The position numbers and the translations under genes are program-made. Under the pieces are notes generated by a model that had not been told where the DNA came from, made no database searches, and worked only from the letters and a program-made list of their open reading frames with translations. From positions 2,501,001 to 2,565,000 of the forward strand of contig NC_007775.1 in assembly GCF_000013205.1 (NCBI RefSeq): 64,000 nucleotides of DNA, written 5' to 3'. This DNA is from Synechococcus sp. JA-3-3Ab. GTDB taxonomy: Bacteria; Cyanobacteriota; Cyanobacteriia; Thermostichales; Thermostichaceae. Shown piece by piece: positions 1 through 64,000 of this stretch. How positions within the stretch are numbered: position 1 is the stretch's first letter; each line of letters opens with the position of its first letter.

Positions 1-2
1 GC

Positions 3-431
3 CGCGGCCAGGTGAGCGCCGCCATCGTCGATCTCTCGCCGGTCACCCCCACTTTGCCGGATCCCTACATTCAAGAGCTGGAAGCCTTGGGAGCTCATCT
101 CGCCCCTTTCCAAAACCGGCGCCAGTTGCCGCCGTGGGGGACGATTTTTTCTCCCTACTGCCTGTTCATCCGGCCCGGCGATGAGGCGGAAGCCGACCGC
201 TTTTTGTATTTTGCCTGCCGTTACCTGGAAATCCACTGCCGGCTGGCGCAACAGATCCCCCCGCAGACAGATCCTGTCCAGATCCTGGCCCACTACCAAG
301 GGCAGCAGCGCTACTGCAGCCAACAACAGCAAAACGACCGCACCCGCCGCGTTTTGGAAAAAGCTTTTGGCCCCGCCTGGGCCGAGCGCTACCTGAGCAC
401 CGTCCTTTTCGATTTGCCCCCCAGTCCTTAG
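3..431 (+). CDS. pcyA: Phycocyanobilin:ferredoxin oxidoreductase, C-terminal part (cut by window start)
   Basis: The reading frame is open to the left edge of the window, so this is the C-terminal part of a longer protein; the GTG at 12 is only an internal codon. PcyA reduces biliverdin IXalpha to phycocyanobilin with electrons from ferredoxin, making the chromophore of phycobilisomes and phytochromes. Recognisable family segments are AAIVDLSPV near the start, WGTIFSPYCLFIRP, and the conserved tail YCSQQQQNDRTRRVLEKAFG followed by WAERYLSTVLFD. The tail matches the usual end of PcyA, so the 3' end is complete. The next gene is convergent and overlaps by 4 bases. Confidence 0.93.
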   Translation, partial: RGQVSAAIVDLSPVTPTLPDPYIQELEALGAHLAPFQNRRQLPPWGTIFSPYCLFIRPGDEAEADRFLYFACRYLEIHCRLAQQIPPQTDPVQILAHYQGQQRYCSQQQQNDRTRRVLEKAFGPAWAERYLSTVLFDLPPSP

Positions 432-1273
432 ACGGGATCCCCTTGCAGCCGCTGCTGGATGCTCAACGCCAATTTTTGCCCTAGGAACTCCGGCAGGGTT
501 GGAGTTGCATCCGGCCCCAGCAAGTAGAAAATGAAGCGCGTCTGCTTGCGGCGGAGCATCAGATTGAGGTGAACAACGGTCAACTCCTCCTGCGCCAGAG
601 CGGTCATCACCCGGTAAAACACGCCCGGCTGGTTGTCCACATCCACCAACAGCGTGGGCAGATGAAACACCGGGTCAAAATAAAAAGAAACCTGGGTGTC
701 TTTCAAGCCGGCCTTGAGATCAAACTCCAGCGCCAAGGTTTCGTGAACGGGAAACACCCCCGCCAAGCACTCGTGAATAGCCCGTTCTAGGTTGAGCTTG
801 GTCTGGGCAGAAAGGCTGTGGCCATCGCGCGAGACGGTGACGCGGATAAACACCAAGTGCGGTGAGTAGATCTGCCCGTAAAGGTGGATGCCGTGCACCG
901 AGAGATTGAAAGCGGTGAGCACCCCAAACAGGTCGCTGAGCAGAGAAGGGCGGTTGCGATAGGCCAGACAAACCACCGTCTTGCTGCGCTCGTCCCGCAT
1001 CTGTACCACGGCCTTGCGGGTTTGGTAGAGGGCATAGGCCAAGCGCAGATTTTGAGCCTGCACCTCGCTGCTGACGAACTGGCTATAAAAAGGCGGAAAG
1101 CTGCGGTTAAAGCGCTGCATGAGAGCCGTTCGCGCCAGCGGGACGGAGTGCTTGCGAGTGCTGACTGCGAGCGGCTGGGGATCCTCGTGGCCAGCCCTTT
1201 CCCCTCTGGCAAGAGGAGCCACCTTCGGCTGCTGCGCTGACTGCTCGGTTGACATCGACTTTGCCGCCTGCAT
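428..1273 (-). CDS. Two-ACT-domain protein, probable amino-acid or nitrogen sensing regulator
   Basis: Protein of about 281 residues. After a polar, poorly conserved N-terminal stretch there are two ACT-like modules. The first is near VCLAYRNRPSLLSDLFGVLT and the second near LLVDVDNQPGVFYRVMTALA. Both have the typical pattern of a strand followed by RPG/QPG-like and LF/FYRV segments. This resembles the C-terminal ACT pair of GlnD-like and ACR proteins but lacks any nucleotidyltransferase domain, so it is a stand-alone sensor of unknown ligand. I chose the ATG at 1273 because GGAGAGG lies just upstream. Upstream alternatives at 1318 and 1300 are in frame. Function beyond ligand sensing is not shown. 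Confidence 0.7.
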   Translation of the reverse strand: MQAAKSMSTEQSAQQPKVAPLARGERAGHEDPQPLAVSTRKHSVPLARTALMQRFNRSFPPFYSQFVSSEVQAQNLRLAYALYQTRKAVVQMRDERSKTVVCLAYRNRPSLLSDLFGVLTAFNLSVHGIHLYGQIYSPHLVFIRVTVSRDGHSLSAQTKLNLERAIHECLAGVFPVHETLALEFDLKAGLKDTQVSFYFDPVFHLPTLLVDVDNQPGVFYRVMTALAQEELTVVHLNLMLRRKQTRFIFYLLGPDATPTLPEFLGQKLALSIQQRLQGDPV

Positions 1274-1680
1274 TGCTTCCTCTCCATCGTTACTCAGCAT
1301 GCCCCGGCCAAACCTCATCTATCAGTAAAATCACTGAGGCTGGAAAGCACGTCAACGCTGTACCCAATTCTTGTTCAATGCTTTTGGATTTAATCTATCT
1401 CACAAGGCCGAGCTGGGCATCCAAGGAACCGCTGAGGGCCATCCCCCAATTGGGGGGAAGTCCATCCCTGCGTCGCTGCCAAGCCGACGGGTGTGCGCCT
1501 TCAAATCCCAGACCAACCAGGAACAGTGGGGCAGGCTCTTAAAGCCTAAACTATGAATTGAGGGGAGAACTGCAATTTTTGATATAGAGTGCTGGATTAA
1601 GTGCTAGCCTGCTGGCAACTTGGAGCGCTATTCTGTTAGCCAAAACTTCGGTTTTCCTTAGGTTTGTTGAAGGGATCCCC
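1274..1680. other. 407-base gap between divergent genes; possible structured RNA
   Basis: No convincing ORF. It holds a perfect 14-base palindrome (CCCCCAATTGGGGG, 1443-1456) inside a GC-rich stretch of about 150 bases (1400-1550), where several short complementary segments could pair. Just before prmA there is a short stem closed by a UUCG loop (AAAACTTCGGTTTT, about 1641-1654). The divergent promoters of the ACT-domain gene and prmA must lie here. I could not match the region to tRNA, tmRNA, RNase P RNA or SRP RNA. A cyanobacterial 6S-like RNA or a leader RNA for prmA are possibilities only. Confidence 0.3.
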
Positions 1681-2613
1681 GTGAGCACAACCGTTGCCGA
1701 CCCCAGCCTGCTCTCGCCTGCCCAAGCGCCGGATCCCGGTGGGGCCTGGTGGGCTCTCAACATCATCGCTTCCCCTGCCCAGGAGGATCAGATCTTTTGG
1801 CGGCTGGAGAGCTTTGGCTGTCAGGGCATGGCCAGCCAGGCTCATGGCGAAGATCGAATCAGCATTCACGCCTATTTGCCCTGGTTCCGCGCCACCCTTT
1901 TGGATTTGGCCGCTCTGGCGCTGCGCCTGCGGCAAGACGCCCTTGTGGCTGGCCAGCCCATCCCCAAACTGCGCTGGGAACGCATAGAAGCGGAGGATTG
2001 GAGCAACAGTTGGAAGCAGCACTGGCAGCCCGAGCCAGTTGGGGACAAGCTGCTCATCTGTCCGGCCTGGCTGGATCCCCCCCCCCATCCCGGTCGTCTC
2101 CTGTTGCGGCTGGATCCGGGCATGGCCTTTGGCACGGGCACGCACCCCACCACCCAGCTCTGCCTGGAGGCTTTGGAGATGCGCCTGGGGGCGGGCACAG
2201 AGGGGGTAACAGTGGCCGATGTGGGCTGTGGATCGGGCATTTTGTCGGTGGCGGCGGCTCTTTTGGGGGCAAAGCGGGTGTTTGCGGTGGACATCGACCC
2301 GCTGGCGGTGCAGGCCACGCTCCACAACCGCGACCTCAACGGCCTCACCGATCGCATTGTGGTGGCCCAGGGGAGCCTCGAGCACATTCCCGAGATGGTG
2401 GACGGGCTGGTGTGCAACATTCTGACGGACGTGATCCTGGATATGATCCCAGAGTTTGGCCTGGTGGTGAAAAAGGGGGGGTGGCTGATCCTCAGCGGTA
2501 TCCTCCTCGAGCAGGCCAAGTTGGTGGCGGAGATGTTGGAGGCCAACGAATGGGCGGTGGCAGCCCTCTGGCGACGGGGAGAATGGTGCTGTCTGAACGC
2601 ACGCATGACCTGA
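1681..2613 (+). CDS. prmA: Ribosomal protein L11 methyltransferase
   Basis: PrmA trimethylates lysines and the N-terminus of ribosomal protein L11 using S-adenosylmethionine. The 310-residue protein has the family signature DPGMAFGTGTHPTT at about 145-158, followed by the SAM-binding motif VADVGCGSGILS and the acidic loop VFAVDID. The substrate segment VCNILTDVI takes the place of the usual NIL motif. The N-terminal domain (WWALNIIAS...) is the L11-recognition part. It starts with GTG at 1681, right after a GGGATCCCC octamer. Its 3' end overlaps rsmE by 31 bases, so the two ribosome-modifying enzymes are translationally coupled. Confidence 0.93.
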   Translation: MSTTVADPSLLSPAQAPDPGGAWWALNIIASPAQEDQIFWRLESFGCQGMASQAHGEDRISIHAYLPWFRATLLDLAALALRLRQDALVAGQPIPKLRWERIEAEDWSNSWKQHWQPEPVGDKLLICPAWLDPPPHPGRLLLRLDPGMAFGTGTHPTTQLCLEALEMRLGAGTEGVTVADVGCGSGILSVAAALLGAKRVFAVDIDPLAVQATLHNRDLNGLTDRIVVAQGSLEHIPEMVDGLVCNILTDVILDMIPEFGLVVKKGGWLILSGILLEQAKLVAEMLEANEWAVAALWRRGEWCCLNARMT

Positions 2614-3401
2614 GTTCTCTGCCCCGCCTGGCCATCGACCCGGCTCAACGGGATGCCGGCGGTGTTCTCCGTTTAACCGGCCCGCAAGAGCACTACTTGC
2701 AGCGGGTGCGCCGCCTCAAGCCGGGGGATCCGTTCTTGGTTTTGGATGGCTCCGGCAAGCTGTGGCTGGCCCATTGGCAGCCGCAGGGATCCCAGGTTAT
2801 GGGCGAGGTGGAGGCGCTGCCGCGGGAGCTGCCCGTTTATTTGCATCTGGGCTTGGCAGTGGTCAAGGGGCCGGGGTTTGACGAGGTGTTTCGCCAGGTC
2901 ACCGAGCTGGGAGCGGCGCGCATTACCCCTCTGCTGACGGAGCGCACCGTGGTGGAGCCGGGATGGGGCCGGCGGGAACGCTGGCAGAAAATTGTGCAGG
3001 AGGCCGCCGAACAATGTGAGCGGCTGCGCTGGCCCCAGGTTGATCCCCCTACCCCTTGGACAAGTTGGCTGGCCGAGCTCAAAGCCGATTGGTGGGGCAT
3101 TGCTGTGGCGCGGGAGAACGCTCCCCTCCTGCTGCAAGCCCTGCCGAAGCTGAGGCTCTCGGAGAGGGATCCCGTCTTGGCGGTGGCCATCGGCCCAGAA
3201 GGCGGCTGGACGGAGGCCGAGCGCCGTCAGGCGGAAGCCCATGGCGGAGTGCCGGTTTCCCTGGGCACCACCATTTTGCGCTCCACCACCGCCGCTGTGG
3301 CTGCCAGCAGCCAAGTGGCCGCCACCTACTCCTGTTGGGGTTTAGCTCAGGCTCAGCTTGCCCCGTCGGCAATGGGGAACGCGGCTGCCGATAGCCGATA
3401 A
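2583..3401 (+). CDS. rsmE: 16S rRNA (uracil-1498-N3)-methyltransferase
   Basis: A 272-residue SPOUT-class methyltransferase. An N-terminal PUA-like domain (HYLQRVRRLKPGD...) precedes the knotted SAM-binding domain. Family motifs are VVKGPGFDEVFRQVTELGA, TERTVV, QEAAEQCERLRWP, AIGPEGGWTEAE and LGTTILRSTTAAVAA. In most family members the last motif reads LRxETA; here Thr replaces the Glu. The ATG at 2583 lies inside the end of prmA (31-base overlap). An open frame runs much further upstream through prmA in this frame, but that part has no resemblance to any protein and is a shadow. Confidence 0.9.
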   Translation: MVLSERTHDLSSLPRLAIDPAQRDAGGVLRLTGPQEHYLQRVRRLKPGDPFLVLDGSGKLWLAHWQPQGSQVMGEVEALPRELPVYLHLGLAVVKGPGFDEVFRQVTELGAARITPLLTERTVVEPGWGRRERWQKIVQEAAEQCERLRWPQVDPPTPWTSWLAELKADWWGIAVARENAPLLLQALPKLRLSERDPVLAVAIGPEGGWTEAERRQAEAHGGVPVSLGTTILRSTTAAVAASSQVAATYSCWGLAQAQLAPSAMGNAAADSR

Positions 3402-3481
3402 TCGATAATTGAGTTGATAGGAAAAAACTGACGCCGACCATTGGCGCAGCAAGCCGTGGTTCTGGGCGGGGGAGAACAGGC

Positions 3482-4741
3482 ATGGAGATGATCCAGGCGG
3501 TGCGCGGCACCCGAGATATCCTGCCGCAGGAGGTACGGCTTTGGCAGCAGGTGGAGGCCAGCGCCCGCGAGATCTTGGGGCGAGCCAACTACCAGGAGAT
3601 CCGCACCCCGATTCTGGAGCTGACAGAACTCTTTGCCCGCAGCATTGGCAGCGCCACCGACGTGGTGGGCAAGGAGATGTACTCCTTTAGCACCCGCGGC
3701 GAGCAGGAGGTGAGCCTGCGCCCCGAGAACACCGCCGGCGTGGTGCGGGCCTACATCCAGCATGGGTTGCAGGTGGCCGGCGATGTGCAGCGCCTCTGGT
3801 ACTGTGGGCCGATGTTTCGCTATGAGCGTCCCCAAGCGGGGCGGCAACGCCAATTCCACCAGTTGGGGGTGGAGCTGCTGGGCAGCCGCGATCCCCGCGC
3901 CGATGCCGAGGTCATCGCCTTGGCCTGGGATCTGCTGCGGGCAGTGGGGGCGGAAAACCTCACCTTGCGGCTCAACTCCCTCGGGGATCCGCAGGATCGG
4001 CGGGCCTATCGCCAAGCCCTGGTGGACTACCTTACCCCTTTGAAGGAAGAGCTGGATCTGGACTCCCAGGAGCGCCTTGTCCGCAACCCGTTGCGCATCC
4101 TCGACAGCAAGGATCCCCATACCCGCACCATTGCTGAACAAGGGCCCAAGCTGCCCGATTACCTCAGTGCTGACTCGCGGGCCTTCTTCGAGCAAGTGCA
4201 GGCCCATCTCCAAGCCCTAGACATTCCCTATGAGCTGGATCCCTACCTGGTGCGCGGCCTGGACTACTACACCCACACCGCCTTTGAGATCGTCTCGCCG
4301 GAGCTGGGATCCCAGAGCACCGTCTGTGGGGGTGGCCGCTACGACGGTCTGGTGGAGGAGCTGGGCGGGCCTCCCACCCCGGCGGTGGGCTGGGCCATCG
4401 GCCTGGAGCGGCTGGTTTTGCTGCTGCAGAAGAAACAACAGGAGATTCCGCCAACATCGGTCGAGGTTTACGTGATCTCCCGCGGCGCCAAAGCGGAGGC
4501 CCAATCCCTTCAGATTGCCCAAGCTCTGCGCCAAGCCGGCTTCTGCACCGAGCTGGATCTCAGCGGCAGCGCTTTCAGCAAGCAGTTCAAGCGGGCCAGC
4601 CGCAGCGGTGCGACCTGGGCTGTCGCGCTGGGGGATGCGGAAGCTGCGGCCGGGGAGGTGCAGCTCAAGCACTTGCCCACGGGGCAGCAGCAAACCCTCT
4701 TGCAAGCTGACCTGGTGAAGTATTTGGTGTCCCAGAGGTGA
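3482..4741 (+). CDS. hisS: Histidyl-tRNA synthetase
   Basis: Class II aminoacyl-tRNA synthetase that charges tRNA-His. The 419-residue length is normal. Motif 1 region is around IRTPILELTELF, motif 2 is MFRYERPQAGRQRQFHQLGV, and the two histidine-specific segments are LVRGLDYYTHTAFEI and CGGGRYDGL. Motif 3 is GWAIGLERL. The C-terminal anticodon-binding domain (VYVISRG to the end) is complete. Two ATG codons lie two codons apart at the start; GGGGGAG upstream of 3482 fits either. The next gene follows after 7 bases, so they probably share a transcript. Confidence 0.96.
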   Translation: MEMIQAVRGTRDILPQEVRLWQQVEASAREILGRANYQEIRTPILELTELFARSIGSATDVVGKEMYSFSTRGEQEVSLRPENTAGVVRAYIQHGLQVAGDVQRLWYCGPMFRYERPQAGRQRQFHQLGVELLGSRDPRADAEVIALAWDLLRAVGAENLTLRLNSLGDPQDRRAYRQALVDYLTPLKEELDLDSQERLVRNPLRILDSKDPHTRTIAEQGPKLPDYLSADSRAFFEQVQAHLQALDIPYELDPYLVRGLDYYTHTAFEIVSPELGSQSTVCGGGRYDGLVEELGGPPTPAVGWAIGLERLVLLLQKKQQEIPPTSVEVYVISRGAKAEAQSLQIAQALRQAGFCTELDLSGSAFSKQFKRASRSGATWAVALGDAEAAAGEVQLKHLPTGQQQTLLQADLVKYLVSQR

Positions 4742-4748
4742 GGGAGCG

Positions 4749-6278
4749 ATGTTGAGTTTTTGGGTGCGGCGCAACGGCCGAGAAGACTGGCAGCCGGTAC
4801 CAGCCGAGGGAGCCATTCTGGAAGAGGACACCTACACCATCGTTGCCCGTTCTCCCCAGCCCCACTTCACCATCACAGTGGAAGTCCGCCAGCGCCCTCT
4901 GCCGACCGAAAATAGCGGATCCCCAGCGGTAGCCAACCCCAAGACAGCCGCCTCGCTCATGCAAACCCGTTCTGTTCGCACCAACGAGGAGGGGATCGGC
5001 GTCATCCTGCCGGCCACCCACCTCGCCCCTGGTTTTTGGGAGTTGCACTGCCGAGATGCCGATTTGATCGCCGAGTTATTTGGCGAGGCGGAGCTGAACA
5101 ATTGCCTGCGCTTCCAGGTTGTGCCCGCCCCGGTGCAGCGGAAACAGGCACTATCCCCGGCGGCCCAAGAAGTCGCGTCTGAACCTCCTGAGCTGGCTCA
5201 GAAAAAAGAGGTTGCCATCCCGCCAGAGCTGTTTTCCCTGATGCACAGCGAATTGGAGGGATCTCCGGGGGAAGTGCTGGTGGTGACGGGGCGGATTGGC
5301 TGTAGTGGCGAGCTGCGGGTACGAGTTTGGCAAGAAGATGAAGGGGAGCAGAGCCCGGTTTTCGAGGGGCAACGGCTGATTCAATTTCCGACTGAAGCCC
5401 GGACGGCAGTGTTCAGCATTCCCATCACCCTGCCGAGCCATACCTGGAGCCGTCCGCTGCGGGGGGAACTGCGCCTCACTCCCTCTTCCTGGTCGGATCC
5501 AGAGCCGCTGCGGATCTCCTTTTCCGTTCGCTGTCGCGGCCAGGGGGAAGTCCTCCCACCCTCCCCAGGGATCCCTGCCGGTCAGCAGCGGCAAGAAGAA
5601 ACGCCAGCCGCAGCCGGCAGTTCTTCCCCGCCCTCACCCTTGCTGTCCCCCGAACGCACCCTGCAGAAGTTGTTGCGCATCTCGCAGCGCAGCGCCCCTG
5701 CGGAAAAAGAGGAGGCTGGAGAAGTTTTGGGCCCGCTTCAGCCAGAAGAGCTCCCAGCCTCCCTAGCAGACACCGCGCCCGAACCTGCCGCCCAACCTGA
5801 GGTTGGGCCAGTGCCCATCTCATCCTCTTCTCCACCACCCCAACCTGAGCCACCTCGCGAGGAGGCGGTTCCGCCGCCACCGCTCGCCGCCGCCAGTCCG
5901 GGAACCTCGCCTCTTTCCCCGCAGGTGCCGGGAGCTTGCCCGGCGCCGCAACTGGTGGTGCCTGAGCAACTGCGGGCAGGTGACAACTTCGATGTAGTGC
6001 TGCGTTTGCCGGCTTCCGTCAATTCTGCCAGTAGCTCCACCGCTCAGCCTCCTTTGTGGATTAAGTTTTGGGTCAAGCACGGTCACACCCGCTCTTTGGT
6101 GGATGGCCCCCGGTGGTTGTTGGACTTCTCCCGCGACGAGCAGGGGCGGTGGCAAGCCCTCACCCGCATGACCATCCCCCCTGGCGTCCCTGAGCTCATC
6201 TTCGAGGCTTGGGCCGTCAGCCCGGATCGCCAGCAGCAAAGCGACCGCGTGACGGAGCGCCGTTCTATCCTGCCTTAG
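4749..6278 (+). CDS. Unrecognised Pro-rich protein downstream of hisS
   Basis: A 509-residue protein that I do not recognise. Three parts are visible. Residues 1-130 look like a compact beta-rich domain ending with a conserved-looking FWELHCRDADLIAELFG segment. Residues about 155-260 form a second beta-rich stretch (GEVLVVTGRIGCSGELRVRVW). Then comes a long, low-complexity Pro/Ser/Glu/Ala-rich linker (about 270-395) and a C-terminal beta-rich domain starting PAPQLVVPEQLRAGDNFDVVLRLP. No signal peptide or membrane segment is seen, so it is probably cytoplasmic. The start has GAGGGAG upstream and sits 7 bases after hisS, suggesting cotranscription. Confidence 0.75.
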   Translation: MLSFWVRRNGREDWQPVPAEGAILEEDTYTIVARSPQPHFTITVEVRQRPLPTENSGSPAVANPKTAASLMQTRSVRTNEEGIGVILPATHLAPGFWELHCRDADLIAELFGEAELNNCLRFQVVPAPVQRKQALSPAAQEVASEPPELAQKKEVAIPPELFSLMHSELEGSPGEVLVVTGRIGCSGELRVRVWQEDEGEQSPVFEGQRLIQFPTEARTAVFSIPITLPSHTWSRPLRGELRLTPSSWSDPEPLRISFSVRCRGQGEVLPPSPGIPAGQQRQEETPAAAGSSSPPSPLLSPERTLQKLLRISQRSAPAEKEEAGEVLGPLQPEELPASLADTAPEPAAQPEVGPVPISSSSPPPQPEPPREEAVPPPPLAAASPGTSPLSPQVPGACPAPQLVVPEQLRAGDNFDVVLRLPASVNSASSSTAQPPLWIKFWVKHGHTRSLVDGPRWLLDFSRDEQGRWQALTRMTIPPGVPELIFEAWAVSPDRQQQSDRVTERRSILP

Positions 6279-6292
6279 GGAGTGACCAGTCT

Positions 6293-7129
6293 CTAGTCTT
6301 GAGCAGAGCGCACCATCAGCACGGGGCAGCCGATGTGCACCCGCACATAGTCGGAGATGGAGCGCCCCAGCAGGCGATCCAAATCGGGGATGCTGCGGGC
6401 AATGCTGGGCCGGCGATCTGGGGATCCCATCACCAGCAGGTCGGCTTTGCTTTCTTCTGCCAATCGGACAATCTCGGTGCCCGGATCCCCGACCGCCGTG
6501 AACACCCGATGGCTGATTTGGCGGCTTTTGAGAGTGGCAATGGCTTTATCCAGAACCTCGTCCCGCGCTTGGGCATCGGCATCCAGTTGCACAGAGGCTA
6601 GGAAAATCTGGGCTCCCGGGATGCCGGCCACTAGATCCAGGGCCGTGGCAAAGGCGGCCTGGGCGGCGGGGGAGTTGTTGAGGGCCACCATGACGTGGCT
6701 GGGGTATTTGACGTAGGCGTCGTCTTTGACCAGCAGCATGGGGCAGGAGGCAAGCTGGAACACGTATTGGCTTACCGAGTTCTGCAAAATGGCCATGATG
6801 CGGTTGCGCCCCCGCGATCCCATGACAATCAGTGGATTGGGTAGAGATTCAGCCACCTGCAGCACCACCACCTTGGGATCCCCTTCCACCAGTTGGGTGC
6901 TGATCTTCAGCCCAGGTCGCGGGGGAAAGGTCTGCAGCGTCTGGGCCAATAGCTCCTGCCCCTTTTGCCAGGCAGCCCGCATCTCCTCGGCAGAGGTCTG
7001 GGAAGGCACCGCATGCAGCAGCGTCACATGGCACTGGGCAAAGGCCGGCAAGGACAGGAGAGTATGCACCATCTGCTCGGTGGGGCCAGTGCCGTCGATG
7101 GCGGCAATGATGTTTTCAAAGCGAGGCAT
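6293..7129 (-). CDS. Tandem universal stress protein (two Usp domains)
   Basis: About 278 residues made of two UspA-type alpha/beta domains. The first begins FENIIAAIDGTGPTEQMV and carries the nucleotide-binding-like motif VMGSRGRNRI followed by the QYVF segment. The second begins HVMVALNNSPAAQAAFATAL and ends with LVMGSPDRRPSIARSIPD and CPVLMV. The G-x2-G-x9-G(S/T) ATP motif is recognisable in the first and altered in the second. Proteins of this family respond to stress, often by binding ATP; the specific role here is unknown. The ATG at 7129 is preceded by AGGAG at a good distance; an in-frame TTG at 7150 is less likely. Confidence 0.88.
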   Translation of the reverse strand: MPRFENIIAAIDGTGPTEQMVHTLLSLPAFAQCHVTLLHAVPSQTSAEEMRAAWQKGQELLAQTLQTFPPRPGLKISTQLVEGDPKVVVLQVAESLPNPLIVMGSRGRNRIMAILQNSVSQYVFQLASCPMLLVKDDAYVKYPSHVMVALNNSPAAQAAFATALDLVAGIPGAQIFLASVQLDADAQARDEVLDKAIATLKSRQISHRVFTAVGDPGTEIVRLAEESKADLLVMGSPDRRPSIARSIPDLDRLLGRSISDYVRVHIGCPVLMVRSAQD

Positions 7130-7230
7130 GGGATCCGTTCTCCTGGCCAACAGCTGCCAAGACTCATCCTAGATCTGGCGCTGCGGATCCCTGTTACCGA
7201 GGCGGATATCCCGCAACATTTTGTTGGGTT

Positions 7231-8082
7231 TTAGTAACTCAGCCACACATAGCCGGTGAAGCCGCCGCCGGCATTGGTGTTGCGACCAGTCAAGAATTGA
7301 AACCCTCCTAGGCCCAGCGTTAACCCTCCCTCTAGTCGCCAGTTGAGCTGGCCGGAGAGCTTGAGGCTGTCGTAGTTGGGATCCTGAACGGCCAAATCCC
7401 CGAACAACAAAGGCGCACCGTTGCCCAGGGTGAAATCTCCATCCAAAGCCAGGATGGCCTGCAGCTCAGGAGTCAAATCAGCCCCAAGGGTTAAGTTGGC
7501 CTTGAGGCGATCGCCGGGATAGCCCAGGTAGTCCCGGAACGTGAGGCAGGAGTCGAAAAAGGCAGGCAGGGATCCCAGCTCGACATTGGCTGCCGCTCCT
7601 AAGCTGAAGTCGTAGCCAAAGACTCCGTACCCCAAGGGCAGGGGGGTATTTTCGGTGGCGTATCCAGGCGGGATGAGGGCCGTCAACTGAGCTGAGAAAA
7701 AGGGATCCCCGTTCCCCCAAGTATGGCGCAGGCCCAGTTCCAGATCCCGCAGGCCCTGGTTGCGCTGGGTAACGGTGTCAGCCCCGCTGGCAAAGCGATT
7801 TTCGATGAAAACGTAGCTGGTGTTGAGGTTGAGAGTGAGCTGATCGCTAAGGCCAGTCTCGGCGAAAAGGTTGAGGCGGGTTTCTCCGTACTCGGAAAGG
7901 GCCTGCTGCAGGCGTCCCTTCTGGTCAAAGCGGGTGCGGGGTTGGTAGACCTCGGGCTGCAGCGAGAAAAACGTCTTCCCTTCTCCGCGAGGAAAGCCAC
8001 AGCCTGCCCAGGCTGGCAGCTCTAGACCCAAGACAAGGCTTAGGCCCAGCAGCCAGCTTCTTGCTATGGCAAAAGGCTTCAT
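7231..8082 (-). CDS. Secreted beta-rich protein, porin-like outer membrane candidate
   Basis: About 283 residues with a clear signal peptide (MKPFAIARSWLLGLSLVLGL..., cleavage near AWA-G). The mature part is made of alternating hydrophobic/polar strands with aromatic girdle-like residues, for example LTLNLNTSYVFIENRF and GLTLGLGGFQFLTGRN. It ends in the aromatic residue Tyr after VWLS, as many outer membrane beta-barrels do. This suggests an outer membrane barrel of unknown substrate. The ATG at 8082 is chosen because it begins the signal peptide; the open frame continues 31 codons upstream without purpose. Confidence 0.65.
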   Translation of the reverse strand: MKPFAIARSWLLGLSLVLGLELPAWAGCGFPRGEGKTFFSLQPEVYQPRTRFDQKGRLQQALSEYGETRLNLFAETGLSDQLTLNLNTSYVFIENRFASGADTVTQRNQGLRDLELGLRHTWGNGDPFFSAQLTALIPPGYATENTPLPLGYGVFGYDFSLGAAANVELGSLPAFFDSCLTFRDYLGYPGDRLKANLTLGADLTPELQAILALDGDFTLGNGAPLLFGDLAVQDPNYDSLKLSGQLNWRLEGGLTLGLGGFQFLTGRNTNAGGGFTGYVWLSY

Positions 8083-8158
8083 CTGGGGATCCTCAACAAC
8101 AGCGCCGCCAAGGGGGATTGTATCTGCCAAAGGCCGTTTTGGGTCCTCGTCTCCACGG

Positions 8159-9295
8159 CTACACCCTCCTGGCAACAGCCGGTAGGCCCACCCGGGCCCG
8201 GAATTGCCGCGCTGCCGTCAGCGCCCCATAGGGATCCCCCTTGTAGAGGCCGTAGTGCATGAGAGACATGCGCCGCAGCCCCAGTTGCGACACCTCCTGC
8301 AGCCACTCCCGCCAGCTCATGATGGCAAAGTCCACCTGGACCGTGTCGGCCCGACCGCCGTTGGGGTGCTTGTCCTTAATCGAGGGCTCGTAGTGGGCCA
8401 ACATCAAGTTGCGGTGGATGGGGGCAAAGAGATGGCAACAGAGGCGGATCTGCTCCGGGTTACCGGGATCCGGCCCGTTCAGCTCTGGGTTAAACTCCCC
8501 TGGCCGCCGCTGGCGCATGGACTGGAAGGCGATCCCGTCCATCTGGCTCATCGTCTCGGCAAAGGGCTCCACCATGCTGCGCCCCGACCCGCGCTGGGGA
8601 TCGTCGAAGGTGGCAATCCACCCGCCCCAACAGAGGGCCACTTCGGCCTCTGGCAAACGCTCCTTGATGGCCTGGCGAGCTCCTAGGACGCTGCGCATGA
8701 GAGCCTGGTAGTAGGGGGCAGTGTCGGCGTTGTAGGTATCGGCAGGGATGCGCCAGTAGGAGAACTCGGTGGCCAGGCTCCAATAGGTGGGGCGGCCTTG
8801 GGGGTTGGCTTGGGCAATATACCCCGCCAGCTCGGCTACGTCTTGGATAAACTGCTGGGAGATGTGGTAGTCGCCGCAGGGGCGGTGGGTGTCGTCTTCC
8901 CAGGTGATGATGTGGAGGGTATAGCCCCGCTCAAACCACTGCCGCAAAAGCCCGGCCTGGTGCCAGTTGCGCCAAAAGGAGAGATCCCCCTGGCGGTGGT
9001 CAAAGCTGTTCAGCCAGCCGCTCAGGAAATGGGGATCCCACCCCTGCGCCACCGCCGCCACCTGAGGATCCGACTCAATCTCCCAGAGAAAGCGACCGGG
9101 ATCTGCCCCGATGCCCACTTCCCAGCGGGCCAGCAGCTCTGACAAGTTCATGCTTCCCGTCTCGGCATTTTCCGGGCTGCGACTCCCCTGCTGACTCAAA
9201 AACTCCTGGCCACAGCCGGCAACCCCATAGGCAGCCAGCAGCGCTCCGCCCGCTTGCAGCACCTGTCGCCTCGGCCATCGTCGTCTCCAGCTCAT
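8159..9295 (-). CDS. Exported lipoprotein, possible TIM-barrel glycosidase-like protein
   Basis: A 378-residue protein whose N-terminus MSWRRRWPRRQVLQAGG has a twin-arginine-like stretch and a lipobox ending AYGVAGC, so it is probably a membrane-anchored lipoprotein. The body has segments reminiscent of a TIM-barrel fold: YTLHIITWEDD, YWSLATEFSYW, EVALCWGGWIATFDD and MDGIAFQSM, spaced as successive beta/alpha units with acidic residues at strand ends. That is compatible with a sugar-acting enzyme, but I cannot name a family. Its ATG overlaps the stop of the upstream membrane protein (ATGA), so the pair is translationally coupled and probably works together at the cell envelope. Confidence 0.65.
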   Translation of the reverse strand: MSWRRRWPRRQVLQAGGALLAAYGVAGCGQEFLSQQGSRSPENAETGSMNLSELLARWEVGIGADPGRFLWEIESDPQVAAVAQGWDPHFLSGWLNSFDHRQGDLSFWRNWHQAGLLRQWFERGYTLHIITWEDDTHRPCGDYHISQQFIQDVAELAGYIAQANPQGRPTYWSLATEFSYWRIPADTYNADTAPYYQALMRSVLGARQAIKERLPEAEVALCWGGWIATFDDPQRGSGRSMVEPFAETMSQMDGIAFQSMRQRRPGEFNPELNGPDPGNPEQIRLCCHLFAPIHRNLMLAHYEPSIKDKHPNGGRADTVQVDFAIMSWREWLQEVSQLGLRRMSLMHYGLYKGDPYGALTAARQFRARVGLPAVARRV

Positions 9296-10911
9296 TCCGT
9301 CTCCTCCTCAAGCTTTACCTGGCGGGCCCACAGCCGCACTTGGGGGGAGCTATAAACCTCCCTGAAGCCCGGCAGCCCCTCAAAATTGAGCTCAGGCCAA
9401 AATTGCAGGATGCGATCGGCGCTCCGCAAGGGATCCGCTGGCCCCGCCACCAGCAAGTAGTCCACCCGCTCCTGGGGGTGCTGCAAAGCCAGGGCAAACT
9501 CGTACTGGTGAGGGGTGAGAAACAGGCGCGGGTCTCTTGCCCAAAAGATAGCCTCAAAGTGGATGTCGTCGTCCACCAGCACTTTTTGTCCGGGCAATAG
9601 GTGGCGACGGAGATATTGCCCCACCTGGCGCTTTTCCTGGCGCTGTCTTCGCCATGTTTCTAGAGCTTGCCCGCTAGGAGTTACTTCGTACAGGTCTTGG
9701 GCAGCTTCCAACTGGGGGCTTATGGGTGCTACCTCTGCCACCAGTCGCTCCCAGAGATCCCGCTCTTCGGCTACCAAGGGCGCCCAAAAACCCGACTCTT
9801 GGCTTAGCCCATAGCCGGCGGTCAAGCAGTTCAGCCCCAAGAGAGCGGTGATCAACAGGCACTTAGCCCAACGGGAACCAGCTCCACGAGCGAGGTAGGC
9901 GCTCATCCCAAGAGGCAAGGGTACCCAGAAAACAGCAAAACGGCATAGCTCTGGCAGAAACAGCCCTTGCCCTAGGGAAGCCAAGAGGAGCCCTAGCGGC
10001 ATCCCCCAGATCAAGGCCCAGACGCGACGGCCCAAACCGTGACCCAACAGGGATCCCATCCCCAACAGCAAATAGGCAGGAGCCAGCAGCGCCAGCCACT
10101 TCCCCGCTTCAAGCAGCCCCCGCCAGCCACCCGCCTGCTGCAAGTCTTCCCGCAACTGGGGTAGCCGCAGGCCACTCCCTGCCTGGTAGGTAAAGGCCCA
10201 GGGATCCCCTACCCCCAGCCAGTTGACATACAACCAGCTCAGGATCAAGGCCAGACTGACAAAGCCTGCCACCAAAAGCGAAGCCCAGCGAAACCCCCAG
10301 GATTCGCGGCGAAAAGCCAATAGCAGCGCTATCGCCAGCCAGGGCAGCAGCCATCCGCTTTCCCAGCGCAGCACCATCAGGGGCCCCAAGGTCAGGCCAA
10401 TGAGCAGCAGCCGCAGCGTAACAGTCAGCTCGTCCTTCTCCGCCGCTCGTCTCTCCTCGGCCAGAGGGAACAACAAAGCCATGTTTACCCCCAGCAAAAG
10501 CGAGGTGGCCGTCCAGGCGGGGCTACGCAGCAGCATCAGGATCAAAGCTGGCTGCAGCAGCAGCAACAAGCCCCACAGCCAGCGCCACCCCAGGCCGGCG
10601 GGCAGACGGCGCAACTGCTGCCCCACCCAGCCCAACAACAGGGCTCCCAAAATGGCCTGCAGCAACAGCGGCGATCGCCCCAAAATGGCCGTGGCCAGCA
10701 CCAGGGAGGGGGGGAAAGTGGTGCCGACAATGGGCAGGCGGGGATCCGGCCCCAGGGCGGCTACGGATCCCTTGTAGACAAGAAACTGCATCTCCAGGCT
10801 CACCCAGCCCCAGCCTTCCTTCAGCCCCCACAAGAGACCAGCCAGGAGCAGCAAGGGGATCCCTACCGGCGCAACGAGCCTCCAGAAGGCTTTAAGCTGA
10901 GTTGCAAACAT
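9292..10911 (-). CDS. Polytopic membrane protein with C-terminal soluble domain
   Basis: A 539-residue protein with roughly ten hydrophobic segments in the first 385 residues (for example GIPLLLLAGLLWGL, LLLQAILGALLLGWV, LLLIGLTLGPLMVL, LLVAGFVSLALIL), then a soluble C-terminal domain of about 150 residues. The architecture resembles GT-C glycosyltransferase or mannosyltransferase-like proteins (many helices plus a periplasmic tail), but no catalytic motif can be assigned with certainty. It overlaps the downstream lipoprotein gene by 4 bases. The soluble part ends in a charged stretch (VKLEEETE). Confidence 0.65.
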   Translation of the reverse strand: MFATQLKAFWRLVAPVGIPLLLLAGLLWGLKEGWGWVSLEMQFLVYKGSVAALGPDPRLPIVGTTFPPSLVLATAILGRSPLLLQAILGALLLGWVGQQLRRLPAGLGWRWLWGLLLLLQPALILMLLRSPAWTATSLLLGVNMALLFPLAEERRAAEKDELTVTLRLLLIGLTLGPLMVLRWESGWLLPWLAIALLLAFRRESWGFRWASLLVAGFVSLALILSWLYVNWLGVGDPWAFTYQAGSGLRLPQLREDLQQAGGWRGLLEAGKWLALLAPAYLLLGMGSLLGHGLGRRVWALIWGMPLGLLLASLGQGLFLPELCRFAVFWVPLPLGMSAYLARGAGSRWAKCLLITALLGLNCLTAGYGLSQESGFWAPLVAEERDLWERLVAEVAPISPQLEAAQDLYEVTPSGQALETWRRQRQEKRQVGQYLRRHLLPGQKVLVDDDIHFEAIFWARDPRLFLTPHQYEFALALQHPQERVDYLLVAGPADPLRSADRILQFWPELNFEGLPGFREVYSSPQVRLWARQVKLEEETE

Positions 10912-10996
10912 AGATGCTTCACGAACAAACTTAGCTAAACTTCACAATTAGTTCTAGGAGACTTGAACACCTCATCGAATCCCAAGGAGTGACTTA

Positions 10997-11068
10997 ATGC
11001 CAACAAGTTTCAGAAAAACTATTTGGGATCGATGGACGTGTTTTGGGATCCCTACAAAGCTAGACTAG
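10997..11068 (+). CDS. Possible 23-residue small ORF with ribosome binding site
   Basis: ATG at 10997 with AAGGAG seven bases upstream opens a 23-codon frame encoding a basic, Trp-containing peptide (MPTSFRKTIWDRW...). It lies in the 286-base gap between the membrane protein gene and the cupin gene. The ribosome site is better than that of many neighbours, but the length is short and I know no homologue. It may be a leader peptide, a remnant, or chance. Confidence 0.2.
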   Translation: MPTSFRKTIWDRWTCFGIPTKLD

Positions 11069-11197
11069 TTTTCCCTTTTTTGAGGCGTTTCTTCTACGCA
11101 TTTTGGCGTATTGGGTTCAGCAAGATGGTCGATGAACAGTGGCCGGGCTGCAGGTGAAGATAGGAAGGTCTTTGGACGGGAACAGGGTGTGACCTCA

Positions 11198-11599
11198 ATG
11201 CCACAGTCTGCGCGGGACAGGGACAACGCGGCAATTCCAACGCTGGAGCTTTTGCCCTCCCAGGCAGAAATCCGACCCTGGGGAGCCTTCTGGGTTTTGG
11301 ATGAAGGGCCGATGTATAAGATCAAGCGCATCGAAGTCAAGCCCGGCCATCGGCTCAGCCTGCAGATGCACTACCACCGCAGCGAGCACTGGATTGTGGT
11401 GCGGGGTACGGCGCGGGTCACGCGGGGCGAAGAGGTGATGCTACTCAACTCCAACGAATCCACCTACATTCCCCCCTGCACCAAGCACCGCCTGGAAAAC
11501 CCTGGCACTACCCCTTTGGTCGTCATCGAGGTGCAAAACGGGGAATATTTGGGAGAGGACGATATTGTACGCTTCGAGGACGACTACGCTCGCTCATAG
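11198..11599 (+). CDS. Cupin, mannose-6-phosphate isomerase/GMP C-terminal-like
   Basis: About 133 residues forming a single cupin barrel like the C-terminal isomerase domain of bifunctional mannose-1-phosphate guanylyltransferase/mannose-6-phosphate isomerase, here free-standing. The family opening RPWGAFWVLDEG is followed by YKIKRIEVKPGHRLSLQMHYHRSEHWIVVRGTA, which carries the metal-binding H-x-H...E histidines, and the second cupin motif is STYIPPCTKHRLENPG. Such enzymes interconvert fructose-6-P and mannose-6-P for sugar nucleotide and polysaccharide synthesis, which fits the polysaccharide genes just downstream. The start could be the ATG at 11198 or the GTG at 11189. Confidence 0.85.
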   Translation: MPQSARDRDNAAIPTLELLPSQAEIRPWGAFWVLDEGPMYKIKRIEVKPGHRLSLQMHYHRSEHWIVVRGTARVTRGEEVMLLNSNESTYIPPCTKHRLENPGTTPLVVIEVQNGEYLGEDDIVRFEDDYARS

Positions 11600-11719
11600 G
11601 GTAGGCCCAAGACAAGAAAGCTCTCTTGTGACCGGCTAATAACTTCTGAAGCCTGGACGGCTGCTCCCACCTTAGCGCTAGGCTTTGTCTGTGCATGTCT
11701 AGGGATCCAAAACAAAAAG

Positions 11720-13654
11720 GTGAGCCAGAAGAGAAAACAATGGGCGCTGCTCGTTGCCAGTTTGCTGTGCTGCGTGCCGGTAGAGGCAGGACAAGCAGAG
11801 CCTCTTTCGTTCCAAAGGCTAGGCTACGAGCGGTCGGTGCTGCTGCAAGGAGCTAACCCGCGCCTGGATGTTACCGTCCCTGCCCCCCTCAACGGCCTTG
11901 ACCCCGAGGCCAGCTTTGTGCAGTTGCGGCTGGAGCCCTCACCGGTGCTGAAGCCGACTTCCACCGTGCGGGTGCTCATTAACGACGAGCTGGCCGGGAT
12001 CTTTCTGGTGCGAGATTTGCGGCAAGAGCCAGTGGTGCGGGTGCCGATCCCAGCTCTGCCCCCTGGTGAGCGCTTTATTACTGTCTCCGTCCAGCCTTTT
12101 TTGAGCATCAGCGATGACATCTGCGCCGATCTCAACACCGGCAATCTGTTGCTGACGGTGGGGCGGGACAGTTTCTTTGAGTTGGTGCCCCGCGTTCCGG
12201 ATACCACGGTGGCTGGCTTTCTGCGCCTGGTATACCCTCAGCTTACTCTGGTGGTGCCAGCCAACCTCACTCCTGAAGCCGCAGAAGCGGCCCTTTGGCT
12301 CTATAGCTTGCTTTCCCACCTCTTTCCCCAGACCCCTATTCTCTGGAGCAACCGCCCGGTTGCAGGAGCTCAGGTTACCCTAGAACCGGCCAACTTCACC
12401 CCCCACCTGCAGCATGAAATTACCCCCGAGGGATCCCGCCTACGGGTAGCCGCCCGCCGCGAGTCCATTCTTGCCCTCTACGAGGAGTGGAAGCGGGCAG
12501 GTCTGGTGAGCCGAGGGATCCAGGTGGCAGCAGTAGCCGATTTGGAGAGGGCTCTCAGGGCCAACCGCCTCAGCTTCCGTGAGCTGGGGATTGTGGATCC
12601 CCTGCTGCGGGGGTTTGGCAGCCAGTCGCTGGTGTTCAACTTCAACCTATCTCAACTGGGGGGGCGCCCACGGGATCTGGCAGCGCAACTGGATGTGATC
12701 ATGAACCCGGTGGATGGCCGAGCCGGGGATCGCCTGACGGGCTACGTGTTCTTGAATGGCGTTCTGCTGCGCACCTACAACCTAACCGGGCGCACCCAGC
12801 TCAACGAAACTGTGACCCTGCCCACCCGCCTGTTGCGCCGCTTCAACCAACTGGAGCTCCGCTTTGACTATGGCGCCAGCCTCGGTAATTGCCAGGGATC
12901 CCTGACCCCGCTGACCTTGCAAGTGCGTTCCGATAGCTCTGGCCTTCTCTGGAGTGGCTACCAAGCCCCCAACGGCGAGCTGCAGGAGATCCCGGCGGTG
13001 CTGCAGGGATCTGGACGGGTTGGGCTGGGGGATCCCCAACTGCTGCCGGCTGCCGCCTACCTGGTCGGTGCCCTCAGCCGGCTGGCCGCCCGACCCCTGC
13101 TGCCCACCCTTGAGGTTTTGCCCAAAGAGGAAGCCAACCTGGAGACGGGGAACTTTGCCTGGCAGGTGATCGTGGCTGGGCCAGATCAGGTGGAGCTGAA
13201 TAGCCCCATCCGGTTGGGATCCCAGTTTGAAATCATCAATCCCCTGAACCAGCAGGTTGCCCTGGCAGCTCAGCCCCAGGAGAATCTCGGCCTTTTGCAA
13301 TACTTTCTCCTCCAAGGCAAGCCCACCCTTTGGCTTTCCTGGTGGGGATCTGACCCGGCTTTGGCAGAACGCCTCAGCCGCGGCCTTGCCGATCCGCGCA
13401 CCCGCCTGGCCAACCAGCTACAGGGAAACGTGCTCACCGCCTATGCCGCTGCCCCCAATCTCACCCAAGTACAGAGTTGGGATCTCACACCCCAAGGCTA
13501 TCGGGTGCGCTACCCAGGCCGCTTCAGTTGGCAGCTCCTGTTGTGGCAGTACCGCTACTGGCTGGTGCTAGTGCTGGCTCTCCTGCTGGCAGTAGGGGCC
13601 TGGAATGTCTACCAACGCTTGGCCGGCCGCCCCGAATCCCCAATCCCCTCGTAG
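11720..13654 (+). CDS. BcsB-like exported polysaccharide synthase subunit
   Basis: A 644-residue protein with an N-terminal signal peptide (WALLVASLLCCVPVEAGQA), a long beta-rich periplasmic region and one C-terminal membrane helix (LVLVLALLLAVGAWNVY). It resembles the BcsB subunit of cellulose synthase: SVLLQGANPRLDVTVPAP, TVRVLINDELAGIF and GYVFLNGVLLRTYNLTGR correspond to its carbohydrate-binding-like repeats. BcsB anchors to the membrane beside the catalytic glycosyltransferase and guides the growing glucan through the periplasm. The glycosyltransferase gene follows after 59 bases, supporting a two-subunit synthase. The GTG start at 11720 has only a weak upstream ribosome site. Confidence 0.8.
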   Translation: MSQKRKQWALLVASLLCCVPVEAGQAEPLSFQRLGYERSVLLQGANPRLDVTVPAPLNGLDPEASFVQLRLEPSPVLKPTSTVRVLINDELAGIFLVRDLRQEPVVRVPIPALPPGERFITVSVQPFLSISDDICADLNTGNLLLTVGRDSFFELVPRVPDTTVAGFLRLVYPQLTLVVPANLTPEAAEAALWLYSLLSHLFPQTPILWSNRPVAGAQVTLEPANFTPHLQHEITPEGSRLRVAARRESILALYEEWKRAGLVSRGIQVAAVADLERALRANRLSFRELGIVDPLLRGFGSQSLVFNFNLSQLGGRPRDLAAQLDVIMNPVDGRAGDRLTGYVFLNGVLLRTYNLTGRTQLNETVTLPTRLLRRFNQLELRFDYGASLGNCQGSLTPLTLQVRSDSSGLLWSGYQAPNGELQEIPAVLQGSGRVGLGDPQLLPAAAYLVGALSRLAARPLLPTLEVLPKEEANLETGNFAWQVIVAGPDQVELNSPIRLGSQFEIINPLNQQVALAAQPQENLGLLQYFLLQGKPTLWLSWWGSDPALAERLSRGLADPRTRLANQLQGNVLTAYAAAPNLTQVQSWDLTPQGYRVRYPGRFSWQLLLWQYRYWLVLVLALLLAVGAWNVYQRLAGRPESPIPS

Positions 13655-13713
13655 GGGGCTAGTCACGGACTTGCGCTTAAGCCAGACTGAAGCCGAACCC
13701 CAACCTAGAGGCC

Positions 13714-16008
13714 ATGCTGCAGTCGATCAAGTCCTGGCTGGTGCAGACAGGCTACCTCACCCGGCAGCAACTGGCGGAAGCCGAGGAGTACCGCGAAGCA
13801 GTGGGCTGCTCTTTGGCCAGGGCTCTTTGGAGCTTGCGGGCCATGCACCCCTCCAAGTTTGCTCATCTCTGCTGCCAGATTCTGGATCGGCCCAAGCTAA
13901 GAGACTGGCTGCTCAAGCACTCCCTGGATCCAGAGCTGCCTTGGCTGATCGAGCCTATCGATCTGGTGCCGGTGCGCTTTTTGCCCTGTGGCTGGCTCAA
14001 CCCGCAAACCGTTGTCGTGGCCACTGAAGAGCCGGGCTACCCCGGCGTTTGGCAGGCTGTGAAACGCCTGTGCCCAGGAGTGGAAAAAATCTGGGAGATC
14101 CCGGCCACAGAAAAGCAGATCCTGACAGTTATCCTCGAACGCAAGCTTTCTGCCGAACTGCTGGGCAGTCGTCTCACTCTGGAGCAGTGGCAGCAGGCTT
14201 TGGACATCCGCCGCCGCACTGGATCCAACCTGGGGCAAGTGCTGACCCGTCTGAGCTATCTCTCGACTCCCGAGTATCTCAGCATCCTGGCCCATCTGCT
14301 GGGCTATCCTTCCGTCTCGGAGCTGATGGGGACAGGGCTGCTTTACCGCGACGAGAGCTTGAGCCGCCAGTTCGAGCCCGAGCTGATGATGCGCCACCTC
14401 TTCTACCCCTTGAACTGGACGGATGAGAACACCCTCACCGTGATGGTCAATGACCCCCTGGACTGGGCGGTGGATGAGCTGCTCTACAGTTGGCGGCCAG
14501 GGTTGCGAATTGAAAAGGTGCTGGGCAGCGAGCAGGATATCACGCAACTGCTCAGCCAAGACCAAGGATCCCGCTTTAGCCAAGAGGCAGTCTACAAGCT
14601 GCTGACCCGTCTGCCGGAGGAATCGGCCTCGCGGGTGTTTACCCCCTCCCAAATTGCGGTAGGCTACGGCCTGCTGGTGCTGCTGCTGTGGGGGTTGGCC
14701 AGTGCTCCTTGGACAACCCTGACGATTTTGGTGTTGTTGGTCAATCTCTTCTATGTAGCCTCGATCTTCTTTAAGTTCGTGCTCAGCCTGGTGGGATCCG
14801 CCGATCGCTTCCACCAGATTACCGATGAGGAAGTGGCTGCCCTCGATGACCACACCTTGCCCATCTACACCATCCTGGTGCCGGTTTACAAAGAGCCAGA
14901 AGTGATGCCAATTCTCATCAACTCCCTCTCCAAGCTGGACTACCCCCACGAGCGCTTGGATGTGATTATCTTACTGGAGGAAAACGACCAGGCCACCATC
15001 GAAGCCGCTCGGGCCGCCAAGCCTCCCCGCTACGTGCGCCTACTCATCGTGCCAGATAGCAAGCCCAAGACCAAGCCCAAAGCCTGCAACTACGGCCTGG
15101 CCTTTGCCCGCGGCGAATACCTCACCATCTACGACGCTGAGGATATCCCCGACCCCGACCAACTCAAAAAAGCAGTCATCGCCTTCAAAAAAGGGGATCC
15201 CAGCTTGGTCTGCGTCCAGGCGGCCCTCAACTATTTCAACCGCAACGAGAACTTCCTCACCCGCATGTTTACCCTGGAGTATTCCTATTGGTTTGATTAC
15301 CTGCTGCCCGGCCTGGAAACCCTGAAAATGCCCATTCCTCTGGGGGGCACTAGCAACCACTTTCGCACCGACCGCTTGCGGGAATTGCAGGGATGGGATC
15401 CCTTTAACGTCACCGAAGATGCCGATCTAGGCATCCGCGCCAGCCAGCACGGCTACACAGTGGGGGTGATCAACTCCACCACCTACGAAGAGGCCAATTG
15501 CGCCCTCAAAAACTGGATCCGGCAGCGCTCTCGCTGGATTAAGGGCTACATGCAGACTTGGCTAGTCCACAACCGCCACCCCCTGCGCTCGTTGCGCAAA
15601 CTGGGCCTCAAAAACTGGCTGGCCTACCAATTTTTCATCGGGGGCAGCTTCTTCACCTTCCTCACCAGCCCCATTATGTGGCTGCTCTTTTTCTACTGGC
15701 TGCTCACCCGTGCTCATTGGCTGCAAAACATTTTCCCGAGTTGGCTGGTTTATCTGGGCTTGTTTAACCTCCTGGTGGGCAATGCCATTGGGATTTACCT
15801 CAACTTGGTGGCTGTCTTCCGACGCGGCTACTACGATCTGGCCTTCTATGCCCTGCTCAACCCCATCTACTGGCAGCTCCACTCCATCGCAGCCTATATG
15901 GCCCTGTGGCAGCTTTTTACCAAGCCCTTCTACTGGGAAAAAACCATCCACGGCATAAGCAAGTTTACCCACGCCAAAGTCCAGGAAGCCACCCAAAAAG
16001 CAGGCTAG
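13714..16008 (+). CDS. MshEN domain-GT2 glycosyltransferase fusion (cellulose synthase-like)
   Basis: A 764-residue protein in two parts. Residues 1 to about 300 contain repeats like the N-terminal domain of type II secretion/pilus ATPases (MshEN, a known c-di-GMP-binding module in that family), for example LTRLSYLSTPEYLSILAHLLG. Two hydrophobic helices follow (AVGYGLLVLLLWGLA; LTILVLLVNLFYVAS). Then comes a family 2 glycosyltransferase domain with IYTILVPVYKEPEV, the DAED metal site, TEDADLG and the QRSRW motif typical of processive beta-glycan synthases. Several C-terminal membrane helices end the protein. It forms an operon-like pair with the BcsB-like gene, and c-di-GMP control through the N-terminal part is a plausible inference. 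Confidence 0.87.
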   Translation: MLQSIKSWLVQTGYLTRQQLAEAEEYREAVGCSLARALWSLRAMHPSKFAHLCCQILDRPKLRDWLLKHSLDPELPWLIEPIDLVPVRFLPCGWLNPQTVVVATEEPGYPGVWQAVKRLCPGVEKIWEIPATEKQILTVILERKLSAELLGSRLTLEQWQQALDIRRRTGSNLGQVLTRLSYLSTPEYLSILAHLLGYPSVSELMGTGLLYRDESLSRQFEPELMMRHLFYPLNWTDENTLTVMVNDPLDWAVDELLYSWRPGLRIEKVLGSEQDITQLLSQDQGSRFSQEAVYKLLTRLPEESASRVFTPSQIAVGYGLLVLLLWGLASAPWTTLTILVLLVNLFYVASIFFKFVLSLVGSADRFHQITDEEVAALDDHTLPIYTILVPVYKEPEVMPILINSLSKLDYPHERLDVIILLEENDQATIEAARAAKPPRYVRLLIVPDSKPKTKPKACNYGLAFARGEYLTIYDAEDIPDPDQLKKAVIAFKKGDPSLVCVQAALNYFNRNENFLTRMFTLEYSYWFDYLLPGLETLKMPIPLGGTSNHFRTDRLRELQGWDPFNVTEDADLGIRASQHGYTVGVINSTTYEEANCALKNWIRQRSRWIKGYMQTWLVHNRHPLRSLRKLGLKNWLAYQFFIGGSFFTFLTSPIMWLLFFYWLLTRAHWLQNIFPSWLVYLGLFNLLVGNAIGIYLNLVAVFRRGYYDLAFYALLNPIYWQLHSIAAYMALWQLFTKPFYWEKTIHGISKFTHAKVQEATQKAG

Positions 16009-16065
16009 GCTGCTGACTTGGCTTTCCAAGCCGTGGGGGCGAAGTTAAGGACAGCCGGCGCCCCT

Positions 16066-16425
16066 TTAGAAGCTGTAGTCCGAATCTACAATCACAGCGC
16101 AACCACGCGGGTTGAGACAGCTAGCCATAATCACCTTGACGGAAAAGTTGCCCTCGTAGGGCGCCTGCACGATGGGGAAATCGTCCAAGAGTTCGTCTGC
16201 AGCCACCACCCGACCACTGGCATCGTAAAGCACCAGATCCACATCGAAGCAATCCCGATCGCACTGCGCCCAGATGTTTTCACCTTGGTAGAAGTAGCCT
16301 GTAACTACGGTCGATTGTCCATTAAGAAGCCATAAACTACGGCTCTGAGCCCAGGCGGCAGCACCCCCGACAACCGCGGCTGCCCCTATCAGGCTTGCCA
16401 TCAACCAGCCCCGCACCGAAGCCAT
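16066..16425 (-). CDS. Small exported protein of unknown function
   Basis: About 119 residues with a signal peptide (WLMASLIGAAAVVGGAAAWAQ). The mature part is small and beta-rich with four cysteines in two close pairs, CDRDC and CLNPRGC, which could form disulfides outside the cytoplasm. Segments FDVDLVLYDASGRVVAADE and YEGNFSVKVIMASC look like a small beta-sandwich resembling a pre-peptidase or bacterial C-terminal domain. The ATG at 16425 has GGGAGGGC upstream. No function can be assigned. Confidence 0.65.
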   Translation of the reverse strand: MASVRGWLMASLIGAAAVVGGAAAWAQSRSLWLLNGQSTVVTGYFYQGENIWAQCDRDCFDVDLVLYDASGRVVAADELLDDFPIVQAPYEGNFSVKVIMASCLNPRGCAVIVDSDYSF

Positions 16426-16577
16426 AGGAATGCCCTCCCTACTGAAGAACGGAGAAAGAATGGATTTGGCTACAGGGATCCACCTCAACACCCACACTCT
16501 AGCAGCCAACTCTGTTTCTTCCAAATGATCCAGATCACGTTAAGGATCCCATGTTGAAAATCGCAAAAAAGAGTTAC

Positions 16578-16612
16578 AAAAAAGGGATCCCGACCAGAGC
16601 GGGGATCCCTTG
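16578..16612 (-). terminator. Intrinsic terminator after the PhoD-like gene, built on the octamer
   Basis: On the minus strand AAGGGATCCC and GGGATCCCTT face each other across a 10-base loop and are followed by six T residues (the A run at 16578-16583 on the plus strand). The hairpin lies about 70 bases after the stop of the PhoD-like gene. Both arms contain the genome's abundant GGGATCCC palindrome. Confidence 0.75.
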
Positions 16613-16679
16613 ATCAGAGTAGGGTGGATAAAATCTGCCTAAAGCCCTCTATTTTTCTAGGCCGGAGCTGTCTAGCTCC

Positions 16680-18407
16680 TCACTGGGGCAGAATCAGTTC
16701 TCCGCGGCGTCCCAGGGGATCGGTCAGAACACTGCCGGTGGGGCCTTTGATTTGAATGGTGCAGCGGCTGCCGGACACTTCGATGACGTTGTAGTTAGGC
16801 ACTGCCAGCTCCAAGAAGCGCAGGTTGCCCGTTGTTACGCCAGGGATCCCGCTCACCTCTGGATTGGCAGGGTTCACAGGGGCCAGAAAGCCATTCACAA
16901 TCCGGTAGTAGAGGCGGCTGGCGTTGGGGATCCCTAGGCGATTCCCTTCTTCATCGATGCTTAAAGCGGTAACACTCCGTCCCGTGGGGCCAGTCCATAC
17001 TTCCCAAATGGGGTTGCTGCTGCCGGGGTTGACCTGGCCGATAAAGCCGGCGTGGTTGTTGCCCGTCAAGAACACCACGTTGCGGATGTTGTTGCTCTCG
17101 ATAAAGTCAATGACTTCCTGCCGCTCCAGCCAGTAGCCTTCCCAAACATCGTTGGAGCGGAAATAGGTCACCGTGATGGGAAACTCGCTGACGATGAACT
17201 TGTAGGTGGCGGTGGAGTTGCGCAGGCCGTTGAACAGCCACTGCTTCTGCGGCTCTCCCAAGAGGGTGCGCGGCGTGCGGCGCAGCAGGTTAAACAGCGC
17301 CTGTTCGGATCCCGGCGGGCCGAAGAAAAGGGTCTCCTGCTCGGGCGTGAGGCGGATGCCGGCCAGCTCCAAAAAGCGCTGACGAGTCAGGCCGGGGGGC
17401 AAGATGGGCAGGATGGGGGTCACGGCAGCCAAGTCGCGGTACTGGCGCAGGTCGAGAATGAAGACTTCGGCATTGGCCCCGTAGCGGAAGCTGCGAAACA
17501 GCCGATCCCGGCTATCCACCCCCGGCACATCCGTCAAATTCGGGTTCATGGGGCTGTATTCAAAAAAGGCTTGGTAGCCTAACACTCGAAGATCTTCCAC
17601 ATCGCGGGTTTGCCCGGTGGTGTCGTTCAGCTGAGTGGCCCGGCCACCGCGGGCCTTCTGGCCACTGTAGTTGTCAATCACCTCGTGATCGTCCCAGTTG
17701 ACAACAAAAGCAGTCCGGCCAAACAGTTGCACGAACTCTCGTCCGGCATAGTTGGGATCCCGCTGATCCCGATAGAGGCTGCGGTAAAACTCCAGGTTGC
17801 CGATGGGATCCAGCCCCAGCCAAAAGCGATCCGCGTAAACGGTGTCGCCGTTGAAGGAGATGAAATCGATATCGCCGCGGTTAACCTCGGCCAATAGGGC
17901 TGCCCCAATGGGAAAAGGAGGCTCATTGGCGCAGCTAATGTGCAAGAAGCGGATGGGCCGCCCATCGCCCGCAGCCGGCAGGGTGCGGAACTGGCCCACA
18001 GGGCTGGTAAGCCCCTCGCTGACAAAACGGTAGAAATAGCGCTGCGCCGGCCTCAGGCCGGTAACGACGGCCCGGGCAATGTAGTCGCCCGGCTCGGTGC
18101 GGTAGTTGCGACCGGCCACGCGGCAGGCAGTCAGCGAAACCTGCTGCAGAATGGGGCTGAACTCGGCATTTTCCGCCACCTGCAGCGTCACAGGCACCGT
18201 ATCCACGCTGCTGGCCGGCACCACCCGCGTGGAAAGCACCGCCCCCTCAGCGGTGGGATCCCCGGCAAACACCCCTTGGGGAAATCCGGGCTCTCCCAGC
18301 GGCGGGATGGAAGAACTGGAGTTGCCCCCACAGGCGGCCAGGGCAGCTGCCCCACCGCCAAACATCAGCAACTGCAGGAAAAAGCGACGGGAACGCAGGG
18401 AACTCAT
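16680..18407 (-). CDS. PhoD-like alkaline phosphatase/phosphodiesterase, exported lipoprotein
   Basis: About 575 residues. The N-terminus MSSLRSRRFFLQLLMFGGG combines a twin-arginine-like signal (SRRFFLQ) with a lipobox ending AALAAC, so export and lipid anchoring are likely. A PhoD N-terminal beta-domain (PQGVFAGDPTAEGAVLSTRV) precedes the metallophosphatase core: FLHISCAN, FISFNGDTVYADRF, FVVNWDDHEVIDNY, and later VVFLTGNNHAGFIG. The Asp, Asn and His residues in these motifs are the expected metal ligands. The enzyme would release phosphate from organic esters at the cell surface. ATG at 18407 begins the signal peptide; upstream codons are not needed. Confidence 0.88.
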   Translation of the reverse strand: MSSLRSRRFFLQLLMFGGGAAALAACGGNSSSSIPPLGEPGFPQGVFAGDPTAEGAVLSTRVVPASSVDTVPVTLQVAENAEFSPILQQVSLTACRVAGRNYRTEPGDYIARAVVTGLRPAQRYFYRFVSEGLTSPVGQFRTLPAAGDGRPIRFLHISCANEPPFPIGAALLAEVNRGDIDFISFNGDTVYADRFWLGLDPIGNLEFYRSLYRDQRDPNYAGREFVQLFGRTAFVVNWDDHEVIDNYSGQKARGGRATQLNDTTGQTRDVEDLRVLGYQAFFEYSPMNPNLTDVPGVDSRDRLFRSFRYGANAEVFILDLRQYRDLAAVTPILPILPPGLTRQRFLELAGIRLTPEQETLFFGPPGSEQALFNLLRRTPRTLLGEPQKQWLFNGLRNSTATYKFIVSEFPITVTYFRSNDVWEGYWLERQEVIDFIESNNIRNVVFLTGNNHAGFIGQVNPGSSNPIWEVWTGPTGRSVTALSIDEEGNRLGIPNASRLYYRIVNGFLAPVNPANPEVSGIPGVTTGNLRFLELAVPNYNVIEVSGSRCTIQIKGPTGSVLTDPLGRRGELILPQ

Positions 18408-18671
18408 ACAGCTAACCTCGGCGACGCAGGCAAATGTAAAGGGATCCGCAACAACGGCCAACCGCCCTCAGTCAAGCATTTTTGCGCCCAAACTGAGGTT
18501 GTGGGCCGGTGAAAACTGGGTTAGCTTCTGTTTAAGAACGCCGACCTCCGTGCGCCGGCTTTTCACAACCCTTGCTGAGAAGGCTAAAATTCCATTAAGG
18601 TTTTTTGCTTTTTGGCTCTGTTTTCCGGTTTTGCGTTCTAGAACCTCTTGTTGACCCAAGGAGGGATCGTC

Positions 18672-18953
18672 GTGGCTACGGAGACTCTGGTTAAGCCTTC
18701 TGTAACCCCGAAGCACATGCCCATGTACCGGGTGTTGCTGCACAACGACGATGTCAACACCATGGAGTACGTGGTGCAGGTGCTGGTGAAGGTGATCCCA
18801 TCGATGCTGCCGCCGCAAGCCACCGAAATCATGCTGGAAGCCCACAACAACGGCGTTGCTGTGGTCATCGTGGTGCCGCGGGAGCATGCGGAGTTTTACT
18901 GCGAGCAGTTGCGCCAGCACGGCCTCACCAGCTCGATCGAGCCGGAACGCTAA
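18672..18953 (+). CDS. clpS: ATP-dependent Clp protease adaptor
   Basis: About 93 residues. ClpS hands N-degron substrates to the ClpC/ClpA unfoldase. The core motif is present: MYRVLLHNDDVNTMEYVVQVL, with the substrate-pocket Asn-Asp residues and the following Thr/Met, then ATEIMLEAHNNGVAVV and EHAEFYCEQL. I chose the GTG at 18672 because AAGGAGGG lies six bases upstream; an in-frame TTG at 18648 precedes that ribosome site and is unlikely. The protease gene downstream begins 15 bases after the stop, suggesting one transcript. Confidence 0.93.
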   Translation: MATETLVKPSVTPKHMPMYRVLLHNDDVNTMEYVVQVLVKVIPSMLPPQATEIMLEAHNNGVAVVIVVPREHAEFYCEQLRQHGLTSSIEPER

Positions 18954-18968
18954 CTAGGAGCGGGTTGG

Positions 18969-19763
18969 GTGGGCCTGCAGATTGCCAGACTAAAAGCTTT
19001 TCCATTTCCGCTGCGCCTGTTGCTGTTTTTGGGGATCCCCCTTTTGGCCTGGCTGCCGTGGGTCGGCCTAGGGGGGTTTTTCTTTGGGCGAGAGTACCTC
19101 TGGCTGCCGCTGTATGCCCTGCTGCTCCTTTGGCTGTGGCTGTGGGGATCCGGGTTTGCCGCCTATGGCTTAGACAAGAGTTGGGCCTGCCGGGCTGGGA
19201 TCCTCTGGGGCCTGGGGATGGGTGTTGGCGGGCTTTTTCTGCTCTTTGGCCTAGAGGGTGCCCTGGGCTGGCTGAGCTGGCAGCCGGTGGCAGGGGGATC
19301 CCTGCTCGGCTATGGCTTGCTGGGGTTAGGGGTGGGCCTGGCGGTGGCGCTGGCGGAAGAGCTGTTGTTCCGCGGTTGGCTGCTGCAGGAGATGGCCTTG
19401 GACTACGGCTGGACAAGCGCTCTGTGGGGATCCAGCCTTCTCTTTGCTTTGGCCCATTTCTTAAAGCCGCTGGCGGAGATTCTCGCCACCTGGCCCCAGT
19501 TTCCGGGGCTATGGCTGATGGGCTTGCTGCTGGCCCAGGCCAAGGTGTGGAACCAAAACAAGCTAGGACTCAGCCTGGGGCTGCACGCCGGCTGGGTGTG
19601 GGGCATCACCTGGGTCAACAACTTGGCTTGGATCGAATACACCGGCAAAGCGCCAGAGTGGCTCACCGGCATCGGCGGCAACCCGCTGGCCGGCTTGATG
19701 GGCCTGTTCTTCCTAGTCGGCACCTTCCTTGTTCTCAAGAGGTTGGCTGCCGGCAGAAGCTGA
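18969..19763 (+). CDS. CPBP (CAAX-like) intramembrane metalloprotease
   Basis: A 264-residue, almost entirely hydrophobic protein with about eight membrane segments. The Abi/CPBP catalytic motifs are visible: EELLFRGW at about 122-129 (the EExxxR motif), FALAHF at about 158-163 and GLHAGWVWG near 206. Family members cleave proteins within membranes or act in bacteriocin immunity; the substrate here is unknown. It starts with GTG 15 bases after clpS, so a combined role in proteolysis is possible though not shown. Confidence 0.85.
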   Translation: MGLQIARLKAFPFPLRLLLFLGIPLLAWLPWVGLGGFFFGREYLWLPLYALLLLWLWLWGSGFAAYGLDKSWACRAGILWGLGMGVGGLFLLFGLEGALGWLSWQPVAGGSLLGYGLLGLGVGLAVALAEELLFRGWLLQEMALDYGWTSALWGSSLLFALAHFLKPLAEILATWPQFPGLWLMGLLLAQAKVWNQNKLGLSLGLHAGWVWGITWVNNLAWIEYTGKAPEWLTGIGGNPLAGLMGLFFLVGTFLVLKRLAAGRS

Positions 19764-19778
19764 GCAGCGCCGCAGCAT

Positions 19779-19815
19779 CTCCCCTCTCCCTGAGGGAGAG
19801 GGGCTGGGGGTGAGG
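19779..19815. repeat. GC-rich palindromic intergenic repeat, copy A
   Basis: A short repeat beginning CTCCCCTCTCCCT, centred on a palindrome (CCCTCTCCCTGAGGGAGAGGG) and ending GGCTGGGGGTGAGGG. The same unit occurs at 26305-26341, with a half unit at 26346-26373. All copies lie between genes at 3' ends. The palindrome could fold in RNA. Confidence 0.7.
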
Positions 19816-19823
19816 GCCGCCAT

Positions 19824-21311
19824 CTAGGTCGAGACAACTGAAGATTCCGGGATCCCTTCCTCCGCCCAAGGGCCGTTCTCATAGTAGGCGGCCACCCTCT
19901 CCCGGTCGGGCTGGGTTAGCAGGCTGACCACCACCAGCACGGCTGTGCCGGCGACCACCGCCGGGATGACCGGCAGCCAGCCGCCCGTCCAGCCTTTGGG
20001 CAACAGGCCCGACAGCCAGCCCAAGGTGAGGCCGCTGGAGACCAAAGCTCCGGCCACGGCCCCGGCGCGAGTCGCCCGCTTCCAGTACAGGCCGGCGATC
20101 AAGACGGGAAAGAGCATGGCGTTGCCCTGGAAGCTCCAGGTGGCAATCTGGGCAATCAGCCCCGGCGGCCTGACGGCAATGGCAAAGGAGACCAGCCCAA
20201 TCCCCAGCACCACCCAGCGGCCCAACAGCTCCTCCTGGTGCGGGGAAAGCGGGCGCTTGAGGAAGGTGACCACCAGATCCCGCGTCACTAGGGAGCTGGC
20301 CGTGAGCAGTTGCGAGTCCGCCGTGGACATCAAAGCCGCCAGCGCGGCTGTAATCACCACTGCCGCCACGCCGCTGGGCAAGCTCTGCAACATCAGCGGC
20401 ATGATCTGGTCCGGCTGCTGCAGGTTAGGAAAAGCCAACCGGCCCCAGACGCCAATGAGGGCTGCCGGGAAAAACACCAGCAGAATGAGCAGCGGCCAGA
20501 CCACCATCAGAGTCTGGAAGGGACGGGCACTTTTGGCCATGTAGAAGCGCTGGAAAAATTGGGGAAAAAGGGGCGTGGCCATGAAAAACAGCAGTTGGTT
20601 GCCCAGCAGGGTCTGCCAGCTCCAGCGCCCCTGCGGGCCGGGCAAGCTCAGCCAGGGATCCAGTTCGCTACCCGCTTCTCTCCCTAGGGAGAAAGCCACT
20701 GCAACAAAGGCCACCCCCATCCCCAAAATCAAGATGATCCCCTGCACCACGTCCGTCCAGACCACCGCCTGGGATCCGCCAAAGAGCACATACCCCAAGA
20801 TCACCAGCGCCACCACCACCGCCAGGGGCCAATAGGGGATCCCCTCCCCCCACACCGCCGCCAGGGTGCGGGCTCCGCCAATGATCTGAATGCTGATGTA
20901 GGGGGCGGTAAACATCAGGGCGCTAAGGCAGTAGAGTAGAGCCAAAAGAGGGCTGTTGAAGCGGTGGCCGAAAAACTCGGAAGGGGTGATGAAGCCAAAG
21001 TGTTGGGCTGCTAGCCATACCCGGTAGCCCACCCACAAAAACAGCCCCGAAATGAAGGCGGTGGTCACTCCCACCCCCAGGAAGATCCCTAGGCCGTGGG
21101 TATAGGCATCCGCTGGCACCCCAATGAAGGTAAAGGCACTGAGCAGCGTCGCCAGCGTCGTCAAGGTTAGAGCCAGGGATCCCAGACCCCGCCCCGCCAA
21201 AAAGTAGCTCACCGGATCCCGACCGCTGTGGCGGTAGCTCCACCAGCCAATGGCCGCCAACAGCAGCAGGTACACCCCAACCACACCCAAACTCAAAACC
21301 GTGTCACCCAT
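19824..21311 (-). CDS. Sodium:solute symporter family protein
   Basis: About 495 residues with 12-13 predicted membrane helices, typical of the SSS family, which imports organic acids, sugars, amino acids or vitamins with sodium. Diagnostic stretches are YFLAGRGLGSLALTLT, LSAFTFIGVPADAY, FITPSEFFGHRFNSP and AALAALMSTADSQLLTASSLVTRD. The substrate cannot be named. The ATG at 21311 overlaps the end of a small membrane protein gene by 8 bases; such small partners are common for this family. Confidence 0.88.
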   Translation of the reverse strand: MGDTVLSLGVVGVYLLLLAAIGWWSYRHSGRDPVSYFLAGRGLGSLALTLTTLATLLSAFTFIGVPADAYTHGLGIFLGVGVTTAFISGLFLWVGYRVWLAAQHFGFITPSEFFGHRFNSPLLALLYCLSALMFTAPYISIQIIGGARTLAAVWGEGIPYWPLAVVVALVILGYVLFGGSQAVVWTDVVQGIILILGMGVAFVAVAFSLGREAGSELDPWLSLPGPQGRWSWQTLLGNQLLFFMATPLFPQFFQRFYMAKSARPFQTLMVVWPLLILLVFFPAALIGVWGRLAFPNLQQPDQIMPLMLQSLPSGVAAVVITAALAALMSTADSQLLTASSLVTRDLVVTFLKRPLSPHQEELLGRWVVLGIGLVSFAIAVRPPGLIAQIATWSFQGNAMLFPVLIAGLYWKRATRAGAVAGALVSSGLTLGWLSGLLPKGWTGGWLPVIPAVVAGTAVLVVVSLLTQPDRERVAAYYENGPWAEEGIPESSVVST

Positions 21312-21534
21312 CTCTAGGCCAGCAAACGCGCACAATGTAGAGGTTCAAGGGCACCAGCAGCAACATGGCCAACCCCGCCCCCCAGTACCAAGCCGGGATC
21401 CCCAATAGCTGCGGCTGGGCGGAGCGCACGCCCACCCAGGTCAATAGCCACAGCAGGGGATAGATCCCCCACACCCAAGCTTGCCGCAGCCGCCCAAAGC
21501 GCAAAAGGCCAGCGGCGGGATCCTGTTCGAGCAT
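21304..21534 (-). CDS. Small two-helix membrane protein, partner of the symporter
   Basis: A 76-residue protein with two hydrophobic helices (VWGIYPLLWLLTWVGV and WYWGAGLAMLLLVPLNLYIV). It overlaps the start of the sodium:solute symporter gene by 8 bases, so the two are translationally coupled. Small two-helix proteins of DUF997 or DUF3311 type sit in this position before many SSS transporters, and this one has the same size and layout. An accessory subunit role is an inference. Confidence 0.65.
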   Translation of the reverse strand: MLEQDPAAGLLRFGRLRQAWVWGIYPLLWLLTWVGVRSAQPQLLGIPAWYWGAGLAMLLLVPLNLYIVRVCWPRDG

Positions 21535-21674
21535 CCTCCGACCTCCTGCTGTGCAGGTGCATCTTCAGCGGGACTTCATTTTAAAGCAGGATGGCTCGAT
21601 TAACCTGGTATTAGCCCCGCGGCAGGGTCGAGGCAGCCAGCCGCCGAGATTCCCCTTTTCGATGATCCAGAGAC

Positions 21675-22826
21675 TTGAGATTGCTTTTTCCTTCCTCCCC
21701 CGCTGACAACGCCGGCAGGCCGGGATCCTGCCGCGGCGAACAAGAGCGGCCCTACTGGCTGGCTTGGGCGCAGATTAAGGGCATCGGCCCGCACCGGCTC
21801 AAACGGCTGGCGGAGTTTTTTGGATCCCTGAAGCAGGCCTGGCAGGCGGACGCCCTGGACCTGCAGCAGGTAGAAGGCATCGGCCCTACCTTGGCCCAGG
21901 CAATTGTCTCTGCCCGGCCTGGCCTCGATCCTGAGGAGATCCTGGAGCAGACCCAAAAGCCTGGGATCCCTTTCCTAACCCCGGCGGATCCCGGCTATCC
22001 GCCGCTGCTGTGGGAGCTGCCGGATCCGCCGCCCCTTCTCTATGTCTTAGGGGAATGCCCCGATTGGCAGCAGCCGGCCATTGCTGTTGTCGGCACCCGC
22101 GCCCCCACCTCCTACGGTCGGCTCTGGACTCAGAAAGTTAGTGCCGCCCTGGCAGAAGCCGGCTGTGTGGTGGTCTCGGGGCTGGCCACCGGGATCGACG
22201 GCATTGCCCACCAGGCCTGCCTAGAGGCAGGCGGCAAGACAGTGGCCGTGGTGGGAACGGGGGTGGATCAGGTTTACCCCGCCCACCATCGCTCCCTCTA
22301 CCGGCGCATCTTGGAGCAAGGAGCCGTCCTCAGCGAATATCCTCCCGGCACGCCGCCGGCCAAGGAGCACTTTCCCCAGCGCAACCGCATCATCGCCGGC
22401 CTCTGCCGCGCCACCTTGGTGATGGAGGCCCCAGAGCGCTCGGGGGCGCTGATTACCGCCCACCTGGCCAACCACTACGGTCGGGAAGTGTACGCCCTAC
22501 CGGGGAATATCGACACAGCGGCGGCCCGCGGCTGTCTGCAGCTCATCCGCAACGGCGCCGGCATGATCCTGGGGATTGAGGAGCTGCTCCAAGAGCTGGA
22601 TTTGGTTCAGGGATCCCCTCCCCCAGAACAGCCCCCCTCCTTCGGCCCCAGCGATCCCCAGCAGCAGCTTCTCTGGCAGCTCCTGGGCAACGAAATCCTC
22701 AGCCTCGACGCCCTGGTCCAGGCCACCCAGATGGACATTGCCACCCTCTCCAGCACCCTGCTGCTTATGGAACTGGAAGGCTGGCTGGTGCAACTGCCGG
22801 GGATGCGCTACCAGCGGGCTCGCTGA
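21675..22826 (+). CDS. dprA: DNA processing protein A (natural transformation)
   Basis: DprA protects incoming single-stranded DNA and loads RecA during natural transformation. The 383-residue protein has an N-terminal helix-hairpin-helix/SAM-like part (IKGIGPHRLKRLAEFFG, VEGIGPTLAQAIV), then the Rossmann DprA core: AVVGTRAPTSYGR, VVSGLATGIDGIAHQACLEAGGKTVAVVGTG, YPAHHRSLY, FPQRNRIIAGL and SGALITAHLA. A C-terminal winged-helix-like domain (QQQLLWQLLGNEILSLDALV) completes it. The start is a TTG at 21675. The complete domain set suggests the organism is, or was, naturally transformable. Confidence 0.92.
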   Translation: MRLLFPSSPADNAGRPGSCRGEQERPYWLAWAQIKGIGPHRLKRLAEFFGSLKQAWQADALDLQQVEGIGPTLAQAIVSARPGLDPEEILEQTQKPGIPFLTPADPGYPPLLWELPDPPPLLYVLGECPDWQQPAIAVVGTRAPTSYGRLWTQKVSAALAEAGCVVVSGLATGIDGIAHQACLEAGGKTVAVVGTGVDQVYPAHHRSLYRRILEQGAVLSEYPPGTPPAKEHFPQRNRIIAGLCRATLVMEAPERSGALITAHLANHYGREVYALPGNIDTAAARGCLQLIRNGAGMILGIEELLQELDLVQGSPPPEQPPSFGPSDPQQQLLWQLLGNEILSLDALVQATQMDIATLSSTLLLMELEGWLVQLPGMRYQRAR

Positions 22827-23136
22827 GGTTGGATCCCTGCCCAGCTTCTCCGATGGGAGCACGACACGTGGGATCCTCGTGGCGCGGGTTGTTCACATGG
22901 GTGCTGACGGGGTAGGCGGCCATGGCCTCTGCCGGGTAGGGGCGGAGCAGGGGCAACAGCAGCTTGGGATCCCGCACCTGTGGATCCAGCCAGAGGTCGT
23001 AGTCGTTTTCCGTCAAAATGGCCGGCATCCGCTCGTGGAAAGGCTCCATCATGGCCGGCGTGTTGAGGATGGCGCAAGTTTCTATCTCCACCCCTTGTGG
23101 GCTGCGCCAGCGCTCCCAAATACCGGCAAAGGCAAA
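22765..23136 (-). pseudogene. SRAP (YedK/HMCES-type) C-terminal remnant, truncated next to IS copy A
   Basis: The minus strand encodes FAFAGIWERWRSPQGVEIET, then MMEPFHERMPAIL, NDYDLWLDP and RPYPAEAMAAYPVSTHVNN. These are the C-terminal half motifs of SOS-response-associated peptidases (SRAP), including the conserved His of HERMP. SRAP proteins form a covalent link to abasic sites in single-stranded DNA through the N-terminal Cys2. That N-terminal half is missing: homology stops exactly where the IS element begins at about 23137, and I find no N-terminal part beyond the element at 23808-23850. The open frame continues into the element only by chance. Confidence 0.8.
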
Positions 23137-23807
23137 CACAAGAGGATAGCTTGCTAGCCCCGCACTTGAGTGCGCGCCGGAAAAGCGCGCTAGCCACTTT
23201 AGTCGCTTACCCATGATGGGGGTCGTTGATATAGTTTCATAGCTCAAACAACCTCTTCCTGACTTCTCCTACCAACACCTTTTTCCTTCTCTTTGGCCAA
23301 AAAATAAGATAAACAACCGCTAGCCCCACACCATGGTTGTAGTGATTGTACCGTTGACTTCCCTCTCGCGCTATCGCTTACTTAGGTTGGAACAAAGAAC
23401 AAAAACAAGAATGCGGTTTTAACCAAAACTTTGTTTTCATTCCAACAGGTCGGTTCAAGGAGCGTATTGCGCAATTATGTCGGCATTATGGCATGGAGTT
23501 TATTGAGGTAGAGGAGGCGTACAGCTCGCAGGCAAGCTTCCTAGATGGGGATGAGCTACCTAATTATGGTGAAAAACCCGACGGGTGGAGACCCGCTGGA
23601 AAGCGTGTCAAGCGGGGCCTGTACCAAACGGCAAAGGGGTGGTTGGTCAACGCTGAGGCAAATGCTGCCGCCAACCTGCTTAAGAAAGTCAGCAGAACCT
23701 TGGGGCTTTGCCTTCAGGAACTGTCTAGAGGCGCTTTGACAACGCCGTTGCGGGTTCTTTTGTGGACTGCGTAAGCATCCCCCGCCTTTAGGCGGTGGGA
23801 GTGTCAA
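23137..23807 (+). mobile_element. Internally deleted IS200/IS605-family element, copy A
   Basis: About 671 bases, nearly identical to the inverted copy at 53407-54069. The left end has a palindromic stem (around 23156-23178) and the right end a hairpin (CCCCCGCCTTTAGGCGGTGGG, 23778-23798) ending at GTGTCAA, after which the two copies diverge. Between them lies only the last third of tnpB; there is no TnpA gene and no start of TnpB. The boundaries were inferred by comparing the copies and from the SRAP gene fused to its left end. The element cannot move by itself. Confidence 0.8.
23358..23774 (+). pseudogene. tnpB C-terminal remnant in IS copy A
   Basis: The frame is open from a stop at 23355 to the TAA at 23772-23774 and encodes the end of a TnpB (RNA-guided nuclease of IS200/IS605 elements): GWNKEQKQE, NQNFVFIPTGRFKERIAQL, MEFIEVEEAYSSQASFLD, RVKRGLYQTAKGWLVNAEA and SRGALTTPLRVLLWTA. 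The RuvC-III region that normally reads NADxNGAxN here reads NAEANAAAN, so a Glu sits where the catalytic Asp is usual. Without the N-terminal and RuvC-I parts it cannot be an active nuclease. The 3' end and the right-end hairpin would be where the guide (omega) RNA of the parent element was encoded. Confidence 0.8.
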
Positions 23808-23850
23808 TACTCAGGCGATACTGGAAAAGCTCTTCTCCAGGGATCCCATC

Positions 23851-24636
23851 ATGCCTCACGCCAGTGCCTTTCTCGAGGTGATCCCCGCCATCGACCTTTT
23901 ACAAGGCCGCGCCGTGCGTCTTTACCAAGGCGATTACGCCCAAGCCGAGCAGGTGGCCGCCGACCCCGTCCAGCAGGCAGAAATCTGGGCCACCCAAGGG
24001 GCGCCTCGCCTGCATGTGGTGGATCTGGACGGGGCCAAAAGCGGGGATCCGGTTAACCTGCCCATCATTGCAGACATTGTCCGCAAACTGGCCATCCCGG
24101 TACAGGTGGGGGGTGGGATCCGATCCCTGGAGCGGGCGCGGCAGTTGCTGGACTTGGGGGTGGAGCGGGTGATCGTCGGCACGGTGGCTGTAGAGGATCC
24201 CGCCCTGCTGGAGGCCATGACCCAGGCTTTGCCGGGACGCATCTGGGTGGGGATCGACGCCCGCCAAGGTCAGGTAGCCACCCGCGGCTGGCTGAGCACC
24301 ACTCCCCTAGCCGCCACCGAGCTGGTGCAACGGGTCCAAGCCCAAGGGGCTGCCGGGATCATCTACACCGACATTGGCCGGGACGGCACCCTGGCCGGCC
24401 CCAACCTAGAGCAGTTGCGCCAGATCCTGGCTGTCTCCCGCCTGCCGGTTATCGCTTCCGGGGGGATTGGCTCGCTCACCGATTTGCTTGCCCTGCTGAG
24501 CTTGCCGGGTTTGGCCGGAGCCATTCTGGGCAAGGCCCTCTACTCAGGAGCTATCTCCCTGCCAGAGGCGTTGCGCGCCGTGGGGCCGGGCCGCTGGCAA
24601 GATCTGCCGCCAGAAACTGGATCCCGGTGGGCCTAG
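23851..24636 (+). CDS. hisA: 1-(5-phosphoribosyl)-5-[(5-phosphoribosylamino)methylideneamino]imidazole-4-carboxamide isomerase
   Basis: HisA is the (beta/alpha)8 isomerase of histidine synthesis. The 261-residue protein shows VIPAIDLLQGRAVRLYQGDY with the catalytic Asp, RLHVVDLDGAKSG, IPVQVGGGIRS, VERVIVGTVAVEDP, and in the second half IIYTDIGRDGTLAGPN with the second catalytic Asp, then PVIASGGIGSL for phosphate binding. The C-terminus is normal. It stands alone, starting 44 bases after the right end of IS copy A. Confidence 0.95.
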   Translation: MPHASAFLEVIPAIDLLQGRAVRLYQGDYAQAEQVAADPVQQAEIWATQGAPRLHVVDLDGAKSGDPVNLPIIADIVRKLAIPVQVGGGIRSLERARQLLDLGVERVIVGTVAVEDPALLEAMTQALPGRIWVGIDARQGQVATRGWLSTTPLAATELVQRVQAQGAAGIIYTDIGRDGTLAGPNLEQLRQILAVSRLPVIASGGIGSLTDLLALLSLPGLAGAILGKALYSGAISLPEALRAVGPGRWQDLPPETGSRWA

Positions 24637-25050
24637 GGAGAAACAGCCCTGGCAAAACTTTTGCCATACTGGACGGAATCGACATGTAACTGATACATTT
24701 ACGCTGAACACTGCTGAACATCACTGTTCAACTATGCAGCGATAGCATTCTGTTTGTTTCCAAACAGAATGGCGGTATCCCGCAAAGCTTTGAGTAGAAT
24801 ACCCAAAGCGCAGTTTCCGTGTCGTCTTACTACCAATTTTCTGCTTTGCTTTGGCTACCATGTTGGCAGACTCGAAAGTAAACAGAAAGATCAACTGGTA
24901 GTAATCCGTACTGAACATATTATACATTATTTTCAGTATAGTTGAGCTTATTATTGACTAGAGTCATGCTCTAAACAGCTTCTAGGAAACCAACCGGGAA
25001 GGAAGATCTTCCCCAGGCTGACTCTTGTCTAAGCGTTTTTTAGGATAGCC
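24637..25050. other. AT-rich gap of 414 bases with two stem-loops
   Basis: No convincing gene. Right after hisA is the palindrome TGGCAAAACTTTTGCCA (24650-24666), possibly a weak terminator. From about 24670 to 24960 the DNA is markedly more AT-rich than its surroundings. It holds a perfect 11-base inverted repeat with a 4-base loop (CATTCTGTTTG...CAAACAGAATG, 24746-24771) and repeated GAACA-type words around 24705-24730. A 68-codon minus-strand frame (24721-24927) has no resemblance to anything I know. The island may be the decayed end of a mobile element. Confidence 0.4.
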
Positions 25051-26241
25051 ATGGAAGTTCCCGCCCTTCGCCCTGCCGTTCAAGCCTTACAGCCGGAGTT
25101 GGTGACCTGGCGCCGCCACCTGCACAAGTATCCAGAGCTGGGTTTCCAGGAGAAGCAAACCGCCGCCTACATCAGCCACCGCCTGAGAAGTTGGGGGATC
25201 CCGCACCAGACCGGCATCGCCCACACCGGCATTGTGGCCACCATCGCGGGAGAAGAGCCAGGGCCGGTTTTGGCGCTGCGGGCCGACATGGATGCCCTAC
25301 CCATTCACGAGGCCAACGAGGTCGAATACCGTTCCGCCATCCCCAACGTTATGCACGCCTGCGGCCATGATGGCCACACGGCCATTGCCCTGGGCACCGC
25401 CAAGCTGCTGCAGCAGCACCGCCAAAGCCTCAGAGGCACCGTCAAAGTTATTTTCCAGCCTGCTGAAGAAGGCCCCGGCGGAGCCAAGCCAATGGTGGAA
25501 GCGGGGGTGCTGAAGAACCCAGATGTAGAAGCCATCCTCGGCTTACACCTGTGGAACAACCGACCTCTGGGCACCATTGGCGTCAAAAGCGGCCCCTCGA
25601 TGGCCTTTGCCGATCGCTTTCAAATCGAGGTCATTGGGCGCGGTGGCCATGCCGCTCTTCCTCAGCAGACGGTGGACGCCATTGTGGTGGGATCCCACAT
25701 TGTGAGCGCTTTGCAGACCATCGTCTCCCGCAACGTGGATCCGCTGCAGCCGGCGGTGGTGACGGTGGGCCGCTTCCGGGCCGGCGACACCTTCAATGTC
25801 ATTGCTCCCCGGGCAGAAATTTGGGGCACCGTGCGCAGCTTTCAGCCGGAAGTGCGGGATTTGCTTGCAAGACGTATAGAAGAAATCGTGGCCGGCATTT
25901 GCCAAGCCTATGGGGCCACCTACGAGTTCCAGTACGAGCGGGGCTATCCGGCGGTTCACAATGACCCGGCCATGGCAGCCCTGGTAGAACAAGCCGCCCG
26001 CCAGCTGTTCGGTTCAGAAGCGGCGATTATTCCAGAGATGACCATGGGCGGCGAGGACGTCTCGTTTTTCCTCAACGAGGTGCCCGGCTGCTACTTTTTC
26101 CTGGGATCCGCCAACCCTGCCAAAGGGCTAGATTATCCCCATCACCATCCCCGCTTTGACTTTGACGAAGCTGCCCTCGGCATTGGGGTAGAGCTGTTCT
26201 TGCGCTGCATTGAAAACTACACTGGAAAGACTTTGGATTAA
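25051..26241 (+). CDS. M20D metallopeptidase (N-acyl-amino acid/hippurate amidohydrolase)
   Basis: A 396-residue zinc hydrolase of the HipO/AbgA group, which removes acyl groups from N-acylated amino acids or related amides. Motifs are WRRHLHKYPELGFQE, LALRADMDALPIHE, MHACGHDGHTAIALG (Cys and His metal ligands), FQPAEEGPGGAKPMVEAG (catalytic Glu pair), ILGLHLWNNRPLGTIG and MTMGGEDVSFFLNEVPGCYF, with a final HHPRFDFDE. The dimerisation insert (FQIEVIGRGGHAALPQQTVD) is normal. The precise substrate cannot be read from the sequence. No neighbour is co-oriented close by. Confidence 0.92.
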   Translation: MEVPALRPAVQALQPELVTWRRHLHKYPELGFQEKQTAAYISHRLRSWGIPHQTGIAHTGIVATIAGEEPGPVLALRADMDALPIHEANEVEYRSAIPNVMHACGHDGHTAIALGTAKLLQQHRQSLRGTVKVIFQPAEEGPGGAKPMVEAGVLKNPDVEAILGLHLWNNRPLGTIGVKSGPSMAFADRFQIEVIGRGGHAALPQQTVDAIVVGSHIVSALQTIVSRNVDPLQPAVVTVGRFRAGDTFNVIAPRAEIWGTVRSFQPEVRDLLARRIEEIVAGICQAYGATYEFQYERGYPAVHNDPAMAALVEQAARQLFGSEAAIIPEMTMGGEDVSFFLNEVPGCYFFLGSANPAKGLDYPHHHPRFDFDEAALGIGVELFLRCIENYTGKTLD

Positions 26242-26304
26242 AGGGGGCACTTCCCAAAAAAGCTGTGACCATTTGAATAAGCCGTTCGCTACGTCAAATC
26301 CTAG

Positions 26305-26373
26305 CTCCCCTCTCCCTCAGGGAGAGGGGCTGGGGGTGAGGGATACCCTCTGGGAGAGGGGCCGGGGGTGAGG
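26305..26373. repeat. GC-rich palindromic intergenic repeat, copy B and half copy
   Basis: 26305-26341 repeats the unit seen at 19779-19815 almost exactly (CTCCCCTCTCCCT...GGCTGGGGGTGAGG). It is followed at once by a second, shorter half unit (GGGAGAGGGGCCGGGGGTGAGGG, to 26373). It lies between the ends of two convergent genes. This is probably a dispersed REP-like element. Confidence 0.7.
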
Positions 26374-26384
26374 GGAGACTCCCT

Positions 26385-27008
26385 CTAGGGCCGAAGTAGG
26401 TCGGCGGATCCAGCGCCGGGAATCGGCAAGCGTTCCAGCGGTTTTGGGGTGGCAGGAGCGGGGACAGGATTCAAGTCGGCGGGAATGTACAGGGGCTTGG
26501 GATCGGGATCCCCGCCGAAGGCGAGCACAAGCTCCCGCAGCAGGGCCTGTCGCTGTTGCCGGCTCAGGGCTTGCACGGCTGCCTTGTCTTGGGCATAGGG
26601 GTTGACCGTCAGCCGCTCGGCACCGGGGTAGCGCTGGGCAACTATCGGCTCGTTGGCGTCCAGATAGTCTGCTAGCGTCAGTTGCCAGTCAAAGCGGTCG
26701 GTAGGAGAGCGACCGACCACCTGCAAGTGATAGACCATCATCCGCCGCACCAAGGTATCTTCCTCAGGCGCGGGGCCGCCGTCATTGGGGTTCACGGGGG
26801 TATAGGTGTTTTCCAGAGGCAGATCTGGCAAGGCCTCGTAGACCTGCCGCGCCGCCTCAGGGATCAGCCGCAACTGGGCATAGGCAGGGCCGGATCCCAG
26901 CAGGGCCACAGCGGCAATGCCCACCCAGCCTCGCCAAAGAGCTTGCTTTTTCACCACGACTTTCTTCTCCACCGGTAGCAAACCATCGCTCAAATTTTTG
27001 AGCGGCAA
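26385..27008 (-). CDS. Exported protein of unknown function
   Basis: A 207-residue protein with a signal peptide (ALWRGWVGIAAVALLGSGPAYA-Q). The mature part is mainly charged and helical in the middle (TDRFDWQLTLADYLDANEP, AALSRQQRQALLREL-like region) and Pro-rich at the C-terminus (PVPAPATPKPLERLPIPG). I do not recognise the family. The TTG start at 27008 has AGGAG at a plausible distance; a GTG twelve codons later is an alternative. Confidence 0.6.
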   Translation of the reverse strand: MPLKNLSDGLLPVEKKVVVKKQALWRGWVGIAAVALLGSGPAYAQLRLIPEAARQVYEALPDLPLENTYTPVNPNDGGPAPEEDTLVRRMMVYHLQVVGRSPTDRFDWQLTLADYLDANEPIVAQRYPGAERLTVNPYAQDKAAVQALSRQQRQALLRELVLAFGGDPDPKPLYIPADLNPVPAPATPKPLERLPIPGAGSADLLRP

Positions 27009-27171
27009 CTCTTATCTCTCCTGATTGGAAAGAGCTTGGGATCCCAGAGCAGTTGGGAAGCGTTGCAATCTAGACATGGACATGAACCATTCTAAGCTGC
27101 ATAGATTTTTTTGGCTCAGCGTTTATAGACAGGATAGCCGGCTGCCAATTGACCCCAGCTTTTAACGATCT

Positions 27172-28896
27172 CTAGTCAATGCTCAATCCCTCGACCACCT
27201 GAGGCTGAGAACGTGGCCTGAGAGGGGCAGATTGGGCTACGCGATCCTGTCGTCGGTGGGGCTGAAAGTGATTTTGCCACAAGCCGAGGATATCAAGTGT
27301 TTCGCCACCATGCTGGGTGTAGCGCTGCCGTACTTTACACAGAACAGGGGTATTGACACACACGCCGGAGACAATCACCTGACCCTTGCTCAAAGCCGGC
27401 AATTCCTGTAACAAATCCCGTCCGGCAGCCTCAACACTGTGGCGCAGATTTTCTTGATCGGAAGGGTTGACAATTCGCATCAAAAATTGGCTCATGCATT
27501 GCGATAGAATGTCCGAGTCCAGCTTGCCGGGGCGTTGCGTGATTAGACCTACTCCTAAGCCAAACTTCCGCCCTTCGCTGAGAATGGTGCGCAACACCTG
27601 CTTGCAGCGGGAGGGCTCGTGGGCAGGGGCAAAGCGATGGGCCTCTTCCAACAAGATAAAAACAGGATAGGGCAGGTAATTTTCATCCCCCGGTTGGATC
27701 TTGCCTTTATGGGTGTTAATGCGGGCGTAATTGGCCTGGCGCAGGATGGCGGCGGCAATGACTTGCTGCTCTTCCTGGCTAATCTCGTGCATCTGCAAAA
27801 TGGTTACCTGCCCTGGCTCAAACAAATCCTTGGGGGCCAGGTGTTCCACATTGCTAAAGTAGGGAGAGCGATCGATCTGCTCTAGCTTCCACTCCAAAGC
27901 AGCGGCTGAGGATCCCCGGGATCCGTCCTCTGCCGAATCTTCTTCGTTGACGGTGTCGATCAGATCCCGAATTGTCCAACGTAGTGGATTGAACTGGGTA
28001 ACCTTGCGGAAAGCTTTCTCTAGGAAAGATTTCTGCCGGTCGGTGGTCTCTGGCAAGAGGGTAAGGATATCGAAAAAGTTGAGAGAAGACACGCGGATCT
28101 TGATTTCCTGTGGGGAGAGAACCTTAACCTTAGGGCGGTAGCCGTCTTCGCCCAAAAACTTGGGGTGGGACTGCATCTCTGCCAGTGTATGGTATTCCCC
28201 ATGGGGATCAAAAATGAGAACAGCAGCCCGGTTTTTGGGCAACATCAGCTCTTCAATCAAGACCCCCGCCGTGTAGGATTTTCCGGATCCCGTCCCCGCC
28301 AAAATAGCCAGATGGGTGCTAACCATTTCCTTGACATCCAGCACCACGGGCACCGCTCCCTCGTCGCGCAACAACAGGCTGCCCAAGTGAGCGCCCCCAA
28401 CGGCTGTTTCATCTCGTTTGTTCAAAATCGATTTCAGCAGACGATTGGAGGCCAAAAAGACTTTGGCACCGGGATCCGGAGGGCGACGGGGGTTAATAAA
28501 GCCCATGGCGCGGTGAAAATAGCCGATGACCTCGACGGTAACTGCGTAGATTTCCGGGTTGGGGTGGGTAAAGCCCACCAAAGCCACAATGGTGCTGGGA
28601 TCGATCTCGGTGTCGGCAAAGATGCGATCGGGAATGTGATCCAAGAGCTGGACTTGCCTGATCTTGCCGAGAATTTTCAGGGTTTGGGACTGGGTATCCT
28701 GAACCTCATAGTAGACAAAATCGCCTACTCTTACAGCTTGGGTATTGGAGGTGATAAAAACATACTGGTTGGAGGTTTCACCGGGGCCCTTGACAGTGCC
28801 GATTACTTCTGGGGCCTCTTCATCGGAGGAGAAGACAGCTTTTGGATAGTGTCCATTGTCAAGAGACTGGGCGATCCCTACAGTTTTTTTGGTCAT
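27172..28896 (-). CDS. herA: HerA-like hexameric DNA translocase/helicase
   Basis: A 574-residue ATPase of the FtsK-HerA superfamily. An N-terminal HAS-barrel-type region (EVIGTVKGPGETSNQYVFIT) leads into the RecA-like motor: Walker A LAGTGSGKSYTA at about 199-210, a FDPHGEYHTL motif, Walker B VFILLEEAHRFAP at about 412-424, and a GLGVGLITQRPGKLD sensor segment near the arginine-finger area. HerA forms a ring that pumps DNA into its partner nuclease NurA for strand resection. Its ATG overlaps the stop of the preceding gene (TGATG), and it is the last gene of the sbcD-sbcC-nurA-HAS-herA operon. Confidence 0.92.
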   Translation of the reverse strand: MTKKTVGIAQSLDNGHYPKAVFSSDEEAPEVIGTVKGPGETSNQYVFITSNTQAVRVGDFVYYEVQDTQSQTLKILGKIRQVQLLDHIPDRIFADTEIDPSTIVALVGFTHPNPEIYAVTVEVIGYFHRAMGFINPRRPPDPGAKVFLASNRLLKSILNKRDETAVGGAHLGSLLLRDEGAVPVVLDVKEMVSTHLAILAGTGSGKSYTAGVLIEELMLPKNRAAVLIFDPHGEYHTLAEMQSHPKFLGEDGYRPKVKVLSPQEIKIRVSSLNFFDILTLLPETTDRQKSFLEKAFRKVTQFNPLRWTIRDLIDTVNEEDSAEDGSRGSSAAALEWKLEQIDRSPYFSNVEHLAPKDLFEPGQVTILQMHEISQEEQQVIAAAILRQANYARINTHKGKIQPGDENYLPYPVFILLEEAHRFAPAHEPSRCKQVLRTILSEGRKFGLGVGLITQRPGKLDSDILSQCMSQFLMRIVNPSDQENLRHSVEAAGRDLLQELPALSKGQVIVSGVCVNTPVLCKVRQRYTQHGGETLDILGLWQNHFQPHRRQDRVAQSAPLRPRSQPQVVEGLSID

Positions 28897-29489
28897 CAGC
28901 GCATCGCTCCTACGGTCATTTTCCAGGCCAGTTCTTTGCTTAGAATTTGCAGGGCCCGCCGTTGAGCCGGATCGGAAAACATGGGTATGATATCATTCAA
29001 GACTTGATAAACAAGGTGGTCGGCAAAGTTGCCGCCGCTGCTCAAGAGCAATCCATAATACGAAAATTGGGTTTGACCTTGGGGATCTTGGTGAAAACGT
29101 AGGATTTCTTCTTGGCTCATGCGAAAAACGGGCGTGTTCACAGGCACCACCACGCGCGGGATCCCTTGCCGGCCACAGCCCCGCTCTTCGTCCAAAGCTC
29201 CGATGAGAACCACCGAAAGCAGCGTGCGCACCTCGTTTTGTAAATCGGGGGAAAAATAGGGATCCGGCTGGCTGGAGAGGCGCGGGCCGGAGTTGAGAAA
29301 GAGCGGGTTTACAATTTGGGTGTTATAGACCAGACCTACAGCCCAGTGCCGTTGATCATTCTCCAGCTTAACAAAGCTGCCAAAGCCATAGTCATCAGGA
29401 GAGGGAGGATTTTTGACTTCTAGGGCGTCATCCACCTGCACTACGTAGTCGCAGTGATTGTTGGAGCGAACCACCTTGCCCAATCTCAT
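28896..29489 (-). CDS. HAS-barrel-like protein of the HerA-NurA operon
   Basis: A 197-residue protein lying between nurA and herA, overlapping nurA by 4 bases and herA by one. It begins RLGKVVRSNNHCDYVVQVDD and goes on to GSFVKLENDQRHWAVGLVYN, which resembles the HAS barrel, the small beta-barrel normally found at the N-terminus of HerA and ATP synthase subunits. The rest is unfamiliar and more helical towards the end (DPAQRRALQILSKELAWKM). The tight coupling to nurA and herA suggests it is a subunit or regulator of their complex. No enzymatic motif is visible. Confidence 0.75.
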   Translation of the reverse strand: MRLGKVVRSNNHCDYVVQVDDALEVKNPPSPDDYGFGSFVKLENDQRHWAVGLVYNTQIVNPLFLNSGPRLSSQPDPYFSPDLQNEVRTLLSVVLIGALDEERGCGRQGIPRVVVPVNTPVFRMSQEEILRFHQDPQGQTQFSYYGLLLSSGGNFADHLVYQVLNDIIPMFSDPAQRRALQILSKELAWKMTVGAMR

Positions 29490-30679
29490 CGGACTCGCCT
29501 CCGCTGCAGTTTACTCACCGTTTTCCGAGATAACCTGAGGTTGAGCTTCTCGCGGCTTGCCCAATCTTGCATCAGGCGCAGGAAAAGGTTGCGATCCTCA
29601 TTGCGAATAACGGCTATTTGATCGGCTGTCTCTAACACATAGGGATAGCCTCTACCAATGATGACCTCGCAGCGCACCAGATCCACGACCCAGTCCAAAA
29701 GTCCTGCCTCGTAAACCCAAACCGGTATCTCCAGCCGGGCCGGAAAGTTGTCGTTGGTGCGCAAATAAACAAATCCCACTCGCTCTCGCATTTCTTGGTA
29801 AGAGTTGAGGATCCCATCTTGAGGGTTAAGGCTGCCGCCGCGAGCACAGATAAAAAAAGGGGTGCGCTCCCCCCACTCCAGCCACGGGCTGAGGAGTTGG
29901 GCATCGTGAAGCTGAGGAGCTTCAGGAAGATCGAAGCAATGCCGCAGCAATGTCACCAGATCTGAGGTATAGGTAGTGTCGATGTAGGCCACAACAGGGA
30001 TCTGGTTTTGCTCGCTGGCCCGCAGCACCTGGAGTAAACATTGTACGTAGAAATCTCGGCTTTCTGGCTCAAGGGCTTCCGCAAAGGTAGCCACCAGAGC
30101 CCCATCTAAAAAGGCCAACTTTCGGGATCCAGGCTGAGCTCCCCGGATATATTCCACCAGCTTTTCTGTTTCCATTTGGAAGCGACGCATGTTGACGACG
30201 CGCTCTTTGGGCTCGCCGCTGCTATCGGATCCCAAATCCTTTGGAGTCAGTACATCGACTTGAATATCTTTTTCGTACAGGCCTTGGGCACAGTGATGAT
30301 TCTCATACCAGCCGATCTGCACCAAGGCCACCGGAATTGACAGATCCTTGCTGGGATAGATTTGGGATCCATCTACTGCAAAGGTGGAAATATTTTTAAT
30401 AATCGACCTTGCCCATTCATCGCTTTCCTCATGGCTAGTCCATGCCTGTTCAAAAGGAACTGACCAACTGGAGTAAAGATCCCACTCTTGAGTAGGTAGA
30501 GCACCCGGAAAGTCCAAGGGCGCTATTTTTTCGGCAATCTCTGCGCTCGACCACTGGCACAATCTTTCCATGGCCTGCCGATATCCCTCTCTGCGCTCCG
30601 ATAGCCCTTGATCAAAAGTGACGAAAGCCTCCCGCTTTTGCTGCAATACTGCCAGAACCCGGTCAGCTCTAAATACCAT
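29486..30679 (-). CDS. nurA: NurA-type nuclease
   Basis: A 397-residue protein with the NurA pattern: FAVDGSQIYPS (about 100-110) with the first metal-binding Asp, LAFLDGALVATFAEAL (about 188-203) with the second, and IPVVAYIDTTYTSDL (about 227-241) with a third acidic residue. NurA is a dimeric Mn-dependent nuclease that sits under the HerA ring and degrades the 5' strand at DNA ends. It overlaps the upstream rad50-like gene by 11 bases and the downstream HAS-barrel gene by 4. The protein is within the usual length for bacterial NurA. Context strongly supports the call. Confidence 0.88.
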   Translation of the reverse strand: MVFRADRVLAVLQQKREAFVTFDQGLSERREGYRQAMERLCQWSSAEIAEKIAPLDFPGALPTQEWDLYSSWSVPFEQAWTSHEESDEWARSIIKNISTFAVDGSQIYPSKDLSIPVALVQIGWYENHHCAQGLYEKDIQVDVLTPKDLGSDSSGEPKERVVNMRRFQMETEKLVEYIRGAQPGSRKLAFLDGALVATFAEALEPESRDFYVQCLLQVLRASEQNQIPVVAYIDTTYTSDLVTLLRHCFDLPEAPQLHDAQLLSPWLEWGERTPFFICARGGSLNPQDGILNSYQEMRERVGFVYLRTNDNFPARLEIPVWVYEAGLLDWVVDLVRCEVIIGRGYPYVLETADQIAVIRNEDRNLFLRLMQDWASREKLNLRLSRKTVSKLQRRRVR

Positions 30680-33600
30680 AGGTGGGATCCCTCCTCATCT
30701 GGCCAGAGCCAGCGTGCCTCTCCACCCGAATGATGTTCTCCGTTACTTGCTCAAAGGTATCGTCGTGGCTGATCACAAATAGCTGCTCAAAAGAGCGCAA
30801 ATTGGTAATGGACTCGGCCAATCGCTGTCGGCGCTGGGCGTCCATGTTGGTGGTGGGCTCGTCGAAGAAGGCAATATCCAACTGTCCTAACACCTTGAGC
30901 AAGGCTAGGCGAACTGCCAGAGCTGCCGACATCTGCTCTCCTCCAGAAAGGCTGGCAAAACGTCGTTTGGGGCCGCCTCCCTCTTGAACGCGGATCTCGT
31001 AGTCGGCCTCCCAGGTGAGGGCAACATTGGGGCGGTTGAGGATTTCCCGGAAGAGGTGATCGGCAATGTTGTTGATCTGCTGTAGATAGTATTGGGTAAT
31101 TTGAGGGCCAGCCTTTTTGTAGGTATCTCGGCTAAACTTAATGAAGCGATGCAGACGCTCTTTCTCGATTCGTTGCGTCTCGACTTGTTTTAAGGTTTCT
31201 CTCACCCGCTCCAGTTGCTGTAACCTTTCCTGGATTTTCTGTAGTTGAGGGGCAAGGCTTTCCAGGCGAGCTTGAGCCTCGGCCTTTTGAATTTCGGTGG
31301 CCTGCAAAAGGGAGCGCAGACGTTGGTGCTCCTGAGGCTGATAGAGGGAAGCCAAAGGATCCCGCTGTGCCCGCAATTGGGACAGTTGGGTTTGCAATGC
31401 TTGCTGTTGCGCCTTCAGTTCACTGAGCTTCCGTTCTCGTTGGGGGAGCAGTTTGGCAATAGGCTCCAGACCTAGATATTGCTCGTGATCCGCTCGGTAG
31501 TGTTCGCGCTGTTCTTGCAGGGATCCCAGCTCTCGATCCAGGTGTTCGGTTTGCAGCAGCGCTTCCTCGAGGGGGCGGAGTGCTGCCTCCAAATCCTGGA
31601 TTTGCTGTAGGCAACCTGCCTGCGTTTGCAGGTACTGTCTTTCCAGCTTGAGCTCCGCTTTCAGCCACTCAGCCCGGCTTCTCGGATCCCCCAGGGACTT
31701 CAAGGTTTCGGCGGCTTTTACAATTTGGGCTTGCAGGTAATCTTTGGATCCCTCTATTTTCTCCCAGCGATCAATTTGGGCTTGTTTTTCCTGCTTAGCT
31801 TGCTGGATCTGTTCTAGAGCCAACTGAGCTGTTTGCAGTTCATCTTTTCGTTGTGGCAAACTTTGGACAAGTGGTTGCATACGGATAACGGTTTCATAGC
31901 TGTTGCGATGGCAACTCTGCTCCTCCCGTAAAGCGGCAATTCTCTCGTCTAGATCGGCAAGGGGCTGAAGCTGCTGCTCTAGGGCTTGTATCTGTTGTTG
32001 AAGTTGCTGGATGCTGGCTACAACTTGCTGGTACTCTTGCTCAACTCTCGGCTTATTGTTGAGCTCCTTTTCCAGGCGCTGGATTTGCCCCCTGGGATCC
32101 CCCAGTGCCTGCAGCGCTTGGCCAATTTCCTGTTGTTGCCGAAGAAAGTCTGGCTCTGCCTCGAGGCTCCACTGAAGATCCTCAATTTTGCTCTGGCGTT
32201 CGTTTTGCCATTGCAGCAACTGTTGAATTTGAGCTTCTAACTCGGGAATCTGCGCCGTTAAGCCCAGCAGGGGCTGCAAAGTCTTGAGTTGCTCCTGGAT
32301 ATCAGCCAGTTGCTGGCGTAGCTGAGGCTCGCAAGTTTGGGGGGAAAGATCCTGTAGGATTTGTTGGATGGATTGCAGTAACTGTTGGCTGAGGGCTGAA
32401 GACTGGGCCAGAACTTGCGGGATCCGCTGCCATAGAGGTTGGAGTTGCGGATAACTCTGTTGGCAAGCGGCCAGCTCCTCCACAAGAGTTTGAATGCTGC
32501 GGTTGTGCTGGGCCAGTTGGTGAGAGCCCTGCTCGAAAAGGGCTTGGAGTTCCCGCTGAAATTGCCGCGCCGCGGCTAGGCGGCTGAGCTGAGTTTGCAG
32601 TCGCTCTTGTTGAGCCTCCAGGAGGGGAATCTTGGCTACGTGCTCTCGATCGGCCTGTCGCTGTCGAAGCTGCAGCCGCAACTGTTCCAACTGGGCCCGG
32701 CCCTGTTCCTGTTCTGTTTCTCTCTGTCTTAGCTCTAGGCGCAGGGCCTGAAAAGAGGCCAACTTCTGGCCAATTTGAGAGTACCGTTGTTCCAGGACGG
32801 TTTGCTTTTCGCAGAGCGTTTGCAGGTGTAGCTTTTCCTCCTCGATTTTCTGGAAGAGTTGGAGCTGCTGTCGATACTCAGATTCTCGCAGTTGGAGTTG
32901 GTGGAGCTGCTGCCGTAAAGTTTCCCGCTGAGCTGTCAAGGTCTGCCGTGTTCGTCGCAACGCCTCTTGCTCTGCCACCCAAGCCTCCAACTCCAGATAA
33001 CGCCTGTAGGCCGATTCGTGCTGTTGACAGATGGCCTGCGCCTGTTCAGCCTCTTGGACGCGGCTTTGCAGCAGTTGACAGCGCCCGGCGTGGGCTGACC
33101 ATTCTCCCTGAAGCTGCTCCCATTCGCGGTGCAGTTGGAGCAAGGTGTCGAGCTGCTGAGCCCAATGGCTTTGCCGGCGCTCTAGCTCCTCTTGGGCTTG
33201 AATTTGGGGAGCCAGCTCCTCTAGCTCCTGCTTGCAGCGCTGTTGTTGGCTGAGTTTTTCCTGCAGCCTCGCCAGTTGGTTTTCGAGGTTCTGCTTTTGC
33301 GAGAGCAGGGCCTCCCGCCGCTTCAGCCACTCCAGGCGCTGCTGCCGTTGCTTTTCCAGCTCCCGCAACCGATCTTCTATGGCCAAAAAGCGCTGAGATC
33401 CCTCTTGGTGGTGCTGTTGTTGTGCCTGCGCTCGCTGGGCCTCTGCCCACAGCTTTTCGGCTTGCTCAAGGGCTACTGCCAGCAGGGATCCCTCTTGCTC
33501 CAGTTGAGCAATTTGCCGGTCGAGCGTTTGGATTTGCTCAAGCAGCTTCTCCAGCCGCTCCAGCTCCAGCTTCACCTCGGCCAAGGTATGGGTATGGTGG

Positions 33601-34265
33601 CTTAAGCGCTCCTGCCAGTGGCTCAGTTCTTGCTCGATTCTCTGCTGCTCTACTTGCAGCGGATCCCAGTCTTGCATCTGTTGATGGAGCAGCTCAATTT
33701 GATGCTTGACGGCCAGAACTTGCGCCTCGCTGTATTTTTCAACTGCCAGCAGATCCTTTGCAACTTGCTGGTACTCTTCTACCTTCAAGATGCGGTCGAA
33801 AACTTCTTTCCGCTCCCGACTGGTTTTGAGAAAATCTGCTGTGAAAGTGCCCTGGGGCACCCCAATCGTTGTAGCAAAGAGCCGCGCCAAATCAGTACCG
33901 GCGGGCACACCCAAATGTTGCCTCAGCCACGCTAGCACATCTGCCTTGCGCTCGTAATCTAGGCGCTGCTTCAATTGCGGATCGAAGAGGCGATATCCCT
34001 GCCTGACACTGCGGCGAACGTCGTAGGTGCGCTGATCCCACTGGGAGATAAACTGGACAGTAGCCACCGCATCGCTGGCCCCTGTGCGGATGAGTTCTTC
34101 TTGGTTGTAGGGGCAGTAGTCAAACAAAACCCAGGCGATGGCCTCTAGAATGCTGGTTTTGCCTGCTCCATTTTCTCCACAAATGGCGTTGATACCGGGC
34201 TCAAACTCGAAGAAGGCGTCCTCATGAGACTTGAAGTTCTGCAGAGCCAAAGAGAGGATCCGCAT
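30669..34265 (-). CDS. sbcC: Rad50/SbcC-type SMC-like ATPase without a CxxC zinc hook
   Basis: A 1198-residue DNA-repair ATPase. The N-terminal Walker A is GENGAGKTSILEAI (about 30-43), then come two very long Gln/Glu/Leu-rich coiled coils (about 170-1050), and near the C-terminus the signature LSGGEQMSAALAVRLALL (from about 1106), Walker B FFDEPTTNMD and the H-loop ISHDD. Rad50/SbcC normally has a CxxC zinc hook at the apex of the coils. The few cysteines here are scattered and none are spaced C-x-x-C. Partnership with the adjacent Mre11/SbcD nuclease, two bases upstream, is clear. Confidence 0.93.
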   Translation of the reverse strand: MRILSLALQNFKSHEDAFFEFEPGINAICGENGAGKTSILEAIAWVLFDYCPYNQEELIRTGASDAVATVQFISQWDQRTYDVRRSVRQGYRLFDPQLKQRLDYERKADVLAWLRQHLGVPAGTDLARLFATTIGVPQGTFTADFLKTSRERKEVFDRILKVEEYQQVAKDLLAVEKYSEAQVLAVKHQIELLHQQMQDWDPLQVEQQRIEQELSHWQERLSHHTHTLAEVKLELERLEKLLEQIQTLDRQIAQLEQEGSLLAVALEQAEKLWAEAQRAQAQQQHHQEGSQRFLAIEDRLRELEKQRQQRLEWLKRREALLSQKQNLENQLARLQEKLSQQQRCKQELEELAPQIQAQEELERRQSHWAQQLDTLLQLHREWEQLQGEWSAHAGRCQLLQSRVQEAEQAQAICQQHESAYRRYLELEAWVAEQEALRRTRQTLTAQRETLRQQLHQLQLRESEYRQQLQLFQKIEEEKLHLQTLCEKQTVLEQRYSQIGQKLASFQALRLELRQRETEQEQGRAQLEQLRLQLRQRQADREHVAKIPLLEAQQERLQTQLSRLAAARQFQRELQALFEQGSHQLAQHNRSIQTLVEELAACQQSYPQLQPLWQRIPQVLAQSSALSQQLLQSIQQILQDLSPQTCEPQLRQQLADIQEQLKTLQPLLGLTAQIPELEAQIQQLLQWQNERQSKIEDLQWSLEAEPDFLRQQQEIGQALQALGDPRGQIQRLEKELNNKPRVEQEYQQVVASIQQLQQQIQALEQQLQPLADLDERIAALREEQSCHRNSYETVIRMQPLVQSLPQRKDELQTAQLALEQIQQAKQEKQAQIDRWEKIEGSKDYLQAQIVKAAETLKSLGDPRSRAEWLKAELKLERQYLQTQAGCLQQIQDLEAALRPLEEALLQTEHLDRELGSLQEQREHYRADHEQYLGLEPIAKLLPQRERKLSELKAQQQALQTQLSQLRAQRDPLASLYQPQEHQRLRSLLQATEIQKAEAQARLESLAPQLQKIQERLQQLERVRETLKQVETQRIEKERLHRFIKFSRDTYKKAGPQITQYYLQQINNIADHLFREILNRPNVALTWEADYEIRVQEGGGPKRRFASLSGGEQMSAALAVRLALLKVLGQLDIAFFDEPTTNMDAQRRQRLAESITNLRSFEQLFVISHDDTFEQVTENIIRVERHAGSGQMRRDPTYGI

Positions 34266-34267
34266 GG

Positions 34268-35536
34268 TCAGTCTTCTTCCCCCAGAAAGGCGCCGCTCAG
34301 GTGAGCGTACACTTCCGCTTCGCCTTGCTCATCTAAGATTTTCTCTTTGAGATCTAAGAGTAACCGTGCCAGCTCTTCGCTGCGCTTGCGGTAGTGGGCA
34401 TGGCTGCTCAGCAGATCCCTGTAGATTTTCTCTTCAATTTGCAGCCTGCGCCCTTCTTCTTCGAGGGAAAGAGCAGCCGACCCGATCTCCAAAGTAGTGG
34501 CTTCGAAGCGGAAGAGAACCAGCAGGGCACCGGTAAGCTGCTGAATCTGCTGCTGCAGGGCGCGGCTATCCAACTCGTGCTTGGCAAAGCCCACCTGCCC
34601 CGCCAGCCGAAACTCCACCATTGGCGCTGGCCCACCTTCGGGAAGGTCGGATCCCTTGGCCAAGGCAATTGCGGCTGCAGCAATCTCTTCGGGCGTTTCC
34701 CGGCCCTTGGCCTCAAGAGAGATCCGTCGGTGAGGCCGCCGGTAGTAGTCCTGCACCAGCTCAGCCTGAGGCGGGCCCTCTCCCCAGCGGACGCGGTAGG
34801 CTCCCCGCGGAAAGTCCCACTCGGCAGTACTGTTAGCCTCCAGGGATCCCGGATTGAAGATCCAGCCTTCTTCTGTATAGCTTTTGTGGATATGTCCCAA
34901 GGCTAAATAGCCCACCCCTGCCTCCCGCAAAGGCAGCAGATCCCGGTAGCGCAAGGCGCCCTGGTAGCGAGCAATTTGGCCTTCCAGGCCGTGGTGGAAC
35001 ATGAGCACCACCCGCTCAGGGCCAGGGGGCAACCGGCGAATGGCCGCCGCCAACTGCTCAATCGACTTGGGGGCCGCCGACCCATACCACTGGGATCCGA
35101 TCACCCGCACCCCACAGGGCAGATCCAGATAGCCCCCCCGCCCACCTGACCAGGGGCGCAGCTCTAAACCCTCCTCGCCTGCTTCCGGCTCCAGCAGGAT
35201 CAGGTCGCCGTGATCGGCCAGGTAGCGCAGCCAACTGGTCTTGACACCGTAGGGGCGGCTGTCGTGGTTGCCCTCAATGGCCAAGACGGGGATCCCGGCC
35301 TGCTTCAGCTCCCGCAAGACAATCTGGGCTTGGTTGAGGACACCGGGCTGAATTTGCCGGTGCTCAAACAGATCCCCGGCAATGAGGACAAAATCCACCG
35401 GGTTCTGGATGGCATGGCGGCGCACCACATCCCGAAAGGCCAAAAAGAAATCTTTGCTCCGCTCCGGGCTGTTGTAGCGGTCGTAGCCCAGATGCACATC
35501 GGCCAGGTGCAAAAAGGTGCAGGTGGAAGTGGCCAT
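34268..35536 (-). CDS. sbcD: Mre11/SbcD-type DNA exonuclease
   Basis: About 422 residues with all metallophosphoesterase motifs of Mre11/SbcD: FLHLADVHLGYDR, FVLIAGDLFEHRQIQPG, LAIEGNHDSRPYG, VVLMFHHGLEG and YLALGHIHKSY. These provide the Asp, His and Asn ligands of the two-metal site. With the Rad50-like ATPase it would open and trim blocked DNA ends. A C-terminal helical part (EEKIYRDLLSSHAHYRKRSEELARLLLD) is the expected Rad50-binding region. ATG at 35536 (MATSTCTFLHL) is preferred over an in-frame TTG 14 codons upstream. It is the first gene of the five-gene operon. Confidence 0.93.
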   Translation of the reverse strand: MATSTCTFLHLADVHLGYDRYNSPERSKDFFLAFRDVVRRHAIQNPVDFVLIAGDLFEHRQIQPGVLNQAQIVLRELKQAGIPVLAIEGNHDSRPYGVKTSWLRYLADHGDLILLEPEAGEEGLELRPWSGGRGGYLDLPCGVRVIGSQWYGSAAPKSIEQLAAAIRRLPPGPERVVLMFHHGLEGQIARYQGALRYRDLLPLREAGVGYLALGHIHKSYTEEGWIFNPGSLEANSTAEWDFPRGAYRVRWGEGPPQAELVQDYYRRPHRRISLEAKGRETPEEIAAAAIALAKGSDLPEGGPAPMVEFRLAGQVGFAKHELDSRALQQQIQQLTGALLVLFRFEATTLEIGSAALSLEEEGRRLQIEEKIYRDLLSSHAHYRKRSEELARLLLDLKEKILDEQGEAEVYAHLSGAFLGEED

Positions 35537-35728
35537 CGCCCGAACCTGCCAGCAAATTGCCCACAGTTTAGCAGACAAACCTCAGTGCTCAACTAGATAT
35601 AGGGATCCCTTCCCGGCCATTTGCGGCTTTGCTCGGGTTGCCACCCCTAGAGCTAGGCGCCGCCCCGCCGCGCTGCCTGTTGCCCAGTTCCAACCTTTCA
35701 TGGGCACAGCTTGGGTTGGTGAAAGTTC

Positions 35729-35746
35729 GTTACATATATTTACATC
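35729..35746 (+). promoter_or_regulatory. HLR1-like element (RpaB-binding motif) upstream of psaA
   Basis: GTTACATATATTTACATC is two 8-base direct repeats of the form (G/T)TTACA(T/A)(T/A) separated by two bases, with one mismatch at the last base. That is the HLR1 pattern bound by the response regulator RpaB, known to control photosystem I genes in cyanobacteria in response to light intensity. A further half site (GTTACAAA) lies at 35831-35838. Confidence 0.6.
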
Positions 35747-35846
35747 TTTATTGGAGAAACGATTGCCAAGCAACCCTAACTCCGATAGGGCAAGGGATCC
35801 CTGGTTTAATTATTGTGAAGCGACGGGGGGGTTACAAAGGCTGACC

Positions 35847-35852
35847 TATAAT
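35847..35852 (+). promoter_or_regulatory. Candidate -10 element upstream of psaA
   Basis: A perfect TATAAT lies about 95 bases before the psaA ATG. No good -35 hexamer is found 16-18 bases upstream, but an HLR1 half site (GTTACAAA) overlaps that area, as expected of an activator-dependent promoter. Confidence 0.4.
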
Positions 35853-35946
35853 GCCAGGTAAATCCCGCCTTGGGAGAGATCCCCGAGCTTCACGGCTGCA
35901 GACAGGCGGGAGCGCTTCGTTCCTTGTCGCAAGAGAGGAGTTCTTG

Positions 35947-38214
35947 ATGACAACTACGCCAAAGGAGCGAGAGCCAAAGGTCAAGGTTTCGGTGGATATC
36001 GATCCGGTCCCCACCTCATTTGAGAAGTGGGCCAAGCCGGGGCACTTCGATCGCAGCCTGGCGCGTGGGCCCAAGACCACGACCTGGATCTGGAACCTCC
36101 ATGCTCTTGCTCATGACTTCGACAGTCACACCAGCGACTTAGAAGACGTCTCTCGGAAGATCTTCTCCGCTCACTTCGGCCACCTGGCGGTGGTCTTTGT
36201 CTGGCTGAGCGGCATGTACTACCACGGAGCTCAGTTCTCCAACTATTCTGCTTGGCTGGCGGATCCGATTAACATCAAGCCCAGCGCCCAAGTGGTCTGG
36301 CCCATCTTCGGCCAGGAGATCCTCAACGGCGATGTGGGCGGCGGCTTTGAAGGGATCCGCATCACGTCGGGTCTATTCCACCTCTGGCGAGCTGCCGGCA
36401 TCACCAATGAGTTTCAACTCCTCTGCACCGCTATCGGCGGTCTGGTGATGGCTGGCCTCTGCCTGTTCGCCGGCTGGTTCCACTACCACAAGCGGGCTCC
36501 CAAGCTGGAGTGGTTCCAAAACGTGGAGTCGATGCTCAACCACCACCTGGCGGGCCTGCTGGGGCTGGGCTCGCTGGCCTGGGCCGGTCACCAAATCCAC
36601 GTGGCCATCCCCATCAACAAGATGTTGGATGCGGGCGTGCCGGCGGCTCAGATCCCTCTGCCCCACGAGTTCATCCTCAAGCCGGCCCTGATGAAGGAGA
36701 TGTTCCCCAGCGTGGATTGGGGCCTCTTCAGCGGGGTGGTGCCTTTCTTTACGTTGGACTGGGGCAAGTACGCGGAGTTCCTCACCTTCAAGGGTGGCCT
36801 GGATCCGCAAACGGGCGCCCTCTGGCTGACGGATCAGGCCCACCACCACCTGGCCATTGCCGTGCTCTTTATCGTGGCCGGCCACATGTACCGCACTAAC
36901 TGGGGCATCGGCCACTCCATCAAAGAGATCCTGGAAGCCCACAAGGGCCCCTTCACCGGCGAGGGCCACAAGGGTCTCTACGAAGTGCTGACCAGCTCCT
37001 GGCACGCCCAACTGGCCATTAACTTGGCCATGGTGGGATCCCTGAGCATCATCGTGGCGCAGCACATGTACGCCATGAACCCCTACCCCTACATGGGCAT
37101 CGACTACGCCACCCAGATCTCCCTCTTTACCCACCACATGTGGATAGGCGGCATCTTCATCGTTGGCGGCGCTGCCCACGGGGCCATCTACATGGTTCGC
37201 GACTATGACCCGGCGGTGAACCGCAACAACGTCTTGGATCGGGTGATCCGCCACCGCGACGCCATCATCAGCCACCTGAACTGGGTGTGCCTGTTCCTGG
37301 GCTTCCACGCCTTCGGCTTCTACGTCCACAACGACACGATGCAGGCGCTGGGCCGTCCGCAGGACATGTTCTCGGACACCGGCATCCAACTGCAGCCCAT
37401 CTTTGCCCAGTGGATTCAATCCCTGCACACTAAGGCCATCGCCAGCACCGCTCCCTATGTGGGCGCTTCGGTCAGCCCCATCTTCGGCGGCGACGTGGTG
37501 GCTGTGGGCGGCAAGGTGTCGATGATGCCGATGGTGTTGGGCACGGCGGACTTCATGGTGCACCACATCCACGCCATGACCATCCACATCACCGTGCTGA
37601 TCCTGCTCAAGGGAGTGCTGTTTGCCCGCTCTTCCCGCCTGATCCCCGATAAGGCCAAGCTGGGCTTCCGCTTCCCCTGCGATGGCCCGGGCCGCGGCGG
37701 CACCTGCCAGGTCTCCGGCTGGGATCACGTGTTCCTGGGGCTGTTCTGGATGTACAACGCCATCTCGATTGTGATCTTCCACTTCAGCTGGAAGATGCAG
37801 AGCGACATCTGGGGCACCGTCAACCCCGATGGCACGATCGAGCACATCACGGGCGGCAACTTCGCAACCAGCGCCATCAACATCAACGGCTGGCTGCGGG
37901 ACTTCCTGTGGGCGCAATCGGTGCAGGTGATCAACTCCTACGGCTCGGAGCTGTCGGCCTATGGGTTGCTCTTCCTGGGTGCCCACTTCGTCTGGGCCTT
38001 CAGCTTGATGTTCCTGTTCAGCGGCCGTGGCTACTGGCAGGAGCTCATTGAGTCCATCGTCTGGGCCCATAACAAACTGAAAGTCGCTCCGGCCATCCAA
38101 CCCCGCGCCCTGAGCATCATCCAGGGTCGGGCGGTCGGTGTGGCCCACTACCTGCTGGGCGGGATCGTCACCACGTGGGCGTTCTTCCTGGCACGGTTTG
38201 CCGCACTCGGCTAA
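35947..38214 (+). CDS. psaA: Photosystem I P700 chlorophyll a apoprotein A1
   Basis: One half of the photosystem I reaction-centre heterodimer, binding P700, the antenna chlorophylls and, jointly with PsaB, the FX iron-sulfur cluster. The 755-residue length is standard. It has 11 membrane helices and the FX-loop [18 protein letters not shown] with both cysteines. Conserved histidine-rich helices such as [19 protein letters not shown] are present. I chose the ATG at 35947, which has AGGAG just upstream. It is cotranscribed with psaB, which begins 21 bases after its stop. Confidence 0.98.
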
Positions 38215-38235
38215 GGCAAGGAGGAAGAGAAAACC

Positions 38236-40473
38236 ATGGCAACTACTGCAACTCGTTTTCCCCAATTCAGCCAAGACCTGGCCAGCGATCCCACCACTCG
38301 GCGTCTGTGGTACGGCATTGCCACCGCCCACGACTTCGAGACCCACGATGGCATGACGGAGGAGCGGCTTTACCAAAAGCTGTTTGCCACCCACTTCGGC
38401 CATCTGGCGATCATCTTCCTGTGGGCTTCTGGCAACGTCTTTCACATCGCCTGGCAAGGCAACTATGAACAATGGGTGGCCAACCCCACGGGGGTCACCC
38501 CCATCGCCCACGCCATCTGGGATCCCCAGTTCGGCAAGGCGGCGGTGGAGGCCTTTACCCAACCTGGAGGCGGCGGCCCTGTCAACGCGGCTTACTCCGG
38601 CCTCTACTACTGGTTCAACACCATCGGCCTGCGCACCAACGGCGATCTCTACGCCGGCGCCATCGGCCTGTTGTTGTTGGCGGCGGTGTTCTTGTTTGCC
38701 GGCTGGCTGCACCTGCAGCCCCGCTTCCGCCCCAGCCTGAGCTGGTTTAAGAACGCCGAGGCCCGCCTCAACCACCACCTGGCCGGCCTGTTTGGTGTCA
38801 GCTCCTTGGCCTGGGCAGGCCACCTGGTGCACGTGGCCATCCCCGAGTCGCGCGGACAGCACGTGGGCTGGGACAACTTCCTCACCACGCTGCCCCATCC
38901 GGCGGGCCTAAAGCCCTTCTTTACCCTAAACTGGGGGGTCTATGCCCAGAACCCGGATACGGCCAACCACGTCTGGGGCACGGCAGAAGGGGCGGGCACG
39001 GCCATCCTCACCTTCTTGGGCGGCTTCAACCCCAACACCCAGTCCCTGTGGCTGACGGACATGGCCCACCACCACCTGGCCATTGCCGTGATCTTCATCG
39101 TGGCTGGGCACATGTACCGCACCAACTGGGGCATCGGCCACAGCATCCGCGAGATCCTGGGCGCCCACAACCCGCCGAAGGGCACCCCCTTCGGGGGCCT
39201 GCTGGGCGAAGGGCACAGGGGCCTCTACGACACGGTCAACAACTCCCTGCACTTCCAGTTGGCGTTGGCGCTGGCCTGCTTGGGAGTGGTGACCTCGCTG
39301 GTGGCGCAGCACATGTACGCCCTCAACCCCTACGTGTTCATGTCGATGGATCACACCACGGAGGCGGCTCTCTACACCCATCACCAGTACATCGCTGGCT
39401 TCTTGATGGTGGGGGCCTTTGCCCACGGGGCCATCTTCCTGGTGCGGGACTACGATCCGGAGGCCAACAAGAACAACGTGCTGGCGCGGGTGCTGGATCA
39501 CAAAGAAGCGATTATCTCCCACCTCAGCTGGGTATCGCTGTTCCTGGGCTTCCACACGCTGGGGCTGTACGTCCACAACGACGTCATGCAGGCCTTCGGC
39601 ACGCCGGAGAAGCAGATCCTGATTGAGCCGGTGTTTGCCCAGTTCATACAAGCCTCCCACGGCAAGATGATCTACGGCATGGACGTGTTGTTGTCCAACC
39701 CGGATAGCATCGCCTCTACGGCTTGGCCCAACTACGGCAACGTGTGGCTGCCTGGCTGGCTGCAAGCCATCAACGATCCCAATGGGTTCCTCTTCCTGCC
39801 CATTGGCCCCGGCGACTTCCTGGTGCACCACGCCATTGCCCTGGGCCTGCACACCACCACGTTGATCCTGGTCAAAGGGGCGTTGGATGCCCGTGGCTCC
39901 AAGCTGATGCCGGACAAAAAAGACTTCGGCTACAGCTTCCCCTGCGACGGGCCGGGGCGGGGCGGCACCTGCGACATCTCCGCCTGGGATGCCTTCTACC
40001 TGGCCATGTTCTGGATGCTGAACACCATCGGCTGGGTGACCTTCTACTGGCACTGGAAGCACCTGGGGATCTGGAGCGGCAACACCGCCCAGTTCAACGA
40101 GAACTCCACCTACCTGATGGGCTGGCTGCGGGACTACCTCTGGGCCAACTCTGCCCAGTTGATCAACGGCTACAACCCTTACGGGATGAATAACCTGGCG
40201 GTTTGGGCCTGGATGTTCCTGTTTGGCCACCTGGTCTGGGCGACAGGGTTCATGTTCCTCATCTCCTGGCGCGGCTACTGGCAAGAGCTGATCGAGACGC
40301 TGGTGTGGGCGCACGAGCGCACCCCCTTGGCCAACTTGATCCGCTGGAAGGACAAGCCGGTAGCTCTGTCGATTGTTCAAGGTCGTCTGGTGGGCCTGGC
40401 TCACTTCACGGTGGGGTATGTGCTGACCTATGCGGCCTTTGTGATCGCCTCGACAGCTTCCCTATCTGGCTAG
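38236..40473 (+). CDS. psaB: Photosystem I P700 chlorophyll a apoprotein A2
   Basis: The partner of PsaA in the photosystem I core. It has 745 residues and 11 helices, with the FX-loop [18 protein letters not shown] supplying two cysteines to the shared 4Fe-4S cluster. Other family landmarks are [18 protein letters not shown] near the N-terminus and [31 protein letters not shown] upstream of the ATG is a very strong ribosome site. A strong terminator follows 24 bases after the stop. Confidence 0.98.
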
Positions 40474-40497
40474 CGAAATCGAGTGGCTAAGCAACTA

Positions 40498-40527
40498 AGG
40501 GATCCCGCGGGGGGATCCCTTTTTTTG
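40498..40527 (+). terminator. Intrinsic terminator of psaAB, octamer-based
   Basis: AGGGATCCC and GGGATCCCT form a perfect 9-base stem around a short G/C loop, followed by a run of eight T residues. Each arm contains the genome-wide GGGATCCC octamer. Its position right after psaB makes it the operon terminator. Confidence 0.85.
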
Positions 40528-40565
40528 CTCCTCGGTCAAGCGAGAAGGGCGCTGTCGCTAAGTCC

Positions 40566-40797
40566 ATGACTTGGCTGCACGAGGAGTTTCACCGGCTGGT
40601 TGAGTCTCTGTCTCAGGTGGATTAAGGGGCTGCCCGACTAGAGCTAAAGGACAGGGTTTCAGTTCAGAAAACGGGGAGCCGCCTGTATCGACTGTTGATG
40701 GGCCTTGTGCAAGAGCAGGCCCCTGTGCACGACCAGGATCCCCAACCATGAGCCGGAGCCCGATTTTGCGATTGCGCGCTTCCAGGAGGATGAGTAG
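40566..40797 (+). pseudogene. Degraded small gene downstream of psaB
   Basis: Reading from an ATG at 40566 gives MTWLHEEFHRLVESLSQVD, then a stop at 40623-40625. The same frame continues with GAARLELKDRVSVQKTGSRL and YRLLMGLVQEQAPVHDQ to a second stop at 40749. A one-base shift leads on to EPEPDFAIARFQEDE and a stop at 40795-40797. The charged, helical, protein-like character on both sides of each lesion suggests a small gene broken by one nonsense mutation and one frameshift. No family is recognised. Chance cannot be excluded. Confidence 0.35.
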
Positions 40798-40858
40798 CCA
40801 AGAATAGAGTTTGGCTCAAGTTTTTTGAGCAGATAGACGAAGGGCTCCCTAATCCGGC

Positions 40859-40887
40859 AAAAAAGCCCAGCTCTGAGGGCTGGGCTT
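40859..40887 (-). terminator. Intrinsic terminator of the lipoprotein gene 40914-42407
   Basis: On the minus strand AAGCCCAGC and GCTGGGCTT form a 9-base stem with a 7-base loop, followed by six T residues. It lies about 27 bases after the stop of the adjacent minus-strand gene. Confidence 0.8.
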
Positions 40888-40913
40888 GGATATTTCAAGA
40901 CAGGCTGCTGAGG

Positions 40914-42407
40914 CTACAGCCGCACCTGCGTGCCCTCAAAGAATCCACGAATAATGAGAATAACTCCCCCTGCATCAGGAGTACCCGTATTTCCGTCGCC
41001 AGTTGGTGAGTTCGGGCCTATAACTTGGTTGTCAGTGGGGAACTCTTGCTCAATAAAGAATTGCCCAGAGATATTCGAGCCAGAGGTGGTTGGATCGAAA
41101 ACCAAATTCAAGTTGCCTCGCAGCAGAGAACCGCCAATATCTGCCCTATTAAACGGCCCGGCCAGTTGTGCCCCAGCTAAGGTGCGGAAGACAAAATCTC
41201 CCGTGGTGGGGACAATGCCCTGAAGGATAACAGGACTGAGATTAGTTCCCTCCACAGGGGATCCAGGCAACGTACCTGTGGAGCGCTCGGTGCGCAAGGA
41301 GAAGAAGTAGTCAAACGCGGTAGGGGCACCGGGACGCTCAGGGACGGGCAACTGCGGGATCGGGGTGGGGAAAGGTCGCGGCGGCGGGCTAACCTGGACG
41401 AAGTTGAGGACTGTGCTGACATTGGCCGGGTCAAACTCTGCCTGCACCCGACCGTTCAACAGGCGCCGGATGCGCACCAACTGATTGGGCAAGATATTGG
41501 GCCGCGTCGGATCCGGGGCAAACAACACCGACTGGGTGCCCACCTGGGCGGGACGATAGACGATCTCCGCCTGGTTGGGCCGGAAGTTCAGGCGAGCAAA
41601 GAGAGCCAGGGCATCTTCAGGAGTGCCATCGCCGGCCACGCCCCGCTGCCGCACCACAAAGCTGGCGGAAAAGCTTCCGGTTTGCAGAATGGCAGTGACA
41701 GGCCCTTGAGGTGGGGGAGGATTGACAAAAGAGCCTGGCGCCAGAATCTCACCCCCAGGACCAGGACCACCATCTTCAAACAACACACCCACGGTGGGGA
41801 CAATGAGAGAAGAATCTCCCTCTAAGACGACTTGGTTGCCATTGCGGCTAACCAAGATGCGGCGCACGGTCAAAGTTAAAACAGTTTTCGTATCCGGAAC
41901 GGCAGCTCTAAAGGTTGTATTGACTCGAATGCGCTGGTCGTTGGGGTTGGTGGAAAGAGCAACCAGCCCGGCAATACTGAACTGGGTCGATAGCTTGCCG
42001 TCGTTGGGGCCGAAGGCGATGAGATTCACCAGCGGCGTGGTTCGGGCAATTTGGATGGCCAGCGTGCTGGAGCGAAGGGTCGAGTCAACTGTCAGTTCAT
42101 TCGCTGGGATCTCGTTCACAGGCAAGATGCGGGCTTCAACATTGGCGATGCGAGCTTCACCGCTGCCTTGGAGGGGGTTGGTGCGCACAGGGATCCCGTT
42201 GTCAAACCTCGGATTGACATAGTCCAAGCGGAGGCTGGTGGTCTCCAGCACCGAGCCGGGGGTAAAGCGATACTCCTGGGCCGAGACAAAGGCAGCCGGA
42301 TCCACCTGGACAGGCCCAGGTAGGGTTGGCGCCTCATTAACCTCGCCGCAGCCCCCTAAGAGCAAAACCCCACACAACACTGCCAATGATCGACCTTTGA
42401 AGTTCAT
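40914..42407 (-). CDS. Large lipoprotein of unknown function
   Basis: About 497 residues. The N-terminus MNFKGRSLAVLCGVLLLGGC is a lipoprotein signal with the lipid-modified Cys near position 20. The mature protein is beta-rich with many Thr, Val, Pro and Gly residues (for example TKTVLTLTVRRILVSRNG and VTAILQTGSFSASFVVRQ) and a Pro-rich linker (PPPRPFPTPIPQLPVP). It ends with RGFFEGTQVRL. I do not recognise the family. The ATG at 42407 is chosen because it begins the signal peptide. It is divergent from two further Pro-rich lipoprotein genes, and the three may form a surface-protein cluster. Confidence 0.75.
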   Translation of the reverse strand: MNFKGRSLAVLCGVLLLGGCGEVNEAPTLPGPVQVDPAAFVSAQEYRFTPGSVLETTSLRLDYVNPRFDNGIPVRTNPLQGSGEARIANVEARILPVNEIPANELTVDSTLRSSTLAIQIARTTPLVNLIAFGPNDGKLSTQFSIAGLVALSTNPNDQRIRVNTTFRAAVPDTKTVLTLTVRRILVSRNGNQVVLEGDSSLIVPTVGVLFEDGGPGPGGEILAPGSFVNPPPPQGPVTAILQTGSFSASFVVRQRGVAGDGTPEDALALFARLNFRPNQAEIVYRPAQVGTQSVLFAPDPTRPNILPNQLVRIRRLLNGRVQAEFDPANVSTVLNFVQVSPPPRPFPTPIPQLPVPERPGAPTAFDYFFSLRTERSTGTLPGSPVEGTNLSPVILQGIVPTTGDFVFRTLAGAQLAGPFNRADIGGSLLRGNLNLVFDPTTSGSNISGQFFIEQEFPTDNQVIGPNSPTGDGNTGTPDAGGVILIIRGFFEGTQVRL

Positions 42408-42741
42408 ACGGCACTGCCTCACACACCCTAATCTGGGGAAATTCACACACAAAATGGAGGGGAAGGCACCCAACCCCCAACGCTACAGGTAGGCTGGTTG
42501 CCCCTGCTCGAGGCTATGATACCCCATATCTAGGGGATGGGCCATTTCCAGGAAAATTTCCTGGATTTGCTTTGCCGCTGGCTTGACAACGCTCTGAGAT
42601 GCAGTAGAACTAACGGCAGACATTTCCCCTTGAAACGGGATCCCTCATAATCTTGCCAATGCACAGGGGCAGATTCAGTGGATCCCGGCTGGACGCTGTC
42701 GCAAGGATTTGCTGTGGTGTGAGTGAGTGGAGAATTTCTCA
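42408..42741. other. 334-base gap between divergent lipoprotein genes, with promoter signals
   Basis: No gene. It holds a promoter-like pair on the plus strand, TTGACA at 42583-42588 and TAGAAC at 42605-42610 (16-base spacing), plus a perfect palindrome just upstream (listed separately). The divergent arrangement means the minus-strand gene's promoter is also here. Confidence 0.45.
42547..42565. promoter_or_regulatory. 19-base perfect inverted repeat, possible operator
   Basis: TCCAGGAAAATTTCCTGGA is a perfect inverted repeat with a single central base. It ends 17 bases before a TTGACA hexamer (42583) that has a TAGAAC 16 bases further on. The position between two divergent lipoprotein genes suggests a binding site for a dimeric regulator. 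No matching regulator is known to me. Confidence 0.35.
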
Positions 42742-43962
42742 ATGAAACGACGTTCTGGCTCAGCCCTTGGCCGTGGTGGCCTTTCCCTTCTGGCAACTTG
42801 GGCTTCGCTGGCCTTGGTTACTGGTTGCAGCAGCGAGACTACTGGCGGGCTGCCGCCCCTCCTGGCCGCCGATGGATCCACGCCTCCTCCCGTGGCCGTG
42901 GCTCCCACCATCTCGCCCAATCTCACGCCCATCACCTTCCGCCCCGGGCCGGACTTTGCTCCCATCACGCCGCCGCCAGTTCAACCCGATCTGCCGGATC
43001 CGCCTCAATTTGGGCCAGGGGGCGGCTTCAACGTCGACCAGCCGTTTGCATCGCTCTCTTACAGGGTGGATTTAACCAACCTAATTGTTCGAGGAGGGAT
43101 AGCAAGCGTAGACATCCAGGTTCTGAACATCACTTGTGGAACAGATGTTACTGGCGTGATCCGGCCTGAGGCCATAAGTCAGTTCAGAAACTTGCTAGTT
43201 GGGAGAGGCAACACATTTGCCGACGCTAACGGATTCAACTTTAGCTATACGTTTCCAACAGATCCCAGGTTTTTTGATGACTTGAGGATTTTGTCGAAAG
43301 GAATTAGGAATATCGATGGCCGGGAGATACTGACAGGAGATGACATTGTTTTCGTTCTAACTATCCGGGACGGATTTGGGCAAGTTTTGCGGGTTGACGA
43401 CTCAGTTTTCAACGAGGGGGAAACTCGAAACGAGGTGCGCGGCTTTGCAATTCCACCCTGTGGCAACCTTCCTCAGCCAACTCCCACTCCAACTCCTACT
43501 CCTCTGCCGCCTGTACCTACGCCTACCTCAGGCCCCACTCCTGTGCCAACGCCGGTTCCTGTGGGACCCTCGCCCCTGTTTGCTCGCTTCCTACGGCCCA
43601 ATCCAGCGCCGGTCAATACACCTGTTACCCTCACCTTTGTAGTCGATAACCGAGTGGCTGGCGCTATTCCCTTGAGTGGTCTCAGCTTCCAGGCAGTCTT
43701 GCCAGAGGGGCTGGTCGTGGCCAATCCTCCCATACCTGCCGGCATTGCCAATCCAAATACCTGCGGGGGCACTTTGGGCGCAATACCGGGAACAAGGATC
43801 ATCAACCTTTCGGGCGGAGTTCTGGCAGCAGGTGCTACTTGCGAGGTGAACGTCTCCATTCAAGCAACGGCTCCTGGGATCTACACATTGCCGCTGCTAT
43901 TTGTGTCGAACAATCAGACTCTACCCAGTGCAGCTCCTCCCATCACTCTAGTAGCTAACTAG
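42742..43962 (+). CDS. Pro-rich lipoprotein with DUF11-like C-terminal domain
   Basis: About 406 residues. The signal peptide ends in the lipobox LALVTGC. After a Pro/Thr-rich stretch comes a beta-rich domain containing SLSYRVDLTNLIVRGGIA and RFFDDLRILSKGIRN. A second Pro-Thr linker (PTPTPTPTPLPPVPTPT) leads to a C-terminal domain (PNPAPVNTPVTLTFVVDN...GLSFQAVLPEGL...ATCEVNVSIQATAPGIYT) like the DUF11 or conserved-repeat domains of bacterial surface proteins. It is probably anchored outside the cell. ATG at 42742 has GGAG upstream; a GTG five codons earlier is an alternative. Confidence 0.75.
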   Translation: MKRRSGSALGRGGLSLLATWASLALVTGCSSETTGGLPPLLAADGSTPPPVAVAPTISPNLTPITFRPGPDFAPITPPPVQPDLPDPPQFGPGGGFNVDQPFASLSYRVDLTNLIVRGGIASVDIQVLNITCGTDVTGVIRPEAISQFRNLLVGRGNTFADANGFNFSYTFPTDPRFFDDLRILSKGIRNIDGREILTGDDIVFVLTIRDGFGQVLRVDDSVFNEGETRNEVRGFAIPPCGNLPQPTPTPTPTPLPPVPTPTSGPTPVPTPVPVGPSPLFARFLRPNPAPVNTPVTLTFVVDNRVAGAIPLSGLSFQAVLPEGLVVANPPIPAGIANPNTCGGTLGAIPGTRIINLSGGVLAAGATCEVNVSIQATAPGIYTLPLLFVSNNQTLPSAAPPITLVAN

Positions 43963-44022
43963 CAGCCAATGGTGATGCGGCTTTGGAGAGGACTTCCGTT
44001 TTGTAAGCGAAGGTGGCAGGAA

Positions 44023-45408
44023 ATGAAGGTGCAAAAGTTCAAGACTGAAAGAAGTTGGTTGCGGGCTTTAGGCAGCGCGGGGGCTGTTTTCTTCACTACG
44101 GCAAGCTTGATCGGCTGTCAGCAATCCAACGACAAAAGCGCCACTAGCTTTGTTCCTGGGCCGATCATTCCGCCGCAAACGCCCAGCGTACCTACCGGAG
44201 GCACTGAGGTGGGTTTACCTCCTATAGCCCCAGGGATCCCTTTACCAACTCCTACCATTGCTATCCAACCTCCTCTCCCAGCCCCAACCATTCCTCCGAT
44301 TCCCTCTCCTGCTCCTGTTCCCACCATTAAGGCGGAGATCCCTGTTCCTTTTACTCCTTTCCCTCCTCCTCCCCCCCCTCCGTTCCCTGTTGAGAAAGTT
44401 AGCGTCACGCCAGAAAAAGTTACGTTTGACTCAGGGACAACTGTTGGCTCCATAGAAACTCTCACGCTTACGCCTTCTGCTCCTCCGGCCAACGGCAGTT
44501 TGGTGTTGAAAGTGGAAAGCAGCAACCCACAGGTGGTGGGTGTTTCTACAACAGCTGCCTCTTTCGTAACTGTTGTCATTCCACCGGGATCCGAGGATAA
44601 GCCCACAGTTACATTAACCCGTTTGATCCCGGCCACTCAGGAAGGCAATGCCACCATAATAGTTACCCGCGACCCTGCCACAACAGCTGTCAATTACCCG
44701 GTGGGCAGTGTGAATGTTCTTGTGCCGGTTAAGGTATTGCAGAAAGCGCCGCCTACCATTACGGTTACCCCTTCGACGATAGAGTTTCTCGATAATGACA
44801 TAGTTGGGGCTACCAAGGTTGTCAGGGTCGAACTCGCAGCCCCTCCGATTGGTGGGCAGGTTGTTTTGGATGTCAGCGGAACTCCTAACCCCTTTGGGGC
44901 GGGCGCTCCGTTCACTGTTTCGACCTCTACTCTCCTCTTTAAGGAAGGTAGCAAAGGGCCTCAAGAATTCGGAGTTATTCGACTAACGGACGGGGTATTC
45001 ACTGGCTCCATCACTATTAAGCTTAACCCATCCTTAACTACTGCCAGCAACTTCCTGACCAGTGATATTAACTTTGTGATTCCTGTGAAATCAGCTGTAG
45101 GTTCTATCCAGCTTGAATATGGGGATTCAGTAGATTGCACCAACAACCTTCGTAATCCAGTCATCGTAAATCCAAAAATTACCATCCAAGGTAGAGTCCT
45201 TAGACCCCTAACTTTCAAGGCAGAGCCTGAACCTCCACCGCCAGATGGCTTTTCGTTTGACAGGCTAACGGGGGCAATCAGGGTGCAGTGTCCAGCCACC
45301 AAAGACACTCCTCCCATTGGCTCTACTCTCTTGACATTGGTGACTGTTACGGACTCTTCTAGTCCTCCTATCTCGGCGCAGGCACGTGTGAACATTACAG
45401 TTAAGTAG
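44023..45408 (+). CDS. Pro-rich lipoprotein with repeated beta-domains
   Basis: About 461 residues. The lipoprotein signal ends TASLIGC. A Pro-rich spacer of about 85 residues (PTPTIAIQPPLPAPTIPPIP, PFPPPPPPPFP) leads to two related beta-sandwich repeats, beginning KVSVTPEKVTFDSGTTVGSIETLTL and ITVTPSTIEFLDNDIVGATKVVRV. These look like Calx-beta or Ig-like folds. A C-terminal segment with VTVTDSSSPPISAQARV follows. It lies 60 bases after the previous lipoprotein gene and was probably transcribed with it. The specific role is unknown; a surface adhesin or spacer function is an inference. Confidence 0.72.
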   Translation: MKVQKFKTERSWLRALGSAGAVFFTTASLIGCQQSNDKSATSFVPGPIIPPQTPSVPTGGTEVGLPPIAPGIPLPTPTIAIQPPLPAPTIPPIPSPAPVPTIKAEIPVPFTPFPPPPPPPFPVEKVSVTPEKVTFDSGTTVGSIETLTLTPSAPPANGSLVLKVESSNPQVVGVSTTAASFVTVVIPPGSEDKPTVTLTRLIPATQEGNATIIVTRDPATTAVNYPVGSVNVLVPVKVLQKAPPTITVTPSTIEFLDNDIVGATKVVRVELAAPPIGGQVVLDVSGTPNPFGAGAPFTVSTSTLLFKEGSKGPQEFGVIRLTDGVFTGSITIKLNPSLTTASNFLTSDINFVIPVKSAVGSIQLEYGDSVDCTNNLRNPVIVNPKITIQGRVLRPLTFKAEPEPPPPDGFSFDRLTGAIRVQCPATKDTPPIGSTLLTLVTVTDSSSPPISAQARVNITVK

Positions 45409-45432
45409 ACGATACATGCCTGGCTTGTATGA

Positions 45433-45567
45433 ATGTCCAAGACCATCTTGGGTGAGACTGTTGAGCTACACCCAATCGGCTTTTCTTTTGCTGCACTGGT
45501 AACGGTTACTAACTCTTCGACTCCCCCAATTGCAGCTCAGAAGTTTGCAGCGGTCAAAGTCGAGTAG
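45433..45567 (+). pseudogene. C-terminal remnant of a paralogous lipoprotein
   Basis: A 44-codon frame contains LVTVTNSSTPPIAAQ and ends FAAVKVE. This matches the C-terminus of the gene just upstream (LVTVTDSSSPPISAQARVNI) in sequence and position before the stop. It is best explained as the tail of a tandem duplicate whose remaining part has been deleted. Translation on its own is possible but there is no good ribosome site. Confidence 0.6.
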
Positions 45568-45832
45568 CACATATCGTGTCAGTTCCTTTGCAGAGCCAAC
45601 TTTCTGGGTTGGCTCCCACTCCATCAATCGTCGGAGGGCAGGTCTGTAGCAGCCTCTCTTGCAGCGGACCTAGCATAGCAGCGCCTTACCTCAAGAGGAA
45701 GAAAGTCCGCGGCTGGTGACCCTGCAAGCCCTCCAGCAGAGCCCTCCTTTTCTGGAGAGACAAAGCCTTACTCTGGGGATCGTTCAAGACCCGCCTACGC
45801 AACAGGCAGAGCTTCGGGAGTGGTGAACCATG

Positions 45833-47365
45833 CTAGGAGGAGGCGGCTGCCATCTCCCGTGCCAAGACCCATTCCACGAGGGTGCGCACGCCGTAGCCAG
45901 TGGCGCCTTTGTTGGTGTAGCCCGAGTCTTTTTCGGCCCAGACGGGACCAGCTATGTCTAAGTGGGCCCAGGGAGTTTTCTCCACAAATTGCTTAAGGAA
46001 GAGGGCGGCAGTGATGGAGCCGCCAGAGCGGGGGCCAGTGTTTTTCATGTCGGCTACGGTGGAGCTGAGGCCCTCGAAATAGCTCTCTTCCAGGGGTAAG
46101 CGCCAAATCTTCTCGCCAGAGAGGTTGGCTGCCTGCTGCAGCTCCTGGGCCAGCTTCTCGTCGGGGGTGAAGAGGCCAGCAATCTCTTCTCCTAGGGCAA
46201 TGACGCAGGCGCCGGTCAAGGTCGCTAGGTCAACAATGGCGTCCACCCCCAGCTTTTCAGCAAACACCAGGGCATCGGCCAGGGTAAGACGGCCCTCGGC
46301 ATCGGTGTTGTTGACCTCGATGGTCTTGCCGTTGGAAGCGGTGAGGATGTCACCGGGGTGGAGGGCCCGGCCGCTGATCATGTTTTCGGTGGCAGCGACG
46401 ATAAAGTGCACCTCTACCTGCGGCTTGAGGGCGGCCAGGGCTCGCGCAGCTCCCAAGACGGCTGCCGCTCCCCCCATGTCGGTTTTCATCATGGCGATGC
46501 TGCGGGAGTCGGTTTTGATGTTGAGGCCGCCGGAGTCGAAGGTGAGGCCCTTGCCCACCAGGGCCAACTTGGCAACGGGATCCCCTTCCTTGGGCTTGTA
46601 GGTGAGGTGGATGAACTGAGGCGGCAGATCCGAGGCTTGGGCCACGCCGAGGAAGGCCCCCATCCCCAGGGCTTGGCACTCTTCCCGCCCCAGGATCTCC
46701 ACCTCTAGGCCGTAGTCTTGGGCCAGTTGCCGGGCAGTTTCGGCCAGGGCAGGAGGCGTGACGACGTTGGCCGGGGCGGCCACCAGCTCGCGGGCCAGGA
46801 TCGTCCCGGCAGCCATCTCGGTGGCCCGTTGCAGGGCATTCTCATAGTCCTGGCGGGCCTGGGCCAGCCCCGGCACCAGGAGGGTAACTTCTTCAACGGA
46901 GAAGCCGCGCTCTTCCTCGGGCTTAGGGGGAGATTTGAAGCGGTTGTCCTGGTGGGCCACCAGGAGGCTGGCTTCGGCCACCGCCTGCACCGCCCGCACC
47001 TGATCCAGCCCAGTGTCTGGCAAGGACAGCACCACCTGCTTGGCCTTGAGGCTGTGGGCCTGGCGCAGGCCGTTGGCAGTAGCCCGTCGCAGCGCTTCCA
47101 GGGTCAGCGCGGCGGGATCCCCCAGCCCCACCAGCACCAGCTTGCGGATAGGCCCTGGCAGGCGCAGGGCGAGGCTGCTGTTGGGCTTGCCCTGGAACTT
47201 CTGTTCTTGAGCTGCTTCCGCCACCAACCCCGACCACACTTTCTCGTCCAAGGAAGCAATTTCGGCAGGCAGCGAGAAGGTGGCGTTTTCGCCGCTGGGG
47301 GCAAAGCAGTAGACCAGGGCACATTCTGCCTGCGTTAGAGGGGGCTCGCCAAGACGAAGCTGCAT
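45833..47365 (-). CDS. pepA: Leucyl aminopeptidase (cytosol aminopeptidase, M17)
   Basis: A 510-residue two-domain aminopeptidase. The catalytic domain carries [18 protein letters not shown] (with the metal-binding Lys and Asp), [17 protein letters not shown], and the signature [15 protein letters not shown] with its Asp and Glu ligands. The N-terminal macro-like domain and [19 protein letters not shown] are typical. It degrades peptides from the N-terminus and can bind DNA in some bacteria. ATG at 47365 is well placed. It stands alone, flanked by a 265-base gap on its 3' side. Confidence 0.95.
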
Positions 47366-47506
47366 GGGAAACCTTTGGCCAAGCTAGGGACAGCAGACTC
47401 TCAGTGTAGCCAATTTGCCGCTTCTAGGACAGGGGATCCCTCGCCTGCCCTCGACGTTGGCTTCCCCAGCCAATAGCCTTTAATCAGGAAGGGAGAAAAC
47501 CAAGGT

Positions 47507-48280
47507 ATGGCCTGGCGGCGGCGTCACGTCCTTCAGCTTGGGGTTATTGCCTGCGCAATGCTCCTGGCTCTGGCGGTAGGAGGGGTGGGATCCCTGGCCC
47601 AGGCGCAGAGGTCGCTGGAAGAGCTGCCGCAGCCGGTTCGCCTCAAGTTGCCCCCCGGCCTAGCCCGCTACACCTACGACAAATCGGCGGGAGACTACTT
47701 CGAAGAAATCGAGCCGCTGCTGCCGGGCGGAGCTTATGCCCAGTGGGCCTTCTATCCCGTCCCCGTCTACATCCAGGGGGATCACCCCCAGTGGAAAACC
47801 TTTGTGGAGCAGGCGGTGAAGGAGTGGTCTGCTTATATCCCGATGCGGGTGGTGGCCAAAGAGGAAGAGGCCCTCTACGGGATGAGCATTTATCGCGTTC
47901 CTGGCATTGGCGACGGGATAGCGGGGGCAGCGCGCCCAGAGTTTTTCTTTGCCGCCGATGGCTCGCTGCAGCAGCGGGTGCGCATTGTTATCGTCGAAGG
48001 CCAGGGGCTGGCAGAAGTTACGGCAGTGGCTCGGCACGAGATTGGCCATGGGCTGGGGCTGTGGGGCCATAGTCCCAACCCGCGGGATCTGATGTACGGC
48101 GGCCACCACGCCGAGGCTACTGGCAATCGCCGCCTGCTGCGGGTGCCCACCATCACCAAACGGGATCTCAACACCCTCAAGCGGGTCTACGAGCAGCCCA
48201 CCCTGATGGGCCAGGTCTTTCCAGAGAGCTACCGCCGCCTGTTTGGCCAGGTTCGTGAGGAGATCCCCGCACCTGGCTAA
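47507..48280 (+). CDS. Exported matrixin-like zinc metalloprotease
   Basis: A 257-residue protein with a signal peptide (MLLALAVGGVGSLAQAQ) and a zinc-binding motif VARHEIGHGLGLWGHS. This is the extended HExxHxxGxxH form of metzincin proteases, here with a third His in WGHS. After it comes DLMYGGHH, resembling the Met-turn. The N-terminal portion (YFEEIEPLLPGGAYAQWAFY, FVEQAVKEWSAYIPMRVV) resembles matrixin-like peptidases. It is likely to act outside the cytoplasm. A GGGAG ribosome site is present. It is convergent with and overlaps the znuB gene by 4 bases at its end. Confidence 0.78.
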   Translation: MAWRRRHVLQLGVIACAMLLALAVGGVGSLAQAQRSLEELPQPVRLKLPPGLARYTYDKSAGDYFEEIEPLLPGGAYAQWAFYPVPVYIQGDHPQWKTFVEQAVKEWSAYIPMRVVAKEEEALYGMSIYRVPGIGDGIAGAARPEFFFAADGSLQQRVRIVIVEGQGLAEVTAVARHEIGHGLGLWGHSPNPRDLMYGGHHAEATGNRRLLRVPTITKRDLNTLKRVYEQPTLMGQVFPESYRRLFGQVREEIPAPG

Positions 48281-49113
48281 AGCCGCAGCAGTTGCGACGC
48301 CCCCTTGGCCGCCATAGCCAGGAGAAAAAACAGCAACTGGGTGGCCACGATGCTGGGGCCGGAGGGCAGGTTGAAGGCGGCCGAGAGGAGGATCCCCAGC
48401 ACCGCGCTCAAGCCCCCGAAACCCATGGCCAGCAACACATAGGTTGTAAAGCGGGATCCCAAAAGCCGCGCCGTCGAAGCGGGGATGACCACAAAGGCGC
48501 TTACCAGCAGCACCCCCACCGAGCGGATCGACAGGGCCACCACCAGGGCCAGCAACACCACAAAGGCCAGCCGCTGCCAGCCCACTTCCACCCCCCGCGC
48601 CCGCGCCAACGACTCATCCAGGGTCAGCAACATCTGGGCAGTCAAAGTCAGCCCAATGTACCCCAGGGCCAGCAGCAGGAGCAGGCCGCTCATCCAGAGG
48701 GCCGGCGGGCTGATGCCCAGGATGTCCCCGAGGAGCAGTTGGTTGAGGTTGCCGCGGTAGCCGGGGATCAGGCTGAGGCCGATGATGGCCAGGGCCAAGG
48801 AGGAAGAGTAGATGATGTTCAGCACCGCATCTGCCGAAAGCTGGGTGCGTTCCAGAATAAAAGTCACCCCCAGGGCAAACACCACCCCAAACACCATCAG
48901 CACCGCCGTAGGATTCAGTCCCAGAACCACTCCCAGGACAATACCCAAGAGCGCCGAATGCCCCAGGGCATCGCTAAAAAACGCCAACTGCCGAAAGATG
49001 GCAAAACTGCCCAGCAGCCCCCCCGTTACCCCTGTCAGGATCCCGCCCAGCAGGGCCCGCTGCATGAAGGGCAACTGCAGCAATTCCACCACCCGCGCCC
49101 AGGTCTCCGGCAT
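48277..49113 (-). CDS. znuB: Zinc ABC transporter permease
   Basis: A 278-residue ABC-3 family permease with about eight membrane helices. Family stretches are LGGILTGVTGGLLGSFAIFRQLAFFSDALGH, which includes the conserved SDALGH, and GVLLVSAFVVIPASTARLL. It forms the channel through which metal delivered by ZnuA enters the cytoplasm. It is the last gene of the sufE-znuA-znuC-znuB series, 9 bases after znuC. The family also includes manganese and iron transporters; zinc is inferred from the His-rich ZnuA and the upstream Fur-type site. Confidence 0.88.
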   Translation of the reverse strand: MPETWARVVELLQLPFMQRALLGGILTGVTGGLLGSFAIFRQLAFFSDALGHSALLGIVLGVVLGLNPTAVLMVFGVVFALGVTFILERTQLSADAVLNIIYSSSLALAIIGLSLIPGYRGNLNQLLLGDILGISPPALWMSGLLLLLALGYIGLTLTAQMLLTLDESLARARGVEVGWQRLAFVVLLALVVALSIRSVGVLLVSAFVVIPASTARLLGSRFTTYVLLAMGFGGLSAVLGILLSAAFNLPSGPSIVATQLLFFLLAMAAKGASQLLRL

Positions 49114-49122
49114 TTCCCCTCC

Positions 49123-49893
49123 TCAGTGATGGTGGATGTAGCGGGCAAACTCGGGGCCGTAGACGCGGCTCAGCATCTCTGGGGCCAAGGCCACCTCGGG
49201 GGATCCCTGGCAGATCAGGGAGCGATTGAGACATAACACGCGGTCGCAATGGCGGGACACCATTTCCAGGTCGTGGGAGACTTGTAGGATGGTCCAGCCC
49301 AGGGATCGGCGCAGCTCTTCCAACAGCCGATAGAACTCCCCTTCACTGGGGCTATCCAGGCCAGCGGGGGCCTCGTCCAGCACTAGGAGCCGCCGCGGCC
49401 AAACTAGACAATAGGCCAGCAACACCCGTTTCAGCTCGCCGCCGCTCAGTTGACCCAAAGGCTTAGGGGCCAGGTGCAGGGCCTCGGCCCGTTGCAAGGC
49501 CTTCCGAACAGCTTCTTGCCGAGCAGCTTGCTGCTGCCAGGGCCAGCGGGGTCTGAGGGATCCCCAGCCCAGGGCGACAAACTCCGCCACCGTCACGGGA
49601 ATGGCGGGGTTGAACTGCAACCGCTGGGGCACGTAGGCAATCTGCTGCCGCACCGCCTGGGGCAAATACCCCGACAGGCGCAGCCGCTCTCCCAGGATCC
49701 AAACCGAGCCGCACTGGCGGGGCAGGATCCCCAAGATGGCCTGCACGAGGGTGCTCTTGCCGGCGCCGTTGGGACCGACAATCGCCATATGGGATCCCGC
49801 CTCCAGCGCAAACGACACATTCTGCACAGCCAGCTGGGATCCCCGATAGACCGTCAACCCCTCTACGTGTAGGACAACCTCGCCAGAGGTCAC
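49123..49893 (-). CDS. znuC: Zinc ABC transporter ATP-binding protein
   Basis: A 256-residue ABC ATPase with Walker A MAIVGPNGAGKSTLVQAIL, signature LSGGELKRVLLAYCLV, Walker B LLVLDEAPAGLD and H-loop VSHDLEMV. It overlaps znuA by 4 bases and is followed by znuB, so it belongs to the same metal-import complex. The C-terminal tail EFARYIHHH ends with three histidines, which may be a metal-sensing or chance feature. Confidence 0.9.
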   Translation of the reverse strand: MTSGEVVLHVEGLTVYRGSQLAVQNVSFALEAGSHMAIVGPNGAGKSTLVQAILGILPRQCGSVWILGERLRLSGYLPQAVRQQIAYVPQRLQFNPAIPVTVAEFVALGWGSLRPRWPWQQQAARQEAVRKALQRAEALHLAPKPLGQLSGGELKRVLLAYCLVWPRRLLVLDEAPAGLDSPSEGEFYRLLEELRRSLGWTILQVSHDLEMVSRHCDRVLCLNRSLICQGSPEVALAPEMLSRVYGPEFARYIHHH

Positions 49894-50981
49894 CGTCCCC
49901 TCGCCAGCAGGTGTTCGAGAGTTGCCTGGCCCACCAAGGGCAACTGCAGGGGAAGCCAGGCCTTTTCCTTCTCAAAGGCGGAGACCAGGTTCTCCACGTT
50001 TTGCCGCATGATGGCTAGGTAGTATTCCGGCTCGATCCCCTCCGGGCCGGCGGTTTCGATGGGATCGAACACGCGAACCTGTACCCCCAGATCTCTGGCC
50101 AAAACCTCAAAGGGGTTGTCACTCCCCACCTGAGGTTCCACTAGGATCGTCTTCAGGCCCGATTGCCGTACCGTATCCATCACCCGCCGCACATCCTCAG
50201 GGGAGGGGCTGGCTTCCGGGATCTCCACCAAGAACTCGGCCTTGAGGTTGTAACGCTCGGCAAAGTAGGGGGCAAAGTTGTGGAAGACCACAAACTTTTT
50301 CCCTGCAAAGGGGGCTAGGCGCCGCTCAATTTCCTCGTCCAAAGCCTTGAGCTTCTCGATAAAGGCAGCCGCGTTGGTGCGGTAAATCTCTGCCCCCTCG
50401 GGATCCGCAGCCATGAGGCCGTCGCGGATGTTTTCCACCTGCCGGATGGCCCGCCGCGGATCCAGCCAGATGTGGGGGTTTAACTCGCCGTGGCTGTGCT
50501 CATGAGCGTGACTGTGGGAGTGTCCATGGCTGTGGCCGTGGGAATGCCCGTGGCCGTGCTTTGGCTCCTCCGTCTGCAGAGTCGGGATCCCTTGGCTGCT
50601 GTCGATAAGGCGCAGCTTGGGGTTTCCAGCGTTGGCGAGCAATCCCTCCAAAAAGGTCTCCATTCCCAACCCATTGATCACCAGCACATCTGCCTGGGCT
50701 AGCAGACGCGCGTCTTCGGGCCGAGCCTGAAAGCTGTGGGGCTCCATCTGGGGAGGGATGAGAGGCCTCACCTCCGCCCGATCCCCCGCCACGGCGCGGG
50801 TAAATTGCGTCATCGGCAGGATCGTGGTCACCACCTTCGGGGGGGTGGATCCCTGCTGGGCCTGGGGCTCTTCCCGGCGTGTCTGCGAGCAGCCCAGGAT
50901 CCCGACTGAGAGAGCGGCCACCAGCAAGACCAGCGACCGCACAGGTCGAGCCGAACGCAGAGAGTTAGCTTTATCAGCCAT
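49890..50981 (-). CDS. znuA: Zinc ABC transporter substrate-binding lipoprotein with His-rich loop
   Basis: A 363-residue protein with a lipoprotein signal (lipobox VGILGC, Cys31). The body is the A-1 type metal-binding fold: MTQFTRAVAGDRAEVRPLIPPQMEPHSF with the first metal His, LNPHIWLDPRRA with the second, and VFHNFAPYFAERYNL with the third. Residues about 142-164 form a loop with some twelve His residues (HGHGHSHGH...), the hallmark of zinc-type ZnuA. The gene lies 13 bases after sufE and overlaps znuC. Regulation by the Fur/Zur box before sufE is likely. Confidence 0.92.
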   Translation of the reverse strand: MADKANSLRSARPVRSLVLLVAALSVGILGCSQTRREEPQAQQGSTPPKVVTTILPMTQFTRAVAGDRAEVRPLIPPQMEPHSFQARPEDARLLAQADVLVINGLGMETFLEGLLANAGNPKLRLIDSSQGIPTLQTEEPKHGHGHSHGHSHGHSHSHAHEHSHGELNPHIWLDPRRAIRQVENIRDGLMAADPEGAEIYRTNAAAFIEKLKALDEEIERRLAPFAGKKFVVFHNFAPYFAERYNLKAEFLVEIPEASPSPEDVRRVMDTVRQSGLKTILVEPQVGSDNPFEVLARDLGVQVRVFDPIETAGPEGIEPEYYLAIMRQNVENLVSAFEKEKAWLPLQLPLVGQATLEHLLARGR

Positions 50982-50994
50982 GAGCCTTAGTACC

Positions 50995-51438
50995 TCACAA
51001 GACGACAGAGACAGCAGAGCCGGAAGCGCCTGACTTCTGAAAAGCCAAGGCCCGCTGCTGCAGCAGCGAAAACATGCTCACCAGGCCATTGCTGCGGGAA
51101 GGGCTAAGGCTAAAGTTGAGGCCCATCTCCCGCACAAACTCTAGGGAAACCTCCAGGATCTCCTCTGGGCGCAGACCGCTCAACCCCTCCGCCAAAACAG
51201 CCACCAAGCCCTTGACCAACTGGGCATCGGCATCCCCTTGGATGTAGACCTTGCCGTCTTTTAGCTCGGTGGCCAGCCACACCCGCGAGGCACAACCCCG
51301 CACCAGATTCTCCTCTGTTCGCTGCGACTCGGGGAAAGGGGGCAGGCGCTTGGCATAGGCCAGAAGCAATTCGTACTTCTGACGGGAGGTTCTGGCCTTT
51401 TGAAAGCGACCTACAATCTGCCGCAGAGCTTCGGGCAT
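50995..51438 (-). CDS. sufE: SufE-type cysteine desulfurase activator
   Basis: About 147 residues. SufE accepts sulfur from the desulfurase SufS on a conserved Cys and passes it to Fe-S cluster assembly. Here the Cys lies in ENLVRGCASRVWLATEL (Cys49). The rest (GLVAVLAEGLSGLRPEEIL and LNFSLSPSRSNGLVSMF) also matches the family. I chose the ATG at 51438 because this leaves the Fur-type box (51456-51470) outside the coding region; an earlier in-frame start at 51471 would run through it. Being first in an operon with zinc import genes is unusual. Confidence 0.88.
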   Translation of the reverse strand: MPEALRQIVGRFQKARTSRQKYELLLAYAKRLPPFPESQRTEENLVRGCASRVWLATELKDGKVYIQGDADAQLVKGLVAVLAEGLSGLRPEEILEVSLEFVREMGLNFSLSPSRSNGLVSMFSLLQQRALAFQKSGASGSAVSVVL

Positions 51439-51455
51439 CAACCCACTGGCCTGAA

Positions 51456-51470
51456 TGAGAATGATAATCA
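51456..51470. promoter_or_regulatory. Fur/Zur-type operator upstream of sufE-znuACB
   Basis: TGAGAATGATAATCA matches the 7-1-7 Fur-family box TGATAATnATTATCA at 12 of 14 informative positions and is nearly symmetrical. It lies 17 bases before the sufE start. Since the downstream genes import zinc, Zur is the likely binder, though Fur itself is possible. Confidence 0.65.
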
Positions 51471-51548
51471 ATCATAACACCCTCGCCGAGAGCGCCTACT
51501 GCGCGCGGGGGTGGGTCGGAAAAGCCAAAGAGGGAAGGGTTGTCTTCG

Positions 51549-52865
51549 CTACCGCACCGAGCGATAGCCGCCTTCTACTCCCCTCGGGGAGAGGACCAGT
51601 TGCCAGAGCTGGCTAGCCCGGGCCTTGAAGCTGCCGGCGCTCATTAGCAGGTAAAGCCGCCACATGCGGCGGAAGCGCTCGTCGTAGCGCCTAGCCAGTT
51701 GGGGCCATGCCCGCTCAAAATTGGCGTGCCAAGCTTTTAGGGTGGCCACGTAGTTGATCCCAAAGTTGTGCCAGTCTTCCAGTACAAACAGACCCTCAAA
51801 AGCCGCTGTTATCAGACGAGGCGAGGGCAGCATCGAGTTGGGGAAAATGTAGCGTTCAATCCACGGATCCCGACCTTGGTAGGCCACGTTGCTGCCGATG
51901 GTGTGCAGAAGAAACAAGCCATTGTCGTTCAACAAGCGGCGGGCTACCTGCATAAACGTTCGGTAGTTGCGGTAGCCCACATGCTCGAACATGCCCACAG
52001 AAATGATCCGATCAAACTTTCCCTGCGTCTGGCGATAGTCTTCCAGCCGAATCTCCACCGGCAGGCCCTGGCAGCGTTCGCTAGCCAGCTTGGCCTGTTC
52101 TTGGGAGACGGTAATGCCCACCACCTGCACGCCGTAGCGTTCGGCTAGGTACTGGGCCGTGCCGCCCCAACCGCAGCCAATGTCGAGCACGCGCATGCCG
52201 GGCTGCAGATCCAGCTTGCGGGCAATGAGATCCAGCTTGGCTTCCTGGGCCTCGTCCAGGGTCTGCGCCCCCCCATCCCAGTAGGCACAGCTATAGATCA
52301 GGCGGCGATCCAGCATGGCTTCGTAGAGGTCGTTGCCAAGGTCGTAGTGGCGCTGGCCAACCACAAACGCTCCCTTACCCCGCTGGCGATTAACTAGGCG
52401 ACTGTCCAACGCCAGCAGGAGCCGAACTGGCCAGCCCACTTGCTCCGCTGCCTGACTGGTGAGAAGACGGTAAACCAACTCGTCAATAGCCTCGCAATCC
52501 CACCAGCCCTCCATGTAGGCCTCGCCAAAGCCCAGGGATCCATAGAGCAGGCAGCGCAGGTAGAGCCGCTCGTCGTGGATTTGCAGATCCCAGGGCCGCG
52601 AGCCATTGACGGCTATATCGGCAGCACTCAAGAGCCTAAGCCCATATCGGCGGGCCAGCCGATGCCAGATGCTAAGGCTTTTTTCCACTTCCAGGAACCC
52701 CCTGCTGAGGGCTAATCGCAACATGTATTGTAAAATGCGGTCTCTCCAGTTTGTTACTCGGCAGCGGCTCAAGCCATTGCTTCTTCTCGGCTCCCCAGCT
52801 TCTGTTGTTAATGCCAACCACTGCAGCTCTGGAGGAAGTTGAAGAGATAGTGCTAGCAAGCCCAA
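51549..52865 (-). CDS. cfa: Cyclopropane-fatty-acid synthase-type SAM methyltransferase
   Basis: A 438-residue protein of the CFA/mycolic acid methyltransferase family, which adds a methylene bridge to unsaturated membrane lipids. Motifs: GEAYMEGWWDCEAIDELVYR, the HYDLGNDLYEAML segment, SAM motif GMRVLDIGCGWGGTAQYLAE, then SVGMFEHVGYRNYRTFM and YIFPNSMLPS. The first 47 residues are not conserved and begin with TTG at 52865; the ATG at 52724 (MLRLALSRGFLEVEK) may be the true start. The substrate in this organism is not certain. Confidence 0.85.
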   Translation of the reverse strand: MGLLALSLQLPPELQWLALTTEAGEPRRSNGLSRCRVTNWRDRILQYMLRLALSRGFLEVEKSLSIWHRLARRYGLRLLSAADIAVNGSRPWDLQIHDERLYLRCLLYGSLGFGEAYMEGWWDCEAIDELVYRLLTSQAAEQVGWPVRLLLALDSRLVNRQRGKGAFVVGQRHYDLGNDLYEAMLDRRLIYSCAYWDGGAQTLDEAQEAKLDLIARKLDLQPGMRVLDIGCGWGGTAQYLAERYGVQVVGITVSQEQAKLASERCQGLPVEIRLEDYRQTQGKFDRIISVGMFEHVGYRNYRTFMQVARRLLNDNGLFLLHTIGSNVAYQGRDPWIERYIFPNSMLPSPRLITAAFEGLFVLEDWHNFGINYVATLKAWHANFERAWPQLARRYDERFRRMWRLYLLMSAGSFKARASQLWQLVLSPRGVEGGYRSVR

Positions 52866-53375
52866 AGGAGAAATCGATGCTCAAACTGAACCTGCCAACA
52901 CTGCAAGTTGGTGGTGCTATTCAGTAGGGCGGCTTTCAGATTTTCCCGCTGTTTTCTCCAGAGGATACAGAGAGAGGCTGCCTATCGCCTTCCAGATCAT
53001 GGAGCTCAGGAAGCAACGATTAGTGAAATCAATCAGAACGGCGTTGTGCCGTATCTAGTTGTGGAAAACTACAGCGGTTTTCTCTTGCTTTTGGTGGAAG
53101 GGCAGGAGCTAGTCGGGGCTAAACAGAACCGCATCTTGAACACCGCTGTTTTGAACAAGCCAAAAAGCAAGATCACGATTCTGGCTTCTTGTGTGGAAGC
53201 TTTCAGGCGCCACTTCCGCTCCCACCAAATGGAGGATGCCAATGCCTTGTTCCCAGCAGCTTGTGCTACGAGCTAAAAAGAGGAGTTTATCAGTCGCTCA
53301 AAAATAAAGCTGGTTACCGCTCAGACCAGGGAAGAGTGTGGCAAGCCGTTGCTGCTATCCAAAACTTTCTCAGGG

Positions 53376-53846
53376 TCAGCTCCCCCACCAACCCGTTCTC
53401 TGAAGTTTGACACTCCCACCGTCTAAAGGCGGGGGATTCTTACACGGTCGTCGCAAAGGCTTTGTCAAAGCGCCTCTAGACAGTTCCTGAAGGCAAAGCC
53501 CCAAGGTTCTGCTGACTTTCTTAAGCAGGTTGGCGGCAGCATTTGCCTCAGCGTTGACCAACCACCCCTTTGCCGTTTGGTACAGGCCCCGCTTGACACG
53601 CTTTCCAGCGGGTCTCCACCCGTCGGGTTTTTCACCATAACTAGGTAGCTCATCTCTATCTAGGAAGCTTGCCTGCGAGCTGTACGCCTCCTCTACCTCA
53701 ATAAACTCCATGCCATAATGCCGACATAATTGCGCAATACGCTCCTTGAACCGACCTGTTGGAATGAAAACAAAGTTTTGGTTAAAACCGCATTCTTGTT
53801 TTTGTTCTTTGTTCCAACCTAAGTAAGCGATAGTGCGAGAGGAAAG
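53376..53846 (-). pseudogene. tnpB C-terminal remnant in IS copy B
   Basis: The same TnpB C-terminal piece as in copy A (GRFKERIAQL, EFIEVEEAYSSQASFLDRDE, RVKRGLYQTAKGWLVNAEA). The small deletion near the end removes the original stop, so the frame runs through the right end of the element into flanking DNA and stops at 53376. It has the same Glu instead of Asp at the RuvC-III position. There is no start region and no other RuvC motif. Confidence 0.78.
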
Positions 53847-54069
53847 TCAACGGTACAATCACTACAACCATGGTGTGGGGCTAGCGGTTGTTTATCTTAT
53901 TTTTTGGCCAAAGAGAAGGAAAGAGGTCTTGGTAGGAGAAGTCAGGGACAGGTTGTTTGAGCTATGAAACTATATCAACGACCCCCATCATGGGTAAGCA
54001 ACTAAAGTGGCTAGCGGGCTTTTCCGCCCCGCACTCAAGTGCGGGGCTACCAAGCTATCCTTTTGTGTG
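53407..54069 (-). mobile_element. Internally deleted IS200/IS605-family element, copy B
   Basis: About 663 bases, the inverted near-identical twin of 23137-23807. Here the left-end stem is perfect: GCCCCGCACT and AGTGCGGGGC pair across two bases (54026-54047). The right end (TTGACACTCCCACC on the plus strand, starting 53407) carries the same hairpin as copy A. It interrupts an ARPP-1 type gene, whose halves read FSEV and YESYEDE on its two sides, which fixes the boundaries to within a few bases. Compared with copy A it has lost about 11 bases near the tnpB stop. Confidence 0.82.
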
Positions 54070-54605
54070 GTATGAGTCTTACGAGGATGAGATTGAGGAG
54101 TTTCGCAAAAACTTTTGGTAGTCGGCTTTGCGTTGGAGTCCATCCGCCACAAAGATTCTCCACAGGCTGAGGCTACTCCTCAGGATGTTCTCCACTACTG
54201 CCTGAACCAATGGCCTTGGGAGGCGGTACAAACGGTAGTGGAAGGCCGGGCATACCACGCCAAATCTCAAAGCGGTGACCAAGGTGCCGCTTTGTTCTAT
54301 AACGATAAACTGGTCTACCCGTTAGTCGTCACACCAGCAGCTTCTCTCTTCTGGGAAGCTCCCCTAGACAAGGAGGGCCTGATGGCGAAACCATTGGGCC
54401 TTTTCACTCTTTCTTTATCTTGTGGGAGGATCCCCCCAGCCTAAGGAACTTTCGGCAGGATAAGAGACGAATACAATGGTAGTATCATGGCTGCTTTTAT
54501 TCCCAATCTGCAGGGATCCCGCGGTAAGCTGCAGTGCCGCGCCTTAGCCTGGGCGGTATTTGTCTTTGGCCTGCACTGAGGACTGCACAAAACAAGGAGA
54601 CGACC

Positions 54606-55028
54606 GTGGCGCGGGCAAGATGGGATCATTTCGAACACATGGCCGATGTCGGCGTCCGCGGCTATGGGGCGACCCCGGAGGAAGCTTTTGCCCAGGCAGC
54701 TTTGGCCCTGACTGCGGTGATCACCAGCGTGGATGAAGTAGCTCCCAGGGAGCGGCTAGAGATTGAGCTAGAAAATTCAGGCGATCTGGAACTGTTGTTG
54801 GTGGATTTCCTGAACGCAGTGATCTACGAGATGGCAGTCAGAGGAATGCTCTTTGGGAAAGTTGAAGTGCATCTTGCAAAAGACCATCTCAAGGCCAGCC
54901 TGTGGGGGGAAAGAGTTGACCGCGCCAAGCACCGACCGGCAGTAGAAGTTAAAGGGGCAACTTACACCCAACTCAAGGTAGCCCAAGAGAGTGAGCTTTG
55001 GGTGGCACAGTGTGTGGTGGATGTGTAA
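54606..55028 (+). CDS. Archease, activator of RtcB RNA ligase
   Basis: A 140-residue protein of the archease family, which helps RtcB go through multiple turnovers by promoting its guanylylation. Family motifs are FEHMADVGVRGYGATPEEAFAQAA with the metal-binding Asp and LLVDFLNAVIYE, ending with the AVEVKGATYTQLKV and WVAQCVVDV tail. The GTG at 54606 is preceded by AAGGAG at seven bases and is the likely start. rtcB begins 12 bases after its stop, so the two form an operon, which strongly supports both calls. Confidence 0.92.
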   Translation: MARARWDHFEHMADVGVRGYGATPEEAFAQAALALTAVITSVDEVAPRERLEIELENSGDLELLLVDFLNAVIYEMAVRGMLFGKVEVHLAKDHLKASLWGERVDRAKHRPAVEVKGATYTQLKVAQESELWVAQCVVDV

Positions 55029-55040
55029 AGGAGGCAGTCT

Positions 55041-56471
55041 ATGGATATCAAGAAACTTGAGCGTGTAGATGAGACTGTCTGGCGCATTCCTCCTAAAGGC
55101 AAAATGCGTGCCCCAGTCTTGATCTTTGCCGATGAGGAGTTAATCCGGGAGATGGACGACAAAGTGGCCGAGCAGGCCAGCAACGTGACCACCTTGCCAG
55201 GGATCGTGGGAGCCTGCTACGTGATGCCAGATGCCCACTGGGGCTATGGTTTTCCCATCGGTGGGGTGGCTGCTTTCGATGCGGAAGAAGGGGGGGTGAT
55301 TTCCGCCGGCGGCGTGGGCTTTGACATCTCCTGCGGCGTGAGAACCTTGCGGACGGGGCTGACGCGCGAAGAAGTGGAGGAAGCGGCAGAACCCTTAGCC
55401 AATGCCTTGTATGCGAGCGTACCGGTAGGGCTTGGCAGCCGCAGCAAGATCTCCTTGAGCGACAAAGAGATGGAAGCCATGCTGGAAGGCGGAGCAGAAT
55501 GGGCTGTGGCTCAAGGCTACGGCAAGAAAGAGGATCTGGAGCGCATCGAAGAACATGGCCGCATGCGGGGAGCAATGCCGAGCGAAGTCTCCGCCTATGC
55601 GCGTGAGCGCCAGCGGCGGGAGATGGGGACTCTAGGCTCAGGTAACCACTACCTCGAAGTCCAGGTTGTTGACGAGATCTACGATCCCAAGGCTGCCGAG
55701 AGCTTCGGCCTCAAGCAGGGGGAAGTGGTCATTACTATTCACTGCGGCTCCCGGGGCTTGGGTCACCAGATTGGCACGGAGTATTTGAAGAAGATGCAAC
55801 AGGCGGCTAAAGAGCACGGCATAGAGCTGCCTGACCGCGAGCTGGCGTGTGCGCCCTTGAAGTCCAAAGTGGGGCAAAGCTACCTGGGAGCAATGCGGGC
55901 AGCTATCAACTGCGCCTTGGCCAACCGCCAGATCATCACCCACTGGGTGCGCCAGGTATTCGCCGAGCTTTTTCCCAAGGCTGAACTCGACCTTATCTAC
56001 GACGTCTCCCACAACACCTGTAAGGAGGAGACGCACGTGATAGAGGGGAAAAAACGTCGCCTGTTCGTCCACCGCAAGGGGGCAACGCGCGCTTTTGGGC
56101 CTGGCCACCCAGAGATCCCTCAGGCTTTCCGCTCTATCGGTCAGCCGGTCATCATCGGCGGCTCCATGGGCACGGCCTCCTACATTCTGGTCGGCACGGA
56201 GCAAAGTGAGGCCCTTTCCCTCTCCTCGGCCTGCCACGGCGCCGGAAGGGCGATGAGTCGCAACCAAGCTCTCAAAGCCTGGACAGGGCAGGAGATCGTC
56301 GAACAACTGAGGCGGCGCGGCGTCATCGTCCGCAGCCCTTCTTTGCGGGGGGTAGCCGAAGAAGCGCCCCAGGCCTACAAAAACGTAGATAAAGTTGTGC
56401 GCGCTGCCGACCAAGCCAAGATCGCGAAACTCGTAGCGCGCCTAAGACCCATTCTGTGTATCAAGGGCTAG
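55041..56471 (+). CDS. rtcB: RtcB-type 3'-phosphate RNA ligase
   Basis: A 476-residue RNA ligase that joins 2',3'-cyclic-phosphate or 3'-phosphate ends to 5'-OH ends with GTP and Mn. Motifs: MPDAHWGYGFPIGGVAAF, GGVGFDISCGVRTLR (metal-binding Cys), LGSGNHYLEVQVV, TIHCGSRGLGHQIG (metal-binding His), YDVSHNTCK, GSMGTASYILVGTE and SSACHGAGRAMSR (guanylylated His). It is cotranscribed with archease. The gene ends right against the decayed trailer end of the CRISPR array, which is transcribed towards it. RtcB has roles in tRNA repair and stress RNA repair; a CRISPR link is only positional. Confidence 0.95.
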   Translation: MDIKKLERVDETVWRIPPKGKMRAPVLIFADEELIREMDDKVAEQASNVTTLPGIVGACYVMPDAHWGYGFPIGGVAAFDAEEGGVISAGGVGFDISCGVRTLRTGLTREEVEEAAEPLANALYASVPVGLGSRSKISLSDKEMEAMLEGGAEWAVAQGYGKKEDLERIEEHGRMRGAMPSEVSAYARERQRREMGTLGSGNHYLEVQVVDEIYDPKAAESFGLKQGEVVITIHCGSRGLGHQIGTEYLKKMQQAAKEHGIELPDRELACAPLKSKVGQSYLGAMRAAINCALANRQIITHWVRQVFAELFPKAELDLIYDVSHNTCKEETHVIEGKKRRLFVHRKGATRAFGPGHPEIPQAFRSIGQPVIIGGSMGTASYILVGTEQSEALSLSSACHGAGRAMSRNQALKAWTGQEIVEQLRRRGVIVRSPSLRGVAEEAPQAYKNVDKVVRAADQAKIAKLVARLRPILCIKG

Positions 56472-56477
56472 TTTTTT

Positions 56478-57124
56478 CTTTCTGACTTCTCAAGATCCCC
56501 CCGAAGGGAAAACACTGCTAAAACCTTTGCCGCTCTCGGAATGCCGGGAGCGGTTTCCAATTTCTAGGGATCCCTCTAAGGGATAACTTCAGGGGATCCA
56601 GATCATCCCTGGAACACAGCAGGGGGAGTTTCCAAAGTTTCCAATTCCTAGGGATCCCCCCGAAGGGGGAACAATATTGCTCACCGTAGGTGGCATGGAA
56701 GATCCAAGGACGTTTCCAATTTCTAGGGATCCCCCCGAAGGGGGAACCCGATCTTCTTGGATCGGATTCCGGCTGGGAGTCTCAAAGGGGTTTCCAATTT
56801 CTAGGGATCCCCCCGAAGGGGGAACTTGCAGTGATGCGCAAGGCGCGCCAAGCTGCCAAAGATGTTTCCAATTTCTAGGGATCCCCCCGAAGGGGGAACG
56901 TGTAAAATGAATCGCGCTTTCCTCCGTCTGTTGGTCAAGCGTGTTTCCAATTTCTAGGGATCCCCCCGAAGGGGGAACCTGAGAATACTCCAGGGGGAGC
57001 AACCCCTAGCCTAATCGTTTCCAATTTCTAGGGATCCCCCCGAAGGGGGAACTTCGTACCTCGTTTAAGGGAGTTTGTGCCCATGAACGTTTCCAATTTC
57101 TAGGGATCCCCCCGAAGGGGGAAC
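56478..57124 (-). CRISPR. CRISPR array, distal part: nine repeats (two decayed)
   Basis: 36-base repeats starting GTTTCCAATTTCTAGGG and ending CGAAGGGGGAAC on the plus strand. Intact copies start at 56712, 56790, 56864, 56943, 57017 and 57089; the one at 56637 has one mismatch (ATTCC for ATTTC). A decayed 35-base copy lies at 56553-56587 and a more decayed one at 56478-56513. Spacers are 36-43 bases, except one of 49 whose last nine bases duplicate the repeat start. Decay at the left end marks the trailer. The minus-strand repeat ends in TTGGAAAC, the type III 5'-handle form, so transcription is leftward. Its left half carries CCCCC-UUC-GGGGG, a stable hairpin. Confidence 0.96.
56530..56553. 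terminator. Possible bidirectional hairpin between rtcB and the array
   Basis: CCGCTCTCGG and CCGGGAGCGG pair across AATG. The stem lies in the 39-base space between the two decayed repeats, and 59 bases after the rtcB stop. T-rich DNA flanks it on the plus strand (TTTCCAATTT). It could stop rtcB transcription and CRISPR transcription, which converge here; it could also simply be a spacer. Confidence 0.4.
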
Positions 57125-57325
57125 TACTACAACGACGATGGCAGTGTCAAAGTTGAGGGGGGGGAATGTGATCAGTGGTAATCACTTTGTGCAGACCACC
57201 AGCAGTCAAGGGACGACCATCGGGCGGGATCGCAGGGGCAACCACTGGCTACACCATTTTGTCCAATGGCATCGTTTGCACTGGCAGGGGCAGAACCCGC
57301 ACTTGTATCATTTCGCCCAATGTGC
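57125..57325. other. 201 bases between the last distal repeat and the dioxygenase gene
   Basis: Starts directly after the repeat ending at 57124 with spacer-like sequence. No repeat follows, and no convincing gene is seen. Short open frames exist on the plus strand but read into the 3' end of the dioxygenase gene and resemble nothing known to me. It may be the downstream flank brought in with that gene. Confidence 0.4.
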
Positions 57326-58192
57326 CTATTTACGCCGTACCCAGCCGTTGACCGTAAACCTACTATCGGCAAACTGCCGTGAGGGACAAGTCACGGGTAA
57401 AACTTCGTGCATCAGATAGCTGGGAAAGAAAATGATAGTGTTGTTGGCAGGAACATAGGTTTTATAGGTGTCGGCTTTGACATACATATTGTTTCGCACT
57501 TCAGAGTCGTAGATCAGCAGTTCCCCCCCAGAAAACTGCTTGGGTTCTCGGTAGAAGTAATAGACATAGGTCAGTTCCCTTTCTTTGGCATCAGGACTGC
57601 CGTTGTCATTGTGCACTTTGTAATAATTGCCGTGGTTGTGCGCTGTCATTTGACATTCGATGTAGGCGATGGGAAATGGCTCCATTTTTAGGCTTTTGAG
57701 CACTTGGGGGATTAGCATTTGCACATAGTGGAGAATCACCCCTGAAAACTCAGGGAAGTCATACAGCACCCATGAACGGCGGTATTCACTGTCATCCGCT
57801 GAGTTTCGGGAAGGGACAAACCGCCCTTCGTTGGCGATCGCATATTCTAGTAACTGTTGGTTTTTGTCCCGCGGCAAAAAGTTATCCACCCGTGCATAGA
57901 CCGCAGGCTGTTTTTGGGGCGCGGTGGTGGGGGTGTGGACATTGATAGCCTTGTTAGGAGTGATAGACCAAAGCCTGATCCCCTCTTGCTCGTCAACTAC
58001 ACAACAGCGGAAGTTGCGCCACGGAAATTCATAGGCGAGGGGTTGTTCCCGCAGAATTGCCAAGCGGGACTCTGGTAAACCTAAAACCTGCCCCAGTTCC
58101 TCCGTGGTGAGCCAATACCCCCTCTCGGCAATCTCTTGTACTGCCTGCAGTTGGCGCATTAAATCTGTAACTTTTTCCCAACCTTCTGGCAT
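57326..58192 (-). CDS. 2-oxoglutarate/Fe(II)-dependent dioxygenase inside the CRISPR array
   Basis: About 288 residues. The C-terminal 190 residues form a prolyl-4-hydroxylase-like dioxygenase: YYKVHNDNGSPDAKE (metal His and Asp), ELTYVYYFYREPKQFSGGEL, NTIIFFPSYLMHEVLPV (second His) and RFTVNGWVRR (2-oxoglutarate Arg). The N-terminal 100 residues contain helices (ERGYWLTTEELGQVLGLPE), like a winged-helix-type module, and a DEQEGIRLWSI segment. The ATG at 58192 is chosen because of GGGGGG just upstream; 58216 is the alternative. It lies between repeats at 57089-57124 and 58271-58306, on the same strand as the array. The substrate is unknown. Confidence 0.82.
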   Translation of the reverse strand: MPEGWEKVTDLMRQLQAVQEIAERGYWLTTEELGQVLGLPESRLAILREQPLAYEFPWRNFRCCVVDEQEGIRLWSITPNKAINVHTPTTAPQKQPAVYARVDNFLPRDKNQQLLEYAIANEGRFVPSRNSADDSEYRRSWVLYDFPEFSGVILHYVQMLIPQVLKSLKMEPFPIAYIECQMTAHNHGNYYKVHNDNGSPDAKERELTYVYYFYREPKQFSGGELLIYDSEVRNNMYVKADTYKTYVPANNTIIFFPSYLMHEVLPVTCPSRQFADSRFTVNGWVRRK

Positions 58193-58270
58193 AGCTACCC
58201 CCCTGCTCTCTGCCATGCTGACCAAAATCTCGCCATCTGCTCAGCTGTGCCCACAGTGATCCTAAGTCCT

Positions 58271-58455
58271 GTTTCCAATTTCTAGGGATCCCCCCGAAGG
58301 GGGAACCAAATGGGCGGTGATTTCGACGGTGACCGCGTAAGCGTGTTTCCAATTTCTAGGGATCCCCCCGAAGGGGGAACGCTTTGGTTGGATGACAGAA
58401 ATGATTCCGGGGCCTTATCGTTTCCAATTTCTAGGGATCCCCCCGAAGGGGGAAC
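58271..58455 (-). CRISPR. CRISPR array, leader-proximal part: three repeats
   Basis: Three perfect 36-base repeats at 58271-58306, 58345-58380 and 58420-58455 in the same orientation as the distal part, with spacers of 38 and 39 bases. All three match the distal consensus. Being intact and next to cas2, this is the young end, with the leader to its right. Together with the distal part the array has twelve repeats, separated by the dioxygenase gene. Confidence 0.97.
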
Positions 58456-58706
58456 TCTACCCCTATTAAACCCAAGCAGGGCAAGGAATGCAAGACCCAT
58501 TTGCGAGGGGGTCGGTCGAAGAGGGCAAAAAAGAGCTTGGGAGAGGGGGGTGAGAGGCCTGAAAGCCTTGTGGCGCAAGGCATCGAGCGGGTCAACGAAA
58601 GAATCGGCCTTTGCGGGTTTTGGCGAGGCGCTCGCAAAAGCGTTGATACCGTTTTTGTGTGCTTTTGAGAACATCAAGTACTGAAGTGGGTGGAGAGTTG
58701 CTTGAG
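58456..58706 (-). promoter_or_regulatory. Putative CRISPR leader between cas2 and the array
   Basis: 251 bases without a gene between cas2 and the first repeat. On the minus strand it runs from cas2 into the array; several direct repeats such as CAAAACCCGCAAAGG-like words and short AT-rich stretches (CACACAAAAACGG) are present. The leader-proximal position and perfect adjacent repeats support it. A long frame runs through it and the repeats but is a shadow. Confidence 0.6.
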
Positions 58707-58985
58707 CTAGACAACGATCGAGTGGGGGGGTGCAGTTAAGGGGGGCCCACCCCAGATTTCCACTTGGTCAAGGGCGTGGCTGGTGAGGGGATAGAAGCGG
58801 ACGCTGTCCTCATCGGGCTTGACCCTTTTCCGGAGCCGTAGCTTGAGCTCCTCGAACTTGTCCTTGTCGAGGACACACTCGAACACGCTGTATTGCACGC
58901 GCTTGCCGTAGCCTTCTAGCAGGTCGGCAATTTTCTTGCGGCGCTTATCACAAGGGGTGTCGTAGGTAACGACATAAAGAAACAT
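58707..58985 (-). CDS. cas2: CRISPR-associated endoribonuclease/adaptation protein
   Basis: A 92-residue ferredoxin-fold protein that pairs with Cas1 to insert new spacers. The start MFLYVVTYDTPCDKRRKKIADLL carries the conserved Asp, then YGKRVQYSVFECVLD and VRFYPLTSHAL follow, all typical. Its ATG overlaps the stop of cas1 (TGATG), so the two are coupled. Confidence 0.95.
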   Translation of the reverse strand: MFLYVVTYDTPCDKRRKKIADLLEGYGKRVQYSVFECVLDKDKFEELKLRLRKRVKPDEDSVRFYPLTSHALDQVEIWGGPPLTAPPHSIVV

Positions 58986-59974
58986 CAGCGAATCCGGTAA
59001 GGCTGATACAGGTCTTGAGGATTATAGACAGAATGCTTAAATTTCTTAACCTGCTGCGTCAGCAAATCCCAGCGGGGTTGATCCCCATCGGGGGTTTGGA
59101 TGGATCCCTCCATTCTCTGGAGAAAAGCTTTGAGATACTTCTTTCTGCCAGCATCGCTGAGAAAACAGCCCCCATCTCGATACTCGAAGTCTTCTTGGAT
59201 ATCCATAACACCGCTGTTGACCAGCCACAGTACCAGTGAGTCCACAATAGGCGCTCGGAACTCTTCCAGCAAATCGGAAACCAAAGCAGCGTGGCGTTCG
59301 CTGCTGGCATGTAGGCAACCTTGATAGGGATCCAAATCTTGCAGCTCAATTAAGGTTAATAGGTGGTTCCAGAGCACCATGTAGCCAAAGCTGAGCATGG
59401 CATTCACTGGATTGGTGGGCGGCTGTCGGGTGCGCTTGATCAAAACAAATCCTTTTTGTTGTAAGCAATTGCCCAATTCGGGAAAATACAAAGCTGCGCC
59501 GATCCCTTCAATGCCTCGCAATTGATCCAGCGAAGTAGCCTGCAGAGCTTGAGCGGCCAAGTGTTCCAGGCTGCGCAGGGTTAGATCCCTGGTTTCGCTG
59601 GGGCGCTGCCTAAGTTGTCGCATCAACAGCACGCGGCCATTGAGGAGCTTAGCTCGCACTATTTAGGCTGCTGTTTGCAGTCTCCATGCTTCAGGGAGCG
59701 CCTGTTGCCAATGGGCCAGGCGGCGGTAGCCCCTTTCAATGGGAATGAGGCGACCGTAGCAATAGCCGAGCCGGGAGAGGTAGGCAATGGGGATATTGCG
59801 CTTCAAGCACTCCCTCACAACATCGGTAGTCACCTGAGAGCGGCCAAAGATTAAAATTTGCTCCAGCAAGGGCAGAGGCATCTCTTGCAAGAGCGACTCG
59901 CCCAAATGAACCAGCACAAACTCTTGCCTGAGGCTTAGCCTGCACCCTTGCTGGGAAACATACAAGGTTCGCAT
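58985..59974 (-). pseudogene. cas1: CRISPR adaptation integrase with an in-frame stop codon
   Basis: Two open stretches in one frame make up a complete Cas1 of about 330 codons. The N-terminal 103 residues (MRTLYVSQQGCRLSLRQEF... to AWRLQTAA) end at a TAA (59663-59665). The next codons in the same frame continue IVRAKLLNGRVLLMRQL to the normal C-terminus. The catalytic regions are in the second part: LRGIEGIGAALYF (Glu), YQGCLHASSERHAALVSDLL (His, Asp/Glu). One base change from AAA, CAA or GAA would create the stop. The C-terminal part could start at GTG 59659 but has no ribosome site. Inactive adaptation, readthrough or a sequencing error are all possible. Confidence 0.88.
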
Positions 59975-60273
59975 TATTGATCATCTCGACGCAGACTCTC
60001 TGAGCCTCGCCTTGGCTCTATGGAAGTGCTGGTCTTGGATTGGCGCTCTTCTGGCAAAACCTCCACGTCAATTTCAGGGCTTGACAAAAGATCCATAACC
60101 ATCTCTGTTAAGCTTCCAGAAAAGAAGCTGGCAATGGCAACCAAAATAGTGTTGGTAATCACGGCTGCCAGGTCCAAGGGAGCAATGAGCAAAATGGCCA
60201 GTGTAATCGAGCCATTGATTACGGCTGTAACAAGGTTTCTGAGAACTTTGGCATTGATCTTCTTTTTGGGCAT
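59974..60273 (-). CDS. Small membrane protein of the Cmr-Cas1 operon
   Basis: A 99-residue protein with a basic start (MPKKKINAKVLRNLV) and two hydrophobic helices (about 18-31, GSITLAILLIAPLDL, and about 36-53, VITNTILVAIASFFSG). An acidic, then charged cytoplasmic tail follows (SSPEIDVEVLPEERQSK, EPRRGSESLRRDDQ). Its stop overlaps the cas1 start (TAATG), and it lies 32 bases after the large RAMP gene. I do not know its family. A membrane-linked ancillary protein of the type III system is a natural guess given operon coupling. Confidence 0.7.
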   Translation of the reverse strand: MPKKKINAKVLRNLVTAVINGSITLAILLIAPLDLAAVITNTILVAIASFFSGSLTEMVMDLLSSPEIDVEVLPEERQSKTSTSIEPRRGSESLRRDDQ

Positions 60274-60305
60274 TTTGTTTCTCCAAAAATTCTTCGAGAT
60301 TTCTT

Positions 60306-62264
60306 CTATCTCAAGGGCCAGATTACTTGAAAATCATCAGCATCTTTCTTGAGCTCCTCAAGATACTTTTTCCTAGGATCTGCCGTTGCCCCAAAAACGG
60401 TAACCACTTGGTAATCACCCAAATCGGCAATCCAAACCGGAGAGGGCAGAGCACCTCCCTGTACACCCCCGCACAAGAATTTGTCGTACCGGCCTTCATC
60501 TTGTCGGCCTAAGCGATGCAAAGTTGCCAGGGCATAGGGTTTGTTGAAATCTTCCTCGCCGCTGCAGACTACGATCCTGCAGTTGGCATCCACCGCTTGC
60601 GGCCATTTATCCCTCTGAACCTGGCCAGCACTTCTTGGGCTATCGGGGTTAATGGCCTGCTTGGTTAGAGTCTTGAGAGCGTCAAAGAAGTTGCCCAGGC
60701 GCTTTTGGAAAAGCTTCTGAAACCCGGCCACCGACTCCGCCAGCTTCCAAAAGGCATCCTCCGACCTGGGAATTAGGGTAGAGCCGCGCCACCAGGGAGC
60801 CCGCTCCCGGTTCTGGCGGGAGTAGCAGGGTCTTCTAGCTCCTTGACCCACACCTCCCAGATGGAACATCATCCAGGTGAGGTTAGTAAAGAGCTTTTCC
60901 ACCGCCTCTTGATCTTCCTGGGAAGCATAGTTTTGACACTCGCCAGAAAGACTTAAGATGAGGATCCCTTCCTGTTGGCCTGCGGCTTCTCCTCGCTGAT
61001 TGGGCTCCGGCCGAGAGACTTTGCCGTTCAGCAAATCCACATGGATCCAGCCGTGTTTTTGCTGGGGAGTGATGGCCCCAAAAAGTTGCCCTTCCCACTC
61101 CTGCACCTGATCGACCGGCAAAACTCCCAGGGCAAAGGTGCGGAACCAATAGCGCAGCATATTCTTAAAGGCTACGGGCCGCACTTCGGCGATGGATCGG
61201 TTGTCGTAGCGATTCTTATCGGGCCTCCAGTTGACTACCTGCCGCCCGTGAATGAGTTGGCCTTTTAGCTCAAAGGGCAGGCGCAAGAATTCTCCTTGGC
61301 TCTTGTCCAGTGATTTCCCTAAGGGGATCAGCCGACCGTAGCCGGTATTCACCTGGGATCCCACCCCTTGCTCCAGCCCTTGGATCAGCCACTCTTTGAC
61401 TTGATCCAGCATCTCATCGGTGCAGCCGGGGCCTTTGCGCAGGCCAATTAAAAAAGTGGCTTGCTTGAGAGAAAAGAACAAGTTAGGGTTAGGCGAGTAG
61501 TCAAGATTTTTTCCATTCCATTTCCAGATACTATTGGCAATATCTACAGCTAGACCCCCCGTTTTAGAATTATCGGGATCCTCTCGCCGTTGGGGCCGAG
61601 TGGGTACCGGGTAGGCATCCAAAAAGATAACCTTGCCGGCCCTGTCTTTTTCGTCAGCTTGTAGGTGCCCAAACCAAGGAGCTACGGCTTTGTCTGCTTG
61701 CTCCCAAGATAAATTGCGCTCCTGCATCAGCTCTCGAATGGCCTGGGAGCGGGCCACGCCGCACAGGGTGGAGCTGGGAATGTAAGGGATCCCTAAGGGA
61801 TCGAAAGCGGGGAGCAACATGCTCTCTGGACCCTTGGCCCCACCGACTCGAATTCGCCAGGGACAAGTAACCTGAAAGGTGTCGCTGGCAATGCGTTGGG
61901 TGCGCTCATTCAAAACTTTCAGGCGGGCTCCAAGGTTGATCGTTGTTTCCACTTGGTGCGCCAGCTCCGCTTTGGTGCCGTCTTTAGAAGCATCAAGCGG
62001 CGCTCGCATCCAGCGCAGATATTCAATAAAGCCAGCGGTGGGATCCGGCCTGGGCGTGGGATCCAAGGGGTGACCCAGCCAAGGCGAGGGCGGAGGATTG
62101 TTGCCTCCTCCACCGCGCGGCTGGTTTCCCCCTCCATTGCCTCCTCTAGGAGAATTAGGGCCCCGATTTTCCTGAGGCGGCCGGCGGCTGGGATCCCCTG
62201 GCCTGGGGGGACGAGGAAGCGGCTGAGGAGCGTTGCCAGGACGAGTAGGGCGATTGCCAGTCAT
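60306..62264 (-). CDS. cmr6: RAMP protein, apparent Cmr6-Cmr1 fusion with disordered N-terminus
   Basis: A 652-residue protein. Residues 1-75 are Pro/Gly/Asn/Arg-rich and probably disordered. Residues about 105-325 look like Cmr6: GIPYIPSSTLCGVAR (162-169 core), KVIFLDAYPV (211-220) and GVGSQVNTGYGRLIP (300-314). Residues about 330-650 look like Cmr1: VRPVAFKNMLRYWFRTF (361-377), WEGQLFGAITP and MMFHLGGVGQGARR (465-478). In the usual type III-B complex these are separate subunits, Cmr1 and Cmr6 capping the 3' end of the crRNA. It follows the nuclease-like gene by 29 bases. Confidence is high for RAMP family and moderate for the two-domain reading. Confidence 0.82.
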   Translation of the reverse strand: MTGNRPTRPGNAPQPLPRPPRPGDPSRRPPQENRGPNSPRGGNGGGNQPRGGGGNNPPPSPWLGHPLDPTPRPDPTAGFIEYLRWMRAPLDASKDGTKAELAHQVETTINLGARLKVLNERTQRIASDTFQVTCPWRIRVGGAKGPESMLLPAFDPLGIPYIPSSTLCGVARSQAIRELMQERNLSWEQADKAVAPWFGHLQADEKDRAGKVIFLDAYPVPTRPQRREDPDNSKTGGLAVDIANSIWKWNGKNLDYSPNPNLFFSLKQATFLIGLRKGPGCTDEMLDQVKEWLIQGLEQGVGSQVNTGYGRLIPLGKSLDKSQGEFLRLPFELKGQLIHGRQVVNWRPDKNRYDNRSIAEVRPVAFKNMLRYWFRTFALGVLPVDQVQEWEGQLFGAITPQQKHGWIHVDLLNGKVSRPEPNQRGEAAGQQEGILILSLSGECQNYASQEDQEAVEKLFTNLTWMMFHLGGVGQGARRPCYSRQNRERAPWWRGSTLIPRSEDAFWKLAESVAGFQKLFQKRLGNFFDALKTLTKQAINPDSPRSAGQVQRDKWPQAVDANCRIVVCSGEEDFNKPYALATLHRLGRQDEGRYDKFLCGGVQGGALPSPVWIADLGDYQVVTVFGATADPRKKYLEELKKDADDFQVIWPLR

Positions 62265-62293
62265 GGGATCTTCTCCAAAAGTGGGAAACAGCG

Positions 62294-62935
62294 TTAGGAA
62301 TTGCCAAGGGTTTGCCGAAATTTGCGCAACATAGCGCTGGTGCCAATCTCTAAGGCCCGTTGAATGAGCTGAGGCACAAGCTTGGGGATGTCGAAGTCTG
62401 GAAAAAGCCAGCTGCAGCTTGATTCTACGTAGTCTTCTCCCTGCAGAATAAAGATCCGCAAACTTCGCTCACCCAAGATCCAAACTTCCGGCACGCCGAT
62501 GGCTCTATAGGCCTCGATAAAAGTTCGGGAAGTAACGTCGGACTCGATGGCCAGATCAGGTGGGGGCAACTGATCGACATCGATCCTGCCCTCGCAACCT
62601 CGCACCAACTCCAGGTGATTGACATAGAAGCAGGTGTCGGGCTCCACGCCAGCTCTGCCTGGCTTTTTGAGGGTTGTTGAGCCAAAGTCTTCCCAATCTC
62701 TCCCCTGAGCATCTAAGAGAGCCTTTACAATGTCACTGGCAATGCGATGAAGGCGCTCGTGTTTGGATAAAGGAGACATGATCTCAAAAGTGCCATCGTA
62801 GTAGGCAATGCGAGTGTGGCGATCTTCGCCCAGCTCCTCCAGAATGCTCTCGCAGTCTTGCCAGGTAAGAGAATGAATAACCACTCGGCTGCCTTCTTGC
62901 AGGGAAATCGCTTGCAGGGGGATCGCGACGCCCAT
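62294..62935 (-). CDS. Uma2/DUF820-type PD-(D/E)xK nuclease-like protein in the cmr operon
   Basis: A 213-residue protein of the Uma2 family, abundant in cyanobacteria and predicted to be a PD-(D/E)xK nuclease. Core motifs: RHTRIAYYDGTFEIMSPLSKHE, VEPDTCFYVNH and PPPDLAIESDVTSRTFIEAY, the latter two providing the acidic residues, then GVPEVWILGERSLRIF. Its ATG overlaps the cmr5 stop (TAATG) with AAAGGAGG just upstream, so it is firmly embedded in the Cmr operon rather than nearby by chance. Whether it serves CRISPR interference is not known. Confidence 0.85.
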   Translation of the reverse strand: MGVAIPLQAISLQEGSRVVIHSLTWQDCESILEELGEDRHTRIAYYDGTFEIMSPLSKHERLHRIASDIVKALLDAQGRDWEDFGSTTLKKPGRAGVEPDTCFYVNHLELVRGCEGRIDVDQLPPPDLAIESDVTSRTFIEAYRAIGVPEVWILGERSLRIFILQGEDYVESSCSWLFPDFDIPKLVPQLIQRALEIGTSAMLRKFRQTLGNS

Positions 62936-63327
62936 TACTCTCCTCCTTTAATGTCGTGGTAGATGGCCATAGCCCAAAAGCCGAATTCCTGAGCCAAAGC
63001 CAGACCTAGCCCTGTTAAACCTAGATACTCTTCAACTCCCAATTGCATAAGACGATCCAGGCCGTTGGAGTTAGCAATTCCCTTTTGGCCAGAGATCTCT
63101 TCTAGGCAATCAAAAAACTCCTTGACTACTTGTTTTTTCCCTTCCTGGTTGAGGGCATCTTCTTCTGCCTTAAGGCGCAGCAGGCCCCAGGTGGAAAGGT
63201 AGGTGTAGAGCTCCACAGCCTGGTTTTTCTGCTCCTTAAGCTTTTCTTGGTCTTTGGTTTGAGCCCTTAACTGGCGAAGGGATTCGTAAACGGGCTTGGC
63301 CAACGTGCGGGGATCAAAAGTTTCCAT
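62935..63327 (-). CDS. cmr5: Type III-B CRISPR small subunit
   Basis: A 130-residue, almost fully helical protein between cmr4 and the nuclease-like gene. Cmr5 lines the crRNA-target duplex in the Cmr complex. Family-like segments are LGLTGLGLALAQEFGFWAMAIY at the C-terminus and the KQVVKEFFDCLEEIS helix. Homology is weak by eye, so the call rests on size, helix content and position, exactly between cmr4 and the other RAMP gene. Confidence 0.8.
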   Translation of the reverse strand: METFDPRTLAKPVYESLRQLRAQTKDQEKLKEQKNQAVELYTYLSTWGLLRLKAEEDALNQEGKKQVVKEFFDCLEEISGQKGIANSNGLDRLMQLGVEEYLGLTGLGLALAQEFGFWAMAIYHDIKGGE

Positions 63328-63340
63328 AAAGCCTCCTCAA

Positions 63341-64000
63341 CTAGTTCCAAGACAACTCGACAAAGCCCCGGCCTAGGCTCTCTTGGCCGCCAATTTGTAG
63401 AAGTTGGTTCTTCTGGAGAAGCTTCTGAAATTGCTCCACTGCTTCTTGGGAACTGCCGTTGGCCTGGGCTGTTACCCCCCAGGTAAAGTACATCAGGCTA
63501 TCGGGGGGGATGGCCTCTTCGTAGCGAAAGCCGCCTTCTACAACTTTGTGCTCGCTGAGCTTAACTTTTACCTGCCGCCACAGGCTCATTTGAATAAGGG
63601 TGGCACAGTGCTGATCCGGCAAGACAAGGACGCGGCTGATGCTGGAAGATTTGACAAAGCTTTGCCAGTTTTCCCACTTCTTTAGACCGTTCTTTAGGAT
63701 GGCATCCTTGAGATAGATGGGTCGGTTTGCCTCCAAGTTGGTGCTATAGGGCTCCGGCACCTGCAACTTCTGGCCACTTAGCCGCAGCCAGCGCTTGAGC
63801 AAGAGGGGGCAGCTAATCCAGACTACCCCGTGGCTGAGGGAAGCCACCGGCACCCACAAGAGGGATCCATCTCCAATCCAAATGGAGCCTTGGGTAAGCT
63901 GATCCCCCTCCCCAATTTCGTTGCCAAAAAGCTCAAACTTTAACTCTTTCTCGGCCACGCTGGCCCGCAATTTGCCGCGGATGGTGCTGGAAGGGATGTA
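63341..64000 (-). CDS. cmr4: Type III-B CRISPR backbone RAMP (cut by window end)
   Basis: The frame is open to the right edge, so the N-terminal part lies outside. The visible part starts YIPSSTIRGKLRASVAEKE, the RAMP glycine/backbone loop region, and continues with FGNEIGEGDQ, SLLWVPVASLSHGVVWISCP and a C-terminal GGQESLGRGFVELSW, which matches the Cmr4 end (GGxExxGxG). Cmr4 forms the backbone and cuts target RNA every six nucleotides. The missing part presumably contains the catalytic Asp loop. The rest of the Cmr set (cas10/cmr2, cmr3) should follow beyond the window. Confidence 0.88.
   Translation of the reverse strand, partial: YIPSSTIRGKLRASVAEKELKFELFGNEIGEGDQLTQGSIWIGDGSLLWVPVASLSHGVVWISCPLLLKRWLRLSGQKLQVPEPYSTNLEANRPIYLKDAILKNGLKKWENWQSFVKSSSISRVLVLPDQHCATLIQMSLWRQVKVKLSEHKVVEGGFRYEEAIPPDSLMYFTWGVTAQANGSSQEAVEQFQKLLQKNQLLQIGGQESLGRGFVELSWN

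Follow-up and report, generated by a model that had tools for sequence, protein, structure and literature searches.

In archaea (Sulfolobus, Pyrococcus and Thermococcus), the genes for Mre11, Rad50, HerA and NurA form a cluster (PMC2288612, PMC12977600). In solved complexes, NurA is bound by the HAS domain of HerA (PMC9960219; PMC12977600), and in Sulfolobus, HerA is bound by Mre11 (PMC2288612). The HerA-NurA of T. kodakarensis cuts both DNA strands, and the authors of that study doubt end resection (PMC12977600). Among bacteria, members of Deinococcus-Thermus have nurA-herA pairs, and in Oceanithermus profundus sbcD and sbcC lie downstream of nurA-hepA (PMC5448004); the view that these genes are usually apart or missing in bacteria, taken in a first-pass annotation of the DNA studied here, therefore needs qualifying. 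The task of HerA-NurA, studied so far as a two- or four-protein set, is disputed between end resection and the destruction of foreign DNA. We analysed a 64,000-nucleotide stretch of the Synechococcus sp. JA-3-3Ab genome (the window), in which all four families are present and adjacent (Pfam, NCBIfam and coordinates) together with a fifth gene, P2. On balance, we favour the reading that the locus encodes an archaeal-type, five-component DNA-end-processing machine.

The junctions of the five same-strand genes measured +2, -11, -4 and -1 bases (window coordinates; Table 1), which bears out the first-pass description of adjoining genes with gaps from +2 to -11, and two other genomes of the genus gave +2, -11, -4, -1 and +1, -11, -4, -1. 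In the class survey, the genes were contiguous in 6/6 genomes of the window's genus. Among the matches listed, these five genes also stood, in unchanged order and on one strand, on four haloarchaeal plasmids (hosts: Natrinema zhouii, Halobaculum marinum, archaeon DL31 and Halorussus salilacus). The array is therefore not a product of chance, and mre11-rad50-nurA-P2-herA is one operon, presumably co-transcribed. For mre11, a mechanical TTG start at 35578 exists besides the ATG. Scans for promoters and terminators yielded nothing informative apart from one weak promoter-like match (Table 1).

Table 1. Features of the five-gene locus in the window
Feature	Position	Strand	Remark
mre11 (Mre11-like nuclease; first operon gene)	34268-35536	minus	ATG at 35536
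rad50 (Rad50-like ATPase)	30669-34265	minus	1198 aa, without CxxC zinc hook
rad50, part for coiled-coil apex	32091-32663	minus	residues 535-725, four predicted helices at zinc-hook site
nurA (NurA nuclease, module type, not general cyanobacterial NurA)	29486-30679	minus	Pfam NurA
P2 (stand-alone HAS-barrel-like protein, 197 aa)	28896-29489	minus	predicted fold; proposed fifth subunit
herA (HerA hexameric ATPase/translocase; last operon gene)	27172-28896	minus	DUF87
intergenic region, operon / divergent psaA	35537-35850		one weak promoter-like match, minus strand 35837-35809 (candidate, by match to consensus)

Family searches with Pfam agreed with the earlier assignments: Mre11 matched Metallophos (E=6e-14), Rad50 matched SMC_N (E=1e-24), NurA passed the cut-off of the Pfam NurA model (E=2e-55), and the central domain of HerA matched DUF87 (E=1e-55), while NCBIfam matches of the module proteins lay under the full-length equivalog cut-offs. 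Among solved structures, the nearest relatives of HerA, Mre11 and Rad50 were archaeal, not bacterial. HerA was nearest to T. kodakarensis HerA (E=3e-44) and Mre11 to P. furiosus Mre11 (E=8e-39, compared to 5e-10 for E. coli SbcD); NurA gave no match to solved structures. Rad50 scored 235 bits with the archaeal Rad50 model compared to 109 with the SbcC model. These comparisons support the archaeal style claimed by the first-pass annotation for Mre11, Rad50 and HerA. The catalytic residues were intact as invariant columns of the orthologue alignments, their equivalence to biochemically tested residues being judged by eye: D27, H29, D69, N104, H105, H195, H229 and H231 of Mre11 (15 orthologues; numbering from TTG 35578) and D103, E170, D192, D234 and D259 of NurA (13 orthologues). 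HerA orthologues kept the P-loop GxGKS, LEEAH and ITQRPGK, and the alignment of Rad50 placed the motifs of an ABC-type ATPase, with Walker A (GENGAGKTS) at the N-terminus and the signature (LSGGEQ) and Walker B (DEPTTNMD) near the C-terminus. The module NurA was split from the general cyanobacterial NurA in the tree (100/100).

The apex of Rad50 departed from this pattern. CxxC occurred in 0/14 module orthologues from the phylum, among them the one in the window, and the orthologue alignment contained no paired cysteines at the apex; the protein is therefore better described as a hookless Rad50-like protein than as a typical Rad50. The apex (residues 535-725) was predicted by AlphaFold2 as four helices (pLDDT 88, pTM 0.55), and the C-terminal arm contained a repeat. 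A CPTC zinc hook was retained in the haloarchaeal Rad50s and C-x6-C in those of non-photosynthetic relatives, and both motifs were absent from 11/11 Cyanobacteriia orthologues examined. The module Rad50 has thus lost its zinc hook in Cyanobacteriia, so the apex should dimerise, if at all, via the helical element. The gradient from CPTC through C-x6-C to no hook offers a natural experiment on the purpose of the zinc hook.

P2 matched nothing in the family libraries searched (Pfam including its HAS-barrel model, NCBIfam and PADLOC). Its predicted fold matched the N-terminal HAS barrel of HerA: in a Foldseek search of the PDB, 33/33 matches with E<=0.001 were HerA-type and F1-ATPase chains ranked lower, the TM-score being moderate and the model predicted. 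The fold also matched the barrels of the SIR2-HerA/Nezha, DUF4297-HerA and TdpAB HerA proteins. The HAS-barrel label in the first-pass annotation, a guess at the time, thus agrees with the predicted fold and finds no backing in the family libraries. Profile comparison by hhalign was negative for P2 and HerA with 14 and with 96 sequences; descent of P2 from HerA by this route was therefore dropped as a claim, and kinship is proposed at the fold level alone, a point that we count against the machine reading. Could P2 be a functionless, decayed remnant of HerA kept by proximity, leaving simply a four-gene archaeal operon? Its likeness to the N-terminal barrel of HerA alone, by fold, and its lack of any known function agree with this, but we regard it as very improbable, because 27 P2 positions did not vary among 14 orthologues from the phylum, because archaeal homologues with 27-30% identity (among the matches listed; the genome scan comprised the best 80 of 192 matches) occupy the corresponding place in the haloarchaeal operon, and because P2 is kept by carriers in which it mostly lies away from herA.

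This retention was quantified across 185 Cyanobacteriia genomes. Orthologues of HerA, NurA, Mre11 and Rad50 co-occurred in an identical 106 genomes (~57%), and P2 was present in 104/106 carriers and 0/79 non-carriers. In most carriers examined, the genes lay far apart (e.g. Thermosynechococcus), so adjacency does not explain the co-occurrence, and the one-operon layout was seen within the class only in the window's genus. The gene-order survey thus indicated that the order is not commonplace in cyanobacteria. Since P2 is tied to the other four genes though mostly unlinked to them, it is probably a fifth component of the machine, and the near-exact co-occurrence of unlinked genes lends support to the single complex that had been suggested for this locus. 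A small number of independent losses may underlie the co-occurrence, since no family among those listed was mixed; the tree of general NurA needed 3-4 changes, at least one of them forced by well-supported branches. A link to thermophily, also suggested earlier, was rejected because the carriers include, by record name, mesophilic and polar organisms (Shackletoniella antarctica, Phormidesmis priestleyi, Nodosilinea and Acaryochloris). A role of the module as a stand-in for RecBCD was likewise set aside: RecC was absent in 40/40 carriers tested and also in 38/40 non-carriers, both exceptions belonging to one family (f20), and thus did not discriminate between the two groups in this comparison, which covered RecC.

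The history of the operon was assessed with trees of HerA and P2. The window HerA fell within the Cyanobacteriia clade (100/99), with the haloarchaeal sequences outside, cyanobacterial HerA followed the organisms' groups, and the P2 tree agreed on placement. A recent import of the operon from an archaeon into a hot-spring Synechococcus would fit the archaeal type of the proteins and the confinement of the intact operon to the window's genus and, among the matches listed, haloarchaeal plasmids; given the position of HerA inside the cyanobacterial clade, the concordant P2 tree and a hookless Rad50 common to other Cyanobacteriia, not haloarchaea, we disfavour it as extremely improbable. A phage origin is opposed by the viral scans, in which P2 had no relatives in viral contigs or phages and HerA had two distant matches only. 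The five-gene order may instead be secondary: two older clusters, mre11-rad50 and nurA-P2-herA, would have come together again in the window's genus, and the haloarchaeal likeness would be convergent, leaving the protein machine the same. Exactly these two clusters occurred in genome G226 (same taxonomic order, other family) and in genome G021 (outside the class), but, given the identical haloarchaeal order, an ancestral operon that was split repeatedly is the simpler account, and we consider re-joining rather unlikely. The order would thus have been retained from a shared ancestor.

In the proposed machine, Mre11-Rad50 would recognise and clip a DNA end, a HerA hexamer would then pump the duplex into a NurA dimer, and the NurA dimer would degrade the duplex fed to it. 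P2, with a HAS barrel like the NurA-docking one of HerA, may sit at the HerA-NurA face and serve there as adaptor or cap, or alternatively connect HerA-NurA to Mre11-Rad50. From the sequences, we infer a physical complex with end processing as the likeliest cellular task; the both-strand cutting by T. kodakarensis HerA-NurA and the defence system beside 2/4 haloarchaeal cassettes count against that task.

The main rival is destruction of foreign DNA. The module would then be a defence machine that seeks out DNA ends that are free or foreign (from phages or plasmids), with HerA driving the duplex into NurA for destruction; in cyanobacteria it would have become a settled, vertically inherited immune device. 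The haloarchaeal cassettes are plasmid-borne, and 2/4 have a complete Shango system immediately upstream; at that site the cassettes were 42-55% identical compared to 85-92% for the Shango genes, a sign of exchange beside a shared neighbour. Going by PDB names, HerA homologues also power defence complexes with SIR2 or DUF4297, and the T. kodakarensis pair degrades both strands (PMC12977600). Conversely, the cyanobacterial genes are single-copy, family-stable and mostly dispersed with a HerA tree that follows the organisms, unlike typical defence islands; P2, NurA and Mre11 matched no PADLOC model; and the Shango co-location is limited to two of the four plasmids. PADLOC matched the window's five genes with HerA and SMC-like ATPase models only and found no complete described system, and nothing among the operon's neighbours pointed to phage defence. 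We hold a defence role to be unlikely, though a serious contender. As a functional partner of the cassette, Shango is doubtful, the two having different histories.

The P2 co-occurrence, the haloarchaeal five-gene cassettes and the Rad50 hook gradient go beyond the first-pass annotation. We tentatively propose that Mre11-Rad50-NurA-P2-HerA is a distinct five-subunit system common to Cyanobacteria and haloarchaeal plasmids, with P2 as a previously unrecognised, obligate HAS-barrel subunit that would control docking of NurA (or Mre11-Rad50) on the HerA ring, and with a Cyanobacteriia version characterised by a hookless Rad50 and helical-bundle apex. Were a fifth component conserved, with its probable place at the HerA-NurA face, reconstitution of these complexes would have to change. 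In cyanobacteria, Thermosynechococcus for example, the genes lie scattered yet are co-inherited; deleting them one at a time could therefore tell their roles apart, free of polar effects, making the HerA-NurA dispute testable in a bacterium.

Compared to known systems, the window module shares its four clustered families with the archaeal mre11-rad50-herA-nurA cluster, whose solved HerA, Mre11 and Rad50 are the closest to its own, and differs by the extra P2 (not described in PMC2288612, PMC12977600) and, across Cyanobacteriia, by the missing zinc hook and the dispersal of genes in most carriers checked. Deinococcus-Thermus NurA-HerA is likewise a bacterial pair, in Oceanithermus also beside SbcD and SbcC, but there the gene order differs and P2 is unmentioned (PMC9960219, PMC5448004); by E-value, the window HerA is nearest archaeal HerA among solved structures. 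The HerA defence complexes (SIR2-HerA/Nezha, DUF4297-HerA and TdpAB) also combine a HerA-type motor with a partner effector, but their effectors are others, and the window HerA matches archaeal HerA with better scores than it does the HerA of these complexes. The genome's own SbcCD (SbcC at 723937, SbcD at 117817) comprises distant homologues of the module Rad50 and Mre11 and is unlinked to the operon; its SbcC has a CPLC hook, unlike the module Rad50, and its SbcD is nearest T. maritima SbcD. The haloarchaeal cassette matches the window's operon in its five genes, order and single strand, with HerA ~40% identical, and differs in being plasmid-borne, in its own Rad50 with a CPTC hook and in adjoining Shango in 2/4 cases.

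The complete host genome (2,932,766 bases) carries mre11, rad50, nurA, P2 and herA as a minus-strand operon that points away from the divergently transcribed psaA-psaB, with successive junctions of +2, -11, -4 and -1 bases. The first-pass annotation had described five overlapping or nearly touching genes here, and its coordinates, order and junctions were all borne out; the HMM check it proposed assigned HerA, NurA, Rad50 and Mre11 to their Pfam families. The remaining protein, P2, had zero matches in Pfam, NCBIfam and PADLOC. Alignments showed that the presumed active-site residues, the likely catalytic positions, were invariant across orthologues.

Module genes in the window and the second, ordinary set elsewhere in the same genome
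Feature	Window position	Strand	Family assignment	Genome position
Mre11	34268-35536	minus	Pfam	
Rad50	30669-34265	minus	Pfam	
NurA	29486-30679	minus	Pfam	
P2, 197 aa	28896-29489	minus	named here; no family match	
HerA	27172-28896	minus	Pfam	
Ordinary NurA				1122351
Ordinary HerA				160520
Ordinary SbcC				723937
Ordinary SbcD				117817

Elsewhere in the window, a CRISPR array of CRISPR-DR58 repeats (56537-58455) is interrupted by about 1.1 kb containing a 299-aa ORF (57326-58225, minus strand) that matches 2OG-Fe(II) oxygenases, not a transposase. Beyond the array lie a Cas1-like ORF (58985-59659) and then a RAMP-domain ORF (60306-62264).

With NCBIfam models, Rad50 scored 235 bits for the archaeal type versus 109 for SbcC, and Mre11 scored 109 bits for the Pyrococcus type versus 45 for SbcD. 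The closest solved structures were T. kodakarensis and S. solfataricus HerA, P. furiosus Mre11 and M. jannaschii Rad50; the ordinary SbcD of the host was nearest to T. maritima SbcD. Module and general NurA split into two types at 100/100 in the tree. The module is an extra beside the host's ordinary NurA, HerA, SbcC and SbcD. In one surveyed cyanobacterium (G060:C1:4035180-4036698), the general NurA was matched as overlapping pieces with five in-frame stops and may be broken or mis-assembled.

The module genes were surveyed in 185 Cyanobacteriia genomes, sampled evenly, and in a sample of 194 genomes from the phylum. In the class, module HerA, NurA, Mre11 and Rad50 were each present in the same 106/185 genomes, and P2 in 104 of these carriers and in no genome outside them; the two carriers in which it was not found are draft assemblies, one in 720 and the other in about 1200 contigs. 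The nominal hypergeometric p = 8e-51 assumes independent genomes, which these are not, and since no mixed family occurred among the rows shown, the independent events behind the co-occurrence may be few. In the phylum sample, 14/194 genomes had both P2 and module HerA; one of these (G029) had no detected module NurA, and Mre11 and Rad50 were present in those same 14 plus G013. This last genome, outside Cyanobacteriia, has module Mre11 and Rad50 (L079 2313-5325; Rad50 reads as two overlapping ORFs) with P2 and module HerA not detected, and is either an incomplete draft or holds a partial module. A further genome (G280:C1:1520501-1522155) keeps the other four genes and has module HerA matched in two pieces, one with an in-frame TAG, possibly a frameshifted or decaying copy.

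We then considered linkage in 19 carriers outside the window's genus assembled in one or few contigs. No pair among the compared genes lay within 10 kb in 17 of the 19 (Rad50 position not included for 7/19); in the other two, mre11 and rad50 are adjacent and convergent (G205) or the genes form two clusters (G226). The best 80 of 192 P2 loci in named genomes were all cyanobacterial, and 78 of them had no module HerA or NurA in the flanking DNA covered (up to 10 kb on either side), the two exceptions being relatives of the window. Because the module genes are far apart in most carriers examined, linkage cannot account for their joint inheritance, whereas shared function can.

The class survey showed the five genes contiguous in 6/6 genomes of the window's genus. 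Two clusters, mre11-rad50 and nurA-P2-herA, occurred in G226 (same taxonomic order as the window's genome, another family) and in G021, outside the class, and in the remaining carriers the genes were mostly dispersed; two such clusters may have been re-fused in the window's genus. In the HerA tree, the window fell inside a Cyanobacteriia clade (100/99) joined by non-photosynthetic relatives (85/71), and haloarchaeal sequences formed their own clade outside (100/99); the P2 tree agreed. Given the identical haloarchaeal gene order, an ancestral five-gene operon that was broken up repeatedly is the simplest explanation.

The AlphaFold2 model of P2 (pLDDT 81, pTM 0.77) was usable except for residues 60-86. 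All 33 Foldseek matches in the PDB at E<=0.001 were HerA-type proteins, with moderate TM-scores of about 0.40-0.45 normalised by P2 (target coordinates not shown), and chains of F1-ATPase, the other owner of the HAS barrel, ranked lower. A profile comparison of P2 with HerA was negative. A HAS barrel is the best reading of the predicted fold, not proof of it. In solved HerA-NurA complexes, the HerA ring binds the NurA dimer through its HAS domains (PMC9960219; PMC12977600). The P2 gene lies between nurA and herA and is co-inherited with both, and its product would be a HAS barrel standing on its own; the best explanation is that P2 would serve as an adaptor at the HerA-NurA face.

The CxxC motif was found in 0/14 module Rad50 orthologues in the phylum, whereas the host's own SbcC has a CPLC hook. 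No paired cysteine occurred at the apex of 11 Cyanobacteriia module Rad50s, and three non-photosynthetic ones carried C-x6-C (e.g. CPILNVGC). The predicted structure of the apex fragment has four helices. The window Rad50 is 1198 aa long versus about 920 in most Cyanobacteriia orthologues, and that of G226 is likewise long. The window Rad50 has lengthened arms: ~137 residues of the C-terminal arm look duplicated (repeat score 157; highest score among 200 shuffles, 85), and the N-terminal arm gives a weaker signal that matches it.

Going by what is known of how its protein families act, we consider it moderately likely that the module is a DNA end-processing machine. RecC was found in 0/40 carriers tested and was also missing in 38/40 non-carriers, which speaks against the module being a plain RecBCD substitute. 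T. kodakarensis HerA-NurA degrades both strands, and its authors suggested an antiviral role (PMC12977600); we regard destruction of foreign DNA by the module as the main but less likely alternative, and end processing as the preferred reading.

No description of the five-gene unit was found in the open-access literature searched. A tblastn search of plasmids with P2 identified four haloarchaeal ones (27-30% identity, E down to 1e-18). A complete Shango defence system precedes the cassette in Natrinema zhouii and archaeon DL31. Between these two (L200 6830-12880; L201 1741-7791), Shango is 85-92% identical and the adjoining cassettes 42-55%, pointing to separate histories of both units at a shared site and suggesting that cassettes may have been exchanged at a defence site. 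On all four plasmids the genes run metallophosphoesterase, SMC ATPase, NurA, P2, HerA, just as they do in the window; the Halorussus cassette spans the record start, and its NurA was detected by tblastn only. The cassette and window HerA proteins share about 40% identity, and the cassette Rad50 carries CPTC in 3/3 sequences read, whereas the window Rad50 has no CxxC.
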